From positions 1 through 63,730 of the forward strand of contig JAGHVD010000068.1 of the NCBI GenBank assembly GCA_018064475.1: 63,730 bases of DNA, in the 5' to 3' direction. Position 1 is the stretch's first letter. Each line of letters opens with the position of its first letter. Below the pieces are notes generated by a model. It saw nothing but the letters and a program-made list of their open reading frames with translations. It made no database searches and was not told where the DNA came from. Positions 1 through 63,730 of the stretch are shown here, one piece after another. The position numbers and the translations under genes were made by a program. The stretch is from Candidatus Scatonaster coprocaballi. Lineage in GTDB: Bacteria > Bacillota > Clostridia > Saccharofermentanales > Saccharofermentanaceae.

Positions 1-1257
<1,257 letters not shown>

Positions 1258-1276
1258 CTAAAATCTTCCAGAAAAC

Positions 1277-1879
1277 TTACGCTCTCTTGTCCATGATGTG
1301 ATCGACCAGACCATATTTCACAGCTTCTTCAGCAGTCATCCAGTTGTCACGCTCAACATCCTTCTCAATGGTCTCCAGTGTCTGACCGGAAGCCTCAGAA
1401 AGGATCGTATTGAGTTTCAGTTTGGTTCTCTTAATGTGATCAGCAGCGATCAGGATATCGGTAGCCTGACCCTGTGCACCGCCCAGAGGCTGGTGGATCA
1501 TGACTTCTGCATTCGGCAGGATGAAGCGCTTACCCTTCGTACCTGCTGTCAGAAGTACTGCACCCATAGATGCCGCCATACCCATGCAGATGGTCTGGAC
1601 GTCCGGCTTGATGTGATTCATGGTATCCAGAATCATCAGACCGTCTGTAACAGATCCTCCTGGGCTATTGATGTAGAACTGAATATCCTTATCCGGATCC
1701 TCTGCTTCCAAGAAGAGAAGCTGCGCGGTAATCAGGCTTGCAGTTACAGAGTTCACTTCTTCAGAGAGGATTACGATTCTCTCCTTCAGCAGTCGAGAGT
1801 AAATGTCATACGCGCGCTCACCACGGTTGGTGGACTCGATGACGGTTGGGACTAAGCTCATTCTTTCCATGCTTTCCAT
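1277..1879 (-). CDS. clpP: ATP-dependent Clp protease proteolytic subunit
   Basis: Serine peptidase that forms the double-ring proteolytic chamber fed by ClpX or ClpC/ClpA ATPases. The 200-residue length is normal. The catalytic triad is readable: Ser104 in [11 protein letters not shown], His129 in MIHQPLGG and Asp178 in VERDNWM. The start at 1879 has AGGAG seven bases upstream; two in-frame ATGs at residues 4 and 7 are alternatives, and residue 7 (MSLVPTVIE) matches the usual family start. Its position is unusual: it sits between grpE and dnaK in the CIRCE-controlled operon, about 100 bases after grpE and 31 before dnaK. In most Firmicutes clpP is elsewhere, alone or next to clpX. HrcA control of ClpP is therefore an inference from operon position. 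Confidence 0.98.
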
Positions 1880-1982
1880 AATGATTCTCCTTTATATGTT
1901 ATATTCGATTGTTCGACTTTATTTGTTCCTCGCATTGACTGATTCAATGAACCAGATTGCGTCTCACACGATTCTATTTCGG

Positions 1983-2579
1983 TCAGTTGGCGACCTTGAC
2001 GACGGAGTGACGGATCACTCTGCCCTTACAGGAGTAGCCCTTCTGGAAGACCTGCGCGATGGCCTGTTCTCCAAGGGTATCATCCTCCACATGCATCACC
2101 GCTTCGTGAAGGTTCGGGTCGAAGCTGTCTCCTTCTTTCCCCTCGATCTCTTCCACATTCAACTTCGCAAGTACGTTACCAACTTGCTTATCGATCAGGC
2201 GGATACCTTCTGCAACCTTCTCCACGGACTGCTCATCCATATCCTCGGAAGAAGCGACCGCACGCTCGATATCATCGACGAGTGGAAGCCATTCTTTCAC
2301 GACCTCGGCGACTGCATCTGCATAGATATTCTCTTTCTCTTTCTGCGTACGTCTTCTGAAGTTGTCGTATTCAGCCAGAAGTCTCATGTAGCGATCTTTC
2401 ATCTCCGCAAGCTCTGCCTCTGCACCGCTTACTTCCGCCTCTGCTTCTTCGGATGTTTCTTCCGCTTCAGCCGGCTCGTTCTCATCGACTACTTCGACTT
2501 TTTCATCTTCCGGGAACTCCAGCACTTCCTCTTCAGGATTCTCATTCTGCTTTGGTTCCTCGTTCTTGTTCTTCTTCAT
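1983..2579 (-). CDS. grpE: Nucleotide exchange factor GrpE
   Basis: Co-chaperone that releases ADP from DnaK and resets the folding cycle. The 198-residue protein has a very acidic, disordered N-terminus (residues 1 to about 55), a long coiled-coil segment beginning AEMKDRYMRLLAEYDNFRRRTQKE, and a C-terminal beta domain with the family pattern FDPNLHEAV and the end segment QKGYSCKGRVIRHSVVKV. (Only parts of these motifs are needed for the call.) An AGAGG ribosome-binding site precedes the ATG. It follows hrcA by 55 bases and precedes clpP by about 100 bases, inside the hrcA operon. Assignment is secure; regulation by HrcA follows from the CIRCE upstream of hrcA. Confidence 0.97.
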   Translation of the reverse strand: MKKNKNEEPKQNENPEEEVLEFPEDEKVEVVDENEPAEAEETSEEAEAEVSGAEAELAEMKDRYMRLLAEYDNFRRRTQKEKENIYADAVAEVVKEWLPLVDDIERAVASSEDMDEQSVEKVAEGIRLIDKQVGNVLAKLNVEEIEGKEGDSFDPNLHEAVMHVEDDTLGEQAIAQVFQKGYSCKGRVIRHSVVKVAN

Positions 2580-2634
2580 TTCCTAACCTCTTTTTCCTAT
2601 ATTCTTATCTATCTAGATTTCTCAACCTTCACGA

Positions 2635-3681
2635 TTATGAGTCGCTCAGTTGTTGGTCGATCAGCATACGAACGAAGTTGATCTGCGAGATGACCTTGGA
2701 ATACTCCATTCGCTTCGGTCCAATGACGCCGATGTTTCCGGCCACCTTACCATTCACCGTATAAGTCGTAGTGATGAAGCTACAATCGTTCAATCCTTCC
2801 AGCGTGATCTCCTGTCCGATTCGAATCATGTACTGCTTCTTCTCGTCTTCCTTCGTTACCTCATCGACATAGCCGGCCACCAGTCCGTCGTGGGAAAGGG
2901 TATTGAACAGTTCCTGCGCACGGCGTGTATCCGAAAATTCCGGAAGTGCCAGCATCCGATGCTTACCATCCATATACACATCCAGGTTGTCGGCCTGCTT
3001 GATGGCGGTATACGCTTCGTACAACACTTGATTCAGAAGCGAATCCGGAAGTTCCACCTTCTGGTTGTCCTTCGCTGCCGTGGCCACCGTAATCAGAGAA
3101 ATCTCTGAAAGCGGCATACCGCTCAGGCCCTGCTCCACTGCGTTGGAGATCTGCGCGATCTGTTCCTGTGTCAGGAAGTCTGGAATACGAACCATACGGT
3201 TCTTCACCACACCCGCTGACAACACTACGACCACAAGGACTTTACCCGGTTCGATCATGAGCATCTTCAGCTGAGTCAGATAGCTACTGGCCAACTTCGG
3301 TGTCATCGCCAAAGAGATATAACCCGTCTGATCCGCAAGCGTAGAGGCCGCGGCCTTGAGAAGACTTGCGATCTCATCGAAGCTTCTTCCAAGTTTCTCC
3401 TTGATCTCTTGTCCCTCCTCATCAGAAAGGCAATCCACCTTCATGAGCGAGTTGACATACTCACGGTAACCTTTGTCCGACGGAATACGCCCCGCAGATG
3501 TGTGGGGCTGTTCCAGATAACCCAAGCGTTCCAGCTCAGCCATATCGTTACGAAGTGTTGCGGAGCTGACCATGAAATCATGACGGTCGATCAATGACTT
3601 GGAACCTACCGGCTCACAGGTCGCCACGTAATCGTCAACAATTGCCTGTAGCACGTTCTTCTTTCGATTATCCAGAGTCAT
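2635..3681 (-). CDS. hrcA: Heat-inducible transcription repressor HrcA
   Basis: Repressor of class I heat-shock genes that binds CIRCE, with activity normally kept up by GroEL. The 348-residue length is typical. The N-terminal winged helix contains TCEPVGSKSLIDRH and SSATLRNDMAELERLGYLEQ, followed by the hallmark PHTSAGRIPSDKGYREYV at about residues 59-76; the C-terminal domain contains GPKRMEYSKVI. The ATG at 3681 has AGGAGG nine bases upstream. It is the first gene of hrcA-grpE-clpP-dnaK, with a perfect CIRCE 37 bases upstream of its start codon, so autoregulation is expected. Confidence 0.98.
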   Translation of the reverse strand: MTLDNRKKNVLQAIVDDYVATCEPVGSKSLIDRHDFMVSSATLRNDMAELERLGYLEQPHTSAGRIPSDKGYREYVNSLMKVDCLSDEEGQEIKEKLGRSFDEIASLLKAAASTLADQTGYISLAMTPKLASSYLTQLKMLMIEPGKVLVVVVLSAGVVKNRMVRIPDFLTQEQIAQISNAVEQGLSGMPLSEISLITVATAAKDNQKVELPDSLLNQVLYEAYTAIKQADNLDVYMDGKHRMLALPEFSDTRRAQELFNTLSHDGLVAGYVDEVTKEDEKKQYMIRIGQEITLEGLNDCSFITTTYTVNGKVAGNIGVIGPKRMEYSKVISQINFVRMLIDQQLSDS

Positions 3682-3717
3682 TGTTCCGCACCTCCTTCAC
3701 TACTATCAAAGTACGGT

Positions 3718-3744
3718 TTAGCACTCTACCTTTCTGAGTGCTAA
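3718..3744. promoter_or_regulatory. CIRCE operator (HrcA binding site)
   Basis: TTAGCACTC, nine bases, GAGTGCTAA: an exact match to the canonical CIRCE inverted repeat with the canonical 9-bp spacer. The symmetry extends three more bases on each side (3715-3747). It lies directly downstream of the -10 element of the hrcA promoter, so bound HrcA would block initiation or early elongation. Confidence 0.98.
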
Positions 3745-3748
3745 ACCA

Positions 3749-3777
3749 ACTTTATCACTATAGTCAAAGAATGTCAA
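3749..3777 (-). promoter_or_regulatory. SigA-type promoter of the hrcA operon
   Basis: On the minus strand TTGACA (3777-3772), a 17-bp spacer and TAAAGT (3754-3749) precede the CIRCE. The -35 is a perfect consensus and the spacing is ideal; the -10 matches four of six positions. The arrangement promoter-CIRCE-hrcA is the standard class I heat-shock layout. Confidence 0.8.
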
Positions 3778-3866
3778 ACACTTTCTGACGAAAGTCAGAT
3801 TTTTCTCGATTTACATAGCAAATCGTGGGTTTGTGATCAGCAAATCTAGCCAATTCTTTGGGGAAA

Positions 3867-3905
3867 GTACGGTTGCTTGTCGCAGACTCGTGATTCCAAC
3901 CGTAC
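3867..3905 (-). terminator. Hairpin after hemW, possible terminator
   Basis: GTACGGTTG (3867-3875) and CAACCGTAC (3897-3905) form a perfect 9-bp stem with a 21-base loop, starting four bases after the hemW stop codon. On the minus strand it is followed by TTTCCCC, a poor U-tract. Position favours a transcription end or mRNA 3'-end structure for the operon that finishes with hemW, upstream of the separate hrcA promoter. Confidence 0.45.
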
Positions 3906-3908
3906 CTC

Positions 3909-5123
3909 TCACACGTAATCCATGAACACTTGGTTGGCAAGATCAAAGCCCTTCTCCGTAAGCCGATAGGCCCCTTCTTCTGCGACCACCAGGCCTTTGG
4001 CCTGTTCTTGTTCCAATTCTTTGGCAAAAGCACTCTCTACCGTCATGCCGAACCGTTCTTGAAACATCCGTGCATCTACGCCACTTCCCATTCGGAACCC
4101 CAGGATCATGAACTCCTTCATACAGTCTTCCCGCGTCAACGTCTCCTCCGGGAAATACACATCCTCGCGGCGCACGTTCGTCTCGCCCAACGCCGCCAAA
4201 TACTCCTCCAGCGTCTCCGCATGTCGGCCGCGCTCCTGGCCCAGATAGTAATGCGCACCTACGCCAAAGCCGTAATACTGCTCCGCCCGCCAATACATCA
4301 TGTTGTGACGGCTTTCGTAGCCCGCCCGCGCCATATTGCTGATCTCGTAATGGGTATATCCCTTCGCCGTCAAGCTTCGAATCACTTCATGGTACATCTC
4401 GCGATCCGCTTCTTGCGTCACATACTTCTCGATGTCGCCGCCGTAGCGAGCATACATTGGCGTCCCTTCTTCCAGAATCAGCGAGTACAGGGATACATGC
4501 GGAATGCCTCGTTCTAACAGTTCTCCCACCGTCGCCTTCACGTTCTCCAACGTCTGTCCCGGAATCCCCAGCATCATGTCGCAGGAGACATTTCTAAAGC
4601 CCACCTCTTGCACTATGTCGATTGCTTTTCGCGCCGTGTCCGCATCGTGAATCCGGCCGAGTGTCCGAAGTACTGAATCGTCGAGGCTCTGGATGCCCAA
4701 CGAGATCCGGTTGATGCCTGCATCGTAGAATGCACATAGTTTCTGCGCATCGATGGTTCCCGGGTTGGCCTCCAGCGTGATCTCACAATCTTCCGAAAGA
4801 TCGAATCCCGATTTCAACGCCAGAAGAATCTCGGCAACTTGCTTTCCGGATAGTAAAGACGGTGTACCACCGCCGAAATAGATGGTTCGTAACAAGGGTT
4901 TGATCTCATTTCCCCACAACTTCGGCGCCAAGGAAATCTCCTGACACAGTGCTTCCACATACTCATCGATGCGTGATACACAGTTCGGGAAAGAGAGAAA
5001 ATCACAATAGGCGCATTTTCTGACACAGAAAGGAATATGGATATAGACGCTATGTGCATCGATCGCACATACGCCCGCACCCTTCACATCAACAAGTCCT
5101 TCAGCCATAGAGGAATCCAACAT
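3909..5123 (-). CDS. hemW: Radical SAM heme chaperone HemW
   Basis: Cytosolic radical-SAM protein of the oxygen-independent coproporphyrinogen oxidase-like group; HemW proteins bind heme and insert it into target proteins. The cluster motif is Cys33-x3-Cys37-x2-Cys40 in HIPFCVRKCAYCDF. The residue after the third Cys is Asp-Phe, as in HemW, where true HemN has a fourth Cys. Other family features are IYFGGGTPSLL, EANPGTID and RISLGIQS. Length (404) is typical apart from a short N-terminal extension: the ATG at 5123 has GGAG four bases upstream, while Met6 would also be possible. Next to hrcA, as in many Firmicutes. It starts one base after the preceding gene ends, so it is probably in one transcript with the ATPase/TOPRIM-like pair. 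Confidence 0.93.
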   Translation of the reverse strand: MLDSSMAEGLVDVKGAGVCAIDAHSVYIHIPFCVRKCAYCDFLSFPNCVSRIDEYVEALCQEISLAPKLWGNEIKPLLRTIYFGGGTPSLLSGKQVAEILLALKSGFDLSEDCEITLEANPGTIDAQKLCAFYDAGINRISLGIQSLDDSVLRTLGRIHDADTARKAIDIVQEVGFRNVSCDMMLGIPGQTLENVKATVGELLERGIPHVSLYSLILEEGTPMYARYGGDIEKYVTQEADREMYHEVIRSLTAKGYTHYEISNMARAGYESRHNMMYWRAEQYYGFGVGAHYYLGQERGRHAETLEEYLAALGETNVRREDVYFPEETLTREDCMKEFMILGFRMGSGVDARMFQERFGMTVESAFAKELEQEQAKGLVVAEEGAYRLTEKGFDLANQVFMDYV

Positions 5124-5124
5124 G

Positions 5125-5868
5125 TTACTCCGCCAACACCTGCTGCAATGCGTGATCTAACGCGACTTCGAATTTCTTGAAGCTTGGGGAGACATTATGT
5201 TCCGGAAGCATGTACGGTGAGATCTTCTCCGCCCACTTCGCTTTGTACTGCCCAACAGCCGGATACCCGATCTGCTTGATGCGGTCAGACTGTTCACCCA
5301 GGACCACATCGCATAGCACCTCCCAAGTGCCACAGATACTATCCTGTTCATAGGATTTCAGAATATCCAGATCCGCCTCCGGATAAGCCATGGTCAACGC
5401 ATTCTGATCCGCGAGCATCCAGCTCTCCATCTCTTCCACCGAGACCGCAATGACGGTCCGAATACCCGGTCCATAGGTTCGGCAGATGGTGCGCAGTTTA
5501 TTGAAGATCTCTCCTGGATCATTACTATCCGAATCCATGCAGACCACAATGATCGTAGCCGTACCGGCATAGACGTGGTCATACGCACGAAGTTTCGCCG
5601 GAAGCAGTTCGCACAACCCTGATGCATAGGGCTGTGGCTTCATCTCCGGCTGATTGGAGAAATATCCACATCCGCGATGCGGACGCAGGTAGCAGTTATA
5701 CGACTTCGTATGACGCCGCACGATACACTCCGTCAGACGCTGGAGCACCAATCCGCCAGAACGGTCTTCACAAAGAAGCTCGACGCGTAGCGGCAGCACA
5801 CCGGCAGATGGCGAAGTCTGCGCTGATGCAACAGTATCTTTCATTTTTCGGTCTTCCACTTTGCTCAT
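5125..5868 (-). CDS. TOPRIM-like (DUF4276-type) protein, ATPase partner
   Basis: A 247-residue protein that I place in the DUF4276-like group by motif, not by a search. After about 26 unstructured residues it reads VELLCEDRSG (acidic Glu34-Asp35), then a hydrophobic strand ending VVCMDSDSNDPGE (Asp112, Asp114), then VSVEEMESWMLAD (Glu145, Glu146, Glu148). An early Glu, a DxD strand and a downstream acidic cluster are what a TOPRIM nuclease fold provides for metal binding. The start codon overlaps the stop of the upstream ATPase gene by ATGA, so translation is coupled and the two products probably act together. Pairs of this build occur in anti-phage systems (for example the ATPase/TOPRIM pair of PARIS). 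Nuclease activity is inferred only. The long spacer to the next gene is absent: hemW begins one base later. Confidence 0.6.
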   Translation of the reverse strand: MSKVEDRKMKDTVASAQTSPSAGVLPLRVELLCEDRSGGLVLQRLTECIVRRHTKSYNCYLRPHRGCGYFSNQPEMKPQPYASGLCELLPAKLRAYDHVYAGTATIIVVCMDSDSNDPGEIFNKLRTICRTYGPGIRTVIAVSVEEMESWMLADQNALTMAYPEADLDILKSYEQDSICGTWEVLCDVVLGEQSDRIKQIGYPAVGQYKAKWAEKISPYMLPEHNVSPSFKKFEVALDHALQQVLAE

Positions 5869-7070
5869 GATTCACCTGATTCGCCCATATCGTCAAAATG
5901 ACCCGCATACCAGATGGCGCCCATCCCGACGCCTTGCTTATACATCTCTGAGACAATGGCCGAAGAGGCCGCGCAGGAGATCCCGACCTCGTCTTCATCT
6001 CCACGGCTGAACACCCAGATCTCGTCCGGCGCCAGGTTCTCAATAATATACGGGTTATGTGTCGTAAAGATGATCTGGCACTTCGGATGCGAGATCGTGA
6101 AGTTTCTCATCTCAGAAGCCAGCGCATCGACCATATCGTGGTAAAGTCCTTCATCCGGCGATTCGATAAGAAGAAGCGGACGCGGATTCGGGTCCGAAAG
6201 CAGAAGCAGATACAGGGCAAGAATATCCGGCTTCTTGAAGAACTTCAGCACGGCTTCTTCATTTTTCTTACGAAGGCCCGGGATCGACTCGATCAGGCGC
6301 GAGATCAGCTGTTCATAGAGAGCCGGCTGCTCCTTCTTCATGTAAAGAAGTACATTGCGAGCATTGGTGCCCTCTGCATTGAGATGCTTATGTCCACCCG
6401 GTGCGACATCATCCGGCAACGCCTGTGTATTCTCTTTCTGGAAACGAACGAAGAACCACATACCGATCTCTCGATATGTACTTCCGATGAAGTGATACTG
6501 CTTCAATGCACCATAGGCGCGCAACGCGGAAGTCTGCGGATCGTTCATCTCGCCTTCTGACTTCTCACCCTGACAGAATACGAAGCCTACGCCATTCTTG
6601 AAATGAAGGATCTCCTGAGGTGCCTCCATATCCTTGCGCCACAGGCGAAGAGTCTCTTCCTCGAAATGTGGCTTACCATGTACATTCGGTGCCAGAACCA
6701 GTTCATATTCACAATATGTCTTCGGATAATTCTCCGTCTTCGGAAATAGGAAACAGAGCGTTGCCTTGATGGGCTGATCTTTATCGATCAGAAGATTGGT
6801 AAAACCACTTCGTTCCGATTCGACCGAGGCAGCCGCAGGTCCTGAGATGACCGTTGACTGCACAAATGACAGGAAGGAGAAGAACATCGACTTTCCGGAG
6901 TGATTCCGGCCGATCAACGCTTCCAAAGAAGAGAGCGGAAATGCCAGGTCTACGCCTGCGCCTAAAGCAAGCGATGACTGCTCCGGAGCCTTACGGATAT
7001 CGTCCATAAGTGCGCCAATGCAGTCATCACTGAATAAACCATAATTTTGAATTCGAACGCCCAGTAACAT
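5865..7070 (-). CDS. AAA (ABC/OLD-like) ATPase, TOPRIM partner
   Basis: A 401-residue ATPase of the AAA_21/SMC-like type. The Walker A motif is GRNHSGKS (residues 54-61), the Walker B region is LLLIESPDEGL (299-309) and the H-loop is TTHN with His338. In this family the Walker B usually reads IEEPENGL; here the second Glu, the catalytic base position, is Ser304, which may weaken hydrolysis. The N-terminus VRIQNYGLFSDD is the usual opening strand of this fold. I start at the ATG at 7070, with GAGG nine bases upstream; the frame is open to a TTG at 7133 but that has no ribosome-binding site. Its stop overlaps the TOPRIM-like gene (ATGA). A housekeeping role cannot be excluded, but a two-gene defence module is the best explanation. 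Confidence 0.65.
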   Translation of the reverse strand: MLLGVRIQNYGLFSDDCIGALMDDIRKAPEQSSLALGAGVDLAFPLSSLEALIGRNHSGKSMFFSFLSFVQSTVISGPAAASVESERSGFTNLLIDKDQPIKATLCFLFPKTENYPKTYCEYELVLAPNVHGKPHFEEETLRLWRKDMEAPQEILHFKNGVGFVFCQGEKSEGEMNDPQTSALRAYGALKQYHFIGSTYREIGMWFFVRFQKENTQALPDDVAPGGHKHLNAEGTNARNVLLYMKKEQPALYEQLISRLIESIPGLRKKNEEAVLKFFKKPDILALYLLLLSDPNPRPLLLIESPDEGLYHDMVDALASEMRNFTISHPKCQIIFTTHNPYIIENLAPDEIWVFSRGDEDEVGISCAASSAIVSEMYKQGVGMGAIWYAGHFDDMGESGES

Positions 7071-7142
7071 CGCCTTGCACCTCGACTCAAGTATTCGCAC
7101 TTGATAGCGGTCAGGATGGAAGACAATACTCAAGCGCTATGT

Positions 7143-7610
7143 TTATTTTAACTCTTTCTTGTCTTTTTGGATACGGACCAGAAGATCGGTCAGCTCATTT
7201 TCCAGTTCAGAGAGTCTTTTCCTCGCATAATCGATTGCACGGGAATAAATCTCTTCAGACTGTTGGTTCGCTTCGGTCAGGATCCGCTCACTGGACTCCT
7301 TCGCCAGCTGGGTGATCTGGTGCTCATCCACCATGATAGCCTGACGCTGCTCAGACTCACGAAGAATACTCTCTGCCTTCTGGCGGGCCGAAGCCACGAC
7401 CTGACGCTGCTGATCTACGATCCACTTTGCCTGCTGGACTTCCGACGGGAAGCTCGCGCGGATCTGCTTGATCCAGTAAAGTGCATCGGCACGGTCAACC
7501 AAGCAGTTGTCCGAGAACGGCACACCCTTCGCCTGTTCGATCGTCGCCTGCAACTGATCTAACAATTCATATAGATCCTTATCTGTTGTTCTTACATTTC
7601 CTTCCGGCAT
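7143..7610 (-). CDS. Coiled-coil protein (V-ATPase H/DivIVA-like)
   Basis: A 155-residue, highly charged protein that is almost entirely helical from residue 45 on: repeated Ala/Gln/Glu/Arg heptads such as QRQVVASARQKAESILRESE and SSERILTEANQQSEEIYSRA predict a long coiled coil, like subunit b/H stalk proteins and DivIVA-like proteins. No enzyme motif. The ATG at 7610 follows AGGGAGG on the mRNA side. It begins 14 bases after coaD, and short coiled-coil proteins of this type commonly follow coaD in Clostridia. Function unknown; a structural or divisome-associated role would be a guess. Confidence 0.7.
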   Translation of the reverse strand: MPEGNVRTTDKDLYELLDQLQATIEQAKGVPFSDNCLVDRADALYWIKQIRASFPSEVQQAKWIVDQQRQVVASARQKAESILRESEQRQAIMVDEHQITQLAKESSERILTEANQQSEEIYSRAIDYARKRLSELENELTDLLVRIQKDKKELK

Positions 7611-7624
7611 ATGAAAACCTCCCT

Positions 7625-8122
7625 TTATGCCTTCCCATCGCGCATTTGTTGTACTTTACGATGGACCATATCCTCTACGGCCGGCACCACCATTCTGGAG
7701 ATATCGCCGCCATAGTTCGCAACTTCCTTAATGATGGAGGAAGAGGTGAACGTAAGCTCTGCCCGGCAAGGCAGGAAGATCACCTGGTACTCTGGATACA
7801 TCAAGGTATTCGCCGCATTCATTTCCGACTCATATCGGAAATCCGATTCGCTTCGAAGGCCACGCACCACTGCGGAAGCTCCGAATTCCTGATACACCTC
7901 GACCATAAGGTTATCACGGGCCACCACTTCTACGTTCGGTACATCCTTCAGACAGATCTTGATCATCTCGATCCGTTCTTCCACGCTAAACATTGCTTTC
8001 TTGGCGCTGTTATTCATCACGGCCACCACCAGCTTATCGCAGATCTTCGCTGCGCGCTTCGCGATGTCCAGATGGCCCAATGTGAAAGGGTCGAAACTAC
8101 CTGGGAAAATGTACGTCCGCAC
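7625..8122 (-). CDS. coaD: Pantetheine-phosphate adenylyltransferase
   Basis: Penultimate step of coenzyme A synthesis: 4'-phosphopantetheine plus ATP gives dephospho-CoA. The nucleotidyltransferase signature FPGSFDPFTLGH is at the N-terminus (T/HxGH class), followed by VVRGLRSESDFRYE and the family end motif LTFTSSSIIKEVANYGGD. I choose the GTG at 8122 as start because AAGGAG lies seven bases upstream, giving 165 residues, the usual length; an ATG eight codons upstream (8146) has no ribosome-binding site. It follows rsmD by about 30 bases; rsmD-coaD is a widely conserved pair. Confidence 0.96.
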   Translation of the reverse strand: MRTYIFPGSFDPFTLGHLDIAKRAAKICDKLVVAVMNNSAKKAMFSVEERIEMIKICLKDVPNVEVVARDNLMVEVYQEFGASAVVRGLRSESDFRYESEMNAANTLMYPEYQVIFLPCRAELTFTSSSIIKEVANYGGDISRMVVPAVEDMVHRKVQQMRDGKA

Positions 8123-8152
8123 GATGTCACTCCTTCTTTGTCGCATAGTTGC

Positions 8153-8710
8153 TTATTCTACAAAGAATGTTATCAGAGTTGAGCCGTACTTACAACTCTT
8201 TAATAATGTCATGTTGGTTACATTCTCTTGTATCAATGTATCGGCGTCAGATTCCACGATGAACATGCCGCCTTCTGCCAGAAGTCCGTGTTCTTGGATC
8301 AGCGCCGAAGCCGTCTTCGCATACTTATCCGCCATGGCATAGGGAGGATCCATGAAGATAATGTCGAAGGTCTTCCTGTCTTGTCCTAATCGCTTTAATC
8401 CCTCGGCAAAAGCACTCTTCATGACCGTAGCCTTCTCAGTCAAGTGGGTCTTCGTAAGATTCTTCCGGATGATCTCGATACTTCGGGATGCTTGATCGAT
8501 GAGTACCGCAGACTCGGCGCCGCGGCTTAAGGCCTCGATGGCCATTTGTCCCGTTCCGGAGAAGATATCGAGGAATCGGCTGTCCGGCACGCGCATCTGA
8601 ATACTGGAGAACAACGCCTCCTTCACTTTATCCGTGGTCGGGCGCGTCGCGTCACCTTTCGGCGCTTCTAAGATCGTTCCTCTACAGGTTCCTGCAACAA
8701 CACGTGGCAT
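8153..8710 (-). CDS. rsmD: 16S rRNA (guanine966-N2)-methyltransferase RsmD
   Basis: SAM-dependent methylation of G966 of 16S rRNA in the small subunit. Family landmarks are RVVAGTCRGTIL at the N-terminus, the SAM-binding motif FLDIFSGTGQMAIEALSRG and the catalytic FMDPPYA. The ATG at 8710 has AGGAG eight bases upstream and gives 185 residues, typical of RsmD; the frame extends 15 codons further to a TTG without support. Lies between recG (23-base gap) and coaD in the long ftsZ-to-hemW transcript. Confidence 0.95.
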   Translation of the reverse strand: MPRVVAGTCRGTILEAPKGDATRPTTDKVKEALFSSIQMRVPDSRFLDIFSGTGQMAIEALSRGAESAVLIDQASRSIEIIRKNLTKTHLTEKATVMKSAFAEGLKRLGQDRKTFDIIFMDPPYAMADKYAKTASALIQEHGLLAEGGMFIVESDADTLIQENVTNMTLLKSCKYGSTLITFFVE

Positions 8711-8733
8711 TTCTTTGACTCCTCTTCTCCCTC

Positions 8734-10857
8734 TTATAAACTCGGTTTCTCCCAAGCGTCACCGAAATGATCTCGGAAAGCGGAGACCATGATCTTGGCC
8801 TGTGTACCCTTCAACGTAGGATCTTCCCGGAACATCCGATCGATCGCTTCTTCGATTGGCGGCAGGTATACTGCATCGCGATAAAGATTCGCCACTTTGA
8901 GCTGTGGAAGACCATGCTGCTTCGTCCCGAAGAAATCACCGGTTCCGCGAAGAAGCATATCTTTCTCCGCCAACTGGAAGCCGTCCGTTGTCTGGCACAT
9001 CATGTCGATTCGTTCCTGGGATACGCCGTCGTAGTGATCCGTATGAAGAATGCAGGCCGCATGAAGCTGTCCACGTCCGATACGTCCGCGCAACTGGTGC
9101 AAAGTAGAAAGTCCGAATCTTTCCGCATTTCGGATCAGCATAATGGTGGCATTCGGATTATCCACACCAACTTCGATGACTGTTGTAGATACTAGCACAT
9201 CGATCCTGCCTTCAATGAATTCCTTCATGATGGCATCTTTCTCTTTGGGCTTCATCTTACCATGAAGAAGTCCCACGTTCATACCGGCGAGCGGACCATC
9301 TTTCAGCATCTCATAGTAGCCCACTGCAGATTCCAGGTCCTGCTTCATGCTATTGGCCAGCGTACCTTCTTCGTCCTCATAGGCATCTTCTTGAAGTTCA
9401 TCGATCATCGGGCAAACGATATAGACCTGATGTCCATCCGCCACTTCTTTTCGGATCGTCGCCATGACGCGTCCATCCTCTTCGGACGAGGTACGGAATG
9501 TCTTGATGGGCATTCTGCCCTTCGGCATCGCGTGGATCACCGATACATCCATATCGCCGAACAGCACAAGGCCCAACGTACGCGGGATTGGAGTGGCAGA
9601 CATGACTAATGTATGGATGCCGTGGTCACTGCGTTCATCTGTAGCGGAACGTTGCTTCACACCGAAACGGTGCTGCTCATCGGTCACCATCAACGCAAGC
9701 TTTGGGAGGACATTCTCTTCAGCCAGTACCGCATGGGTACCCACTAGAATCTTCGTCTCACCGGAAGCAAGGCGTGCGCGGATCTCTTTCTTCTCTTTTG
9801 CCGTCGTGCTACCCAGTAACAGGTCGCACCCTGGGTTTCTGTCACCCAGCAGTTTCTGGAATGTCTGATAATGCTGGGTCGCAAGTACCGCCGTCGGTGC
9901 CATAAAGATCGACTGGTATCCCGCAAGCGCGCATGCCTCCATCGCCAGAAGTGCCACCACGGTCTTACCGGAACCTACGTCGCCTTGCACCAAGCGGTTC
10001 ATCGGATGGGTCTTCGAGATATCCTGAAGGATCTGTCCGACCACATTCATCTGGTCCTCCGTCAACTGGAACGGCAGATTCTTCCCCACCTCTTTGAACT
10101 GTTCACGCATTTCAGCACTTCCCACGATTGGGAATGCTGCGCGAAGATTCTGTTGTTCCTGCTTATAGACAGACAACGCCGCACGAAGGAGGAACAACTC
10201 TTCGAACACGAGATACTTACGCGCAATATCGATCTCCTCCATACTTTGGGGGCGATGAATCTTCTCATATGCATAGGTGATCGTACAGAGTTTCTGTTCT
10301 TTGCGGAAGAACAGCGGCAGCACTTCGGACAGAAGTGGCAGCGCATGGTCCAGCGCCGAGTTCACAATGGCACGGATATGGCCCTGTTTCAGTCCTGAAG
10401 TCAACGGGTAGACCGGCTGGATCATGGAGGGCATTTTCTCCTCCTTCTGACGCTGGTCGAAAACCGGATTCGTCACCTGGAACTGGAAGCCGTCGCGAGT
10501 GATTTTACCGTGGAAGAAGAATTCTTCACCGGCTACGATCTTGGACTCCAGATAAGGCTGGTTGAACCAGATTGCGCGAATACTGCATGTGCCGTCGGAT
10601 AAGGTGGCAAAGATCGTCGTGCGGCCACGGTTGCGCGAGACCCTTGGCGGGGTCACGACCTTGGCGATGAAAGATCCTTCTTCATCATGTTTCAGTGACG
10701 CCATCGGCACGCAATCGGCCCAATCATCGTATCGTCTGGGGAAGAATGTCAGAAGGTCATAGACGCGAAAGATGCCCAGCTTCGCCAGCTGTTGCGCTCT
10801 CTTCTCGCCAACCTTCGGAAGATATTGGACAGGTGTCGCAAGCGTAATATTTGCCAT
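8734..10857 (-). CDS. recG: ATP-dependent DNA helicase RecG
   Basis: Superfamily 2 helicase that reverses stalled forks and migrates branched DNA. The N-terminal wedge domain (TPVQYLPKVGEKRAQQLAKL) carries the fork-binding OB fold; helicase motif I is QGDVGSGKT, motif II is TDEQHRFGVKQR and motif VI is HQLRGRIGRG. The ATG at 10857 has AAGGGG eight bases upstream and gives 707 residues; a GTG three codons earlier overlaps that ribosome-binding site. It begins five bases after the nth stop codon, so the two repair genes are translationally close. Confidence 0.98.
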   Translation of the reverse strand: MANITLATPVQYLPKVGEKRAQQLAKLGIFRVYDLLTFFPRRYDDWADCVPMASLKHDEEGSFIAKVVTPPRVSRNRGRTTIFATLSDGTCSIRAIWFNQPYLESKIVAGEEFFFHGKITRDGFQFQVTNPVFDQRQKEEKMPSMIQPVYPLTSGLKQGHIRAIVNSALDHALPLLSEVLPLFFRKEQKLCTITYAYEKIHRPQSMEEIDIARKYLVFEELFLLRAALSVYKQEQQNLRAAFPIVGSAEMREQFKEVGKNLPFQLTEDQMNVVGQILQDISKTHPMNRLVQGDVGSGKTVVALLAMEACALAGYQSIFMAPTAVLATQHYQTFQKLLGDRNPGCDLLLGSTTAKEKKEIRARLASGETKILVGTHAVLAEENVLPKLALMVTDEQHRFGVKQRSATDERSDHGIHTLVMSATPIPRTLGLVLFGDMDVSVIHAMPKGRMPIKTFRTSSEEDGRVMATIRKEVADGHQVYIVCPMIDELQEDAYEDEEGTLANSMKQDLESAVGYYEMLKDGPLAGMNVGLLHGKMKPKEKDAIMKEFIEGRIDVLVSTTVIEVGVDNPNATIMLIRNAERFGLSTLHQLRGRIGRGQLHAACILHTDHYDGVSQERIDMMCQTTDGFQLAEKDMLLRGTGDFFGTKQHGLPQLKVANLYRDAVYLPPIEEAIDRMFREDPTLKGTQAKIMVSAFRDHFGDAWEKPSL

Positions 10858-10862
10858 TCCAC

Positions 10863-11498
10863 TCACCCCTTCTTTGCATAATCACACAGGTTTGAAAGCG
10901 AGCACTGCTCACACTTCGGCCCGCGCGCCACGCAGACCGCACGCCCGTGATCCACCATCAGATGGCCGAAGGTCGCCCATTCGTCCTTGGGGAGGATCTT
11001 CATCAGTTCCTGCTCAATGGTGGCCGGATCTTTGCCCGAGCTCAGACCCAGTCGGCCGGACACGCGCATACAGTGTGTATCGACCACCACTGCGGGTTGT
11101 CCATAGATCTCAGAAATGATCAGGTTGGCAACTTTACGGCCAACCCCTGGGAATCTCATCAACTCCTCGCGCGTCTTCGGTACTTCGCCATCATAGTTTT
11201 CCTCGATCATCTTGGCAATGTCATAGAGATATTTTGATTTCGTACGGAAGAAACCGCAAGGGCGAATGATGTCTTCAATTCGATCTTGACCGGCCGCAAG
11301 GAAATCACTTGGTTCTGGATACTTCTGAAAAAGCACCTTCGTTACTTCGTTTACGCGAAGATCCGTGCACTGGGCAGACAGAACAGCCCTCACCACGAGA
11401 TGGAATGCACTCTGATCAATATCCAAACTACATTTTGTCTGCGGATACAGCTCGTGCAGGCGCGCTCGTATCGCATCCGCCCGTTCTTTCTTCCTCAT
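10863..11498 (-). CDS. nth: Endonuclease III (DNA glycosylase/AP lyase)
   Basis: Base-excision repair enzyme that removes oxidised pyrimidines and cuts the abasic site. The helix-hairpin-helix LMRFPGVGRKVANLI contains the catalytic Lys, VVVDTHCMRVSGRLG contains the catalytic Asp, and the C-terminus has the 4Fe-4S ligand spacing Cys-x6-Cys-x2-Cys-x5-Cys. Length 211 is typical. It lies between the histidine kinase (8-base gap) and recG (5-base gap). The ribosome-binding site is weak, consistent with translational coupling to the upstream kinase gene. Confidence 0.97.
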   Translation of the reverse strand: MRKKERADAIRARLHELYPQTKCSLDIDQSAFHLVVRAVLSAQCTDLRVNEVTKVLFQKYPEPSDFLAAGQDRIEDIIRPCGFFRTKSKYLYDIAKMIEENYDGEVPKTREELMRFPGVGRKVANLIISEIYGQPAVVVDTHCMRVSGRLGLSSGKDPATIEQELMKILPKDEWATFGHLMVDHGRAVCVARGPKCEQCSLSNLCDYAKKG

Positions 11499-11506
11499 GG
11501 CTGAAA

Positions 11507-13054
11507 TCAGTTTCCCTTCTCTGCTGTGTTCTTCGGTGCTTCAACATCAGCTAGGTTCTTCGGAATCGGCAGGGTGTAGATGAATTTGGCACCGCCGAGT
11601 TCCTCACCACGCTCTGCCCAGATCTTCTCACCGTGTGCGGAAATGATCTCTCGACAGATATATAGTCCAAGGCCGAAGCCACTCTCTGTGCGGGACGGGT
11701 CAACTTTATAGAAACTCTCGAACACACGATCCAGTTTATCTTCCGGAATTCCGCTTCCGGAATCTTCTACGGATACATAGACCTTCTTCTCCTTCTTCGA
11801 ATAGAAGGTAGTGATCTGAATCAATCCATCGATCGGTGTGAACTTAATGGCATTCGTCAACAAATTGTAGAATACACGATAGAGCAACTGAGACTCACCA
11901 TAGACGAGCAGTTCCTCTTCCGTGTTCTTCGCAAGTTCGATTGAAATACTGATATCCTTCTCAGAGATAAGCTGTTCCACATTCTGGACAGCATCGTGAA
12001 TCATATCGTTGATGTTGAATTCTTCCATCTTATTCGGATCGATCTGACTCAAGGAAGAAGCTTCCGTCATGGACGTGATCAGCTTCTGGATCCGCTCGAC
12101 CTGTGTCTTGATAATATCCATATACTTCGGATAACTCTCAGGTGGAATCGTACCATCGGAGATTGCAGTCAAGAAACCCTTGATGGAAGTCAGCGGTGTA
12201 CGTAGATCATGTGCAATGCTGGAGATAAACACCTTTCGATCGGCTTCCTGACGTTCCAGACGCTCGATCATATTGTTTACGGTCAGAACCATATTCGTAA
12301 TCTCATCCGTCAACATATACTTGAGCGCAGATTCACGACGGAGTTCCGGAATATCGATTCGAGCAGACAGATCACCTTTGGTGACCGAGACGGCCGCTTC
12401 AGACAATGCACGAATCGGGCGGACCAACGATCTGGCCATCAGCAAGAAGAACAGAAGTGCCATGGAGAAAGAGATAAGGATCGGGAGCATCAAGCCATTT
12501 GACAATCTCCAGAAACTTTCCTGCTCGACATCGATCGAGTTGAGAAGAACAATATATGTATTCTCCTCGGAACTCTCGATGGCCACTTGCATGGATACAG
12601 TCTGCGAATTGGCGAACAAACCATTGGTAACATCTTCCGTTGTCACTTCGCCTTTGTGATTGATCAATTCAGCAAGATAATCACGGTCGAGATAAACATA
12701 GTTCTCGACCTGATGAATATTATCCCGGATAAACTCTGGAACAGAAGTGTTAAAGATGATTCGACCGTCACCTGCGATAAACCACACAGCACAACCTTCC
12801 GTACGTGCGAAAGAATTGAGGAATGCCTGCGTAGCGGTATCTGAGACCGACGGATCCATCACAAGCGTATCGTAAGCAATCACCAACGATTCAGCTTGAC
12901 GGCTCATCTTCTCCTTGTTATCCGAGATCAACGAACGACTGGTCTGGCGGTAGAAGATCATCAGGAGCACACAAAAAACCAGAATCGTAGCAACCGCGAG
13001 CGAAATCGTTGCGCGGACCAGCACGGATTGAGATTTCTGTGTACGATCTTTCAT
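11507..13054 (-). CDS. Sensor histidine kinase
   Basis: Membrane sensor that autophosphorylates and signals to the response regulator encoded just upstream. Transmembrane helices at about residues 15-36 and 187-208 bound an extracytoplasmic domain of about 150 residues. HAMP covers about 209-265; the H-box is ISSIAHDLRTPLTS with His282. The ATP-binding domain shows the N-box (Asn401 in LLTNAIKFTP), G1 DSGSGIPED, F-box FESFYK and G2 GFGLGLYI. The ligand is unknown. There is no PAS domain, which argues against WalK; the pair resembles PhoR/PhoP-type systems in general. Start ATG with AAAGGAG upstream; 24 bases after the regulator. Confidence 0.95.
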   Translation of the reverse strand: MKDRTQKSQSVLVRATISLAVATILVFCVLLMIFYRQTSRSLISDNKEKMSRQAESLVIAYDTLVMDPSVSDTATQAFLNSFARTEGCAVWFIAGDGRIIFNTSVPEFIRDNIHQVENYVYLDRDYLAELINHKGEVTTEDVTNGLFANSQTVSMQVAIESSEENTYIVLLNSIDVEQESFWRLSNGLMLPILISFSMALLFFLLMARSLVRPIRALSEAAVSVTKGDLSARIDIPELRRESALKYMLTDEITNMVLTVNNMIERLERQEADRKVFISSIAHDLRTPLTSIKGFLTAISDGTIPPESYPKYMDIIKTQVERIQKLITSMTEASSLSQIDPNKMEEFNINDMIHDAVQNVEQLISEKDISISIELAKNTEEELLVYGESQLLYRVFYNLLTNAIKFTPIDGLIQITTFYSKKEKKVYVSVEDSGSGIPEDKLDRVFESFYKVDPSRTESGFGLGLYICREIISAHGEKIWAERGEELGGAKFIYTLPIPKNLADVEAPKNTAEKGN

Positions 13055-13078
13055 GTTACTCCTTTAATCTAGAAAGAC

Positions 13079-13798
13079 TTATTTGTCTGTAGTTTCAAAC
13101 TTATAGCCAACGCCCCAGACCGTCTTGATCTGCCAGTTTGTCTGCATGCCGGGTTTCTCAAGTTTCTCACGGATACGCTTGACATGTACGTCAACGGTAC
13201 GAGACTCTCCGTAGAAATCATATCCCCAGACATTCTCAAGAAGCTGCTCACGTGTGAACACACGATTCGGGTGAGAAGCCAAGAAGAACAGAAGTTCAAG
13301 TTCCTTCGGCGGAATATCGATTTCCTTGCCGTCTACGGTTACAACATAGCGTGCAGTATCGACTGTAAAACCTTCGTACGAGATCACTTCAGGATTCTCT
13401 TTCTCTTCTTTGGACTCTTGGGCCGGCGCTTCAGCCTTCTTTGTACGACGAAGAACGGCCTTAACACGAGCAAGCAGTTCCTTCGGCTCGAATGGTTTCT
13501 GCAGATAGTCATCTGCACCCAGTTCAAGACCGACGACCTTATCTAGGGTATCGGATCTTGCAGTCAGCATGATGATCGGAACATCCGAGCTCTTACGGAT
13601 CTCGCGGCAAATATCGTATCCATCTTTACCAGGAAGCATCAGGTCAAGGACAACAAGATCCGGCTGTGACGTCTGGAATGTCTCAACCGCTTTGTCACCT
13701 GTCAGACAGCTGACTACTGCAAAACCATCTTTATCGAAATAAAGACGCAGTACCTCAACTATATTCGGATCATCATCTACAACAAGTACTTTCTTCAT
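13079..13798 (-). CDS. OmpR/PhoB-family response regulator
   Basis: Cytosolic transcription factor with a receiver domain (residues 1-120; acidic pocket Asp8-Asp9, phospho-acceptor Asp52 in VVLDLMLPGKDGYD, switch Thr in IIMLTA, Lys in LQKPF), a charged linker of about 20 residues rich in Glu/Lys, and a C-terminal winged helix (about 138-236) ending VWGVGYKFE, which is the PhoB wing signature. Upstream of and co-directional with the histidine kinase, forming a two-component system. Targets are not evident from the sequence. It lies between nrdR (24-base gap) and the kinase in the ftsZ transcript, so basal expression probably follows ftsZ. Confidence 0.96.
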   Translation of the reverse strand: MKKVLVVDDDPNIVEVLRLYFDKDGFAVVSCLTGDKAVETFQTSQPDLVVLDLMLPGKDGYDICREIRKSSDVPIIMLTARSDTLDKVVGLELGADDYLQKPFEPKELLARVKAVLRRTKKAEAPAQESKEEKENPEVISYEGFTVDTARYVVTVDGKEIDIPPKELELLFFLASHPNRVFTREQLLENVWGYDFYGESRTVDVHVKRIREKLEKPGMQTNWQIKTVWGVGYKFETTDK

Positions 13799-13822
13799 TG
13801 TCTTCCCTTCTTCCCTGTTCCA

Positions 13823-14275
13823 TTATTTCTTCAACATATCCTGCAACTCTTCCATGAAAGAGTTAACATCCTTAAACTGTCGATATACCGATGCAAATCG
13901 TACATACGCAACTTCATCGATATCCTTCAACTGTTGCATGACCAGCTCACCAATCTCGATTGTGCTGATCTCACGCTTGATGGTACTCTGAATCTGATTC
14001 TCAATGTATTCCACCATTGAGGTCATCTGATCACTCGACACCGGTCGCTTCTCACATGCTTTAAGAATACCATTCATCAACTTATCTTGACTATAGGCTT
14101 CGCGTGTTCCGTCCTTCTTAATTACAAGAAGAGGATGGAGTTCAACCTTCTCATAGGTTGTAAAACGACCTGAACAAGATAAACATTCACGCCTGCGGCG
14201 GATGGACGAACCATCCTCCGCAGGCCTTGAATCAATTACTCTATCTTCTAGATGTCCACAGAAAGGGCACTTCAT
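13823..14275 (-). CDS. nrdR: Transcriptional repressor NrdR
   Basis: Zinc-ribbon plus ATP-cone repressor of ribonucleotide reductase genes, sensing dATP/ATP. The N-terminal zinc ribbon uses Cys3, Cys6, Cys31 and Cys34; the ATP-cone (about residues 46-136) opens with [18 protein letters not shown]. The 150-residue length is standard. Six bases after ftsZ, hence one transcript with it. No NrdR box was recognised in the window, so its targets lie elsewhere. Confidence 0.97.
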
Positions 14276-14281
14276 ATATTA

Positions 14282-15766
14282 TCACTCATCCAAATTATCG
14301 TTGTCGCTCAGGAACCACGGCAAGATCTTCTTCTTCTCGGATTTTGCCGGAGCCGGTGCTTCAACGGTCTTCGGAATAACCGGTGCAGCCTGTGGCTTCG
14401 GTGCTGCTGTTGGCATTACGTTCGGCTGAGGTCTGCCACCCTGCTGAACCGGAGCGGCTGTCTGAGTCGGAGCTGGAGCCGGTGCAGGTGCCGGATTTAC
14501 GAAAGAAGTCTGTGGCTGAACCTGCGGTGCAACGGGTGCGACCGGAGCGCTCTTCGGCGCATATACACGAGTGGAATCATCATTTCTTGCACCAGCAGGT
14601 TCCGGATCACCGAAGAGGAATTCCGGAACATCCTGTCGGGATGTAGAAGGCTGAACCGGAGCAGATACCGGCTTATCGTAAGAAGAAACCGGAGAGATCG
14701 GGCGGTTGGTAGAAGCTGATGGAGCATTCTGACCGGCCAATGTTGGGGTCTGCTTAGAAATGATGGTCGTTGCCGGACGGAAAGCTGCAGAAGCATTCTC
14801 TGTATTCTCGAATCCGGAAGCGATAACTGTAATCATGATCTCATCTTCAAGTGTCGGGTCTGTGACTGCACCAACGATGATGTCTGCATCACCGGCTACT
14901 GCATCACGAACAACGGAAGCCGCTACATCGATTTCATGGAGTTTCATGTTGCGGGAACCGGTGAAGTTGATGATTACGCCGCGAGCACCCTCGATGGTTG
15001 TGTCGAGGAGCGGGCTGTTGATTGCCTGCTTCACAGCAGCGGCTGCACGTCCTTCACCCGAAGCACGACCGATACCCATATGGCAGATACCAGCATTGGT
15101 CATTACGCGGCGGACATCTGCGAGGTCAAGGTTGATGAGACCTGGGATTGCAACGAGGTCGGAAATACCGGCAACACCAAACTTCAGTACCTGGTCAGCC
15201 ATATTGAATGCATCGTCAATGGATGTATCTTCATCTGTAATATCGAGGAGCTTATCGTTCGCAACAACGATCAAGGAGTCGACGTACTTCTCAATCTCGC
15301 GAATACCGCGCTCAGCGTTCATTGCACGACGTGGGCCTTCGAAACGGAACGGACGGGTAACAACAGCTACAGTCAGAATACCCAGTTCACGAGCAATCTG
15401 TGCAACGACCGGTGCAGCACCTGTACCTGTACCACCGCCCATACCGGCAGTAATAAACAACATATCTGTTCCACGGATAGCCTGAGCAATCTCATCCTTG
15501 CTCTCTTCAGCAGCCTTCTCACCGACCGTCGGATCAGCGCCGCAACCCAGACCACGTGTGATCTTCTCACCAATCTGAATCGTTACCTGAGCCTTGGAAC
15601 GGGCCAGTGCCTGGTGGTCAGTATTGATCGAGATGAAATCGATGCCCTGAACAGAGCTCTCAATCATTCGGTCTACTGCATTACATCCGCCACCGCCGAC
15701 ACCGATTACTCGAATCGCTGCAAATGGTTCGTCGTCCATTGAATATCCTAGTTTAAAATCTGACAT
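14282..15766 (-). CDS. ftsZ: Cell division GTPase FtsZ
   Basis: Tubulin homologue that forms the Z-ring. The GTP-binding core starts [17 protein letters not shown], with the tubulin signature GGGTGTG at about residues 110-116 and the T7-loop NLDLADVR at about 212-219. The core ends near residue 325 and is followed by an unusually long, Pro/Ala/Gln-rich linker of about 150 residues, then the conserved C-terminal peptide [11 protein letters not shown] that binds FtsA, SepF or other tethers. Total length 494 is long for the family because of the linker. Start is ATG 15766 with GGAGG ten bases upstream; a TTG two codons earlier is less likely. It has its own promoter and is separated from ftsQ by about 200 bases; no ftsA lies between. 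Confidence 0.98.
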
Positions 15767-15839
15767 AACCAACTGTCCTCCGTGTAGTTCTCAGTTTAAA
15801 TACATATTAAAATCAAGCTTTTCTCAGCTACCATACACA

Positions 15840-15868
15840 ATTCTACACTAAATGTAGTAGTCAAGCAA
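15840..15868 (-). promoter_or_regulatory. Probable ftsZ promoter
   Basis: On the minus strand TTGCTT (15868-15863), a 17-bp spacer and TAGAAT (15845-15840) lie about 75 bases upstream of the ftsZ start. The -10 matches five of six consensus bases and the spacing is ideal; the -35 is weak. The ftsQ-ftsZ gap (15767-15969) has no clear terminator, so read-through from the dcw operon may add to ftsZ expression. Confidence 0.5.
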
Positions 15869-15969
15869 TAGAATGAAAATCCGTGAAAAATCTCGATTAC
15901 AGTCGTGTTACAGCAGTTTTTCCCGCAGGTTATTCACATGTTTCTGCCCCTAAATGTTGTGAAGGAAGA

Positions 15970-16953
15970 TCAACGCAAGATATATTCTTTACCGGTCATA
16001 TCGAAGACCGTACCTTCCTTATCGTCGAAATACCCTGAAAAAACGGCATATTGGAGCCAGTTCATATCATCTGAGATCGTGGTCAAAGATCCAATCTTGA
16101 CACTCAGGATCTTATTTGCATTCGGGATTTGAATGTCGATGAATGTTGTCATATTGTCGCAATAGCGAACCGAGATCACCAAAGACAGGAAATCAAATTC
16201 TTCACTCGTAATGCTATCTGTCGAATCCGCATTCAGAATCGCGCCCAAAACGGTGATACAAATATCGTATCCTTCCGTGGAACTCATCTCCAGTTTCTGA
16301 CCGATTTGCGCCGACAGAATCGGCAATCCGCGGATTTCGGGTATACCTGAAGGTACGTCCCCGGAAACGATATCCAGCACCACCGAATCATCGGAAATGA
16401 TTGCATATCCGTCTGGAATTGCAACGTAAGCTACTTTTCGTCTTTCTGTAATATCGATGTAAATTTCTCCTGGATATTTCGGGTAGACAGAAGCATCTGC
16501 AATATATGGATCGGAATCAATAATGCGCTGTCTTGCGTCCCCATCCTTCAGATGGATCCGCTCATTCCAGGACCCTGTTACATGCGACAGGAGGTGGTCA
16601 TTCTTCTCTATCTGAGCCGCTGCCAGAATGGCCTCATTTGAGACACGTTGGTTCCCGCTGATATGGATCTCATTCACGCGGAAGTTCTTGTGGAAAGCAA
16701 AGATCAGCACCAGAATCACGGCTACCATCGCAAGGATCGCGGCAATATAGGTCTTGATGGAGATCTTCTTCAGGAAAGGAATGCCCGCTTGCGCTTTTCT
16801 GGACGTGCTACATTCTTCCGTCTTCTTCGCTGTCGAAGCCACGGTCTTCTTCGCATCGCTCACATCCTGCTCGTTCGTATCCTGTTCTTCTTCCATCTCT
16901 GGTTCGATACGTTCAGGTTCTGTATTCGGTTGTGGCAGCTTCTCATTTTCCAA
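15970..16953 (-). CDS. ftsQ: Cell division protein FtsQ/DivIB
   Basis: Bitopic divisome protein that links FtsL/FtsB-type proteins to septal peptidoglycan synthesis. An acidic cytoplasmic tail (1 to about 60) is followed by a transmembrane helix at about 67-88 and the POTRA domain (FRVNEIHISGNQRVSNEAIL), then the FtsQ beta domain (YPGEIYIDITERRKVAYV). Length 327. The start is a TTG at 16953 with AGAGG nine bases upstream; the next in-frame ATG is 19 codons in and has no such site. The gene overlaps the end of murG by 11 bases. Last gene of the dcw operon before the ftsZ promoter. Confidence 0.92.
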   Translation of the reverse strand: MENEKLPQPNTEPERIEPEMEEEQDTNEQDVSDAKKTVASTAKKTEECSTSRKAQAGIPFLKKISIKTYIAAILAMVAVILVLIFAFHKNFRVNEIHISGNQRVSNEAILAAAQIEKNDHLLSHVTGSWNERIHLKDGDARQRIIDSDPYIADASVYPKYPGEIYIDITERRKVAYVAIPDGYAIISDDSVVLDIVSGDVPSGIPEIRGLPILSAQIGQKLEMSSTEGYDICITVLGAILNADSTDSITSEEFDFLSLVISVRYCDNMTTFIDIQIPNANKILSVKIGSLTTISDDMNWLQYAVFSGYFDDKEGTVFDMTGKEYILR

Positions 16954-18034
16954 GCGCCCGTACCTCTTTCACAATTCGTTCTGCAGCATCGTAGATCGCA
17001 AGTTCTTGCGTCTTCTTCCGCATATCACCCAGTTTCTCTTTGTTTCCCATCAGTTCCATCACAATGCCGGGAAGCTTCTCCACAGCCTGTGCATCCGGAA
17101 GCAGAACGCCTGCGTTCGCATCCTCGAAAGTCTTCGCGTTATAGGTCTGGTGATCTTGTGCCGCGTATGGATATGGAATCAGTACCGACGGTGCGCCGAC
17201 TGCCTGCACTTCCGCACAGGTAATGGCACCGGCACGTCCGATGAACAGATCACACGCTGCCAGATACACTTCCGGATTCTGGATATACTCGAATACTTGG
17301 ATGGACTTCGGCCAGTTCTTCGCCTCTTCCATCACTTCTTTATAGCGCTGCTTGCCGACACTTAAGATGATCTTCACCTTCGGATCAGTGCACTGTTTCG
17401 CAAGTTCTACGATCGCCTCATTGACCGTTCTCGCGCCAAGGCTTCCACCCATAGCAAGGATCAGGAATTCATCCTCCTGAAGTCCCAGTTGGGCACGGCA
17501 GGATACGTGGTCGACGTTGGCAAAAACACCTCGGATCGGGTTTCCGGTATACACGATCTTGGCCTTCTTGTTGAAGTAGTGTTCGATTCCCGGGAAACTG
17601 GTACATACCGTCTTCGCATAGCGAGACATCAGTCGGTTGGATCTTCCAGGGAATGCGTTCTGCTCATGGAGCAGGATCGGTACTTTCTCTTTATGCGCCG
17701 CTGCGATCAAGGGGCTGCATACGAATCCACCCGTGCCAATGACAGCATCCGGCTTCTGTTCGCGGATCAACTTCCGGCACATCTTCTTGCCGGCTCGGAA
17801 ATCCTTGATGGCTGTGAATGTTTTCTTCGATGGTTTCATCGGAAGCTGGGAAGCTCGAATCACCTCGAAAGCATAACCCTGTGCCGGAATGATCTGGGAC
17901 TCGAGTCCTTTTGCCGTACCACAGAAAAGAATTTCGGTGTTCGGATCCTGTTTCTTCAATTCGTCTGCAATGGCCGTCGCCGGATGGATGTGTCCGCTTG
18001 TACCGCCGCCTGCCAGAAATACCTTAATACTCAT
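16943..18034 (-). CDS. murG: MurG, lipid II synthase (GlcNAc transferase)
   Basis: Membrane-associated GT28 glycosyltransferase that adds GlcNAc to lipid I. It opens IKVFLAGGGTSGHIHPA, with the GGGTxGHxxPA motif for lipid-phosphate binding, and later shows VIGTGGFVCSPL and GGSLGARTVNEAI plus the UDP-binding segment ending AGAITCAEVQAVG. The correct start is the ATG at 18034 (363 residues, standard); the frame runs 86 codons further upstream into ftsW without homology. Three bases separate it from the ftsW stop. Confidence 0.97.
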   Translation of the reverse strand: MSIKVFLAGGGTSGHIHPATAIADELKKQDPNTEILFCGTAKGLESQIIPAQGYAFEVIRASQLPMKPSKKTFTAIKDFRAGKKMCRKLIREQKPDAVIGTGGFVCSPLIAAAHKEKVPILLHEQNAFPGRSNRLMSRYAKTVCTSFPGIEHYFNKKAKIVYTGNPIRGVFANVDHVSCRAQLGLQEDEFLILAMGGSLGARTVNEAIVELAKQCTDPKVKIILSVGKQRYKEVMEEAKNWPKSIQVFEYIQNPEVYLAACDLFIGRAGAITCAEVQAVGAPSVLIPYPYAAQDHQTYNAKTFEDANAGVLLPDAQAVEKLPGIVMELMGNKEKLGDMRKKTQELAIYDAAERIVKEVRALGK

Positions 18035-18036
18035 AC

Positions 18037-19347
18037 TTATACCGCCAATTTCACTATTTTTCTCTTTCTTCCTGTTCTCGATACGGAGAGGATCATGCCT
18101 ACCGCAATCATGAAGAAGAAGTTCGCCGTACCACCATAACTGAAGAACGGCAGTGTAATACCTGTCGGCGGAATCGCGCCGATGGCAACACCAATATTCA
18201 AGAATGCCTGAATCGTCAGAAGACTTGTATATCCCGCTGTCAGTACACGTGAATACAGGCTGTCCGCCTGCCAGGATACCATAAAACCACATATGGCAAA
18301 TAGCCAGAACAGCACCATGACAGAAAGGCCGCCCAAGAAGCCGAGTTCCTCGCAGATAATGGAATACACATAGTCATTGTGCGCTTCCGGAAGATACATA
18401 TACTTCTGTCGGCTGTTTCCGAATCCTACACCCGTCAGTCCGCCGGAACCGATGGCAATGATGGACTGTTCACTCTGATATGTCTCATCTTCATCCGCTT
18501 TCTTCTCTTCTTCGTCATCTGAATTCATCGTGGCGAAGATATTGAGACGGGTCACAACGTGGTTGAAGTTCTTCTGGAGGCTTTTCTTCTTCTCGGTCGG
18601 CATAGCCAGGAACAGAAGACTGCCCGCTACGATGCAGATCGCCAGCAGAAGTCCGCCGCCCTTCAGCCAAGACTTCAGCGGAATACCGCAGCATAGGAAG
18701 CAGATTCCGGAAATCGCAGTCAAGATCAAGAAGCAGGACATATGCGGCTGAAGCACAACGATCAGCAGACAGAACAGCACCATGATGCCCGGAAGCGTGA
18801 TATCCAGAATGGCATCCTTCATGCTCTGAAGCTTTGCATTCTTCGCGCGAAGTCTACCTTTCTTACGCATGCGCTGAATGAAAGAACGATATCCTGCAAT
18901 GAAGAATACAATGGCCACCTTGACGAACTCGGAAGGCTGGAAAGATACACCACCGATGAGGATCCATCGACGCGAACCGTTAATGACGGAGCCCTTGACC
19001 ATGGTCAGGACGGCCATACCCACTGCAAGAACATACATGGCCACAAAGAATGGCCATTTATCGAACCACTTAATTGGCAGGAATGTAATGACAACTGCTG
19101 CCACGAAGCCCAGGATCAGGAAGCGGCCCTGTTGAATGACATAGTACATGGAATTGCCTTGAGACGTATACGCTTTCGGCATACTGGCCGAGAAGAGCAT
19201 GACCAGTCCGAAGGCCATCATGAGCGTCACGATCACAATAATACCGATGTTGACATGTCTCGGCGCATAGACGTCGAGTGTCTTCACCGACCCATCGTCT
19301 TCATAAGCGATTGTATCGGACACAAGGTCCTTCATCTTCCGCTTCAC
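18037..19347 (-). CDS. ftsW: SEDS glycosyltransferase FtsW/SpoVE
   Basis: Polytopic peptidoglycan polymerase that pairs with a class B PBP at the septum. Ten transmembrane segments are predicted from the hydrophobicity pattern; SEDS motifs include GSVINGSRRWI, FQPSEFVKVAIVFF, PEAHNDYVYSIICEELGF and PPTGITLPFFSYGGT. A charged insert (about residues 270-290, rich in Asp/Glu/Lys) falls in the large extracytoplasmic loop. The start is a GTG at 19347 whose TGA-overlap with murF (GTGA) and AGGGAG seven bases upstream support it. SpoVE versus FtsW cannot be decided; position with murG, ftsQ and a PBP favours FtsW. Confidence 0.95.
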   Translation of the reverse strand: MKRKMKDLVSDTIAYEDDGSVKTLDVYAPRHVNIGIIVIVTLMMAFGLVMLFSASMPKAYTSQGNSMYYVIQQGRFLILGFVAAVVITFLPIKWFDKWPFFVAMYVLAVGMAVLTMVKGSVINGSRRWILIGGVSFQPSEFVKVAIVFFIAGYRSFIQRMRKKGRLRAKNAKLQSMKDAILDITLPGIMVLFCLLIVVLQPHMSCFLILTAISGICFLCCGIPLKSWLKGGGLLLAICIVAGSLLFLAMPTEKKKSLQKNFNHVVTRLNIFATMNSDDEEEKKADEDETYQSEQSIIAIGSGGLTGVGFGNSRQKYMYLPEAHNDYVYSIICEELGFLGGLSVMVLFWLFAICGFMVSWQADSLYSRVLTAGYTSLLTIQAFLNIGVAIGAIPPTGITLPFFSYGGTANFFFMIAVGMILSVSRTGRKRKIVKLAV

Positions 19348-20801
19348 TTCTCGTCTCCCTCTCGTACCTTCGCCTGATAATCTTCAACAATGGTGTGCAT
19401 CTCGAAGGAATGCGATGCCTTCAGTAGCACATGATCGCCTGGTTCCAGAAGTTTCAACAATTCTTCAACCATTTCTGTCTTATTGGTGAAAAGTCTCACA
19501 TCCATATTCGGGTCCACAGAAAGTGCACCACGCTTCACATTCTCTCTTTGGTCACCGGTGACCAGAAGGCCATCCAACTTGACCTTCGCTGCATGATTAC
19601 CGATCTCGATATGTTTCTCATCTGCAACGTGACCGAGTTCCAGCATATCCGCGACACAAGCATATGCCTTCCCCTCGCCGGCAATTCTTCGCAAAGACGA
19701 CATGGCAGACATCATCGACTCCGGACCTGCGTTATAGGAATCGTCAATGAAGATCACACCATCCACATTGACTTTGCGTTCACGATGGCCTACCTGATTG
19801 AAAGAGGCAATACCTTCCGCAATTTGAGCAAGATTGTAATGGTAATAAAGGCCGCAGATCAAGCCAGCCAGTGCATTGCCCACATGATGAAGGCCCAAAG
19901 CCTCAATCATCAGCGGCACTTCATATACCTGATCGATTCCGGCCTGCACATTGAAGAAGATCTTCTCCTCTTTCACATCGATCTTGGTCGCCATGGCAAA
20001 ACCATATGGCTTGTCCGTGAACGTTTCCGGTGTCGTCGAAGTGTACGCAATCTTCACATCACTTCGGATCAAGCCATCTTTTACAGCGCCTTGTAAATAC
20101 TCATCGTGATAAGGAAGGATCAGAAGTCCGTTCTCCTCAAGGCCTTCGATGATCTCCAGTTTCGCATTTCGGATCTCTTCACGTGAACCGAGTCGCTCGA
20201 TATGTGCCACACCGATATTCGTGATCACCGCAATATTCGGAAGTGCGATATGCGTCAGTTCCGAGATTTCACCGCGGCCACGCATACCCATCTCCAACAC
20301 CAAGACTTCGGTATCTTCCGGCGCACTCAGAATGGTCTGAGAAAGTCCAATTTCATTATTCTTATTTGCACTGGTCGCGAACACACGGCAGCAACGTGAC
20401 AAAGCACTTACGATCATCTGACGTGTAGACGTCTTGCCTACGCTTCCCGTCACCGCAATGACCTGGCATGCAAGTCGCTTACGGTAGTAGGTCGCAAGCT
20501 GTTCCAGTGCCAACTTCGTATCCTTCACCAGCACGACCGGTACACCTTCCGGTGCATCTTCCATTGAAGACAGGAGTAGTGCCTTCGCACCATCTTCTAC
20601 TGCAGCAACTGCAAATTTGTTGCCGTCGAATTTCTCACCGATCAACGCGAGATAGAGGTCGCCCTCTTCGATCGTACGCGTATCTGATGATACCCCGTTC
20701 AGTTGAAACATCGACGGGTCCTTCACCATCTCCGTTGCGACAAACTGGTGAAGTTCGCCGCCCGTTGCCTCTAATACTTCCTGTAATGTAAAAGCACTCA
20801 T
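19344..20801 (-). CDS. murF: MurF, UDP-MurNAc-pentapeptide synthase
   Basis: Cytosolic ATP-dependent ligase adding D-Ala-D-Ala to UDP-MurNAc-tripeptide. Mur ligase domains: N-terminal substrate domain with LQLNGVSSDTRTIEEGDLYLA-like segment, the ATP-binding loop VTGSVGKTSTRQM at about residues 116-128, the Mg/ATP motif NEIGLSQTIL, and the C-terminal domain beginning after IDDSYNAGPESM. Length 485. Its ATG overlaps the murE stop codon by ATGA, and its own stop overlaps ftsW, so the three genes are translationally coupled. In most dcw clusters mraY and murD follow murF; here they are missing. Confidence 0.97.
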   Translation of the reverse strand: MSAFTLQEVLEATGGELHQFVATEMVKDPSMFQLNGVSSDTRTIEEGDLYLALIGEKFDGNKFAVAAVEDGAKALLLSSMEDAPEGVPVVLVKDTKLALEQLATYYRKRLACQVIAVTGSVGKTSTRQMIVSALSRCCRVFATSANKNNEIGLSQTILSAPEDTEVLVLEMGMRGRGEISELTHIALPNIAVITNIGVAHIERLGSREEIRNAKLEIIEGLEENGLLILPYHDEYLQGAVKDGLIRSDVKIAYTSTTPETFTDKPYGFAMATKIDVKEEKIFFNVQAGIDQVYEVPLMIEALGLHHVGNALAGLICGLYYHYNLAQIAEGIASFNQVGHRERKVNVDGVIFIDDSYNAGPESMMSAMSSLRRIAGEGKAYACVADMLELGHVADEKHIEIGNHAAKVKLDGLLVTGDQRENVKRGALSVDPNMDVRLFTNKTEMVEELLKLLEPGDHVLLKASHSFEMHTIVEDYQAKVREGDEK

Positions 20802-22333
20802 CCCTGGTGTTCTGCCTTTCTTCTTCCTTCTAGTTCTTTCAGCGCGGAAGAAGTTTCTTCCGCATCCACAAAGCGCACATACTGTCCCTGCATCTCCATG
20901 GTCAACTCGTGGCCCTTGCCTGCAATGACCACAATATCCTCCGGTGTCGCCATCTCAACGGCCTGTGCGATGGCCGCACGGCGATCTTCGATGACACAGT
21001 AGTCCGCATCCTTGACACGACGGAATCCGTCAAGGATCATGCCGGAGATACTTTCGAAAGACTCATCTCTCGAGTTATCCGTCGTCACGATCGTATAATC
21101 ACTGCAACGAGCGGAAACCTCACCCATAGAGTAACGACGTTCCGGCGGTCGATGACCACCACAGCCAAAGACAGTGATCAGTCTTCCCCTGCAAGCCGGT
21201 CTCAATGCGTGAAGCAACACTTCAAGGCTATCGCCGTTATGCGCATAATCCACATACACGCGAAGCCCCAGCTGATTATCGATTTTTTCCATACGTCCCG
21301 GAATCTTCGCATAGGTCATGCCTTCACGGATCTCTTCCTTGCTCACGCCACAAAGATATGCCGTCGCCGCTGCGCAAAGCGCATTGTCCACGTTAAAATC
21401 ACACAGAAGCGGGACGAAGATCTCCGTCTCATACTCCGGACACACGAAGGTAAATGTCATGCCGGGCACGCCCGCTTGTTCTATTGGGGCCATCTTCTTC
21501 ACATAGAAGTCAGCCTCTCCCGAGACACTATAAGTATAGCATTTCTTCGTTTTCTCACCTGCATATTTGAGAATCTCATCTACTCTTCTCGAATTTCGGT
21601 TCACCAAAGCAATCTCGCAATGGTCGAAGAGGCTCAGTTTACTCAGGAAATAATCTTCTTCTGTTTCATGTTCGCCTTCCGACACGTGGTCATTCAAGAA
21701 ATTGGTAAAAACACCCACCGCGAAGTTCACGCCACGTGTGCGCTGGAACTTCAACCCCAGAGACGAGACTTCCATCACGCAGTGTTGCACATTTTCTTGC
21801 CGCATCCGGCTCAAGAGTTTCTGGAACTCCCAAGCTTCCGGGGTCGTGTGTTTCGAACGTTCGGCCAGATCTCCGATCTTATTTTCGACGGAACCAATGA
21901 GTCCGCAATTTCTTCCGGAACGATTCAGGATCTCATGCAGAATATACGTGGAGGTAGTCTTCCCCTTCGTACCCGTTATGCCAATGATCTTCATGTTCTC
22001 GGACGGATGTCCGAAGCAAGTAGCCGCCATATCTGCATAGGCATTTCGGCAGTTCGGCACCGACACAACTGTTACATCATACTGGGAAGCAAGCTTCATC
22101 ACTTCTTCTTCGACTTCGGCTCTTCTTCGGTCATCGATCAGGATCAAGGATGCACCCAGTTCGGCTGCTTTAGCAATATATCTATGACCGTCAGTCAGTT
22201 GACCGATCATCGCAACAAATGCCGTATTCCTTCTCGCCTGTCGAGAATCCAGTACCACATCCTCAATATCGATATCGAGGCTTCCTGCAAGCAAAGTATA
22301 TTCCGTTTCAGAAAGAAGACTGCGTACATTCAT
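20798..22333 (-). CDS. murE: MurE, UDP-MurNAc-tripeptide synthase
   Basis: Ligase that adds the third stem-peptide residue. The ATP-binding loop is GITGTKGKTTSTYIL; the middle domain carries HCVMEVSSLGLKFQRTRGV; the C-terminal domain has YVDYAHNGDSLEVLL. The residue-3 selectivity motif, DNPR in meso-diaminopimelate enzymes, reads DNSR here (in TTDNSRDESF). The Arg that contacts the side-chain carboxylate of diaminopimelate is kept, so meso-diaminopimelate is the likelier substrate, but the Pro to Ser change leaves some doubt. Length 511; GGAG nine bases upstream of the ATG. Lies between the PBP gene (7-base gap) and murF (ATGA overlap). Confidence 0.95.
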   Translation of the reverse strand: MNVRSLLSETEYTLLAGSLDIDIEDVVLDSRQARRNTAFVAMIGQLTDGHRYIAKAAELGASLILIDDRRRAEVEEEVMKLASQYDVTVVSVPNCRNAYADMAATCFGHPSENMKIIGITGTKGKTTSTYILHEILNRSGRNCGLIGSVENKIGDLAERSKHTTPEAWEFQKLLSRMRQENVQHCVMEVSSLGLKFQRTRGVNFAVGVFTNFLNDHVSEGEHETEEDYFLSKLSLFDHCEIALVNRNSRRVDEILKYAGEKTKKCYTYSVSGEADFYVKKMAPIEQAGVPGMTFTFVCPEYETEIFVPLLCDFNVDNALCAAATAYLCGVSKEEIREGMTYAKIPGRMEKIDNQLGLRVYVDYAHNGDSLEVLLHALRPACRGRLITVFGCGGHRPPERRYSMGEVSARCSDYTIVTTDNSRDESFESISGMILDGFRRVKDADYCVIEDRRAAIAQAVEMATPEDIVVIAGKGHELTMEMQGQYVRFVDAEETSSALKELEGRRKAEHQG

Positions 22334-22339
22334 GATTCA

Positions 22340-25219
22340 TCACTCCATTTTCAGCACAACGACTGCACCATAAGGCACCTGTTCAGGCTCCTGCTCGGAA
22401 GAAGCCGTCGTTGTCTCCGTGGTTTCTATCTCAGTATCTTCCGGATCCGAATCTTCAGATTCCGTCTCCTCCGGCTCGTATTCCTCCGGATCAAAATCCT
22501 CCGGGTCCGACTCATCGATCTCTTCGATTGGATCGCGGGCAAGTCGCTGGGAAACGACTGTTCCCTTCACATTGCCTTCAATCTTGATATTGACTCCATA
22601 CTGTTTAGACACCTTGATACACTCGATTACATTCTTCCCTTCGAAATTCGGAACAATGGTCTTACTCATCTCTGACTCTTCGACATATCTCGGATAGAGT
22701 ACGATCGTGGAATCTTTCAACACCGTATCATGTTCGCCGTAATAGATCGCTTCGACAATCGTATCATCGTTCATGGTTCCGAAGCCATCCATGACCACAT
22801 AATCTTCTTCCTGAAGAAGCATTCTTGCTTCCTTATAAGTCATACCGGTCACATCCGGAACATGATATTCAAGAAGCATGCTCTTATACTCTTCTTCATT
22901 CAATTTTCGTCTCACGCCAAGATACTCCAGGGATTCTTCTACAATTCGGGCCGCCACTTTGGCCGCTGCAGAAGAACCGACTTCTTTATCTTCCGGCTTG
23001 TTGATAACGACGAGTACAACGATCTCCGGGTCGTAAGACGGTGCATAGCAACCGAAGGAAATAACGTGCATACCCGCTTCTTCACCGATTTCAATTGTGG
23101 AAGTACTCGTCTTACCGGCAACATAGTATCCAGGCACATAGCCTGCAGCACCGGTACCTTCATTAACAACGGCTTCCATCAAAGAACGAACTCTTGCAGA
23201 GGTGGTCTCCGAGAAGAGAGTACGTACTTTCTCCGGTTCAATCTCGCGGATAATATTGCCCTGCGCGTCGACGATCTTCGAAGTCATGTGCGGGCGCATC
23301 AATGAACCACCATTTACCAGCGCCGAGTAGACCGTGGCCAGTTGAAGCGGCGTCGTAGTCGAGGACTCACCGAACGACAACGTCGCCATATCGACTTCTG
23401 TCGGTTTTTCGTGGAAGATTCCCTTTGCTTCCATCGGGAGGTCTACACCGGTAATATCGTAGAATCCGCAGTTATGGATATAAGCGTAGTATTTATCAAT
23501 ACCGACACGCTGTGCAAGTCTAACGAAGATTGGGTTACAGGAACGCTCGAATGCTTCACGCAAAGTCTCTTCACCGTGGTTACCTTCGGTCTTCTCACGC
23601 CAACAACTGATGGTATCGACTTCTGTAATCGGAATCGGATTATCCTCGAACCACTCGTCCTCTTTTGCTACACCTTCTTCGAGTGCGATTGCAGTCGTCA
23701 CGGCTTTCATAGTAGAACCTGGTTCATAAGTATCCGAGATACAACGATTTCTCCATGCATTTCTCATCAGATAGTTGGAACGGCCGTCCAGTTTCAGCGC
23801 ATTTTCGCCTTCACCTTCGACAATGACTTCGTCTTTCAGCCTATCCCATTCCGCATCACTCAGTCCGTAAGGCTTCTCACGCGGTGTGTTGAGGTCGAAG
23901 TCCGGCATGGACACCATGGCCAGGATCTCACCTGTATACGGATCCATTACGATTGCCGTAACACCTTCACGCGGTTGATACTCGTCATATGCATCACGAC
24001 AAGCTTCTTCCGTGATACGTTGAATGGTCAAATCCAACGTCAGCTGAACATTGTATCCGTCTTGGGATTCAATACTGGTCGGTGCAGAATACGGAAGCGC
24101 GCTCTGGTTATAGTTATCGACCTCCGCATAGGTGTATCCTTCTGTACCGGTCAGATAATCGTCATAATACGCTTCAATGCCATATTGCCCGACAAGTGTA
24201 TTGTCTCGCTGATCTGCAAATCCAATGACCTGCGCCGCGAGATTTCCGTAGTTATAGTAACGCTTCGGTACCGAGTCAATCTTAACTCCGCCGATGCCAT
24301 GTTCATTCAGATAGGTGTTCAATGCAGTCTTCTGTTCAGAAGTAACCTTCTTTTTTACCTGAATATACGCCTTATCTACCTGGCCCAGCCATTCCACCAT
24401 ACTCGCTGTATCGACACCGATATATTCATGGAAAGCCTCCGCAATCTGCTCCACAGTCTGCGGTTCTTTCTTGGTTTCTTGAGATTTCAGCACATCAGAA
24501 GGTGTAATACCGATCGTGTACTCATAGGTAGTACTTGCAAGTACATTGCCTGTACGGTCCAGAATATCACCGCGCGAAGGAATATCTTCGATTCGCTGCC
24601 AGTGCATCGTCGAAGCTTTATGTGAATATTCCTCGTAATGGGTATGCTGAAGGTTAAATTGCACTTTGATCAGGTAACCCATGAAAGCAGTCAGCGCTAG
24701 GAAAACCGCAACCAGAACAAGACGACCGCCCACTCGAAGTCCACCGCTTGTGGAATCCTCATGGTTCTCTTCAGCCGGATGTTCTTCCACATTCGTTTCT
24801 GTTCTTGTATCTGCAATGGTTTTTTTGCGTTCATCCATTTTACTTGGACGACTCGAAGAATGATTGGAAACAAGATTCGTCTTCTGCTCGACTTCCGGTT
24901 CAGCATTCTGTGTCTTCGCTTTGCGGTTCATACGAAGCAGTTTCTTACGTGTCTGTCGCTTTACCTCGGCATTTTCCTCTTTGCGATTGGTCTCAAACCA
25001 TGGTGTATAGGGTTGATCGACGGAAGAGGAACGAAGCACCGGTTTCTTCGTAGAAGCAGGAGTTCCGGACGCAGCCTGACGGCGCATTACATGCTGTTGC
25101 GCCGCATTACGTCGAGCAGGATTCTGGCTCGTCGGTGTGTGGCGCATCGCATTCTGCCTGGATGGCTGCTGTTTCGGATTACGGTTATTCTGACTTTTTC
25201 CGCGGTTCTTCGAGGCCAT
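22340..25219 (-). CDS. Class B PBP with PASTA domains (FtsI/SpoVD-like)
   Basis: Transpeptidase that cross-links septal peptidoglycan. A long Asn/Gln/Arg-rich cytoplasmic tail (1 to about 160) precedes one transmembrane helix (about 164-186). Then come the dimerisation domain (IPSRGDILDRTGNVLAS) and a transpeptidase domain with STMK (Ser502, Lys505) and SCN (560-562). The third motif, normally KTG, reads KTS (703-705) in VAGKTSTST. Two PASTA domains follow (about 787-845 and 854-959); the second is interrupted by a roughly 50-residue acidic stretch (about 898-947). Length 959 is much longer than the usual 600-750. Position between ftsL and murE is the canonical ftsI/pbpB/spoVD place; which paralogue is not decided. 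Confidence 0.93.
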   Translation of the reverse strand: MASKNRGKSQNNRNPKQQPSRQNAMRHTPTSQNPARRNAAQQHVMRRQAASGTPASTKKPVLRSSSVDQPYTPWFETNRKEENAEVKRQTRKKLLRMNRKAKTQNAEPEVEQKTNLVSNHSSSRPSKMDERKKTIADTRTETNVEEHPAEENHEDSTSGGLRVGGRLVLVAVFLALTAFMGYLIKVQFNLQHTHYEEYSHKASTMHWQRIEDIPSRGDILDRTGNVLASTTYEYTIGITPSDVLKSQETKKEPQTVEQIAEAFHEYIGVDTASMVEWLGQVDKAYIQVKKKVTSEQKTALNTYLNEHGIGGVKIDSVPKRYYNYGNLAAQVIGFADQRDNTLVGQYGIEAYYDDYLTGTEGYTYAEVDNYNQSALPYSAPTSIESQDGYNVQLTLDLTIQRITEEACRDAYDEYQPREGVTAIVMDPYTGEILAMVSMPDFDLNTPREKPYGLSDAEWDRLKDEVIVEGEGENALKLDGRSNYLMRNAWRNRCISDTYEPGSTMKAVTTAIALEEGVAKEDEWFEDNPIPITEVDTISCWREKTEGNHGEETLREAFERSCNPIFVRLAQRVGIDKYYAYIHNCGFYDITGVDLPMEAKGIFHEKPTEVDMATLSFGESSTTTPLQLATVYSALVNGGSLMRPHMTSKIVDAQGNIIREIEPEKVRTLFSETTSARVRSLMEAVVNEGTGAAGYVPGYYVAGKTSTSTIEIGEEAGMHVISFGCYAPSYDPEIVVLVVINKPEDKEVGSSAAAKVAARIVEESLEYLGVRRKLNEEEYKSMLLEYHVPDVTGMTYKEARMLLQEEDYVVMDGFGTMNDDTIVEAIYYGEHDTVLKDSTIVLYPRYVEESEMSKTIVPNFEGKNVIECIKVSKQYGVNIKIEGNVKGTVVSQRLARDPIEEIDESDPEDFDPEEYEPEETESEDSDPEDTEIETTETTTASSEQEPEQVPYGAVVVLKME

Positions 25220-25255
25220 GCTTGGAAGTCGCGCTCCTTTCCCTATCAGATTACT

Positions 25256-25900
25256 TTAATTATCCACTTTGGAATAATAATCCGCTAGGTCGCGCTTTGC
25301 TTCCTCAACGATATCATCGGTAAGTCCCACCGAGTTGTAAGAACGGTTCGTTGTCAGATGGTCCTTGTGCGGTACGACAACACGCACGATCTGTTTCTCA
25401 CTTGGTTCCACCATGCCAAGACGCATGCTGGCAATCTTATGAACCGAATCCAGATCCGCATCCACGAAGAGAGTCTCCTTCAGTTGGCTCGTCTCTTGGC
25501 GCATCTTATTGATCTGGCGTTCTTTCTTGTTATTCGCAAAGTTCATCGATGCAATCTGTGCTTCATTATACACCAGAAGACCGAACATCGAAGTAACGAA
25601 AGCTATCGCCATACCAAACAAAATAATGTCACGAACGCGACGCATTGTCTGCGAGATTGACTTCTTGCGGTGATTAGCATAAGCCGCCTTGGTCGCACGT
25701 TCAGTAGACTTGCGATCCTTCTTCTTCTCATCGTTCATAATGCGAATATCTAAAGTTGTCTGTTCCATAGCACTCATATACTGCTCAATCTCACCATCGT
25801 TGAAAGCGGAAAGGTTCAGGCCCGTTGCATAGTTTTCACTACTATGTCTACGTGCACTCTCGTCAGTATGTTTTTTCATTGTTTTTACTGCTTGAGCCAT
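25256..25900 (-). CDS. ftsL: FtsL-like cell division protein
   Basis: Small bitopic divisome protein that activates the FtsW-PBP pair. A charged cytoplasmic tail of about 90 residues precedes one transmembrane helix (about 92-113, IILFGMAIAFVTSMFGLLVY), then an extracytoplasmic leucine-zipper-like coiled coil (about 120-145, KKERQINKMRQETSQLKE). The segment RLGMVEPSEKQIVRV matches the FtsL end motif. It overlaps rsmH by 16 bases and precedes the PBP by 36 bases, the usual ftsL place. Sequence conservation in this family is low, so the call rests on topology and position. Length 214 is longer than typical because of the N-terminal tail. Confidence 0.85.
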   Translation of the reverse strand: MAQAVKTMKKHTDESARRHSSENYATGLNLSAFNDGEIEQYMSAMEQTTLDIRIMNDEKKKDRKSTERATKAAYANHRKKSISQTMRRVRDIILFGMAIAFVTSMFGLLVYNEAQIASMNFANNKKERQINKMRQETSQLKETLFVDADLDSVHKIASMRLGMVEPSEKQIVRVVVPHKDHLTTNRSYNSVGLTDDIVEEAKRDLADYYSKVDN

Positions 25901-26862
25901 TCCTCATCATTCCTTTCAAACACTCTCAGTTTGGCACATCCTGAGCGCTTATTCTCCATAGCTTCTTTCTTTGAGGCGACGATGGGTTTGCTATGGATCT
26001 GTCTCCCCATCGGACGTTTCCCACAGACACACATCGGAAATTCTCTCGGACATGTGCAGGGGTTCTCCAGCTTGCGGAATGCTTCTTTCACCAGTCTGTC
26101 TTCCAGGCTATGGAAAGAAATCACTGCAAACCTTCCGTTCGCATTCAGTACGGCGGGGACTGTCTCCAGAAGGTTTGAAACCGATGCCAACTCGTGATTG
26201 ACCTCGATTCGAATCGCCTGGAAGCAGCGTCTTGCCGGATGCTGATCCTCTTTTCGTGCGGTGTGGGGCATTGCGCTTCGAATCAGGTCTGCAAGATCAG
26301 TCGTGGTTCGAATCGGTGCTTCCTGTCTTCTCTTCTCGATAGCAGAAGCAATTCTTCCAGCAAAGCGTTCCTCGCCATAATCCCGAAAGATCCTTGTCAG
26401 ATCCGCTACAGAATACTCATTTACCACAGTCTCGGCCGATAATGCCTGTTCCTGGTTCATGCGCATATCCAGAGGCCCATCCTGCATATAGGAGAATCCT
26501 CGATCCGCTGTATCGATCTGATGAGAAGAGACGCCAAGATCAGCTAACACCCCATCTACCTTGTCAATGTTCATACCCTTAAGTACATCTGCGATTGCCG
26601 AGAAATCGGTCTTCACAAGTACCCATTTATCCTCTGCGCCAAGCTCTGCCCGTCTTCTTTCACAAGCCGCCAGCGCTTCGTCATCTTTATCCAGTGAGAT
26701 CAGTTTTCCTTTCTCACCCAGTCGTGCGACGATGCCCGAACTATGTCCGCCACCGCCTGCCGTACAGTCTACATAGATACCGTCCGGCTGGATGGCCAAG
26801 CCTTCCATGCACTCGTCAAAGAGTACCGGGAGATGATGGAAATTACAGTCCCTTGATGTCAT
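25885..26862 (-). CDS. rsmH: 16S rRNA (cytosine1402-N4)-methyltransferase RsmH
   Basis: SAM-dependent methyltransferase (MraW) acting on C1402 of 16S rRNA. Motifs: HLPVLFDECMEGL, YVDCTAGGGGHSSGI (SAM-binding), GVLADLGVSSHQID, RGFSYMQDGPLDMRM and SFHSLEDRLVKEAFR. A cysteine cluster CTCPREFPMCVCGKRP near the C-terminus fits the metal-binding variant in Firmicutes. The ATG at 26862 (325 residues) has GGTGG eight bases upstream and lies 20 bases inside mraZ; the frame continues 42 codons upstream into mraZ without homology. Confidence 0.97.
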   Translation of the reverse strand: MTSRDCNFHHLPVLFDECMEGLAIQPDGIYVDCTAGGGGHSSGIVARLGEKGKLISLDKDDEALAACERRRAELGAEDKWVLVKTDFSAIADVLKGMNIDKVDGVLADLGVSSHQIDTADRGFSYMQDGPLDMRMNQEQALSAETVVNEYSVADLTRIFRDYGEERFAGRIASAIEKRRQEAPIRTTTDLADLIRSAMPHTARKEDQHPARRCFQAIRIEVNHELASVSNLLETVPAVLNANGRFAVISFHSLEDRLVKEAFRKLENPCTCPREFPMCVCGKRPMGRQIHSKPIVASKKEAMENKRSGCAKLRVFERNDEEWLKQ

Positions 26863-27274
26863 TCTCAATACCACCAAAGTCGTAAGTTGACTCGTCTTCC
26901 ATGCTCTGCTCGTAGTACGTTGCAGTACAGATCTCAAGCATGTCCGGTTGCTGCAAGATGCAGATTTCCGTAGACGGCTTCGCACCAATCTTCTCCCAAA
27001 GTTCAGTGGTTACAGAAATACGGCCCTGCGAATCGATCTCGCACTCCAAAGCCTCACCAATGACAGCACGTCTGAGGTTTCGAATCTTGGGGTTCGTCAT
27101 CGAGAAACTGTTGATTGACTCAACGATCGTCTGGAAACGCTCTTCGCTATAGACGCTCAGATAGTTTCTGTCCATGCTCAAAGTCACATACATACGCGGG
27201 CCTAATCCGTCCCTTGCTTTCGCAGGAACGAAGAATCTACCCTTCGCATCGATTTTGTTCATGAAACGAGCCAT
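26843..27274 (-). CDS. mraZ: Transcriptional regulator MraZ
   Basis: AbrB-like DNA-binding protein forming ring oligomers that controls the dcw operon. Two SpoVT-AbrB-type halves are seen: MNKIDAKGRFFVPAKARD near the N-terminus and EIDSQGRISVTTELWEKIG in the second half. Start is the ATG at 27274 with GGGGAG five bases upstream (143 residues); a GTG two codons earlier overlaps that site. First gene of the dcw operon, with four candidate MraZ boxes between its promoter and its start codon, so it probably represses its own operon. Confidence 0.97.
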   Translation of the reverse strand: MARFMNKIDAKGRFFVPAKARDGLGPRMYVTLSMDRNYLSVYSEERFQTIVESINSFSMTNPKIRNLRRAVIGEALECEIDSQGRISVTTELWEKIGAKPSTEICILQQPDMLEICTATYYEQSMEDESTYDFGGIENDIKGL

Positions 27275-27296
27275 GGCCACTCCCCGTTTTCTTGAT

Positions 27297-27347
27297 ATTC
27301 ACCACTTTACTCCATTATGGTGAAAAATCACTCCACTTCTCACCACT
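27297..27347 (-). promoter_or_regulatory. MraZ box array (four 10-bp repeats)
   Basis: On the minus strand four related decamers occur as two head-to-tail pairs: AGTGGTGAGA (27347-27338), AGTGGAGTGA (27337-27328), AATGGAGTAA (27316-27307) and AGTGGTGAAT (27306-27297). Spacings of 10, 21 and 10 bp put them on one face of the helix, as expected for contact by a ring-shaped MraZ. They lie just downstream of the -10 element, a repressing position. Tandem GTG/TGG-type boxes upstream of mraZ are known from other bacteria. Confidence 0.75.
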
Positions 27348-27355
27348 CTGTTGTC

Positions 27356-27384
27356 ATTTTATCTAAGTTTCTTTTTCGTTGCAA
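27356..27384 (-). promoter_or_regulatory. Promoter of the mraZ/dcw operon
   Basis: TTGCAA (27384-27379), 17-bp spacer, TAAAAT (27361-27356) on the minus strand, about 80 bases before the mraZ start and directly upstream of the MraZ boxes. Five of six consensus bases at -10 and ideal spacing. Confidence 0.7.
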
Positions 27385-27432
27385 TAGTATTTCACAAATA
27401 TTCACGAGAAATTGCCTAGTTGCAGGGGTTTC

Positions 27433-27446
27433 CGAGCGTTTGTTCG
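27433..27446. promoter_or_regulatory. LexA-like near-palindrome upstream of mraZ
   Basis: On the minus strand CGAAC-AAAC-GCTCG, one base from the Gram-positive LexA pattern CGAAC-N4-GTTCG. The + strand also shows two TGTTCG repeats 10 bp apart (27441 and 27451). The site is about 50 bp upstream of the -35 of the mraZ promoter. A chance match is quite possible. Confidence 0.25.
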
Positions 27447-27539
27447 GTTTTGTTCGAAAAAATGACTCGCAGTAGAAAAATAGGCAAGAAATCGGTACAA
27501 CCGACAACGGCCTCTTCATCCCCTCAAAAAAGTCACAGA

Positions 27540-27622
27540 AGAATAAGAAAAACTCCCTCCGGCTTCTTCCAACGTTCTGCTGTGCAGAAGGAAACTTGCC
27601 GTTCGGGAGTTTCTCTTATTCT
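27540..27622 (-). terminator. Terminator of the rimP-to-rodA operon
   Basis: Two 18-base arms (27540-27557 and 27605-27622) pair with one mismatch. On the minus strand the stem closes with AACTCCC/GGGAGTT followed by TTTTTC. The region between the arms folds further (CGGC/GCCG and TTCTGC/GCAGAA), giving a long bulged hairpin. It begins about 28 bases after the rodA stop. The rest of the rodA-mraZ gap holds the dcw promoter and its operators. Confidence 0.8.
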
Positions 27623-27650
27623 GTTTATTCAATACGAAGTAACGCTAAGG

Positions 27651-28772
27651 CTACTGTTTTCGTTCCATGGATATATTGAGTATGAATCCGAGTGAGATAA
27701 AGTTTACCATCATGGCCGTACCGCCGTAGCTGACGAACGGCAACGGGATACCTGTGATCGGTAGAAGGCCGACGCACATACCCATATTCTCAATAAAGTG
27801 GAAAGCATAGGAACCGGTCAGACCAACTACGATATATGAATAGGCTTTGCGCGAAGACTTCGAAGCAACATACAGGCATCTCATCAGGAAGAAGAAAGCA
27901 AGCACCAGAATGGCTGTCGTTCCGATGAAGCCCATACGCTCAGAAACCGCCGAATAGATGAAGTCAGATTCTTTAACCGGCACCTTGACCAATACACCCG
28001 TGTGGTTACCTGTAAGTCCACCTGATGCGATGGCAAGTTTCGACTGTACCAGATTCCATTCCGCCACTGGGTCGGATCCCTCGAAGATGAGGGAGAGAAT
28101 TCTCTTCTTCTGGAAAGGTTCAAGGTAGAACGTCCACACAAGAGGGATGATACCCACGACCGTACCTGAAATCGCCAACAGGAAGTAGCGATATTTCAGA
28201 TTCCAGATGAACAACATGCAGACAAAAGAGAACATGATAACCATGGCCGTACCGAAGTCAGGTTGTGTCAGGATCAACAGCATCGGCGGGCCATATATCA
28301 ACGCAAGGTACACCCAGCCGCGAACCAGCGTGATTACTTTGGCACCCATATCCTCAAGGACGTAGGACGAGACAATAACCAGTCCGATCTTTGTCAACTC
28401 GGAAGGCTGGAAAGTACCCAGAACCGGAAGTTGCATCCAAGAATCGGCACCCCATTGTGATTCCAATGTAAAGCCATCGATCTTGACCCACACGAGAAGC
28501 AGGATCGAAACGCCATAGATGATCCACCCGACCAGCCTCATGAACTGCGTATCGAGCGTGCAGATAACCATAGCGATCACGCCGCCGATGATTACCGCAG
28601 CCACCTGCTTATAGAAAATGCCGGGATAACCGGCAAATCCTTGTGAAAGCACCAGATTCAGCACATAAAGGCCGATCGTGGTAATAGACAGAATGGGGAC
28701 AATCAGCCAGAAATCGACTGTTCGAATCGAATTATTACGAAGAAATTCAATGCCGGACTTTCCCTGACCCAT
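27651..28772 (-). CDS. rodA: SEDS glycosyltransferase RodA
   Basis: Polytopic peptidoglycan polymerase of the elongation machinery. Motifs of the SEDS family: GTFQPSELTKIGLVI, TQPDFGTAMVIMF, SERMGFIGTTAIL and GIPLPFVSYGGTAMM. About ten transmembrane segments, 373 residues. AGAGG lies five bases before the ATG. It follows lgt with a 9-base gap and ends the large rimP operon. The RodA rather than FtsW label rests on the presence of a separate ftsW in the dcw cluster and on length and motif spacing. Confidence 0.9.
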   Translation of the reverse strand: MGQGKSGIEFLRNNSIRTVDFWLIVPILSITTIGLYVLNLVLSQGFAGYPGIFYKQVAAVIIGGVIAMVICTLDTQFMRLVGWIIYGVSILLLVWVKIDGFTLESQWGADSWMQLPVLGTFQPSELTKIGLVIVSSYVLEDMGAKVITLVRGWVYLALIYGPPMLLILTQPDFGTAMVIMFSFVCMLFIWNLKYRYFLLAISGTVVGIIPLVWTFYLEPFQKKRILSLIFEGSDPVAEWNLVQSKLAIASGGLTGNHTGVLVKVPVKESDFIYSAVSERMGFIGTTAILVLAFFFLMRCLYVASKSSRKAYSYIVVGLTGSYAFHFIENMGMCVGLLPITGIPLPFVSYGGTAMMVNFISLGFILNISMERKQ

Positions 28773-28781
28773 AGAGACCTC

Positions 28782-29951
28782 TTACTTGTCAGAAGAGCCA
28801 TCTTCTGTTTCGTCGTCCGTATCTTCTTCATCGGACGCTTCTTCAGTATCCGCATCTTCTGAATCTTCTTCTGTATCTTCATCTGATTCTTCATCTGATT
28901 CAGTTTCCGCATCTTTCTCATCGGAATCATCCTCTTTCAGGGTAAATTCCTTCTTGGAGAGTCTTTCTACGCGGTCTTCTTCGTCTTCGTCCTCATCATA
29001 AGAACGGAGCTTCGCTTCCTTTTTTCTTGCAGCCTCCCGTAACATTGCTTCATCAGCCTTGATGAAGCGTTCAGGAATCGCCTTCTTCTCCCAGTCGTAC
29101 ATACGAGCCAGAGAAATCATGATCAGACCGAACACAACCAGAATCAAAGAGAGTACCTGTGAAGTACGCAGGTTGGTATGTGCGATGTAAAGTGAATCCG
29201 TACGCAATCCTTCAATGAAGAAGCGAACAACACCGTAGAAGATGCAGTAGCAGGACATTGTTGTCCAAGCACGTGTACTCTTCTTACGAATGATCATCAA
29301 CAGAACGAAGATCAACAGTGTCGCGACAGACTCATAGAAGAATGTCGGATGGACCGGCAGCGACGCATCAAGTTTCGGGCAATTTTCTGCCAAATATCTA
29401 GAGATGGAATTACTGGTCATACCCCAAGGAAGATTTGTTGTCGTACCAAATGCTTCCTGGTTGAAGAAGTTACCCCAACGACCAATGGCCTGTCCAAGCG
29501 GAATATATACGATTGCAAAATCCAGTACAGTAGAAATCGGCACTTTACGGATCTTGCCCATAATCAGAACGGCGAGAAGTGCACCGAGTACACCACCGTA
29601 GATTGCAAGTCCGCCGCTTCTAACATTGATGATTGCATCAAATGTCTTCTTGAAATTACCTTTGACATAGTAGTTATCCCACTCACAGATTACATAGTAC
29701 AATCTGGCGCCTACGAAAGCCATCGGAATCGCAAGCAGACAGAAATCTGTCAGAAGATCCGGTGTTAATCCATATTTACGGCACTGCTTCATCGACAGGA
29801 ACAAGCACAACGCAACTGCACCTGCAATCAGGATTCCGTACCAATATAACTGTATGCCGAAAATCGTCACCGCGACATTACTAATTTTAAAATTCCATCC
29901 CAGGTCTGGGAAAGAAATCGTTTCTTTTTCAAGAGCAAGCAAGTAGTTCAT
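28782..29951 (-). CDS. lgt: Prolipoprotein diacylglyceryl transferase, acidic tail
   Basis: Membrane enzyme that attaches diacylglycerol from phosphatidylglycerol to the lipobox Cys. The Lgt signature GRWGNFFNQEAFG is intact, with seven hydrophobic segments and VHPTFFYESVA and GLRTDSLYI around it. After the membrane domain (to about residue 290) a charged C-terminal tail of about 90 residues, nearly all Asp/Glu/Ser/Lys, has no counterpart in standard Lgt of about 280 residues. I start at the ATG at 29951, with GAGG six bases upstream; an ATG four codons earlier (29963) has a weaker site. Sits between ribF and rodA, an unusual linkage to translation genes. Confidence 0.95.
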   Translation of the reverse strand: MNYLLALEKETISFPDLGWNFKISNVAVTIFGIQLYWYGILIAGAVALCLFLSMKQCRKYGLTPDLLTDFCLLAIPMAFVGARLYYVICEWDNYYVKGNFKKTFDAIINVRSGGLAIYGGVLGALLAVLIMGKIRKVPISTVLDFAIVYIPLGQAIGRWGNFFNQEAFGTTTNLPWGMTSNSISRYLAENCPKLDASLPVHPTFFYESVATLLIFVLLMIIRKKSTRAWTTMSCYCIFYGVVRFFIEGLRTDSLYIAHTNLRTSQVLSLILVVFGLIMISLARMYDWEKKAIPERFIKADEAMLREAARKKEAKLRSYDEDEDEEDRVERLSKKEFTLKEDDSDEKDAETESDEESDEDTEEDSEDADTEEASDEEDTDDETEDGSSDK

Positions 29952-29996
29952 CTTCAGCCTCATTTCTCTTTCTCATCTTGTTCACGCAATATAATA

Positions 29997-30983
29997 TCAC
30001 ACATATTCATCAAATCGAACAGGCAATTGACGGTTTTTGTGGTAGTTTCGCACCGCTTCCTGGTCGATATTCATCTGGTCTTTCAGCGCCTCCACGTTGG
30101 GAAAAGCCTGTTCTGGTCGGATGTATTTCAGAAGCGCAACACTTCCCTTGGTGCCATAGAGTTGGAAGTATCCATCGAGAATCTTCGTCTCTGCCAGCGG
30201 AATCTGATCTTCCTGGTTCACTGTCGGACGCAAGCCAATATTGGTTATGCTCGGTAAAATTTTACCGTCCAAGCAGTAGGCCGAAGCATATACCCCATAT
30301 TTCGGGATCACCTTCTGTTCAGGAATTCGGATATTGGCTGTAGGAAAACCTAATGTTCTTCCCAGTTGCTGGCCTTTCTCTACGACACCGGCAAAAGCAA
30401 CTGGGTGTCCGAGCAGGTGTTCTGCTTGTTCAACCTCTCCATCTACGATCAGTTCGCGAATCCAACTCGACGAGATTCTTCTTCCCTCAAAGTTGACCGG
30501 ATCGACCGAGATGACTTCTATACCATTTCGAGCACCCCATACCTGAAGTGTCTGCACATCACCCTCTCGACCTTTTCCGAAACGATAATCCCGTCCGACA
30601 ATGACTGCACGCGCATGCATCCAGTCTTTCAGGCAGACTTCCATAAAAGTCTCCGGGGACATGGATTTGATCTGTTCGTTGAATGGAATCGCGAATAGGT
30701 CATCGATGCCCATATGGGCGACAAGACCGCATCGTTCCGAATATGTCGTGATCAGGTAATTCTGCACCTTGCTGCTGGGAGGATTCTCGAAAGTCTGAAC
30801 TGCCGTTCGAAGTGATCGTGCTTCTGCCACATCTAACATTGTTTGGAAGATCTTCTGGTGTCCCAGATGTACTCCGTCGAAGAAACCCAGCGCAACTGCA
30901 CGGGCCGCCGTGCAATCAGTCGCGCTCGAAGGTGTAGAGATCAATTTTCCCTCACGATTGATAATGCAGTTCCAAACGATCAT
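29997..30983 (-). CDS. ribF: Riboflavin kinase/FAD synthetase
   Basis: Bifunctional cytosolic enzyme making FMN and FAD. The N-terminal nucleotidyltransferase domain has LGFFDGVHLGHQKIF and VVGRDYRFGKGREGD-type segments and ISSSWIRELI; the C-terminal riboflavin kinase domain has GRTLGFPTANI, KYGVYA and SITNIGLRPTV. Length 328. It follows truB with a gap of three bases, the common truB-ribF pair, and has only a weak ribosome-binding site, so coupling to truB is likely. Confidence 0.97.
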   Translation of the reverse strand: MIVWNCIINREGKLISTPSSATDCTAARAVALGFFDGVHLGHQKIFQTMLDVAEARSLRTAVQTFENPPSSKVQNYLITTYSERCGLVAHMGIDDLFAIPFNEQIKSMSPETFMEVCLKDWMHARAVIVGRDYRFGKGREGDVQTLQVWGARNGIEVISVDPVNFEGRRISSSWIRELIVDGEVEQAEHLLGHPVAFAGVVEKGQQLGRTLGFPTANIRIPEQKVIPKYGVYASAYCLDGKILPSITNIGLRPTVNQEDQIPLAETKILDGYFQLYGTKGSVALLKYIRPEQAFPNVEALKDQMNIDQEAVRNYHKNRQLPVRFDEYV

Positions 30984-30986
30984 CTT

Positions 30987-31946
30987 CTATGCGAACACCC
31001 TTTCTTCACGGATGAGCCACTGTCCTTCTTCTTCGGAAGCATAGATCACAGCAATCGGTTCATCCTGACAGACAGCAAGAACCGTCTCCTGTTCCTTCAC
31101 ACCCACGGCTTCCATTCTATCCCGAAAGAGTGAGAAATCAAGTTTTTTGCCACAGCGCAGATCCTTCGCTTCCTCTTTCGAGACTTCAATTCGAAGCATA
31201 TGCGCCATGGCCGACATTTCTCCGAGAAGGAATGTACTGTTTCCCTGTTCAACTTCCGTAGCTAGTGTCTCAAGCGAAATCGCGTTCTCAATATGGCAGT
31301 CTCCACTTCGAAGACGTCGTAACGCCAAGCAGTACGCGCCATATCCCAGTTTGTTACCGATATCTTCACACAATGTACGGATATAGGTACCCTTGGAACA
31401 AGATACCGTCATCTCCACCTGCACCGTGCCATCTGCTTCACATATCTTCTCAATATCAATACCGTGAATCGTAATCGTTCTCGGGGGAATCTCAACTTCC
31501 TTTCCCGCACGGGCATATTCATATGCCGGTCTTCCTGCAATCTTGATAGCTGAATAGATGGATGGGACTTGAGTAATCTCTCCCACCATGCTCATCACCG
31601 CTTCACGCACCAGGCGAAAATCGTCCTGTCGAAGTTCAGCAAGCTCATCTTCATTCGGTAATTTACCACCGATGACCTGGCCTTCCTTATCCCCGGTATC
31701 CGTGATGCTTCCCAACACCATCGTCGCGCGGTATGTCTTGTCGTGGTTCTCCATATACCGAAGTACACGGGTTGCCTTCCCCACCGCAACCACCAGAAGT
31801 CCAGTTGCGAAAGGATCGAGTGTGCCGGCATGCCCGGCTTTCTTCGTATGAAGGATTTTCCGCACAGAAGAAACCACCGAGAAAGAAGTAATCCCTTCCG
31901 GCTTATCGATCAGCAGAATTCCGCTTATTTCATTTCCCTGGTTCAT
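30987..31946 (-). CDS. truB: tRNA pseudouridine(55) synthase TruB
   Basis: Forms pseudouridine 55 in the T-loop of tRNAs. The catalytic Asp lies in GHAGTLDPFATGLL; other family motifs are LLIDKPEGITSF, KTYRATMVLG and CSKGTYIRTLCEDIG. A C-terminal PUA-like region follows. Length 319. Its ATG overlaps the nrnA stop by ATGA, so translation is coupled. Confidence 0.97.
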   Translation of the reverse strand: MNQGNEISGILLIDKPEGITSFSVVSSVRKILHTKKAGHAGTLDPFATGLLVVAVGKATRVLRYMENHDKTYRATMVLGSITDTGDKEGQVIGGKLPNEDELAELRQDDFRLVREAVMSMVGEITQVPSIYSAIKIAGRPAYEYARAGKEVEIPPRTITIHGIDIEKICEADGTVQVEMTVSCSKGTYIRTLCEDIGNKLGYGAYCLALRRLRSGDCHIENAISLETLATEVEQGNSTFLLGEMSAMAHMLRIEVSKEEAKDLRCGKKLDFSLFRDRMEAVGVKEQETVLAVCQDEPIAVIYASEEEGQWLIREERVFA

Positions 31947-32965
31947 GCTTGTTCTAAATAGGCCTTTGCTTCCTTGACGATCTGATCAGCAAAAGTATCG
32001 ATGTCGATGTTTCGACCGGTAAAACCAGCCGCGCGGTGATGTCCGCCGCCACCCATCTTCTTGGCAAAATCCGCCGCGTCGAATCCAACCTTCGTACGGC
32101 AGTTAACGCGTAGTTCGCCCTGTCCATTCTCACGCACAACAAATGCCGCCATAACTGTATCGATATCACGTAATGTGTTCACGATGCCGTCTGCAGCGCC
32201 TTCCGGTGCGGAAGTTTCGTCGATCATGGCCTTCGTAATCTTCGTAATCGCGATTCGTCCGTCCGCAAAGAGTTGCATACCGGAAAGAGCCAGACCATGA
32301 AGTCTCACTTTACCTTCGCATGTCTCGTCGAATAGATGATACGCATTGTCCGTCACATTCGCGCCACGTTCCATCAGCGATGCAGCAATGCGGAATGTAT
32401 TCGGTTTCGTGTTTTCATACGAGAATTTACCTGAATCAGACTGAATGCCTACCATGAGGCAATCTGCAATAAACTGATCCATCAGTTTCTCATGAAGCAT
32501 GTTCTCCCACTCAAAAATCAGCGCAGCCATAAGTTCCGCGCAGGAGATGGAGGTTCCATCGATATATGCATAATCTGATTTCACTTCGGCAGATACATGG
32601 TGATCGACGATTACTTTACACGAAGCACCTTCAAAGACCGGCTCGGCCGCGCCCATTCTACTTCCTTCCGAACAGTCCACGGCAAAAGCAACGGCCTGAG
32701 AAGCAAGCACTTCATTTGCATTTTCAGAAGTAACAATGGTCAGCACATCCTCAGGAATGCCCATGAACGCAAGTCTTTGCGGAATTTCACACTCAAGGAT
32801 CACCTTGGATGTGCATCCCAGTTTTCGCAGTGTCATTGCCAGTGCACAAGCCGTGCCGAGGCAATCGCCATCCACTTTCGCATGTGGAAAGATCTGAATC
32901 TCTCCTTCAGCCTGTCTTAGGAGAGGAAGTACTTTTGCCGCATAATCACACATCGCTTCCGCCAC
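31943..32965 (-). CDS. nrnA: DHH-family phosphoesterase NrnA
   Basis: Cytosolic nanoRNase/pAp phosphatase type DHH-DHHA1 protein that degrades short oligonucleotides and 3'-phosphoadenosine-5'-phosphate. Metal ligands are seen in HAKVDGDCLG (His28, Asp32, Asp34), AVDCSEG and VDHHVS; the DHHA1 domain ends in GGGGHHRAAG. The start is a GTG at 32965 with a full AAGGAGG nine bases upstream, overlapping the end of rbfA by 20 bases; Met5 is too far from that site. rbfA-nrnA-truB order is standard in Firmicutes. Confidence 0.95.
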   Translation of the reverse strand: MAEAMCDYAAKVLPLLRQAEGEIQIFPHAKVDGDCLGTACALAMTLRKLGCTSKVILECEIPQRLAFMGIPEDVLTIVTSENANEVLASQAVAFAVDCSEGSRMGAAEPVFEGASCKVIVDHHVSAEVKSDYAYIDGTSISCAELMAALIFEWENMLHEKLMDQFIADCLMVGIQSDSGKFSYENTKPNTFRIAASLMERGANVTDNAYHLFDETCEGKVRLHGLALSGMQLFADGRIAITKITKAMIDETSAPEGAADGIVNTLRDIDTVMAAFVVRENGQGELRVNCRTKVGFDAADFAKKMGGGGHHRAAGFTGRNIDIDTFADQIVKEAKAYLEQA

Positions 32966-33320
32966 GTGCCCGGTCCTCCTTCATTGTCCGATCGATCAGA
33001 TCCATCAGTTCCATACCTTTCTGTATGGACTCATCCAGTTTGAAGTGAAGCTCAGGGGCCACGCGAAGTTTGATGCGCTTGGCCACCTGTGTCCGGATAA
33101 AACCGGAAGCTCGTTCCATCGCTGCCATGCAGTCCTGCTTCTCTTTCTCAGAACCGTATACAGACAGGTATACGTTGGCATGCGTCAGATCAGAGGACAT
33201 ACGCACCTCCAGAACGGAGGTCATCATCGGAACACGCGGATCCTTGATCTCCGTCAGAAGAAGCTGTGAGATTATTTTCTGGATCTCGTCGCCCACTCGG
33301 GCTGCTCGATTCTGTCTCAT
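32946..33320 (-). CDS. rbfA: Ribosome-binding factor A
   Basis: Binds the 30S subunit during late 16S maturation. KH-fold protein of 124 residues with the family patterns RVGDEIQKIISQLL, DPRVPMMTSVLEV and LRVAPELHFKLDESI. Located 18 bases after infB, as in most bacteria. AGGTG precedes the ATG by five bases. Confidence 0.97.
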   Translation of the reverse strand: MRQNRAARVGDEIQKIISQLLLTEIKDPRVPMMTSVLEVRMSSDLTHANVYLSVYGSEKEKQDCMAAMERASGFIRTQVAKRIKLRVAPELHFKLDESIQKGMELMDLIDRTMKEDRARGGSDV

Positions 33321-33338
33321 CTGTTCACCTATTTGTTA

Positions 33339-36215
33339 TTACTTTCTCTTAATCTCCTGCATCTCGAAGACTTCGATTACGTCGCCTTCTTCGATGTCGT
33401 TATAGTTCTCAATAGAAATACCGCACTCATAGCCGGCAGCAACTTCCTTCGCGTCATCCTTGAAACGCTTCAGAGACGCAAGCTTACCCTGATGCAGAAC
33501 GATACCCTTACGTACGACACGTACTTCGGATGTTCTCAAGATCTTACCATCTGTTACATACGCACCACCGATGGTACCAACAGAAGACACCTTGAATGTC
33601 TGACGGATCTCGACGTGTCCGAGAACCACTTCTTCGAACTGTGGCTTGAGCATACCACGCATAGCCGCCTCGATATCTTCGATTGCGTTATAGATAACGC
33701 TGTAGAGCTTGATATCTACGCCAACACCCTTGGCCTGCTCAACAACTACTGCACTCGGACGAACGTTGAAGCCGATGATGATTGCATTGGAAACATCAGC
33801 CAGCGTAACATCGGACTCGGTAATCGTACCTACGCCACCGTGGATAACTTTGACACGAACTTCGTCGTTGGTAAGCTTCTCGAGAGACTGAGTAACCGCC
33901 TCGACGGAACCCTGAACATCTGCTTTGATGATCAGGTTGAGGTCTTTGACTTCGCCCTCGGCCAGTACCTGGGACAATGTCTCGAGCGTCATTCTCGAAG
34001 ACTTGTGGAGCTGTTCTTCTCTCTGCTTGATCTTACGCTTCTCAACCAACTGACGAGCCATCTTCTCATCGGTTACCGCATAGAATGTCTCACCAGCCTC
34101 CGGCACTTCCGGAAGACCCAAGATCTCTACCGGTACAGACGGGCCAGCCTTCTTCTGTGCAGTACCATTCTCATCGTACATCGCACGGATATGACCGAAG
34201 ATCGGACCGGAAACGACTGTATCACCGGAACGGAGCGTACCACGCTGAACCAGAACTGTAGCGACCGGACCTCTATTCTTATCAAGTTTTGCCTCGATAA
34301 CGGTACCCTTCGCCTGACGCTTCGGATCAGCCTTCAGTTCCATAACATCTGCAGTCAGAAGGACCATCTCAAGAAGTTCATCGATACCTTCACCGGACTT
34401 ACTGGAAACCGGAACCATGATCGTGGAACCGCCCCACTCTTCCGGAAGAAGATTATGTGTAGAGAGTTCCTGCTTTACGTGGTCAATGTTTGCACCCACT
34501 TTATCGATCTTCGTAATGGCAACGATGATTTCAGTATTGGCTGCACGTGCGTGGTTGATGGCCTCAATGGTCTGTGGCATTACGCCGTCATCAGCAGCAA
34601 CGACAAGAATTGCAATATCTGTTACCTGAGCACCACGGGCACGCATGGTCGTGAATGCTTCGTGACCAGGGGTATCGAGGAAGGTAATCTGTCTACCCTT
34701 GCAACGAACGGTATACGCACCGATATGCTGGGTAATACCACCTGCTTCTCCCTTTACAACAGATGTCTGACGAATCTTGTCGAGGAGAGAAGTTTTACCA
34801 TGGTCAACGTGACCCATAACCACAACGATCGGCGGACGCGGCTTTAAGTTCTCCTCGTTATCTTCGCTCTCGTCGAAGAGGATATCTTCCTCTGTAACCT
34901 CTACGATTGGTTCAGCGGTAATGCCGTACTCCTGTGCAACCAGTGCAGCGGTATCGTAGTCCAGTTCCTGGTTCAGTGTAACGAGCATACCCATCATCAT
35001 CAATGTCTTAATGATGTCTGTCGAACGTTTCTCCAGACCTTCTGCCAACTCTTTGACCGTTATGAACGGTGGAAGTGAAACATGCGTAAGCTGCGGCTTC
35101 GCAACCGGCGCTGCGACAAAAGTCTGACGCTTCACCTTCTTCTTGTTCTTACCGCCCATGTACATTGAATCGAGTGCGGAATCATCAGAAAGGATATCCG
35201 ATGCATTACCGGTAAACTGATTCGCACGCTTGTTGCCCATGCGGCGATCATTGTTATTGGAAGATTTTCCGTTATTATTGTTATCTTTCTTCGAATCAGC
35301 CTTCGGATCCTTACGGCTCTTCTCGTATGCATCTCTTGCAGCGAAATTAGCCTTCTCCTTTGTAGCCTCCGGTGGAAGTTCCTGCTTCGGCTTGGAGCTA
35401 CGCTTCGGCTGATTATGGTTATTGTTGTAGATCTCGTCGTCGTCCTTATCTTTCGGCGTAAATCCACCAAAATTACGGTTTCCACCTCGGTTGCCGTTGA
35501 AAGATGAACCACCCTGACGCGGGCCACCGTTATTTCGATCATCTCTTCGCTGGAAAGAGCCGTTTCTCTGGCCACCGTTGTAGCTTCCCTGTCCCTGACG
35601 ATTGCCGTCTTTGGAACGAACGAATGTAGAAGTCTCTCTTGTATAGCCGTTGCCGTTAGACGGACTTGGCGCACGAACGACTGCAGAAGAAAGACGGGAT
35701 GCCGGCTTCTGCTCTTCTTGCTTCGCCTTCACTTCTTCCTTCTGTGTCTTTATCTCTTCCTTCGGTGCAACAGGTGCTTCTTCCTTCGGAGCAACCTTTA
35801 CCTCTTCCTTCTTCGGTTCTTCCGGCTGAACCGTCTCCTTCTTCGCTGCCTTCGGTGCAGGTTTCACCTCTTCGACCGCAACATCTTCAGTATCCTTCTT
35901 TACAGATGCTTTCTTCGTTGTTTTCTTCTCAGACGCAACTTTCTTTTCAGAAGCAGCCTTCTTTGGTGCTTCCGCAGGTTGTTCCACCGGTTTCTCCACT
36001 TTCTCCACAGGCTTTACTTCTTCGACCTTGGCTACTGTTTCTACCGGAGCTTTCTCCTCTTCTACCGGAGGTTTCTTGGCCTTCTTGTTTACACGACCAA
36101 CACGAAGTGTCTTCGTACCTGAGATACCACTGACAGTCTTCTGCGGAAGTGAAGTCTCGGCTTTTGCCTGTTCCTTATCTTCCATGATTGATGCTTTCTT
36201 GTCTTTTTCTGCCAT
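33339..36215 (-). CDS. infB: Translation initiation factor IF-2
   Basis: GTPase that brings initiator tRNA to the 30S subunit. A low-complexity N-terminal half rich in Lys/Glu/Pro/Val (1 to about 200) and Arg/Gly/Asn-rich (about 200-330) precedes the conserved core. G1 is [13 protein letters not shown] (about residue 466), G3 is DTPGHEAF and G4 is TKID, then domains II-IV to the C-terminus. Of two adjacent ATGs I take the second (36215), which gives AGGAGG a five-base spacer; the first has only two. 958 residues. Flanked by ylxQ and rbfA in the classic nusA-infB operon. Confidence 0.98.
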
Positions 36216-36228
36216 CATTTCCTCCTGT

Positions 36229-36597
36229 TTACTCCGCTTCCTTGGCGGACTCTTCTTGTTTACTTAACACTTCAATCTGGTCCTGAAGTTTCCGGGCCAT
36301 CCCCTCATCTAGAATCGCAATCGCAATACGGGAAGGTTTTCCGATTGCTTTTCCCAGTTCTTCTGCCGTGGCAAAATCACTCGCATTTGTGTCTTCTTGT
36401 TCGGCGATTCGGCGAAGCTTGGCAATCTGCTTCTCCGATCCGTCTTTCGCCAGAATCAGAAGTTCCACCGCCCCCGAATGGATGGCCATCTCGATGGAGT
36501 CGAACCCAGATGTGATCAACCCCGCCCGATAGGCCAGGCCAATCGTCTTGAGGATCCGTTCCTTCGTGACCGGCTTGGCTTCCTTTCTGTTCTTCAT
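36229..36597 (-). CDS. L7Ae-family RNA-binding protein (YlxQ)
   Basis: A 122-residue ribosomal-protein-L7Ae/L30e-like protein, expected to bind kink-turn RNA. The core [21 protein letters not shown] and [12 protein letters not shown] matches the YlxQ group. A charged tail of about 15 residues ends it. Its ATG overlaps the rnpM stop by ATGA; infB follows 13 bases later. The same four-gene order (nusA, ylxR, ylxQ, infB) is conserved in Firmicutes. Confidence 0.93.
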
Positions 36598-36869
36598 TTC
36601 TGTTCTCCGCCTTCCTCAATTCGCTCAAGTTCCGGTCGGATCTTCTCCGGATCAACCTTGCAATGAAGTCCGCGATCGAACTGCTGTTGCGCAACTGCTT
36701 TCTTCATGCACTCCGGCTTGTGACAGACATAGGCACCACGTCCCGGCAATCTTCCGGTCGGGTCCATCACAACTTCCCCATCCGGTGTTGCCACGATACG
36801 GATCAAATCTTTCTTCGCCATGCGTTCTTTACAGCTCACGCACATGCGCATTGGAATCTTCTTCGCCAT
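36594..36869 (-). CDS. rnpM: RNase P modulator RnpM (YlxR)
   Basis: Small nucleic-acid-binding protein of the YlxR family; the B. subtilis protein binds RNase P RNA and lowers its activity. The 91-residue protein has the hallmark RMCVSCKERMAKKDLIRIV and the GRGAYVC motif, with Cys residues that may bind metal. Twenty-two bases after nusA; overlaps ylxQ by four bases. Confidence 0.93.
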   Translation of the reverse strand: MAKKIPMRMCVSCKERMAKKDLIRIVATPDGEVVMDPTGRLPGRGAYVCHKPECMKKAVAQQQFDRGLHCKVDPEKIRPELERIEEGGEQK

Positions 36870-36891
36870 ATCTTCTGCCTACTCTTCTTTC

Positions 36892-38031
36892 TTACTGATC
36901 AGCACCCTCAGATGCATCGTCGTCTGCAATCGTAAAGTTGGAAACGAAATCGTTCTGAACCATCTCCTGATAAGAAGACATGCTCTTGATATCGATCTTC
37001 CAGCCTGTAAGACGTGCGGCCAGACGAACGTTCTGTCCGCTCTTACCGATCGCCAGTGAATACTGCTGATCCGGTACAACAACCTGAGCGTTCATCTCCT
37101 TTGTACCATCTTCCTTCGTGATGATCTCAGTATCGACACGCTCTACCTTAGCCGGAGAGAGTGCATTGCTGATGAAGAGTGCTGGATCTTCACTATACTG
37201 GATGATGTCGATCTTCTCACCACAGAGTTCATCCATGATTGCCTGAATACGAGCACCACGCTGGCCTACGCAAGCGCCGAGCGGATCTACATCGGCATCA
37301 CGGGAAACAACTGCAACCTTGGAGCGAGAACCTGCTTCACGAGCAACCGATACGATCTCGACGATGCCATCGTGGATCTCCGGAACTTCCTTCTCCATAA
37401 GCTTCTTTACGAGGATCGGATGAGATCTGGAAACGATGATGACCGGACGCTCTTTCTGTGTCTCCACACGGAGGATCAAGAACTTCATGCGCTTGTTGAA
37501 AGCATAATCCTCAGTCTTTACCTGCTCCTGACGTGGCAGAGTAGCCTCTGCACGTCCGATATCTACGAATACGAAACGGTTATCACTTCTTTGAATCACA
37601 CCGGAAGCCAGCTCACCGATCTGATCGGAAAACTCAGACTGAATACGATCATTCTCAGTATCACGAAGTTTCTTGCTGATAGCTGCCTTTGCAGCACCTG
37701 CAGCAAGACGTCCGAGAGACTCAACATCAATTGTCATCTCAATGGTATCGCCCTCTTCAAGATCCGGATCGATCTCACGTGCTTCTTCCAGAGAAATCTG
37801 TGTCTTCGAGTCAGTCACTTCAGAAACGACCTCTACGACCTCATAGACGTACATCTCACCGGTCTCACGGTCAATCTCAGCAAAAACCTGTTCATTCTGC
37901 TTTGCTTCTGCAAACTCTCTCTTGAAAGCTGCAACGATTGCTTCCTCGATTGCATCGAACAGTACATCCTCCTCGATGCCTCTTTCCTTGGACAACGCCT
38001 TGATAGCCTCCAGCATTTCTTTGTTTTCCAT
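36892..38031 (-). CDS. nusA: Transcription elongation/termination factor NusA
   Basis: RNA polymerase-binding factor that promotes pausing, intrinsic termination and antitermination. Domains in order: N-terminal RNAP-binding (1 to about 125), S1 (about 132-200), KH1 (about 205-275, with DPLGACVGQRGARIQAI) and KH2 (about 295-345, with LAIGKSGQNVRLAARLTGWKI). No acidic repeats beyond a short acidic tail, as in Firmicutes. Length 379. AGGAG precedes the ATG by eight bases. Follows rimP by 35 bases. A terminator-like hairpin in the rimP leader may be its autoregulatory target. Confidence 0.98.
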   Translation of the reverse strand: MENKEMLEAIKALSKERGIEEDVLFDAIEEAIVAAFKREFAEAKQNEQVFAEIDRETGEMYVYEVVEVVSEVTDSKTQISLEEAREIDPDLEEGDTIEMTIDVESLGRLAAGAAKAAISKKLRDTENDRIQSEFSDQIGELASGVIQRSDNRFVFVDIGRAEATLPRQEQVKTEDYAFNKRMKFLILRVETQKERPVIIVSRSHPILVKKLMEKEVPEIHDGIVEIVSVAREAGSRSKVAVVSRDADVDPLGACVGQRGARIQAIMDELCGEKIDIIQYSEDPALFISNALSPAKVERVDTEIITKEDGTKEMNAQVVVPDQQYSLAIGKSGQNVRLAARLTGWKIDIKSMSSYQEMVQNDFVSNFTIADDDASEGADQ

Positions 38032-38066
38032 AAGTTACACTCCTTTACGTATAATCGTTCAATAAA

Positions 38067-38528
38067 TTAAAACCTTAGTGTTCGTTGGGCCTTCGCAATC
38101 TGTGGCCACTGAAGCGTCACTTCTTCTCCACCGACCTCAAGTACCAGCGCCTCTTCAGTTGCCAGCTTGATGGTTCCTTCCAGATGCTTACTTCCTCCTA
38201 CCGCAGCGAACAGAGAAACTTCGATCTCTTCTCCTTCGTGTCGGATATAGTCCGAAAGCGATGTAAACGGGCGCGTCGCGCCAGGTGAAGATACTTCAAA
38301 ATAATCCGGATCCGCATGGGTCTTTCCCTCGAGTGCTGCATCTACCTCTCGGCTGACTGCCTCACAGTCTTCGATGTCAATGCCTCCTCGCTTGTCGATG
38401 AAAAGTCGAAGGAAATAGAACTGTCCTTCCTTCTTATACTCACAGTCCACCAAGTCAAAACCCATTGCTTGAACGATCGGCTCTGCCACCTCGAAGACTT
38501 CTTGTGCGACTTTAGATCTTCCTGCCAT
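38067..38528 (-). CDS. rimP: Ribosome maturation factor RimP
   Basis: Needed for 30S assembly, acting on the S12 region. The 153-residue protein shows VFEVAEPIVQAMGFDLVDCEY, FLRLFIDKRGGIDIEDCEAVSRE and VSSPGATRPFTS, all characteristic. I start at the ATG at 38528 with GGAGG four bases upstream; the frame is open 45 codons further but that part covers the leader hairpin and promoter. First gene of the rimP-nusA-infB operon. Confidence 0.96.
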   Translation of the reverse strand: MAGRSKVAQEVFEVAEPIVQAMGFDLVDCEYKKEGQFYFLRLFIDKRGGIDIEDCEAVSREVDAALEGKTHADPDYFEVSSPGATRPFTSLSDYIRHEGEEIEVSLFAAVGGSKHLEGTIKLATEEALVLEVGGEEVTLQWPQIAKAQRTLRF

Positions 38529-38549
38529 GTATCCTCCGCATTTTTCTGA

Positions 38550-38579
38550 TAAACAAAAGAGCGGGCCAAGACCCACTCT
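38550..38579 (-). terminator. Leader hairpin of rimP-nusA operon, likely attenuator
   Basis: On the minus strand AGAGTGGG (38579-38572), loop TCTTGG, CCCGCTCT (38565-38558): an 8-bp stem with one G-U pair, followed by TTTGTTTA. It lies about 20 bases after the predicted transcription start and 22 before the ribosome-binding site of rimP. The U-tract is interrupted by a G, the kind of weak terminator that depends on NusA. In B. subtilis the homologous leader carries such an attenuator for NusA autoregulation. Confidence 0.65.
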
Positions 38580-38607
38580 CATGTCAAATACACTTCTAGC
38601 ATGTAAT

Positions 38608-38636
38608 ATCTTACTACTACATCTCAGTCTTTGCAA
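38608..38636 (-). promoter_or_regulatory. Promoter of the rimP-nusA-infB operon
   Basis: TTGCAA (38636-38631), 17-bp spacer, TAAGAT (38613-38608) on the minus strand. It uses the same -35 hexamer as the mraZ promoter. The divergent plus-strand gene has its own candidate promoter about 95 bases away; between them the sequence is AT-rich with no gene. Confidence 0.6.
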
Positions 38637-38728
38637 TGCTTTTCCCATATTTTCATAGTACATATATTAGAAACACTTTCGTTTGTTTTATTTACACAAT
38701 TTTCATTAATAAATTATCAGAAATGCTA

Positions 38729-38757
38729 TTCAAATTATCCAAGTTATCATGTAGAAT
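38729..38757 (+). promoter_or_regulatory. Promoter of the small P-loop gene
   Basis: TTCAAA (38729-38734), 17-bp spacer, TAGAAT (38752-38757), about 55 bases before the start codon at 38814. The -10 matches five of six bases; the -35 four of six. The flanking 38664-38780 is AT-rich and otherwise featureless. Confidence 0.5.
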
Positions 38758-38813
38758 ATAAGTAATCCAAAACAACAACGTTGGATAATCAACAAAACAA
38801 GGAGATGATGCCA

Positions 38814-39218
38814 ATGATAAAGGTAATTGCAGGAGAAAAGGGAACAGGAAAGACCGCACAGCTCGTTGAAGATATCAACGCGCAGGCAACAACAGACAAC
38901 AATATCGTATGTATCGAGCGTAGCAACCGACTCGATCGTTTACTGAAATATAGAGTTCGTCTGGTTAACATTGAAGAATACCCGGTAGAGGGATTCGAAC
39001 AGTTCTTAAGTTTCATCTGCGGAATGTGTGCCAAAGATTATGATGTTACACACATCTACGTAGACAGCATCCTGAAAGTCACAAACGAGACAGATTATGA
39101 CCGTTTCGGTGAATTCCTGGACAAGCTTAATACTTTCCTCGGAGACAAGATTACAGCTACGATTATTTGCAGCCGTGCGAAGGAAGTCCTCCCAGAGAGC
39201 GTAACCAAGTACTGCTGA
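38814..39218 (+). CDS. Small P-loop NTP-binding protein, function unknown
   Basis: A 134-residue single-domain protein with an N-terminal Walker A motif GEKGTGKT (about residues 7-14) and a possible Walker B strand THIYVDSILK. The body looks like a minimal P-loop nucleoside triphosphatase without an obvious kinase lid or helicase motif. The ATG at 38814 has AAGGAG nine bases upstream; a TTG 11 codons earlier is a poorer choice. It has its own promoter and terminator and is transcribed away from rimP, so it is a monocistronic gene on the opposite strand to its neighbours. I do not recognise the family. Confidence 0.75.
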   Translation: MIKVIAGEKGTGKTAQLVEDINAQATTDNNIVCIERSNRLDRLLKYRVRLVNIEEYPVEGFEQFLSFICGMCAKDYDVTHIYVDSILKVTNETDYDRFGEFLDKLNTFLGDKITATIICSRAKEVLPESVTKYC

Positions 39219-39259
39219 GCATTATATAGCGCATCCTACAATTAAATAGAAAACATGAA

Positions 39260-39296
39260 GGGACGTCTCATGAACTGAGACGTTCCTTTCTTTTTC
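39260..39296 (+). terminator. Terminator of the small P-loop gene
   Basis: GGGACGTCTCA (39260-39270), loop TGAAC, TGAGACGTTCC (39276-39286), followed by TTTCTTTTTC. An 11-bp stem with one G-U pair and a good U-tract, 42 bases after the stop codon. The convergent gene on the minus strand ends 39 bases further on. Confidence 0.9.
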
Positions 39297-39334
39297 TCAT
39301 CAAATCAGAATCGCCTCATCTATGCACCCAGCAT

Positions 39335-40186
39335 TTACATCAAGTATCTCTCAGAAGCGAAACGATCCGGTATCTCCCACTCCCCCGCTTCCGGCCCATT
39401 CCAGTAGCATCGCGCCCCGTACGCTTCCTGCCAGAAACGCACATATGGCAATAATTCCGAAATTCGTTCATAAGCATGATGCAGAAGTGTTTTTTCTTTC
39501 GGTGTATTCGGCTCAGAAAGGAGAAAAGATGCCGGAAACTTGTCGAATGCATGACCAATCGGTGCGTTGGAGACATACGGATCACAGTCTGGGCAGCTAA
39601 GACTCAACGTCTCGTGGTAATACTCTTCAACAATATAGAAAGGAATTCCTTTCGCTCTAAATCGAAACTCGTGAACTTCCGAAATATCCGAAGGTCCGAT
39701 CATCGATTGATCCTTCGCGACAAGCGCCGCCACTTCTCTATTCTTTTCTGACTTTAACGCATCGAACTTCTCTGCACCAATCAGTTGTTGCATCTTGTAA
39801 TGCGGCATCTCGATCATCAATGCGCGAACGCAAGTCTCTTCATCTTTGAAATACATCGCGCGCTTCACATGGAAGTTTCTTCCCACTTCCCACCAGGCGA
39901 ATCGATACTCACCATCTGGTGAAATTTCAGAGATGGCCCACGCACTTGGGGAAGTGTAGATTTTTTCAAAACCCTCGTAGACCTTGAGATAGAAGTCACG
40001 CATATCAGCAATTGCACGACTCTCAAGCATTTTTCCTTGATTCTTACGAAGTTCATCTATGGATTTTCCTGAGATAAAAAAAGGGATTGAATCCACATCA
40101 CAGTTGAATATATCCGCTTTCCGGTAGATACGGGTATGCCCGTCCCCGAAAGATGTAAATACATTCAGTAGTTCTTCTATCTTCAT
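39335..40186 (-). CDS. Hypothetical protein
   Basis: A 283-residue soluble protein, not recognised. Visible features are an aromatic-rich middle (FAWWEVGRNFHVKRAMYF), a single CPDCDP pair of cysteines near residue 200 that could hold a metal only with partners, and no signal peptide or transmembrane segment. AGGGG lies about seven bases before the ATG at 40186. It stands alone: a strong terminator for the SPFH gene lies 35 bases upstream and a convergent terminator lies downstream. Either it has a promoter within 40187-40220 or it depends on read-through. Function unknown. Confidence 0.7.
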   Translation of the reverse strand: MKIEELLNVFTSFGDGHTRIYRKADIFNCDVDSIPFFISGKSIDELRKNQGKMLESRAIADMRDFYLKVYEGFEKIYTSPSAWAISEISPDGEYRFAWWEVGRNFHVKRAMYFKDEETCVRALMIEMPHYKMQQLIGAEKFDALKSEKNREVAALVAKDQSMIGPSDISEVHEFRFRAKGIPFYIVEEYYHETLSLSCPDCDPYVSNAPIGHAFDKFPASFLLSEPNTPKEKTLLHHAYERISELLPYVRFWQEAYGARCYWNGPEAGEWEIPDRFASERYLM

Positions 40187-40220
40187 AATCTTCCCCTTTG
40201 TTTCTCTGACATATTACACC

Positions 40221-40253
40221 AAAAATGGGCTATCTCAAAACTGAGATAGCCCA
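40221..40253 (-). terminator. Terminator of the uvrB-to-SPFH operon
   Basis: A perfect 12-bp stem, TGGGCTATCTCA (40226-40237) and TGAGATAGCCCA (40242-40253) with a four-base loop, followed on the minus strand by TTTTT (40225-40221). It lies 30 bases after the SPFH stop codon. Confidence 0.93.
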
Positions 40254-40282
40254 TCGGTAGTTTGCTAATTCTTAGCTGTAAA

Positions 40283-41611
40283 TTATGCCTGAGGCTTACC
40301 GCACTCGCTGCAGAACTTACCGGTGTTGCCTGTCTGACCGCATGTGCATGTCCAACCAGCATTATCAGCCGGCTTCGGAGAACCGCAGTTTGCACAGAAC
40401 TTACCCTTATTACCAGTCTGACCGCAAGAGCATGCCCAGCCAGCATCTTCAACCGGCTTCGGAGAACCACAGTTCGCACAGAACTTACCCTGGTTACCGC
40501 CCTGGCCGCATGTGCATGTCCAACCAGCCGCTGCCGCTACCGGAGCTGCTGCCTGCATCTGCTGCTGTTGCTGCATCATCTGCTGCTGCTGGAGGAATGC
40601 CATACCCTGGTTGCCCGGATTCATCGCACTACCATTGAAACCACCAACAAGGCCGAGACCCATCATTGCGTTACCAGCGCCAGCCTGGTTGCCAGCAGCT
40701 GTCTTCATTGCGTCGACAGAACCCTTGATCTGGTAGCCGGCAGCCATGTTCGGGTTATTACCAAACATAAGACCATCGTCGAAGTCCTGAATTCTCTTTC
40801 TGGACTCGTCGTCTGGAGTTACGGACATAACCGCAACCTTGTCAACGATCATACCACGCCCCTGGAGCCAATCCTCGTCGAGAACATCGTTCATGTATTT
40901 AGCAAGTTTAACCTGCTGAGACTGCAAACGGTTGTACTGAACATCTTCTCCGCCTGCACCCATCTTGTTGAGTGCTTCGCCGAGGTACATCAGGAATTCA
41001 GCCTTAGCCTGACCAGGCTGACCGTTCTTACCCATCAGTTCTTCACGACGATAATCACCGGCAACGTTGCTGCTGAGGTTCTTGAAGAATGTAACTGGGT
41101 TTACGATCTTAAAAGAGAATGTACCGTTCATACGGATATAGATACCACGATATGTCGGGTCATCGTACGGGAGCGGGGATGCTGTACCGAACTTATTGTC
41201 GATGATCTCAGTCATGTTTACGAAGTAAACTCTCTGCTGAGTCATTGCCTCACCGCCAGCCTTAATACGTGTCCAGATATCTGCGCAGGACTTCTTAACG
41301 CCATCCAAGAAACCGTTGGAACCGAAGCAAGACGGAGCAGAAGAAGTATCCCAAGTATACATACCTGCCTCTGTGGTGAAGTCAACAACACGACCGTTGT
41401 CTACAAGAAGCAATGCTGTTCCTTCCGGAACTGCAATCTTGGAGCCGTTAGAAATGATATCTGCGTCTCCCTTGTTGCTACCGTTCTTCATGTGCTTCGC
41501 ACCGCGGCGAACCAAAACCTCTGTGCCCAAAGCATCACAAGTGAAGAATTCCAGGTACTGATCTTTTAAGTTTCCTGAAACACTCTGAATTGCTGCTTTA
41601 ATTAATCCCAT
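40283..41611 (-). CDS. SPFH-domain protein with three zinc ribbons
   Basis: A 442-residue protein of the YdjI/virion-core-like SPFH group, thought to scaffold membrane or protein assemblies. The SPFH/band-7 domain covers about residues 55-270, with YIRMNGTFSFKIVNPVTFF typical of it. A Met/Gln/Gly-rich linker (QQQQMMQQQQQMQ) leads to three tandem 25-28-residue zinc ribbons (362-389, 390-417, 418-442), each with a CxC-x9-CxxC pattern as in WTCTCGQ...FCANCG. No transmembrane helix. GGAGG is eight bases before the ATG. It follows a zinc-ribbon membrane protein by 29 bases and ends the uvrB transcript. A second SPFH protein of the same design is at 57542. Confidence 0.88.
   Translation of the reverse strand: MGLIKAAIQSVSGNLKDQYLEFFTCDALGTEVLVRRGAKHMKNGSNKGDADIISNGSKIAVPEGTALLLVDNGRVVDFTTEAGMYTWDTSSAPSCFGSNGFLDGVKKSCADIWTRIKAGGEAMTQQRVYFVNMTEIIDNKFGTASPLPYDDPTYRGIYIRMNGTFSFKIVNPVTFFKNLSSNVAGDYRREELMGKNGQPGQAKAEFLMYLGEALNKMGAGGEDVQYNRLQSQQVKLAKYMNDVLDEDWLQGRGMIVDKVAVMSVTPDDESRKRIQDFDDGLMFGNNPNMAAGYQIKGSVDAMKTAAGNQAGAGNAMMGLGLVGGFNGSAMNPGNQGMAFLQQQQMMQQQQQMQAAAPVAAAAGWTCTCGQGGNQGKFCANCGSPKPVEDAGWACSCGQTGNKGKFCANCGSPKPADNAGWTCTCGQTGNTGKFCSECGKPQA
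40286..40528 (-). repeat. Three tandem 84-bp coding repeats (zinc ribbons)
   Basis: Codons 362-442 of the SPFH gene are three head-to-tail units of 84 bp (last unit 75 bp), each coding one zinc ribbon of the form AGW-x-C-x-CGQ-x-GN-x-GKFC-x2-CG. The units keep long stretches of near-identical DNA, so they arose by recent tandem duplication or are kept alike by recombination. Confidence 0.9.
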
Positions 41612-41640
41612 AGTAATCTCCTCCCTACAAGAAAAAATAT

Positions 41641-42471
41641 TCAGATTTCAAACAACTTGTCGACAAGCCAGATTCGCATATCAACCGCTCGTATCGCTGT
41701 ACCACAGAACGAACAAACATCTGCACCCAGATGGCTGACCGGAGCACCGCAATGCGGGCAAGTAAATCCTACGCCCTTTATGTCTTCCCTCGCAAGTCGA
41801 TCCGCATCAAGTATATTAATAACTTTTACGTTATATCGAGTTTGCGTGGGAGTCGCTCGATTGCCTGATATAAATTTACCATTTCTTTCCTGGTATTGCA
41901 AACATTGTACCGAATATTGGAAGGTAATTTCTACCGTAGAAGAGAGCTTTTTGTAGTCGTTAATTCCGCTATTATGAACAATTACATCTCGATAAACCAA
42001 AGTTTTCCCTTCCACCCTGGCATTTGCGACCTTCTGCCACAGTTCTTCCGTCAGAGAACGCGTCTGGCCAATGCCGCAGGAAGCCAATTCTGACTGGATC
42101 CGATCGATCGTATCGCCGTTGTTTCCGCTTGTCATCTGATAGAGTAATTCTAGGCTCTTGATCAGCACAGTCTGACAGGAACTCTTCATCTGTTCCAAAT
42201 TTAAATCGGGAAAAGCACTGTTAATCTGGGGAATCAGTGCGGCCGAAAGATCCGATACAGATTTAGGCGTAGCAAGTTCTTGCTTCATGCTGAAGTCTTC
42301 CTGCCCGACCTTTCCTTCTTTCACTTCTTGCTTTACACCGTTGAGGATCATGCCAAGAAGAGAATTGCGCCAAGCACTTCTAGCCTTGCGAATACCCGCG
42401 CTGATTGCAAGAAGTGCAAGCAGACCACCTAACACGATCAGTCCGATAATAGTCATTTTTCCACCAGGCAT
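41641..42471 (-). CDS. Tim44-like membrane protein with zinc ribbon
   Basis: A 276-residue protein with one N-terminal transmembrane helix (about 7-27, TIIGLIVLGGLLALLAISAG), a soluble domain (about 75-220) whose middle resembles the Tim44/MBA1-like fold found beside SPFH proteins, and a C-terminal zinc ribbon CPHCGAPV...CSFCGT. Either Met1 (42471) or Met6 (42456, with GGTGG upstream) may be the start. It is 29 bases upstream of the SPFH gene, so the two probably form a membrane-anchored complex; the domain name is from fold pattern and context, not from a search. Confidence 0.65.
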   Translation of the reverse strand: MPGGKMTIIGLIVLGGLLALLAISAGIRKARSAWRNSLLGMILNGVKQEVKEGKVGQEDFSMKQELATPKSVSDLSAALIPQINSAFPDLNLEQMKSSCQTVLIKSLELLYQMTSGNNGDTIDRIQSELASCGIGQTRSLTEELWQKVANARVEGKTLVYRDVIVHNSGINDYKKLSSTVEITFQYSVQCLQYQERNGKFISGNRATPTQTRYNVKVINILDADRLAREDIKGVGFTCPHCGAPVSHLGADVCSFCGTAIRAVDMRIWLVDKLFEI

Positions 42472-42530
42472 TGTTATTCTCTCTTTCTTTACGATAGTTT
42501 ACGCTTGTCGCTTCAAATGCGTGCCGACCA

Positions 42531-43226
42531 TCAATACTTATAAAGGATATTTCGATCCATTGCCATCACAGGGATTCCTGCGGGTGTTTTCTCTTTCCAA
42601 GTATCCGGAAGTACATTTGACAGCCCCGTCTGATACACGACCGGAATACCAGTCAACTTCTGTGCTTCCAGCAATACTTGTTCTCCTTCCACCAACTCTT
42701 CTTCTGTAGTATCTTCCAAGAGATTCGAGTTGTTGATGAACCCTGAGATCGGAAGTCTCGCAGCTTCCGAGAGTTCCGTCGCCATCTGTTGGATACTCTG
42801 CGCATCCGAAGTGAAAGGACGGAATGCATTGACGACCATGTAGACACGGTATTCGATGTTTTTGAAACGGCTGAGCATCGCGCCCAACACTCTTGCGCCA
42901 AGGTCTTCACCACCGATATCAAATACGGCTACTGTATCGTCCTGGTCAAAGGCCGAGTAGACTTCACCCGGAAGCGCCGGTACATCTACATTCGTATTGG
43001 CATAAGTCGGTACAATCACATGAACACCTTCATTCTCCAGCGTTTCTTTCGCATCGGCAGAACGGTAGAATGGATTCACGATATCAAGGTCAGCCAGCAT
43101 GACTTTGGCACTTGGATCCTCCATCTTTAATCGGTGTGCAAAATGTACCGACACTTCAGATTTTCCGCTTCCATATGCACCTACAAACACATAAAGGCGC
43201 ACTTTCTTCTCGTTTTTAGTTTCCAT
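42531..43226 (-). CDS. P-loop NTPase, MinD/ParA-like
   Basis: A 231-residue cytosolic ATPase with Walker A GAYGSGKS close to the N-terminus, a DLDIVNPFYRSAD switch segment and a Walker B-like FDIGGEDLGAR. The pattern (deviant loop, D-x-D-x-VNP) places it with MinD/ParA/CobQ-like P-loop proteins. The target is unknown. I start at the ATG at 43226, with AGGAG five bases upstream; the frame is open ten codons further. It follows mutS2 by about 40 bases. Metal insertion, complex assembly or regulation of a partner enzyme are all possible. Confidence 0.7.
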   Translation of the reverse strand: METKNEKKVRLYVFVGAYGSGKSEVSVHFAHRLKMEDPSAKVMLADLDIVNPFYRSADAKETLENEGVHVIVPTYANTNVDVPALPGEVYSAFDQDDTVAVFDIGGEDLGARVLGAMLSRFKNIEYRVYMVVNAFRPFTSDAQSIQQMATELSEAARLPISGFINNSNLLEDTTEEELVEGEQVLLEAQKLTGIPVVYQTGLSNVLPDTWKEKTPAGIPVMAMDRNILYKY

Positions 43227-43264
43227 ATTCTCTCCTATTCTCGGATGCCAAAACACCCGAAAAA

Positions 43265-45715
43265 TTACTTCAATTCTGCGATGGTCACACCATCTTCGCC
43301 TTCTCCGAACGTTCCCAGTCGATACGACCTTACTCGTCTGTCCTTCTTCAGGAACTGATCAACTGCCGCGCGCAAGGCTCCGGTTCCTTTACCATGAACG
43401 ATACGTACGTCCGAGATATTACTCAGTACACAATCATCCAGATAACGGTCCAAAGCCGAACAGGCTTCGTCTACCGTCATACCCAGAAGTTGGATCTCCG
43501 GCATCATGGCGGACTTCTTCGCCATGCGCAAGGAATCGGCACGAGAAACATTGCTCTTTCTCGCTGTTTTTCGATCTTGTGGTGCAGATCGCTTCACTTC
43601 CTCCTTCTTCGGATAACGAAGTGAATCCGCAGGCACGGTAAGCTTCAGAGAACCGGAAGACAAGATGCAGTTACCCTTGCTGTCCGGACCTTTGAGGATG
43701 ATACCGGTTACATCCAGTTTAGGTGAATAATATAGTCCGCCTTCGCGGATCTTGTCCGGTTTCTCACCCGGAATCTCCTTCACAAATTCATCTGCACCTT
43801 CCTCGGCATCAATGTCAGAAAGTCCCGCGCGTAGATTATTACGGATTGCACGCACCTTGCGCTCTGCTTCATGGGAATTCTCCATCTTCTGCAGTTCTTT
43901 GATCTCATCCAGAAGCGTATCTGCTTTCTCCAGTACTTCCTCCAGCATCTCGCGTTTTTCTTCACGCGCCTGCGCCAGCACTCTCTTTCTCTCTTTCTCA
44001 ATCTGCTTCCGCTGAACTTCAAGATCCTCCGACTGTTTCTGGATCTGGTCCTTCAGATCCGCCATCTCCTGTTGAATCTTCTCACTTTCGCGGTTATGAC
44101 GTTCAGCAGAAGAAAGTAGTTCTTCTACTTTCAGACTCTCCTCCGAAAGGATACTCTGCGCAGCCTCAATAATGGATGGAGAAAGTCCGAGTTTCCTTGA
44201 AATCACGAAAGCATTACTGACGCCCGGAAGACCGATCATCAGTCGGTAGGTCGGTGACAGTGTCTCGGTATCGAATTCGCAGCAAGCGTTCTCTACGCCT
44301 TCCTGTTCCACTGCGTAAGCTTTCAATTCTTTATAGTGGGTCGTGGCAACTGTGACGGCACCTTTTTTCCTACACTCATCCAAAATCGCGATGGCAAGCG
44401 CAGCGCCTTCCGTCGGGTCCGTACCACTTCCCAGTTCATCTACCAACACCAAAGATGTTTTCTTCGTCAATTTCAGGATTTGAACAAGATTGGTCATATG
44501 CGCCGAGAAAGTAGACAAACTCTGTTCGATACTCTGCTCATCACCGATATCTGCCAACACTTTGGTAAAAGTGGACACTTCTGAATTCTCGAGGCAAGGA
44601 ATGAATAGTCCTGCCATGGCCATCAGTGTAATCAGGCCGCACGTCTTCAAGGATACTGTCTTACCGCCGGTATTCGGGCCGGTAATGACCAAAGTTCGAT
44701 AGTCCGTACCAACCGAGAAATCGATCGGCACCACTCTCTCCTTATCGATCAGCGGATGTCGTGCACGATGAAGCACGATGCGTCCGTCCTGATTCATGAT
44801 CGGTCGGGAAGCATCCAGTTCCAGTGCGAACTGTGCCTTGGCCTGCATGAAATCAATGTGTCCAACGAGTTCGATATCCATCAGAAGTTCGTTCTTGCTG
44901 ATGGCTACTTTCCCGCTAAGAATGCCCAGAATACGATTGATCTCTTCTTGTTCTGCCGCCGTCCACTCACGAATCTTATTGTTTAGTTCGACAACTGCCA
45001 TCGGTTCTATGAATAGTGTTTGTCCGGAAGCAGAGGTATCGTGTACCACGCCGGGTACTTCGCTCTTTTTCTCCGGTCTTACCGGCACACAGTAACGACC
45101 GTCACGGATTGTAACCAGCTGATCTTGCAGGGCTTGTGGATTCTTTCGAATCAGTCGTTCCAATATCTCACGGATGCTACTTTGCGCATCACGGATCTGT
45201 CTTCGAATCGCGTAGAGTTCATTACTTGCGCGATCATTCATCTCATTCTCGCCGGTAATCGCTGAAGAGATCTCCTTCTCCAGTGACGTCAACGGCACCA
45301 GAAGTTTCAGTTCTGCCAACAGACGATGAGTAGAAGGATCCAGATCGATATTCTCCGGCTTCACCTGAGCAAGCCGTTCTACTGTTCGCAGGAACTGGGC
45401 AATATTCAGAAGATGCTTCATGGTCAATGTTGCACCGGTATCCGAGAACTTCACCGCATCCCGGATATCGTTGACCCCACCGAGCGGAAGTGTACCTTCT
45501 TTGACCAGAAACGTAAGTGTATCTTGTGTTTCCTGTTGCCATCCTTCGACCAATTCCAGATCAGATGTCGGAAGTAGCGTATAGCAACGTTCACGCCCGT
45601 ATACTGTACGAGCGTGCTGAACTAATCTATCGAGTATCTTGTCATACTCCAAGATGGAAAGAGAGCGGCCGCGGACTAGTTTTCTCGTAGCCTCTTCTTC
45701 AAATGTGGTATACAT
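43265..45715 (-). CDS. mutS2: Endonuclease MutS2
   Basis: MutS-family ATPase with a Smr nuclease domain; roles known in the family are suppression of recombination and splitting of collided ribosomes. The N-terminal core and clamp (1 to about 310) are followed by the ATPase domain with GPNTGGKTVSLKT, the Walker B LVDELGSGTDPTEG and the ATTHYKELK motif, then a Glu/Lys-rich coiled coil (about 515-640) and the Smr domain at the C-terminus with VRIVHGKGTGALRAAV. Length 816. Start ATG with AGAGGAG upstream, 11 bases after pfkA. Confidence 0.97.
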   Translation of the reverse strand: MYTTFEEEATRKLVRGRSLSILEYDKILDRLVQHARTVYGRERCYTLLPTSDLELVEGWQQETQDTLTFLVKEGTLPLGGVNDIRDAVKFSDTGATLTMKHLLNIAQFLRTVERLAQVKPENIDLDPSTHRLLAELKLLVPLTSLEKEISSAITGENEMNDRASNELYAIRRQIRDAQSSIREILERLIRKNPQALQDQLVTIRDGRYCVPVRPEKKSEVPGVVHDTSASGQTLFIEPMAVVELNNKIREWTAAEQEEINRILGILSGKVAISKNELLMDIELVGHIDFMQAKAQFALELDASRPIMNQDGRIVLHRARHPLIDKERVVPIDFSVGTDYRTLVITGPNTGGKTVSLKTCGLITLMAMAGLFIPCLENSEVSTFTKVLADIGDEQSIEQSLSTFSAHMTNLVQILKLTKKTSLVLVDELGSGTDPTEGAALAIAILDECRKKGAVTVATTHYKELKAYAVEQEGVENACCEFDTETLSPTYRLMIGLPGVSNAFVISRKLGLSPSIIEAAQSILSEESLKVEELLSSAERHNRESEKIQQEMADLKDQIQKQSEDLEVQRKQIEKERKRVLAQAREEKREMLEEVLEKADTLLDEIKELQKMENSHEAERKVRAIRNNLRAGLSDIDAEEGADEFVKEIPGEKPDKIREGGLYYSPKLDVTGIILKGPDSKGNCILSSGSLKLTVPADSLRYPKKEEVKRSAPQDRKTARKSNVSRADSLRMAKKSAMMPEIQLLGMTVDEACSALDRYLDDCVLSNISDVRIVHGKGTGALRAAVDQFLKKDRRVRSYRLGTFGEGEDGVTIAELK

Positions 45716-45726
45716 ATTCTCCTCTT

Positions 45727-46776
45727 TTATGTGAGAAGCTTCGATCTCTCCAGGTCTTCCATGGAAATGGTCTTCTGAAGAGACAGACCTTCCTCAATAT
45801 CTACATCTGTGATTTCACCGTTCTTGTAGACCACGAGACGGTTCATCTTCTTATTCTTGATGCACTCAATGGCGTGAACACCCATAAGGCTTGCCATCGT
45901 ACGGTCACGAAGTGTCGGACTGCCGCCACGTTGCAGGTGACCTAGGATAGTCGGACGAGACTCAATCTCGGTTGCTTCTTCAATTTGCTTCGCAATTTCC
46001 GTAGCACTACCGGCACCTTCGGCCACGATTACGATATAATGACGCTTTCCCTTATTGCGGCAAGCAAGGATCGTTCGAACGACCTCATTAATATCCCATG
46101 GCTGTTCCGGAAGAAGAATGATCTCCGCACCGGTTGCAATACCAACATTCAGTGCAATATAGCCGGCATGACGACCCATGACCTCAATGACACTACAACG
46201 TTCATGAGAGGAAGCCGTATCACGAAGCTTGTCGATAGCCTCCATGGCCGTATTCATCGCTGTATCAAAGCCAATGGTGTACTCTGTGCAAGCAACATCG
46301 TTATCAATGGTTCCAGGAATACCAATAACCGGAATGCCGATACGGGCCAGATCTCTTGCACCGCGGAAAGAACCGTCTCCGCCGACTACGACCATACAGT
46401 CTACGCCAAAGACCTGACACATCTTTGCGCCCTGAAGAACGCCCTCCGGTGTCTCGAAGCTCTTCGATCTTGCGGTCATCAAGAATGTACCGCCGCGCTG
46501 GAGAGTCTCCGATACATCACGGGAACCCAGCTCCTTGATCTCACCTTTCCAAAGTCCGTGGTAACCACGGGTCACACCCATCATCTTATATCCTGAATTG
46601 ATACCTGCGCGAATAATTGCACGAATCGTCGCGTTCATACCCGGAGCATCACCTCCGGATGTCAGTACCGCAATGCCATGCACATCCGGTTCCTGGCTTG
46701 CATCAATATTGTCATAATTCTTCGCCTTCATCTCTTTCAGATTCGGAAGGTTACCATTCGTATATTCTTCAAACAT
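45727..46776 (-). CDS. pfkA: ATP-dependent 6-phosphofructokinase
   Basis: Committed step of glycolysis: fructose 6-phosphate plus ATP to fructose 1,6-bisphosphate. The ATP loop TSGGDAPGMNATIRA, the ATP-type motif GGDGSFRGA (the Gly marks ATP rather than pyrophosphate use), the catalytic GTIDND and the substrate motifs VMGRHAGYIA and HLQRGGSPT are all present. The protein carries about 32 extra N-terminal residues before the usual start (HGIAVLTSGG); the upstream ATG has GAGGAG nine bases ahead, so the extension seems real. Sits between dnaE and mutS2, as pfkA-dnaE pairs do in many Firmicutes. Confidence 0.96.
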   Translation of the reverse strand: MFEEYTNGNLPNLKEMKAKNYDNIDASQEPDVHGIAVLTSGGDAPGMNATIRAIIRAGINSGYKMMGVTRGYHGLWKGEIKELGSRDVSETLQRGGTFLMTARSKSFETPEGVLQGAKMCQVFGVDCMVVVGGDGSFRGARDLARIGIPVIGIPGTIDNDVACTEYTIGFDTAMNTAMEAIDKLRDTASSHERCSVIEVMGRHAGYIALNVGIATGAEIILLPEQPWDINEVVRTILACRNKGKRHYIVIVAEGAGSATEIAKQIEEATEIESRPTILGHLQRGGSPTLRDRTMASLMGVHAIECIKNKKMNRLVVYKNGEITDVDIEEGLSLQKTISMEDLERSKLLT

Positions 46777-46843
46777 CTCTATTTTCTCCTCATGACCGTG
46801 CGGATTTTCTATGCCCAGTCCACCTTACATTATACCAAAGCAA

Positions 46844-49800
46844 TTAAAACAGTGAAATATTCTCGACACCGAATTCATCAGCAAATATCTTGCAAGTTTC
46901 TCTGCTCCATTCGACAGAATACTCAGAAGGCAGTTTCACGACGCGTTTCTCTCCCATCACCGCAACATATACAGGTACATTTCCCCGAAAATATGCACAG
47001 GTTGCAAGGAGGCGCTTATAACCCGCATCTTCCGTCGTTCCAAAGTGACGAATGGCGAGCTTGATTTGTGCCGGTGCACTGTTATTCTTGGGTGCCGGCT
47101 CGGAGGAAGGATTCTGCGTCACATTCTCAGTCTGCCCAGGCGTAGAAGAAGGTCTTTCGTCCTTCTGATTCTCCGAAGTATTCGATGACTTACGTGGACC
47201 GTTATATGGATAATTGATATACTCTCGTCCTCTCGGCGCAGGAAGCTGACACAACGGTTCATCATCTCGGCTGAGTGCCACGCAATCCTCCAGAAGAAGC
47301 TTCACTTCATCCTCATCGATCTGCACCACGCCACGAATCAACAGTGCTTTGGCCGACTGAATGACTGCACCGTAACGAGCAAAGGTCTCTGAGAATACTG
47401 TCACTTCGTATTCTCCGTACAAGTCTTCCATTCTTAAGAAGCAGATCACCTTGCCGCTCTTCGTCGTCTTCTGTGTCCGGCTGGTCACGATACCCGCCAT
47501 CCGAACGCGCTCACGTTCCTTCAGCACTCGACCACTTCCGGTACTCTCGCCCAAAGTCATGAGGAAAGAAGTGCTATCGGTATCCGTAGTCTCCGATAGT
47601 GCTTTCTTATAGTTATCCAGCGGATGTCCGGACACATAGATGCCAAGCATTTCCTTCTCTTTGGTCAGACGCTCCTCCAGCGAAAATTCATTCACATTCG
47701 GCAAGACCGGTTCATCCTGAGCCATCGCTTCATCTGGATTCATCAGGCTGAAGATCGAAATCTGCCCTTCCATCTCATTTCGTTTGGTGGACGAAAGACG
47801 ATTCAAATACGGTTCAGCCGCGCCCAACATCTTCGATCTTGGGATTCCAAATTCATCCAACGCCGAAGCATAGATCAGGCTTTCAATCATTTTCTTATTG
47901 ATTTCCAGTTTGTCACTTCTTCTCAAGAAATCTCCAAAAGAAGTAAAATCACCATTTACCTCACGGTCGACAACAAGCTTCTCTACCGCATTAGCCCCGA
48001 CATTCTTGACAGCTGTTAATCCGATACGAATAGCCTTGTCTCCTTCGGTTGCAAATTGCACTTGGCTCTTTCCTACGGAAGGTGGAAGGATCGCAATTCC
48101 CATCTTCTTCGCACAAGCCGCATACCAAGCCAATTGCGCCTGATTGCCTAGGAAACTGTTCAACATGGCCGCCATGAATTCCGTCGGGTAATGGACTTTC
48201 AGATATGCGGTAAAATAACCCACCACCGCGTAGGCGGCCGCATGGGATTTGTTGAAGGCATAGCCGGCAAACTGAGTCACATCGTCGAAGATCTTTCTCG
48301 CGACAGGTTCCGGCACCCCATTTGCTATGGCACCGGCAACTTCTCGACCTTTCTCGTCTTTACCACCGTAGATGAATGTCTGACGGTATTTCTCCATCAT
48401 GGAGGCTTTCTTCTTTGCCATGGCTCGTCGTATATTATCGGACTGGCCCATGGAGAATCCAGCAAGATCTCTTACGATCTGCATGACCTGTTCCTGATAG
48501 ATCATGCATCCGTATGTCATATTCAGAATCGGCTCGAGAAGCGGATGATCATACTTGATCGAAGATGGATCATGGCGAGCCGCAACATACTTCGGAATCT
48601 GATCCATCGGACCCGGACGATAAAGCGAAATCCCTGCGATAATATCTTCCAGTGAAGATGGCTTCAGGTCCATCATGAAAGAGGTCATTCCAGAACTTTC
48701 AAGTTGGAATACACCCTCCGTATCTCCTCGAGAGATCATCTCATACACCATGGGATCATCCATCGGAATATGATCGAAGTCGATCTCTATGCCTTGGTTG
48801 GCTAGAACCATCTGTGCCGTGTCCTGCAGAACCGTTAAGGTTCTAAGTCCAAGGAAGTCGAACTTAAGAAGACCTATCTCTTCCGAATTGGCCTTAGCAA
48901 ACTGTACGACCACCGACTCATCATTCTTGGAAAGCGGTGCTATCTCAGTCAATGGTACCGCTGAGATGATGACACCGGCGGCATGGGTAGAAGCATGCCT
49001 CGGCATCCCCTCGAACAACAGGGCTGTATCTACGACCTTACGAACTATGTCGGAGTTATCGTATTCTGCTTTCAGTTCAGGGGAGCCCTTCAGCGCATCC
49101 TCAATCGTAACACCCAACCCATTCGGAATCAGTTTACAGATCCGGTCACTCTCGCCGTATGGTACATCCAATGCACGGGCCACATCTTTAATACAGGCTT
49201 TCGCGGCAAGCGTTCCGAAGGTAATTACCTGTGCCACGCGTTCTTCGCCATATTTACGCGTCACATAGTCAATCACTTCCTGACGTCTGACATAACAGAA
49301 ATCCACATCAAAGTCAGGCATACTGACACGTTCGTTATTGAGGAAACGCTCGAAGATCAAGCCATATCGAATCGGATCGATGTTGGTGATCTGTAGCGCA
49401 TAGGCCACCAGAGAACCCGCACCGGAGCCACGTCCAGGTCCTACCATGATGCCGTTCTCTTTGGCATAGTGGATGAAGTCCCAGACGATCAAGTAATAAT
49501 CGGTATATCCCATCGAGGTGATGACAGACATCTCGTATTCTGCACGGTCATAATATTGCTTGATGAGTTCCCCGTCCGTGCAATCGGCCAGCCGTCGCGC
49601 CAACCCTTCTTCACACAGATGGCGCAGATACTCTTCCGCATCCGCATAATCCAGCGGTACCTCATATGCAGGAAGATGGATCTGATTGAACGTATACTCC
49701 GCATGACACATACTGGCAATCTTGGTGGTGTTCTCGATTGCAGAGGGAACAGAAGCAAAATAAGTTCTCATCTCGGCTTCAGACTTGATATAGAATTCAT

Positions 49801-50533
49801 TACCGGGCATGCGCATACGATCCGTATCGCTCATGCGCTTGCCGGTCTGCATACAAAGCAGGACTTCATGCGCATCTGCATCTTCTTTGTACATATAGTG
49901 ACAGTCATTCGTCGCAACCAGCGGAATGCCGGTCTCATTTGAAAGTCGGATCAGATGTGCATTCACTTTCGCCTGTTCCGGCATCTGATTACTCTGAATC
50001 TCTAAGTAGTAGTTTCCACGCCCGAAAACACGGTCATACCATAAGGCCGTCTCCTTCGCCTCAGCAAACTCATTACGAAGAACATGAGTGGCTACCTCAC
50101 CAGATACACAAGCAGACAGCGCAATCAAGCCTTCCGAATACTTCTCAAGAATCTCGTGATCGACTCGCGGTTTGTAATAGTACCCTTCTGTAAAACCAGC
50201 AGATACCAGTCGGTTGAGATTGGTAAGACCTGTATCATTCTTGGCAAGGAGGACCAGATGATAGTAATTGCGGTCTTCCGGTTCTTTCATGAAGCGTCCG
50301 CGAGGTGCCACATAGACTTCGCATCCAATGATCGGATGGATGCCTTCTTCCTTCATGGCCTTATAAAACTCGACCGTGCCGTACATGACGCCGTGATCTG
50401 TAATGGCGCAGGAAGTCATCCCCAATTCTTTCAATCGGGCAGCTAATCGCTTGATACGGATGGCACCATCCAACAGGCTGTACTCTGTATGTAAATGCAG
50501 ATGAACGAATCCTTGCGAAATCTCCTCGGCCAT
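46844..50533 (-). CDS. dnaE: DNA polymerase III alpha subunit DnaE
   Basis: Replicative-type DNA polymerase of family C. The PHP domain opens with VHLHLHTEYSLLDGAIRI; the palm carries MPDFDVDF at about residue 400 with two catalytic Asp; the HhH, OB-fold (REMLGIYVSGHPLDNYKKAL region) and C-terminal domain follow. A Ser/Pro/Gln-rich linker of about 50 residues (near residues 1125-1175) separates the OB fold from the last domain. Length 1229. It is DnaE, not PolC, since there is no inserted exonuclease. GAGG precedes the ATG. Downstream of uvrB (91-base gap) and upstream of pfkA. Confidence 0.97.
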   Translation of the reverse strand: MAEEISQGFVHLHLHTEYSLLDGAIRIKRLAARLKELGMTSCAITDHGVMYGTVEFYKAMKEEGIHPIIGCEVYVAPRGRFMKEPEDRNYYHLVLLAKNDTGLTNLNRLVSAGFTEGYYYKPRVDHEILEKYSEGLIALSACVSGEVATHVLRNEFAEAKETALWYDRVFGRGNYYLEIQSNQMPEQAKVNAHLIRLSNETGIPLVATNDCHYMYKEDADAHEVLLCMQTGKRMSDTDRMRMPGNEFYIKSEAEMRTYFASVPSAIENTTKIASMCHAEYTFNQIHLPAYEVPLDYADAEEYLRHLCEEGLARRLADCTDGELIKQYYDRAEYEMSVITSMGYTDYYLIVWDFIHYAKENGIMVGPGRGSGAGSLVAYALQITNIDPIRYGLIFERFLNNERVSMPDFDVDFCYVRRQEVIDYVTRKYGEERVAQVITFGTLAAKACIKDVARALDVPYGESDRICKLIPNGLGVTIEDALKGSPELKAEYDNSDIVRKVVDTALLFEGMPRHASTHAAGVIISAVPLTEIAPLSKNDESVVVQFAKANSEEIGLLKFDFLGLRTLTVLQDTAQMVLANQGIEIDFDHIPMDDPMVYEMISRGDTEGVFQLESSGMTSFMMDLKPSSLEDIIAGISLYRPGPMDQIPKYVAARHDPSSIKYDHPLLEPILNMTYGCMIYQEQVMQIVRDLAGFSMGQSDNIRRAMAKKKASMMEKYRQTFIYGGKDEKGREVAGAIANGVPEPVARKIFDDVTQFAGYAFNKSHAAAYAVVGYFTAYLKVHYPTEFMAAMLNSFLGNQAQLAWYAACAKKMGIAILPPSVGKSQVQFATEGDKAIRIGLTAVKNVGANAVEKLVVDREVNGDFTSFGDFLRRSDKLEINKKMIESLIYASALDEFGIPRSKMLGAAEPYLNRLSSTKRNEMEGQISIFSLMNPDEAMAQDEPVLPNVNEFSLEERLTKEKEMLGIYVSGHPLDNYKKALSETTDTDSTSFLMTLGESTGSGRVLKERERVRMAGIVTSRTQKTTKSGKVICFLRMEDLYGEYEVTVFSETFARYGAVIQSAKALLIRGVVQIDEDEVKLLLEDCVALSRDDEPLCQLPAPRGREYINYPYNGPRKSSNTSENQKDERPSSTPGQTENVTQNPSSEPAPKNNSAPAQIKLAIRHFGTTEDAGYKRLLATCAYFRGNVPVYVAVMGEKRVVKLPSEYSVEWSRETCKIFADEFGVENISLF

Positions 50534-50624
50534 AATCCTTCCTCATTCTTCCCAATCCGACCTATGTCATGTCGGTCGCGCGTATCTTGGCCACGATGCC
50601 TCGAAGCATTCGCGCCATCTTCTA

Positions 50625-52646
50625 TTATGCATCCCCGAGCTTACCTTTGACAATGACCAATAGGTCACGGAGTCTGGCCGCCTCTTCGAAAGCCAATTCT
50701 TTCGCAGCCGCCTTCATATCCTTCTCCAGTTTCGCCGCAAGCTTGGTCAGTTCAGCAGTAGAAAGCTTCGTCTTCTTCTGATCAAGAAGCGCGGACAGAT
50801 TCTTCATCTCGATCTTCTCTTCTTCGCTGACCTCTTCAAATGTCTCCAGCACATCACGCACTTCCTTCGAAACGCTTCTCGGCGTGATGTGGTGATCCTC
50901 ATTGTACTTCATCTGGATCGCACGACGACGATTCGTCTCCGTTACTGCCTCGAACATGGAATCTGTCACTTCATCCGCATAGAAAATGACCTGTCCGTTT
51001 ACATTACGCGCTGCACGTCCAATCATCTGAATCAACGATCGCGTAGATCGCAAGAAGCCTTCCTTATCCGCATCCAGGATCATTAAGCGTGAGACCTCTG
51101 GAATATCCAGACCTTCTCTGAGCAGATTAATACCGACCAGCACATCGAACTCGCCCTTACGGAGCTGACGAAGAATCTTCATTCGTTCCACCGTATCGAT
51201 ATCAGAATGCAGATAATTGACACGGATATCTTCTTGCTTCAGGAAAGCCGTCAGGTCCTCGGCCATCTTCTTGGTCAATGTCAGGATCAATGCACGTTCG
51301 CCACGTGCCGTGGTCTGCCTGATCTCAGTCAGAATATCTTCCATCTGTCCTTCAACCGGTCGAATCGCAATCTCCGGATCCAGAAGTCCAGTCGGACGAA
51401 TGATCTGTTCTACAGTCTGATCGCTATGTTCCGCTTCATACTTCGATGGAGTTGCCGAAACAAAGATCGTCTGCCCCATCTTCTTCTCGAATTCTTCAAA
51501 CTTCAACGGACGGTTGTCGAATGCAGATGGCAGTCGGAATCCGTAATCGACAAGCGTAGTCTTACGGGAACGGTCGCCGTTATACATAGCGCCGATCTGC
51601 GGAACCGTCACGTGCGACTCATCGATCATGAGCAGGAAATCATCCGGCATAAAGTCCATAAGCGTGAATGGCGGCGTCCCTGGTGCACGAGCTGTCAGAT
51701 GACGCGAATAGTTCTCGATGCCCTTCACAAAACCTGTCTCGGTCAACATCTCCAAGTCATAGCGGGTACGCTGCTCCAAGCGGTAGGCTTCGATCAGTTT
51801 TCCAGCTTCACGAAGTTCCTTGAGACGCTCCTCTAACTCCGCTTCAATCGTCACAAGCGCTTTTTCCAACTTCGCCTTCGTTGTCGCGTAATGGGAAGCC
51901 GGGAAAATCACCGAATAATTTCTTGCAAAGACAACTTTGCCCGTGATGTGATGCACTTCCGTAATCTTCTCGATCTCATCACCGAAGAAGGTCACGCGGG
52001 TCAGAAGTTCTTCGGAAGACGGTGGGAAAATATCCAGCGTATCGCCCTTGACGCGGAAGGCGCCACGGGTAATCTCATAATCATTGCGGACATACTGAAG
52101 ATCGATCAGACGACTGATGACCTGGTCACGCGAGACATTCATGCCCACACGAAGGTTGACCATCAGGTCTCGATAATCCGAAGGGTCACCTAAACCGTAA
52201 ATGCAAGAGACGGTCGCGACCACAATGACATCACGGCGTTCCAGAAGTGAACTGGTCGCGCTATGACGCATGCGGTCGATCTCATCGTTAATGTCGCAAT
52301 CTTTCTCAATAAAAGTATCGGTCGAAGCGATATAGGCCTCCGGCTGATAGTAGTCGTAATAGGAAACAAAATACTCAACGGCATTCTCCGGAAAGAAGGC
52401 CTTGAATTCCGCCGTCAGTTGGGCGGCCAGCGTCTTATTCTGTGCAATGACCAGTGTCGGACGCTGCGTCTTCTCAATAATGTTCGCCATCGTGAAGGTC
52501 TTACCGGAACCGGTGACACCCAGAAGTGTCTGGCCACGCATTCCGGCATGAATACCTTCTACCAGTTTCTCGATCGCCTGCGGCTGATCTCCACTTGGCT
52601 CATATGGTGAATGAATGACAAATTTCTGATCTGTATTCTCTTGCAT
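50625..52646 (-). CDS. uvrB: UvrABC excinuclease subunit B
   Basis: Damage-recognition helicase of nucleotide excision repair. The helicase core has Walker A GVTGSGKT (about residues 43-50), the beta-hairpin segment [26 protein letters not shown] and the motif VI region MIGRAARN; the C-terminal UVR domain (about 630-665) binds UvrC. Length 673. AGGGTG precedes the ATG at 52646. First gene of a long transcript (uvrB-dnaE-pfkA-mutS2 and three more). A LexA-like box lies 20 bases upstream, in line with SOS control of uvrB in Firmicutes. uvrA and uvrC are not in the window. Confidence 0.98.
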
Positions 52647-52665
52647 AAAGGCACCCTGTACTCAT

Positions 52666-52679
52666 CGAACATATTTTCG
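52666..52679. promoter_or_regulatory. LexA-like SOS box of uvrB
   Basis: CGAAC-ATAT-TTTCG on the plus strand, one base from the Gram-positive consensus CGAAC-N4-GTTCG. It lies directly downstream of the -10 element of the uvrB promoter and 20 bases before the start codon, the right place for repression of a DNA-repair gene. Confidence 0.6.
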
Positions 52680-52687
52680 TTTCAATC

Positions 52688-52716
52688 AGTATAGCACATC
52701 TTTATGCAAAGCGGAA
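52688..52716 (-). promoter_or_regulatory. uvrB promoter (extended -10)
   Basis: TATACT (52693-52688) preceded by TG (TGCTATACT) on the minus strand, a 17-bp spacer and a weak -35 TTCCGC (52716-52711). The 13-mer GTGCTATACTGAT recurs at the promoter before the phosphodiesterase gene (61570-61582). Confidence 0.55.
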
Positions 52717-52725
52717 CACTTTTTC

Positions 52726-52956
52726 TCAACTTGCGTAATCCACAACCAGAATTCTCTCGATCGGTACTCGGAATGCATCAGACAGCACGACCAGATTGTC
52801 GATGGTCGGCATGCAGACCCCTCTCTGCCACTTGTAGATTGCCTGTGGTGTCGCAAAACCGAAGAGATCCTGCAGGTCTCGTACAGACAATCCTGCATTC
52901 TCACGCAGTCTGATGATGTTACTTCCTGTTTCTTCCATGTTGATAATCGGCAGCAT
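52726..52956 (-). CDS. XRE-family transcriptional regulator
   Basis: A 76-residue single helix-turn-helix protein. The HTH covers about residues 7-62 (NIIRLRENAGLSVRDLQDLF, then ATPQAIYKWQRG as recognition helix), and a short C-terminal helix follows. Proteins starting MLPIIN and with AIYKWQRG are very common in Clostridia. I start at ATG 52956, with AGGAGG nine bases upstream; the frame extends 14 codons further. A strong terminator-like hairpin lies between it and the 47-codon gene upstream, so its expression may depend on read-through. Targets are unknown. Confidence 0.88.
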   Translation of the reverse strand: MLPIINMEETGSNIIRLRENAGLSVRDLQDLFGFATPQAIYKWQRGVCMPTIDNLVVLSDAFRVPIERILVVDYAS

Positions 52957-52978
52957 AAGATTTTTCCTCCTAATCGTA

Positions 52979-53017
52979 TAAAAAAACCGCTTTTCCAAAG
53001 TGTTTCGGAAAAGCGGT
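52979..53017 (-). terminator. Hairpin between small gene and XRE, attenuator-like
   Basis: ACCGCTTTTCC (53017-53007 on the minus strand) pairs with GGAAAAGCGGT (52996-52986) around a ten-base loop, followed by TTTTTTT. A textbook intrinsic terminator. It ends the 47-codon gene's transcript but lies only 23 bases before the XRE start codon, so the XRE gene would be expressed by read-through unless it has an unseen promoter. Confidence 0.9.
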
Positions 53018-53043
53018 CGTGTCGTTCCAATAAGTAGTGAAAC

Positions 53044-53187
53044 CTATATCATGTGGTGTTTCACTCCTGCTTTTCCATTATATATCGCAACAAATTTAGT
53101 AAGATAAACGTTATGTTTACCAGTGTTAAGTCGCATGGTCTCTGCGGCATTCATGTTATTCTTCATGTTATGCATCATAGTTCTCAT
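53044..53187 (-). CDS. Small protein of 47 residues, unknown
   Basis: A short frame from ATG 53187 to TAG 53044 with AGGAG ten bases upstream, its own promoter (CTGACA-17-TAAAGT) and a terminator 27 bases after the stop, which together argue for a real gene. The product is Met- and Asn-rich at the N-terminus (MRTMMHNMKNNMNAAETM) and basic and aromatic at the C-terminus, without a transmembrane helix. It precedes the XRE regulator. Function unknown; candidate roles are a small regulator or an XRE partner, neither supported by sequence. Confidence 0.6.
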   Translation of the reverse strand: MRTMMHNMKNNMNAAETMRLNTGKHNVYLTKFVAIYNGKAGVKHHMI

Positions 53188-53240
53188 TCGTGAAACACTC
53201 CTTTCGTTTAATCTTGTTCAGCTCATTTACTGATATTTGT

Positions 53241-53269
53241 ACTTTAGCACTCTTTCCAGCGTTTGTCAG
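53241..53269 (-). promoter_or_regulatory. Promoter of the 47-codon gene
   Basis: CTGACA (53269-53264), 17-bp spacer, TAAAGT (53246-53241) on the minus strand: five of six at -35, and the same -10 hexamer as the hrcA promoter. About 55 bases before the start codon. Confidence 0.6.
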
Positions 53270-53318
53270 TATACCGCAAGTATAATCTTGCACATATTTT
53301 GGTGAAATACCTTTGTGA

Positions 53319-53777
53319 TTACTCGGCGTAGTACATATAGAGATACGGATCCGTATTATTCTCCAAGCAGACAAAGACTACCAGATCGCCGTCTTTCACT
53401 TTGCCCACGGCCTCCCAAGAAGAGGAAGTCGGATTCGGAATCAGCCTGCAACTCCCGAATAGTTCATACTTGATGATATTGAATCTAGATAATTCTATCT
53501 CATCGTGATTCTCGCCAAGAAGTTCGTGGAGCTCGCTGATCACTTCGAACATGTGGTCATTGGTATCAATGCGAATCTTCGCCTCGAAGCTGTTGCGGTG
53601 GAACATCGAACCGCCGGCCACATACTTCTCGATCGTGCAGTAATTCGGGAGATCGAACCCAGTCTTGCGCTCAATCACACGTTTCTTCTGATCCAAGACT
53701 TTGAACACTACAAAAGTAATACCAAGTAGGATCACCAGTGCAACCAGAATAACTGTCGTCTTTCTTCTCGAGTCCAT
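53319..53777 (-). CDS. Membrane-anchored hypothetical protein
   Basis: A 152-residue protein with a short basic N-terminus (MDSRRKT), one transmembrane helix (about 8-27, VILVALVILLGITFVVFKVL) and a soluble domain of about 120 residues outside the membrane. No recognised motif; a single-pass extracytoplasmic protein. I start at the ATG at 53777 with AAAGGA eight bases upstream; the frame extends 34 codons into tatD. It begins one base after the tatD stop, so it ends the metG-tatD transcript. Confidence 0.75.
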   Translation of the reverse strand: MDSRRKTTVILVALVILLGITFVVFKVLDQKKRVIERKTGFDLPNYCTIEKYVAGGSMFHRNSFEAKIRIDTNDHMFEVISELHELLGENHDEIELSRFNIIKYELFGSCRLIPNPTSSSWEAVGKVKDGDLVVFVCLENNTDPYLYMYYAE

Positions 53778-53778
53778 C

Positions 53779-54588
53779 TTACGTATCCTTTCCGAACAAG
53801 CGCTGCGCGTTCTCTGTCGTGATCCGTGCCATCTCTTCTGCTGAGACGCCCTTGATTCGAGCCATCTCTTCGACCACATACTTCACATAGGCAGGTTCAT
53901 TGCGGTTTCCACGCATCGGGACCGGTGCCATATATGGCGAATCTGTCTCAACAAGAAGACGATCCATCGGACACATCCGAATGACGTCCGGTGCTTTTCT
54001 CGCATTCTTAAAAGTAATCGGACCATCAAAACCAAGATAGAAACCCATCTTCAAGAGGATCTCCGCTGTCTCCGGGCTTCCCGAGAAGCAGTGAAAAACA
54101 CCCGGCACTTCGCGAAGTGTCTTCTGCTCATACAAGGATCGGATCATGAACAGCGTGTCTTCACAGGCGTCACGTTCATGAATGACCACCGGCAGATCGT
54201 AGCGGAAAGCAAGTCCCATCTGATAGATGAAGGCCGCCGCCTCACAGGCCGGTGAGCAATCCTCGTAATGGTAATCCATACCGATCTCGCCCACAGCCAC
54301 GATACCCAGCTCGTCTTTCCTACGAAGCCAGTCTTCCAGCTGTTCCTTGGCATACTCATCGAAGTGTTCCGCTTCTTCAGGATGAACACCTACCATACAG
54401 GAAAGCTTTACGCCGCAGTCTTTCTTGGCTTTTCGAACATCCAAAGAAATCTGACTGTCCTCGATGTTGGAGCTGGCCAGCATGATGTGTGTCACGCCTG
54501 CATTTCTAGCATTTTCCAGCACAGCATCGAGGTCATCCTTATATTCCTCATGCCAGTTCAGATGCGCGTGGGTATCGAAAATTTCCAT
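53779..54588 (-). CDS. tatD: TatD family deoxyribonuclease
   Basis: Cytosolic metal-dependent 3'-5' exonuclease (amidohydrolase fold). Metal ligands lie in FDTHAHLN at the N-terminus, GEIGMDYHYE, VIHERDA, HCFSG and VETDSPYMAP. Length 269. It starts three bases after metG, the standard metG-tatD pair in Firmicutes, and the next gene follows immediately. Confidence 0.96.
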   Translation of the reverse strand: MEIFDTHAHLNWHEEYKDDLDAVLENARNAGVTHIMLASSNIEDSQISLDVRKAKKDCGVKLSCMVGVHPEEAEHFDEYAKEQLEDWLRRKDELGIVAVGEIGMDYHYEDCSPACEAAAFIYQMGLAFRYDLPVVIHERDACEDTLFMIRSLYEQKTLREVPGVFHCFSGSPETAEILLKMGFYLGFDGPITFKNARKAPDVIRMCPMDRLLVETDSPYMAPVPMRGNRNEPAYVKYVVEEMARIKGVSAEEMARITTENAQRLFGKDT

Positions 54589-54591
54589 CGA

Positions 54592-56535
54592 TCAGGAAAC
54601 CTCCGCACCTGGTTCTACGCCTTCCGGAACAGACAGCAGACCGTACTCGCCATTCTCCTTCTCTGCACAGAGGATCATGCCGTACGAATCGAAACCACGG
54701 AGTTTTCTTGGTGCAAGATTCGCTACCCAAACGACCATCTTACCTACCATCTCTTCCGGTGTGTAATACTGCGCAATACCGGACAGTACCTGCATCTTGC
54801 GGTCGCCTACATCCAGCTGCATACGAAGGAGCTTATCTGCCTTCGGTACCTTCTCACACTCGAGTACCTTGGCCGCACGGAGTTCGAGTTTCGCAAAATC
54901 ATCGTAGACGATCTCGTCCTTGTGCTCCAGAACCTTGCCCTTGGCTGCCACCTCGGCCGCCTCAGAAATCTTACCCAGTTCTTCCAGTTCTTTCTCCATA
55001 TCCAGACGTGGGAAAAGCACCTCACCCTTCTGTACCGTTACATCCTTGGCCAGTGCGCCGATATCATCGGAAGATGCCCATTCACATACGGAAGCATCTG
55101 CGCCGATCTGTGTAAAGATCAGCGGGCAGGTGTTCGGCATGACCGGACTTAACAGGATCGCACATACACGGATCGTATCCAGCAGGTTGTAAAGTACAGT
55201 CGCCAAGCGAACCTTCTTGCTCTCATCCTTGGCCAGTGTCCACGGTGCATTCTCATCGATATACTTGTTGGCACGAGCGATGACCTTGAAGATCTCCGCC
55301 AATGCAGCAGAGATATGGAGAGATTCGTAATTCTCTTCTACGAATGGCTTCAGGTTCTTCGCCATGGTCAGAAGCTCGTCATCCAGCGGATCAGTCTCAC
55401 GCTCGACCGGAAGCTTACCATCGAAATATTTGAGCACCATTGCAACCGTACGGGAAACGAGGTTACCGAGGTCATTGGCAAGGTCAGTATTGATGCGCTG
55501 AACCATCTGCTCATTGCTGAACGGGCAGTCTGCACCGAAAGGCATCTCACGAAGGAGATGGTAACGAACCGCATCGACACCGTAGCGGTCAGCAAGAACG
55601 AACGGATCGATAACGTTACCTGTGGACTTACCCATCTTGGCACCACCGAATGTGATCCATCCGTGACCATAGATGTGCTTCGGCAACGGGAGATCCAGTG
55701 CCATCAGCATCGCCGGCCAGATCAAAGAGTGGAAACGAACGATTTCCTTCGCCATAACATGAATGTCTGCCGGCCAGTATTTCGCATAATCATCGTAGGT
55801 ATTGTTTCCGTAACCGAGCGCAGTGATATAGTTCGAAAGCGCATCGATCCAGACATATACGACGTGCTTCTCATCGAAGGATACCGGAACGCCCCATGTG
55901 AAGCTGGTTCTGGAAACACAGAGATCTTCCAGGCCCGGCTTGATGAAGTTGTTGATCATCTCGTTGACGCGGCTCTTCGGCTCCAGGAAGTTTCTCTCTT
56001 CGTCAAGAAGGAGTGCCTCGAGGCGATCGGAGAAAGCAGAAAGCTTGAAGAAATAAGCTTCTTCTTCTGCATCGGTCACGTCACGTCCGCAGTCCGGGCA
56101 CTTGCCGTCCTTCAACTGGCTCTCTGTCCAGAAAGACTCACAAGGTGTGCAATATTTACCAACATACTTGCCCTTATATATATGTCCTTTGTCGTAGAGT
56201 GTCTTGAAGATGTTCTGTACAGATTCCACGTGATATGGGTCTGTAGTACGGATGAAACGATCGTAGGTAATGCCCAAGCGACCCCAGAGTTTCTGGAAGT
56301 TTGCCACGATCTCATCAACATAGGCCTTCGGGGTCACGCCCTTCTCCTCGGCCTTCTTCTCAATCTTCTGACCATGCTCATCTGTTCCGGTCAAGAACAT
56401 GACGTCAAAGCCTTGCATTCGCTTATATCTGGAAACCACGTCACACGCAAGTGTGGTATAGCAATGCCCAATATGTGGGTTGCCGGACGGGTAATAAATC
56501 GGTGTAGTAATGTAGAACTTCTGCTTTTCGGCCAT
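54592..56535 (-). CDS. metG: Methionyl-tRNA synthetase
   Basis: Charges tRNA-Met. Class I signature HIGH (residues 21-24) in PSGNPHIGH; the second signature reads KMGKS (300-304) in place of KMSKS. A zinc knuckle is formed by Cys129, Cys132, Cys146 and Cys149. The C-terminal EMAP/tRNA-binding domain (about 540-647) starts after LEHKDEIVYDDFAKLELR. Length 647. GGGAG lies eight bases before the ATG. It has a near-consensus promoter and leads metG-tatD-membrane protein. The leader is too short for a T-box. Confidence 0.97.
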   Translation of the reverse strand: MAEKQKFYITTPIYYPSGNPHIGHCYTTLACDVVSRYKRMQGFDVMFLTGTDEHGQKIEKKAEEKGVTPKAYVDEIVANFQKLWGRLGITYDRFIRTTDPYHVESVQNIFKTLYDKGHIYKGKYVGKYCTPCESFWTESQLKDGKCPDCGRDVTDAEEEAYFFKLSAFSDRLEALLLDEERNFLEPKSRVNEMINNFIKPGLEDLCVSRTSFTWGVPVSFDEKHVVYVWIDALSNYITALGYGNNTYDDYAKYWPADIHVMAKEIVRFHSLIWPAMLMALDLPLPKHIYGHGWITFGGAKMGKSTGNVIDPFVLADRYGVDAVRYHLLREMPFGADCPFSNEQMVQRINTDLANDLGNLVSRTVAMVLKYFDGKLPVERETDPLDDELLTMAKNLKPFVEENYESLHISAALAEIFKVIARANKYIDENAPWTLAKDESKKVRLATVLYNLLDTIRVCAILLSPVMPNTCPLIFTQIGADASVCEWASSDDIGALAKDVTVQKGEVLFPRLDMEKELEELGKISEAAEVAAKGKVLEHKDEIVYDDFAKLELRAAKVLECEKVPKADKLLRMQLDVGDRKMQVLSGIAQYYTPEEMVGKMVVWVANLAPRKLRGFDSYGMILCAEKENGEYGLLSVPEGVEPGAEVS

Positions 56536-56570
56536 GTAACATGCTCCCTTTAATGCTTTTGCATTACATG

Positions 56571-56599
56571 ATTATAGCAACATTGGAGAGTTAAGACAA
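56571..56599 (-). promoter_or_regulatory. metG promoter
   Basis: TTGTCT (56599-56594), 17-bp spacer, TATAAT (56576-56571) on the minus strand, 36 bases before the start codon: a perfect -10. Divergent from the plus-strand zinc-ribbon gene. Confidence 0.8.
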
Positions 56600-56641
56600 T
56601 GTATTTTAAATAGCGTTACGGTATAAAAGCACTTCACATTG

Positions 56642-56650
56642 TGATAGAAT
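56642..56650 (+). promoter_or_regulatory. Possible extended -10 for the plus-strand operon
   Basis: TGATAGAAT (56642-56650) is a TGn extended -10 about 90 bases before the zinc-ribbon membrane protein. No good -35 is visible at 17 bp. CTTCAC and GTGAAG flank it as an inverted repeat (56632-56637 and 56652-56657), which might be an operator. Confidence 0.4.
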
Positions 56651-56739
56651 GGTGAAGGCTTGGGTGAAGAAGTAAAGATTGCTCACAGACAATTCTTCTT
56701 CCATAGTTGAATCAGAAACAGGAGAGGGGGGAGCAAGCC

Positions 56740-57555
56740 ATGCCCGATTCAGTATCACCGGTCACACAAAGATGTAAGATTTGTGGCGGTAAGCTCGTCA
56801 ACCACTATCTCGCAGGTTCATGCGTCTGCGCAAACTGTGGAAACAAGTGGTCTCTAGAAGAATTAGTTCCGAATTACTCCCAGTATGGCAGTGTCATCTC
56901 ACTCATTAACGAAGCCAACGACACTTTAGCGTCGAACGAGACCGTCATTGGTGCAAGTCAGGCAATGCTCCTTTACAAGAGTGCCCTCGCACAATGCGCA
57001 CTTTATCACGATGCAGTGGGTGCAGAACTGGTAGATGAATGCAAGAGGGGCCAAGCACTGGCCGAGAAGGTCAAGATCTATGCAGGCGCCAAAGATGCCA
57101 TGAATCACAAGAATTATCGTAAAGCAGAATCCGAGTTTGCGAAGATTCCTGATTTCCGCGATACAGAAGAACTCGCCGCTGCTTGTAAGAAGGCGCACGC
57201 TGCAGCCCGACTGAAGATGATTCCGCTTGACATCGTGATCGGCGCGATTCTGCCAGCCGTCCTATGTATCTTCCTTTACTTGAAGTTCAGTCTTCATTTA
57301 GGGATCATCATTCCGATCGGCATTGCGTTCACAGCGCTTCTGGCATTCGTCTTATACTTGGACACAGACCTGTCCACCGTAGTGAAAGTGTTAACCTTCC
57401 TCGTTTCCGTACCTTTTACCATATTCTTGGTGCTCTTCTACGGTTTCGATCTACCAGCTAAGAAGGCAGCTATCTCAGCAATTGCCGCACCTATCGTTAT
57501 CATTTTTGTCGTGGCTATCATGCCAGAAAGGAGTCAGAACAATGGAGCTAATTAG
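56740..57555 (+). CDS. Zinc-ribbon integral membrane protein
   Basis: A 271-residue protein. An N-terminal zinc ribbon CKICGG...CANCGN (about residues 12-37) is followed by a soluble helical region with Ala-rich, tetratricopeptide-like turns (about 55-160) and then about four transmembrane helices (about 163-262) up to a short tail. Start is ATG 56740 with GGGGAG upstream; a TTG 11 codons earlier is less likely. Its end overlaps the SPFH gene start by 14 bases, so the two are coupled. Zinc ribbon plus membrane segment next to an SPFH gene repeats the arrangement at 40283-42471, though with different topology. Confidence 0.75.
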   Translation: MPDSVSPVTQRCKICGGKLVNHYLAGSCVCANCGNKWSLEELVPNYSQYGSVISLINEANDTLASNETVIGASQAMLLYKSALAQCALYHDAVGAELVDECKRGQALAEKVKIYAGAKDAMNHKNYRKAESEFAKIPDFRDTEELAAACKKAHAAARLKMIPLDIVIGAILPAVLCIFLYLKFSLHLGIIIPIGIAFTALLAFVLYLDTDLSTVVKVLTFLVSVPFTIFLVLFYGFDLPAKKAAISAIAAPIVIIFVVAIMPERSQNNGAN

Positions 57556-58891
57556 TGTTATCAAGTACGAGGGTAGTAGTGACGTCTTGGTTTACAAGTA
57601 TCCGAAGGAAGATATCAACTTTGGTTCACAGTTGATCGTACACGAGGCGCAGGAAGCCATCTTCATGCGAGACGGCCAGATCGTGCAGGTCTTCTCTGCC
57701 GGCCGTTACACATTGGAGACCAAGAACTTCCCGATCTTGAAGGGATTGATAAGACTTGGTACCGGTGGTGAGAATGTTTTCCACGCGGAGATTTTCTTCA
57801 TCAACCTGACCACTCAGATGGGTCTTCTCTGGGGTACCGATGATAAGGTCAGACTCTTTGATCCGGCATCCGGTTTGAACATAGATATTGGTGCTAGCGG
57901 TAGCTTCAACTTGAGGATCGATGATTCGAAGAAGCTCCTTACCACTTTGGTCGGCACCGCCCAGACACTGCTCAATAGTGATATCGCGGGTGGCGAAGAT
58001 AACGGAGAATATAACACCGGCAAGTTCAGATCTGCCATGGTCAACCGCATCAAGGCTCATCTGGCCCGCGTGATTAAAGCCAAGAACATCAACATCCTCG
58101 AGATCGATGCTTATTTGGATGTTCTCTCTTCTGAATTGCTGGTCATCATCAACCAGGACTTCCAGGTATATGGTCTGTTCCTGCCGGAATTCTATGTCAC
58201 CACTGTCCAGACACCGGACGATGATCCGAATTTCCAGGCTTTGAGACAGCAGTTCGCAGACCGCACGCTGAAGATTCGTGAAGAGCAGATTAAGCGTGAC
58301 ACCGCAGAAGCTGCCCAGCAGAGAAAGATGGTCGAAGCACAGACTGAGGCACAGTTGAAGATGATGGGTGCACAGGGTGATGCCGAAGCACTCCGCATCA
58401 GAGCACAGGCTGAAGCAGATGCTTACCTTGCTAAGGCAAGAGTCGAAGCCGAAGAGATGAAGATGAAGGGTTACACCTACCAGGAGGAGACTGCAAGGCA
58501 GGTTGGCATGGAGGCCATGAAGAATGGTATCACAGGTGGTTCCGGTTCAGGTTCTGCCGCAGGCGGACTAGGTGACGTCGCAAGTCTCGGCGTTACGCTT
58601 GGTGCCATGGGTGGCGTCATCAACATGACCAGAGAAGCCATGAATCCTATCATGCAGAATGCTACACAGATGGGCCAGGGATTCGGCAACGCCGTATCCG
58701 GAAATCCAAGTGCTACACAGGCACCGGCCGCTCCGGTTGCTCCTGCAGCGCCAGTTGCTCCTTCTTCACCAGTTGCACCAGCGGCTCCGGTCGAAGCCGG
58801 CTGGAACTGCACAAACTGTGGCAAGACAGGAATCACTTCCCGTTTCTGCCCAGACTGCGGCACACCTTGTCAAACTCAGGGTGCGAACTAA
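57542..58891 (+). CDS. SPFH-domain protein with C-terminal zinc ribbon
   Basis: A 449-residue YdjI/virion-core-like SPFH protein. The SPFH domain (about 35-235) opens with INFGSQLIVHEAQEAIFMRDGQ; a helical, Ala/Glu/Gln-rich segment (about 245-330) predicts a coiled coil; a Pro/Ala-rich linker (about 395-425) leads to one zinc ribbon, CTNCGKTGITSRFCPDCG. Start ATG 57542 with AAAGGAG eight bases upstream. It is a paralogue, by design, of the 442-residue protein at 40283; that one has three ribbons. Partner of the preceding membrane protein; downstream genes form a separate metabolic set. Confidence 0.88.
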   Translation: MELISVIKYEGSSDVLVYKYPKEDINFGSQLIVHEAQEAIFMRDGQIVQVFSAGRYTLETKNFPILKGLIRLGTGGENVFHAEIFFINLTTQMGLLWGTDDKVRLFDPASGLNIDIGASGSFNLRIDDSKKLLTTLVGTAQTLLNSDIAGGEDNGEYNTGKFRSAMVNRIKAHLARVIKAKNINILEIDAYLDVLSSELLVIINQDFQVYGLFLPEFYVTTVQTPDDDPNFQALRQQFADRTLKIREEQIKRDTAEAAQQRKMVEAQTEAQLKMMGAQGDAEALRIRAQAEADAYLAKARVEAEEMKMKGYTYQEETARQVGMEAMKNGITGGSGSGSAAGGLGDVASLGVTLGAMGGVINMTREAMNPIMQNATQMGQGFGNAVSGNPSATQAPAAPVAPAAPVAPSSPVAPAAPVEAGWNCTNCGKTGITSRFCPDCGTPCQTQGAN

Positions 58892-58924
58892 TCGTTCCGC
58901 TCTGCCTTCTTACGAGGAACGCGT

Positions 58925-59758
58925 ATGCTTTATATCGTATGTGCCCTTCCCATTGAGGCAAAATCACTGGTCCTTCCGCTTTCTTTGCGGAAAGACCAGT
59001 TTTCATGTCCATACGAAACCTATCTTGCCGAAGATCACTCTTGTGTACTGGTCGTTTCCGGTCCGGGCGCCATTGCCGCCTCCGCCGCAACGACCTATCT
59101 ACTCACTCGTTTCGGTTTCAAGAATGACCAGGATTTTCTTCTTAATTTTGGTTCCTGCGCCGGCGAGAAAGGTGGTCTATATCTCATCCACAAGATCATC
59201 GATCAGGCCACAAGCCGAACCTTCTATCCGGATATGTGCTATGACCTCTCCGTATCAGGCCTGACGCTCTCCGATGAGCGCGCCGTCACCACCTGTTATC
59301 AGGTTGTATCTTCCCTTGAGGATTCAGACATGCTCTACGATATGGAAGCTTCCGGTATTTACCAAGCCGCTTCCCGCTTTGTCCCGCCGCACCGGATGGT
59401 CTTTCTCAAATTTGTATCGGATGCCGGCATAGTTGAAGCAGGTCAACTTACACCGGAAGCGCTGAAGATGTGTGCGGATACACATGCGACCACCGTGCTG
59501 AAGGTGATGAATACATTGCGCGCGGCCTGTACGCCGATACCCACTTTCGACGAAGCGCTCTATAACCAGACAGCTCTTGACCTGTGTGCCAGTGAGACGA
59601 TGAGTCACGAGCTTCGGCAACTATTCCGCTATGCCCTCACTTCTGATCAGGACATGGAAAATCTCTTGCAAACCATGAAGCAGGATGGCAAGCTCCCTGT
59701 CTCATCCAAACGAGAGGGAAAGGTGGTGCTCGATGAAATCCGACAACATCTCCTATAA
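58925..59758 (+). CDS. Nucleoside phosphorylase/nucleosidase family protein
   Basis: A 277-residue PNP/UDP-family protein, closest in motif to 5'-methylthioadenosine/S-adenosylhomocysteine nucleosidase. It opens IVCALPIEAKSL; the nucleoside-binding DMEASG has Glu141, which usually contacts the ribose, and Asp166 in FVSDAG is at the position of the catalytic Asp. Substrates of the family include MTA, SAH and 5'-deoxyadenosine. It overlaps the radical-SAM gene by 26 bases, which suggests that it clears 5'-deoxyadenosine made by the neighbour. GAGG lies seven bases before the ATG. Exact substrate not decided. Confidence 0.75.
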   Translation: MLYIVCALPIEAKSLVLPLSLRKDQFSCPYETYLAEDHSCVLVVSGPGAIAASAATTYLLTRFGFKNDQDFLLNFGSCAGEKGGLYLIHKIIDQATSRTFYPDMCYDLSVSGLTLSDERAVTTCYQVVSSLEDSDMLYDMEASGIYQAASRFVPPHRMVFLKFVSDAGIVEAGQLTPEALKMCADTHATTVLKVMNTLRAACTPIPTFDEALYNQTALDLCASETMSHELRQLFRYALTSDQDMENLLQTMKQDGKLPVSSKREGKVVLDEIRQHLL

Positions 59759-60749
59759 CTTCCCTTTCTCCCATATCTATGTGGAAAAACAAGCCGCGGA
59801 CCATCCGCTGACCAAGGAGATCCTCAGTCGCTTCAAGAAGTCTGTGGTGATCCCCATCGACCACTACAAAGATGTCTTCAACCGCACCCATCAGGATTTC
59901 GAACTGCAGAAGACCGCCCCCGCCCTGATTCTTGCCAAGAATGAAGGTGCGAGTGTTTTTGCCGGATCTCCTGTATGCCAGGATTTCGGAAATGATCACT
60001 TCTACTATACGTCCTGTGCGAGAGGATGCATCTTCAACTGCGAATACTGTTTCCTTCGTGGCATGTACGGATCCGGAAACGTCGTAATCTTCGTCAATCT
60101 AGAGGATATATTTACCGAGGTCGATATGATGTGCAGACAGCATCACATGTATCTATGTGTCTCCTACGACACCGATCTCATCGCGTTGGAGTCTCTCACA
60201 GGCTTTGTCTCGAAGTGGTCTTCTTTCACAGAAAGCCACGACGATCTCACCATTGAGATCCGGACCAAGTCTTTCCGCAAAGATATCTACGACATCTGTA
60301 AGCCTTGCCCGCGAACCATCTTCGCCTATACCCTGTCGCCGCAAGAGGTCATCGACCGCTACGAACAGAAGACGGCTTCACTCTCCGACCGGCTAGAGGC
60401 TGCCGCGTATGCCATCTCCAAGGGCTTCCCTGTGCGGCTTTGCTTCGACCCCGTCATCTACTTCCGAGGCTGGCAGGACGCATATGCCGCACTGATCCAT
60501 GAAGTAGCCGAGAAGATCGACCTTTCCAAAGTGAAAGATGTAAGCGTAGGTTCTTTCCGCATCCCAGCGGAATACATGAAACCACTTCGAAAGAGTTTTC
60601 CCTCATCTTCCATCTGCCAGTTCCCCTACGAGAACCGAAATGGTGTCTTCCAGTACCCGGAAGCCCAACAAAGAGAGATGGAGAACACTCTCGTAACACT
60701 GTTACAAAGCCTGATATCAAAGGATCGGATCTACCGAGCCGAGTTCTAA
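59733..60749 (+). CDS. Radical SAM, spore photoproduct lyase-like
   Basis: A 338-residue radical-SAM protein of the spore photoproduct lyase (SplB) type, the enzyme that repairs UV-induced spore photoproduct in germinating spores. The cluster motif is Cys99-x3-Cys103-x2-Cys106 in CIFNCEYC, with another Cys at 95 and two Tyr just before (DHFYYTSC). Cys142 (LCVSYDTD) lies near the place of the H-donor Cys141 of the B. subtilis enzyme, but the spacing to the following LTG looks about three residues longer, so equivalence is uncertain. Start ATG 59733 with AAAGGTGG upstream, 16 codons inside the longest frame. The nucleosidase gene overlaps it, as often found for this family in Clostridia. Presence suggests, but does not prove, a spore-former. 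Confidence 0.72.
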   Translation: MKSDNISYNFPFSHIYVEKQAADHPLTKEILSRFKKSVVIPIDHYKDVFNRTHQDFELQKTAPALILAKNEGASVFAGSPVCQDFGNDHFYYTSCARGCIFNCEYCFLRGMYGSGNVVIFVNLEDIFTEVDMMCRQHHMYLCVSYDTDLIALESLTGFVSKWSSFTESHDDLTIEIRTKSFRKDIYDICKPCPRTIFAYTLSPQEVIDRYEQKTASLSDRLEAAAYAISKGFPVRLCFDPVIYFRGWQDAYAALIHEVAEKIDLSKVKDVSVGSFRIPAEYMKPLRKSFPSSSICQFPYENRNGVFQYPEAQQREMENTLVTLLQSLISKDRIYRAEF

Positions 60750-60775
60750 ACAAGCCCTAGGAGGAGATAGACAAA

Positions 60776-61480
60776 ATGAGCAAATCAGCAATCGTAACCG
60801 GTGCTTCTTCCGGAATTGGACTTGCCATCTGTGAGACTTTGCTACAGATGGACTATGAGGTCTACGGCATCGGCCGGGACTTCAAAGCAGCAGATCGCGT
60901 CACGGCGTCGAGTGATTTTCACGTAGTCGAATTGGATCTTCTGGACACCGGCAAGCTGGAGGCAGAGATTCGTGCAATCTCAAAGGGAAAAGATATCCAC
61001 CTTCTCCTCAATTGTGCCGGAGTCGGCTTCTATGGGCTGCACGAAGAAATTGCTTCTTCTCACCTCTCCGCCATGGTTCGCACCAATCTGGAAGTGCCGA
61101 TCGTACTGACGAACCTTCTACTTCGGAAACTGAAAGAGACCCAAGGCACCATCATCAACATTGCTTCCGTCACCGCGATAGAAAGTAATCCTCACGGTGC
61201 GGCCTACGGTGCCACGAAAGCAGGTCTTCTGAGTTTCTCCCGGAGTCTTTTCGATGAGGCCAGAAAGTACGGCGTCAAGGTGACGACGATCCTTCCTGAT
61301 ATGACCGATACTAACCTCTATCGGAATGCGGATTTCGAAGCTTCCAAGGAAGTATCTGCACGACTTCTCCCCCAAGACGTATCCGACGCTGTAAAGTATA
61401 TTCTCACCGCTGATCCTCACATGGTGATTACAGAGTTCACACTGCGTCCGCAACTGCATCGAATTGAGAAAAAACGTTAA
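60776..61480 (+). CDS. Short-chain dehydrogenase/reductase
   Basis: A 234-residue classical SDR, NAD(P)(H)-dependent. The Rossmann motif is TGASSGIG (8-15), followed by NCAG (79-82); the catalytic set is Ser131 in NIASV, Tyr144 and Lys148 in AAYGATKAG. Substrate not predictable. AGGAGG lies about 11 bases before the ATG. It follows the radical-SAM gene by 26 bases and may share its transcript. Confidence 0.92.
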   Translation: MSKSAIVTGASSGIGLAICETLLQMDYEVYGIGRDFKAADRVTASSDFHVVELDLLDTGKLEAEIRAISKGKDIHLLLNCAGVGFYGLHEEIASSHLSAMVRTNLEVPIVLTNLLLRKLKETQGTIINIASVTAIESNPHGAAYGATKAGLLSFSRSLFDEARKYGVKVTTILPDMTDTNLYRNADFEASKEVSARLLPQDVSDAVKYILTADPHMVITEFTLRPQLHRIEKKR

Positions 61481-61557
61481 AATTCGGTTCCAATCGCGTA
61501 AATCGGAAAAGATACTTGATTATTCCATACTAAATCTGTGACAGTCCTCGTCAATAT

Positions 61558-61577
61558 GTATAGCACTCGTGCTATAC
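61558..61577. promoter_or_regulatory. 20-bp palindrome on a promoter, operator candidate
   Basis: GTATAGCAC, two bases, GTGCTATAC: perfect 9-bp arms. The right arm contains the extended -10 element TGCTATACT (61570-61578) of the promoter for the phosphodiesterase gene, whose start is 50 bases downstream. An operator that would block RNA polymerase is the simplest reading; its regulator is unknown. It is not a CIRCE, since the arms are separated by two bases rather than nine. Confidence 0.55.
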
Positions 61578-61627
61578 TGATGATGTAGAACAAATCTGAT
61601 TGATGTAAGCAGAAATGGAAGACTACT

Positions 61628-62119
61628 ATGAAGAAATACCTCGTGATATCGGATATTCACGGACGTGAGACAAAACTTGAAGCCGTGCTAGAGAAGAACA
61701 AAGACGTTTCCTGTGTCATCGTTTGTGGTGACATCGAAATGGAGACTTATAATCTCGAGCAGATCATTCAGCGTCACCTCTCCCCCTCAATAGATATTCG
61801 GATGGTTCGTGGCAACTGCGACATCTATTACTCTACCTCTTCCCGTATCTTGGATCTTATTGCTTTTCCTGTTAGTTCTACACACAGGGCAATGGTCACC
61901 CACGGTCATCTCTATGGCCGAGCTCGCATGGACCTTCTCGCCTATGCCGCCAAAGAGAAAGAATGTGATACCGTCTTCTACGGACACATTCATCAACAAG
62001 TCGATGAGACGATGTTCGGTGTTCGTTTTCTGAATCCCGGCGCCCTTCGAAACGGTGAATACATGACCGTGATCACCGATGACAATGGGGAACTTCTTGT
62101 GACCCATCTTTCCTTGTAA
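61628..62119 (+). CDS. YfcE-type metallophosphodiesterase
   Basis: A 163-residue calcineurin-like phosphodiesterase (YfcE/MJ0936 group). Metal ligands: Asp9 and His11 in SDIHG, Asp35 in CGDIE, Asn63 in RGNCD, His92/His94 in THGH, His120/His122 in GHIHQ; the conserved NPGA is at 136-139. Substrates of the family are small phosphodiesters. It precedes a membrane protein (14-base gap) and has a palindromic operator candidate upstream. The ribosome-binding site is weak. Confidence 0.93.
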   Translation: MKKYLVISDIHGRETKLEAVLEKNKDVSCVIVCGDIEMETYNLEQIIQRHLSPSIDIRMVRGNCDIYYSTSSRILDLIAFPVSSTHRAMVTHGHLYGRARMDLLAYAAKEKECDTVFYGHIHQQVDETMFGVRFLNPGALRNGEYMTVITDDNGELLVTHLSL

Positions 62120-62132
62120 AGGAGGCGATCAA

Positions 62133-63020
62133 ATGTCTGAAGCAGGCAGAAACACGCTAATTTTCGTGATCACATTTCTTGTATCGATATTCGCCTATAT
62201 GGGCTTGAAGAAAGCTTTGCATCGCTCCTTCAAGAATATGCCCGATGCTACTTCTTATACAGAGAAGAAAAACCCTAGCGGAATTTTCCGCACTGTGAAA
62301 GCTGTAGGAATGCTCGTGCTGATTTGTCTCTTCCTCCGTTACGCTCTTCCTGCGCTCTCGAATTTTCTCGAAGATAGAAGTGAGCGCGCCAGCGAACAGA
62401 GGCAAGAAGTCATCGATGAGTATGAAGCGCTAGGTGAGGATAATGTTGATCCGGAAACTGGGCGAATGGCCCTCACAGAGAACTATCTGATGAAAGACTA
62501 TAAGCTCTACGTCTTAAAAAACAAGGGACGGGAGAGAACATCCATAGCGATGTATATGATATTATTCGTTTTCTTCGTTCTCTATGCGGGTGGAGCTGCT
62601 TGCATCGAGGCTCCCTTCCGTTTCTATATTCAGAAGAAGAAGATTCCTGTCTTAAGTGTCGTCGCTCCCCTCCTTCTGATCCCCACATTCTTCTTTGGGT
62701 ATAAGATACTCAGAACGACAACTGATGCGCCTCACTTATCGGACCCAAAGGATGTGAAAGTCTATGCTACGCCCGTCACCATTGTCTCCCGACATGAGAA
62801 TACGGTACATGATGATGAAGATGGTGATCGAACCACATACTTCATCACCATTGACTATGGTGACGGTAAGGGTGCGATTGAGAAAAAGGTCGATGGTTAC
62901 ATGTATTCCGTCGCCGAGTTGCCGGGAGACTACCTCATGGGACAGTACGAAGAAGATGGTAAGGTATATGACTTTAAACTCTATACCTGTCTAGAATATG
63001 AAGAAGATGTAGACTTATGA
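62133..63020 (+). CDS. Integral membrane protein, unknown function
   Basis: A 295-residue protein with about four transmembrane helices: near residues 6-26, 54-74, 138-160 and 171-192. The region between the second and third is charged, and the C-terminal domain of about 100 residues contains an acidic stretch (HDDEDGDRT). No known motif. AAAGGAGG lies seven bases before the ATG. Its stop codon overlaps the start of a 31-codon frame by ATGA. It follows the phosphodiesterase and is likely co-transcribed with it. Confidence 0.78.
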   Translation: MSEAGRNTLIFVITFLVSIFAYMGLKKALHRSFKNMPDATSYTEKKNPSGIFRTVKAVGMLVLICLFLRYALPALSNFLEDRSERASEQRQEVIDEYEALGEDNVDPETGRMALTENYLMKDYKLYVLKNKGRERTSIAMYMILFVFFVLYAGGAACIEAPFRFYIQKKKIPVLSVVAPLLLIPTFFFGYKILRTTTDAPHLSDPKDVKVYATPVTIVSRHENTVHDDEDGDRTTYFITIDYGDGKGAIEKKVDGYMYSVAELPGDYLMGQYEEDGKVYDFKLYTCLEYEEDVDL

Positions 63021-63112
63021 ATTCACTACATGAAGTATTCGATTTTCTATCTACGATGGCCATAGTTTTCTTGTTTCCATGTGTAGTCTACGGTATTTTC
63101 AAGAAATTCTGA
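63017..63112 (+). CDS. Possible 31-residue membrane peptide
   Basis: Begins at ATG 63017, overlapping the preceding stop by ATGA, and ends at TGA 63112. The product (MNSLHEVFDFLSTMAIVFLF, then PCVVYGIFKKF) has one hydrophobic helix with a basic end. Translational coupling and a membrane-peptide composition argue for a gene; length and lack of its own ribosome-binding site argue against. It overlaps by 25 bases the end of a gene on the opposite strand. Confidence 0.4.
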   Translation: MNSLHEVFDFLSTMAIVFLFPCVVYGIFKKF

Positions 63113-63450
63113 AAACGTTCCATTCTCGTGAACTTGAGCAAGTAAAGAAAGAAAGAAAATCGGTCACTCGAACCTTCTTCCAACTTTGAAAAGGTCCTAA
63201 ATACATCATCCCGATTGAACAGACATTTTTCTTCATCAAAAATCAAAATCAAATCATGTTCTCCACGCAAAGTTGCCGCAATGCCAAGGAGATTATCTGA
63301 CTTATACTCGTTACGCTCCATATCATCAGAGATTTCAATGTCTGCACCTACTAATGTTGAATAGTATGAATCTACTTTCTTTCTCTTTTCACAACCGACG
63401 AATAGAGTAAGAGCAATAATAAGCAGAAATTGCATTATATTGGTTTTCAT
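63088..63450 (-). CDS. Putative lipoprotein, unknown
   Basis: A 120-residue product with a hydrophobic N-terminus (MQFLLIIALTLFVGCEK) whose LFVGC resembles a lipobox with the lipid-accepting Cys near residue 20, followed by a charged soluble domain. The -3 residue is Phe rather than Leu, so the lipobox is imperfect. No clear ribosome-binding site precedes either Met1 or Met6. It is AT-richer than the neighbours and reads opposite to them, next to the mobile-element edge. It may be a decayed or recently acquired gene. Confidence 0.5.
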   Translation of the reverse strand: MKTNIMQFLLIIALTLFVGCEKRKKVDSYYSTLVGADIEISDDMERNEYKSDNLLGIAATLRGEHDLILIFDEEKCLFNRDDVFRTFSKLEEGSSDRFSFFLYLLKFTRMERFQNFLKIP

Positions 63451-63513
63451 CTAGAAATGTAAAAAGGGGATTCGATTTGAATCAATGTCATTAAGTTAAG
63501 ACAGCCTCTTCAA

Positions 63514-63551
63514 AGATCTCCATACCTTAAGTGGTATGGGGGTCTTTTTTT
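63514..63551 (+). terminator. Intrinsic terminator at the right edge
   Basis: AGATCTCCATACC (63514-63526), six-base loop, GGTATGGGGGTCT (63533-63545) with two G-U pairs, followed by TTTTTTT. It ends any plus-strand transcript about 400 bases after the last clear plus gene. The interval 63451-63513 holds nothing recognisable. Confidence 0.85.
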
Positions 63552-63730
63552 GGTTCTTCACGGAAGTTGTGGGTATAGAAAAATAAATACAAATTGAAAA
63601 AGGAGTTTAAAAGTCCTAAAGTTTAGTTGACACACAAAAACGAAAAGGACTAAATTAAACTCCAAATGAATATTACTAGTATTAGCATCGCTTGCCAACA
63701 GTTTATTTGCACAGAATCAAATATAAATTT
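63552..63730 (+). mobile_element. Probable insertion-sequence end (partial)
   Basis: The base composition turns AT-rich. The sequence from 63552 (GGTTCTTCACGGAAGTTGTG, then GGTATAG) resembles the terminal repeats of ISL3-family elements, which begin GGCTCTT and contain TGTGGGTA. A hairpin follows (arms GGAGTTTAA near 63603 and TTAAACTCC near 63655) that encloses a good promoter, TTGACA (63627-63632), 18 bp, TAAATT (63651-63656). An open frame starts at 63666. The element would extend past the window, so its other end and any transposase are not visible. Confidence 0.4.
63666..63730 (+). CDS. Start of an open frame, cut by window edge
   Basis: Only 21 codons are visible from ATG 63666: MNITSISIACQQFICTESNI, then one more residue. 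It lies ten bases downstream of a -10 element in the AT-rich terminal region, so the mRNA would have almost no leader; no ribosome-binding site is evident. It may be the N-terminus of a transposase of the element that begins near 63552, but nothing in the visible residues identifies a family. Confidence 0.35.
   Translation, partial: MNITSISIACQQFICTESNIN

What the first reader, a model, noticed from the sequence alone, without database searches (positions are those of the whole stretch)
5125..7070. ATPase plus TOPRIM-like (DUF4276-type) pair set in a housekeeping operon: candidate phage-defence module
Seen: two genes overlap by ATGA; the first has Walker A GRNHSGKS, Walker B IESPDEGL and H-loop His338, the second has Glu34, a DxD (112-114) and an acidic EExE cluster (145-148). 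They lie between coaD/coiled-coil genes and hemW, places normally held only by core genes. Known: OLD/AAA_21-type ATPases paired with TOPRIM nucleases act in phage defence (OLD, Gabija, PARIS). Inference: this is such a two-component system, compact and probably mobile between genomes. The missing second Glu of the Walker B (Ser304) is a further peculiarity that may mark an inactive or sensor-type ATPase.
Basis: partly seen in the sequence, partly recalled or inferred. Interest (0 to 1): 0.72.

Follow-up and report, generated by a model that had tools for sequence, protein, structure and literature searches.

The report
Defence-type nuclease pair turned core gene
Two neighbouring genes that look like a mobile anti-virus system (an ATP-binding switch plus a DNA-cutting-type enzyme) have been inherited at one fixed place in a housekeeping gene cluster through an order of gut and rumen bacteria; the switch has repeatedly lost its ATP-splitting residue while the enzyme's active site stayed intact, which suggests a defence system adopted for permanent cell use.

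Summary
In detail: an AAA_21 ATPase (A, 5865-7070, minus) overlaps a DUF4276-like protein (B, 5125-5868, minus) by ATGA, just upstream of hemW. Both match PADLOC's candidate defence system HEC-01. A folds as an OLD/Rad50-type ABC ATPase. B's best-covered structural match is the Toprim region of class 2 OLD nucleases.

The pair is not mobile here. In GTDB order Saccharofermentanales it is single-copy at the same place (A-B-hemW): 108 of 109 genomes of the window's family with an assembled hemW, 137 of 188 order genomes. Trees follow family lines, distances track hemW, and dN/dS is low. In the window's family a restriction marker occurs in 9 of 58 genomes, this pair in 58 of 58. Relatives elsewhere are rare and scattered: plasmid, prophage, phage contig, and a separate canonical HEC-01 pair in a defence island of a sister species.

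The Walker B glutamate is present in 11 of 11 outside relatives but lost in 38 of 46 order members, while Walker A and B's acidic residues and lysine are invariant.

Best reading: a domesticated split-OLD pair, an ATP-binding regulator over a Toprim nuclease. Cellular role untested; vertically kept defence remains possible.

The parts
5865..7070 (-). Gene A: OLD/Rad50-type ABC ATPase (AAA_21; PADLOC HEC-01A), 401 aa, catalytic Glu and ABC signature degenerate
   Evidence: AlphaFold2 pLDDT 90 and fold matches to TsOLD, GajA, PtuA, retron Eco8 OLD, SMC/Rad50 heads
5125..5868 (-). Gene B: Toprim-type protein (DUF4276-like; PADLOC HEC-01B), 247 aa
   Evidence: AlphaFold2 pLDDT 95; best-covering structural match is the C-terminal region of class 2 OLD, 6nk8 Z 9.3 over 167 residues
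5865..5868 (-). ATGA overlap of A stop and B start (probable translational coupling)
   Evidence: sequence
6888..6911 (-). Walker A GRNHSGKS, A residues 54-61
   Evidence: K60 in 41 of 41 orthologues
6144..6167 (-). Degenerate Walker B IESPDEGL, A residues 302-309; Ser304 replaces catalytic Glu
   Evidence: Glu in 11/11 outside relatives, lost in 38/46 order members
6057..6059 (-). H-loop His338 of A
   Evidence: 44 of 46 order members, 11 of 11 outside
5767..5769 (-). Toprim glutamate E34 of B
   Evidence: 46/46 order members and 11/11 outside relatives
5527..5535 (-). DxD motif D112-S-D114 of B
   Evidence: 46/46 and 11/11
5425..5436 (-). E145-E146-M-E148 cluster of B (candidate second-metal ligands)
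   Evidence: all three Glu in 46/46 order members; E148 also 11/11 outside
5242..5244 (-). K209 of B, candidate counterpart of OLD catalytic lysine K562
   Evidence: 46/46 order members, 9/11 outside; K562 role from PMC6755086
3909..5123 (-). hemW, constant downstream neighbour of the pair
   Evidence: TIGR00539 325.6 bits; adjacency
7143..7610 (-). Uncharacterised coiled-coil-type protein, upstream neighbour in the window's family
   Evidence: no Pfam/NCBIfam match; synteny
7625..8146 (-). coaD, upstream neighbour in the window's family
   Evidence: TIGR01510; synteny
3718..3744 (+). Perfect CIRCE element before hrcA, separating the heat-shock unit from the A-B-hemW unit
   Evidence: 0 mismatches, 0.03 expected with up to 3 mismatches; promoter-like site 3777-3749

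Best explanation
The pair is a split OLD-type nuclease module (HEC-01-like: separate OLD-like ABC ATPase plus Toprim protein) that entered the chromosome of an ancestor of the order Saccharofermentanales directly upstream of hemW and has since been inherited vertically as a core, operon-embedded gene pair. Proposed mechanism (inferred): A dimerises or oligomerises as an ABC/Rad50-like head, binds nucleotide through its intact Walker A, and serves mainly as a nucleotide-responsive scaffold that holds or releases B, rather than as a fast ATPase. B is the effector, a Toprim metal-dependent nuclease or nickase. The pair therefore probably acts as a conditional cutter or processor of nucleic acid tied to cell state (nucleotide level, stress or DNA damage) rather than as a mobile anti-phage cassette. 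Shown: gene structure, fixed position, vertical inheritance, purifying selection, retained B residues, repeated loss of A's catalytic Glu. Inferred: complex formation, nuclease activity, nucleotide gating, cellular role.
For: Fixed position: A-B directly upstream of hemW in the 40 loci inspected from four families and in 79 of 80 named GTDB loci, the other having an insert. Prevalence: 108 of 109 family genomes with hemW (my count), against HsdR in 9 of 58 and a canonical DUF4276 elsewhere in 1 of 58. Junction: genomes without the pair have it cleanly closed. Trees: the 11 outside relatives lie on one side; f1 and f4 are each one clade in the A, B and hemW trees. Distances of A and B to hemW correlate at r 0.81; hemW to hrcA 0.75. 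Selection: dN/dS A 0.036-0.17, B 0.042-0.09, hemW 0.09-0.17. Composition like the neighbours. B active-site-type residues invariant and A catalytic Glu lost in 38 of 46, at least 3-4 changes. Fold matches. Precedents: GajA is reported to bind but not hydrolyse ATP; Cran1 is a vertically inherited OLD with a cell-cycle role (PMC12796447).
Against: The pair has been lost repeatedly (at least 8 presence/absence changes on the hemW tree) and cleanly, even within the window's family (G028), so it is dispensable, as a defence system would be. A diverges faster than B (31% against 42% mean identity between families), as a sensor in an arms race might. B's Toprim assignment rests on a modest structural score within 1 Z unit of unrelated Rossmann-like folds, no significant Foldseek hit and a non-significant profile alignment, though in the expected register. 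The second OLD acidic ligand (E404, at +4 from the Toprim Glu) has no counterpart at B residue 38. No biochemical or expression data exist here.
Confidence: 0.5

Rival explanations
1. Vertically retained anti-phage defence: the pair still works as an abortive-infection or DNA-cutting immune module (like Gabija or PARIS) and is kept in the chromosome of this order because it pays against phage, not because it has a housekeeping job.
For: Family membership of HEC-01; relatives on a conjugative plasmid, a prophage and a phage contig and in a defence island; repeated clean loss; faster divergence of the sensor-like A.
Against: Near-universal single-copy retention in a family of several genera, against patchy defence genes in the same genomes; fixed locus and hemW-like distances; low dN/dS in A; no other defence genes at the junction, and inserts there are polyamine, signalling or other genes.
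Confidence: 0.35
2. Degenerate passenger: a defence system captured once and now decaying in place; loss of the ATPase residues marks decay.
For: Loss of catalytic Glu and ABC signature in A; multiple losses of the pair.
Against: Walker A and all B catalytic-type residues invariant across families; dN/dS well below 1 in both genes; full-length open frames for both genes in the 40 loci aligned.
Confidence: 0.05
3. Functional partner of HemW (heme delivery or related protein maturation) rather than a nucleic-acid enzyme.
For: A-B-hemW linkage survives rearrangement of the upstream flank (SPFH side in f2-f4, coaD/coil side in f1), and B and hemW often overlap by 4 bases.
Against: Genera without the pair keep hemW; relatives outside the order are not beside hemW in those inspected; fold and residues point to OLD-type nucleases.
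Confidence: 0.08

Closest known systems
PADLOC candidate system HEC-01 (HEC-01A AAA_21 ATPase + HEC-01B DUF4276)
   Same: Same two-gene order and adjacency; A matches HEC-01A at 6.6e-61 and B matches HEC-01B at 8.5e-57; B acidic residues shared with mobile relatives.
   Different: Fixed, single-copy, vertically inherited beside hemW; catalytic Glu and ABC signature lost in the window's family; a genuine HEC-01 pair with intact motifs sits separately in a defence island of a sister species. No experimental paper on HEC-01 was found in the library.
OLD family nucleases, class 1 (TsOLD, P2 Old) and class 2 (BpOLD, GajA)
   Same: ABC ATPase fold (6p74 Foldseek 6e-12, Z 18.5) and Toprim plus helical-domain fold of the C-terminal region (6nk8 Z 9.3, 6njv 8.5); Toprim Glu, DxD, a later Glu and a Lys in comparable order.
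   Different: Two polypeptides instead of one; no GajB helicase next door; no counterpart of E404 at +4; sequence similarity to the Toprim domain not significant.
PARIS (AriA/AriB, split class 4 OLD)
   Same: ATPase and Toprim nuclease on separate adjacent genes; A has a weaker AriA match (5.4e-14).
   Different: B has no DUF4435 match; PARIS is a defence system, this pair is a fixed chromosomal locus.
Cran1 (class 5 OLD of Sulfolobales, PMC12796447)
   Same: An OLD-type enzyme inherited vertically through one order and not obviously a defence gene; precedent for domestication.
   Different: Archaeal, ATPase and nuclease in one protein, with active ATPase; here bacterial, split, and with degenerate ATPase.

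Membership tests
PADLOC HEC-01 | Adjacent HEC-01A and HEC-01B genes | tested here: met
   Model matches 6.6e-61 and 8.5e-57, ATGA overlap
PADLOC HEC-01 | Patchy, mobile or defence-island distribution expected of a defence system | tested here: not met
   Fixed at hemW in 108/109 family genomes; 79/80 loci. The feature is met by outside relatives and by the second pair in G012
PADLOC HEC-01 | Protects against phage | not testable with these tools
   Needs phage challenge; no experimental report found
Pfam DUF4276 (PF14103) | Score above the gathering cut-off of 30.2 bits | tested here: not met
   Window B 22.6 bits; two relatives just pass; outside relatives pass
OLD nuclease family | OLD/Rad50-type ABC ATPase fold with Walker A and H-loop | tested here: met
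   Fold searches; Walker A lysine in all, H338 44/46
OLD nuclease family | Catalytic Walker B Glu and ABC signature for ATP hydrolysis | tested here: not met
   Ser304; signature Ser/Gly replaced (FKK); 38/46 order members lack the Glu. Class 2 GajA is itself reported to bind but not hydrolyse ATP
OLD nuclease family | Toprim domain with Glu, DxD and further acidic and Lys residues | tested here: inconclusive
   Residues invariant and best-covering structural match is the OLD C-terminal region, but Z is within 1 of unrelated folds and the profile alignment is not significant
OLD nuclease family | ATPase and Toprim on one polypeptide | tested here: not met
   Two genes; a split is known in class 4
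Gabija | GajB UvrD-type helicase next to the OLD gene | tested here: not met
   Neighbours are coil/coaD and hemW
PARIS | DUF4435 AriB partner | tested here: not met
   No DUF4435 hit for B
Retron OLD effectors (class 3) | Reverse transcriptase and ncRNA beside the OLD gene | not tested
   The adjacent genes are accounted for, but no RT or RNA search was run

The most novel reading that the evidence does not exclude
A whole bacterial order has converted an OLD-type anti-phage ATPase-Toprim pair into permanent cell machinery, repeatedly turning the ATPase into a non-hydrolysing nucleotide sensor while keeping the nuclease site intact: a bacterial, split-gene counterpart of archaeal Cran1.
Probability: 0.4. 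Interest if true: 0.75.

Novelty: new variant of a known kind. Interest (0 to 1): 0.56.

Why it matters
The OLD enzymes characterised before Cran1 are all described as bacterial or phage proteins implicated in antiviral defence (PMC12796447). A vertically inherited, near-universal, single-copy pair in a bacterial order would show that such systems can be domesticated in bacteria too. It also offers a natural series, from intact mobile ATPases through intact fixed ones to degenerate fixed ones, to test what ATP hydrolysis is for in OLD modules. And it warns that pipelines which call HEC-01 will label a core gene of these organisms as a defence system.

Tried and rejected
Mobility: composition, copy number, synteny and trees all argue against it for this copy. 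Defence hotspot at the hemW junction: rejected, since pair-less genomes have a closed junction and the three inserts found carry polyamine, signalling or other genes. Membership of the CIRCE heat-shock unit: rejected, since a perfect CIRCE and a promoter-like site lie between hemW and hrcA. Apparent absences in the window's family: six of seven are missing contigs (no hemW either), only G028 is a true clean loss; G179 is a truncated contig. Sequence profile link of B to OLD Toprim domains: expected register (E34, DxD) but p about 0.02, not counted as proof. PDB sequence searches with B gave nothing credible; Foldseek with B gave nothing under 1e-3. Papers on DUF4276 or HEC-01: none with experiments in the open library. 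A TTG start upstream of A was not adopted: conservation starts at the ATG at 7070 (M1 in 37 of 41).

Full report
WHAT IS THERE. Gene A (window 7070-5865, minus; 401 aa) and gene B (5868-5125, minus; 247 aa) overlap by ATGA; B ends one base before the annotated start of hemW. A hits Pfam AAA_21 (3.7e-16); B hits DUF4276 only below the curated cut-off (22.6 against 30.2 bits). In PADLOC both hit the candidate system HEC-01 strongly (A 6.6e-61, B 8.5e-57).

WHERE IT OCCURS. Record titles of the relatives (Saccharofermentans, Mageeibacillus and unnamed rumen and gut Clostridia) place the window in what GTDB calls Saccharofermentanales; the order name is my own knowledge. B is present in 137 of 188 genomes of the order, nearly always in one copy, and A is present or absent together with B in the 59 genomes searched for both. 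By my count, 108 of the 109 family-f1 genomes with an assembled hemW carry the pair; the other six negatives lack the hemW contig as well. In the three other families it is present in 14 of 34, 8 of 9 and 7 of 22 hemW-bearing genomes, mostly all-or-none by genus. No sampled genome of another order in the class had a match with the single sequence; with the profile, 7 of about 390 phylum-level genomes did.

THE LOCUS. In the 40 loci inspected from four families A-B lies directly upstream of hemW, in most followed by hrcA-grpE (in one, L075, hemW is on the opposite strand). In 80 named GTDB loci B is next to hemW in 79; the remaining one, and G145, have a 6-7 kb insert of polyamine or signalling genes. 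In f1 the upstream side is nrdR...recG-rsmD-coaD-coil; in f2-f4 it is usually M28 peptidase-NfeD-SPFH. Thus A-B-hemW stayed together when the other flank was rearranged. Genomes without the pair have SPFH-hemW or, in G028, coil-hemW closed up. A perfect CIRCE separates hemW from the hrcA heat-shock unit, so the pair is not part of that regulon.

VERTICAL INHERITANCE. Eleven relatives from outside the order lie on one side of a branch in both the A tree (support 100) and the B tree (92); f1 and f4 are each one clade in the A, B and hemW trees. Pairwise distances of A and B correlate with hemW at r = 0.81, as well as hemW does with hrcA (0.75). dN/dS is 0.036-0.17 for A and 0.042-0.09 for B, against 0.09-0.17 for hemW and about 0.05 for recG. 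GC matches the neighbours. Controls in the same 58 family genomes: HsdR in 9, a canonical above-cut-off DUF4276 at another place in 1, this pair in all 58.

RELATIVES ELSEWHERE. The outside relatives inspected always come as A-B pairs but in unrelated places: a conjugative Pseudomonas plasmid between secretion genes and the relaxase, a Rahnella prophage between antitermination and lysis genes, a gut phage contig, and other genomes of the phylum next to assorted genes, one with a HEC-04-like ATPase. None is beside hemW. In the sister species G012 a second, canonical HEC-01 pair with intact signature and Walker B sits next to a type IV restriction helicase and a GmrSD nuclease, about 27 kb from the fixed pair. 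So the wider family is defence-associated and mobile; the hemW-linked lineage is not mobile.

FOLD AND RESIDUES. A (pLDDT 90) matches TsOLD, retron Eco8 OLD, GajA, PtuA and SMC/Rad50 heads. B (pLDDT 95) has alternating beta-alpha topology with E34 and the DxD at strand ends and a C-terminal helical part. VIA-align puts the C-terminal region of BpOLD first (Z 9.3, 167 of 198 residues, rmsd 3.9), with XccOLD at 8.5; unrelated Rossmann-like folds follow at 8.7 and below but align only about 100-133 residues. Foldseek alone had no significant hit and the profile alignment to OLD Toprim sequences was in register but not significant. In BpOLD the metals are held by E400, D455/D457, E404, T506 and E508, and K562 is catalytic (PMC6755086); B has E34, D112/D114, E145-E148 and K209 in the same order, but nothing acidic at the E404 position.

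THE ATPASE. The position of the catalytic Walker B glutamate is Glu in 11 of 11 outside relatives and in 8 of 46 order members; it is Thr, Ser, Ala, Asn, Gln or another residue in 38, needing at least 3-4 changes on the A, B or hemW tree. The ABC signature S-x-G is intact in all 11 outside relatives and lost throughout f1. Walker A is untouched and the H-loop His is kept in 44 of 46. This is what an ATP-binding regulator with weak or no hydrolysis would look like, as reported for GajA.

INTERPRETATION. Shown: a fixed, vertically inherited, constrained split-OLD-type pair with a preserved effector site and a repeatedly degenerated ATPase. Inferred: that A gates B by nucleotide binding, that B cuts nucleic acid, and that the role is now cellular. 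Cran1 in Sulfolobales is the precedent for a vertically inherited OLD protein with a cell-cycle role (PMC12796447). The main rival, a defence system simply retained by descent, is not excluded: the pair is dispensable, lost several times (at least 8 presence/absence changes), and A diverges faster than B.

Noticed in passing
L238:3603-10950 (G012:C21, about 27 kb from the fixed pair): A sister species carries a second, canonical HEC-01 pair (AAA_21 with intact SDGT and DEPE motifs plus DUF4276) beside a PLD/ResIII/DUF3427 type IV restriction enzyme and a GmrSD nuclease: a defence island near the fixed pair.
   Followed up: yes
window 7143-7610: The coiled-coil-type gene between coaD and A has no Pfam or NCBIfam match, yet is among the most constrained genes here (dN/dS 0.01-0.045, 79-92% identity within the genus).
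   Followed up: partly
window 3718-3744: Perfect CIRCE operator between hemW and hrcA, with a promoter-like site at 3777-3749, marks the start of the hrcA-grpE heat-shock unit; the element is found in many related loci.
   Followed up: yes
L208:4530-10177 (G166): A polyamine-type gene cluster (decarboxylases, agmatinase-like, saccharopine dehydrogenase-like, by reading the sequences) is inserted between B and hemW.
   Followed up: partly
L105 (G040): The hemW-like gene of this pair-less genome is strikingly divergent (24% identity to the window's, very long branch).
   Followed up: no
L188:7704-9663 (plasmid pGLE121P3): An A-B pair with intact ATPase motifs sits between type IV secretion genes and the MobF relaxase of a conjugative plasmid from glacier ice, a likely cargo position.
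   Followed up: partly
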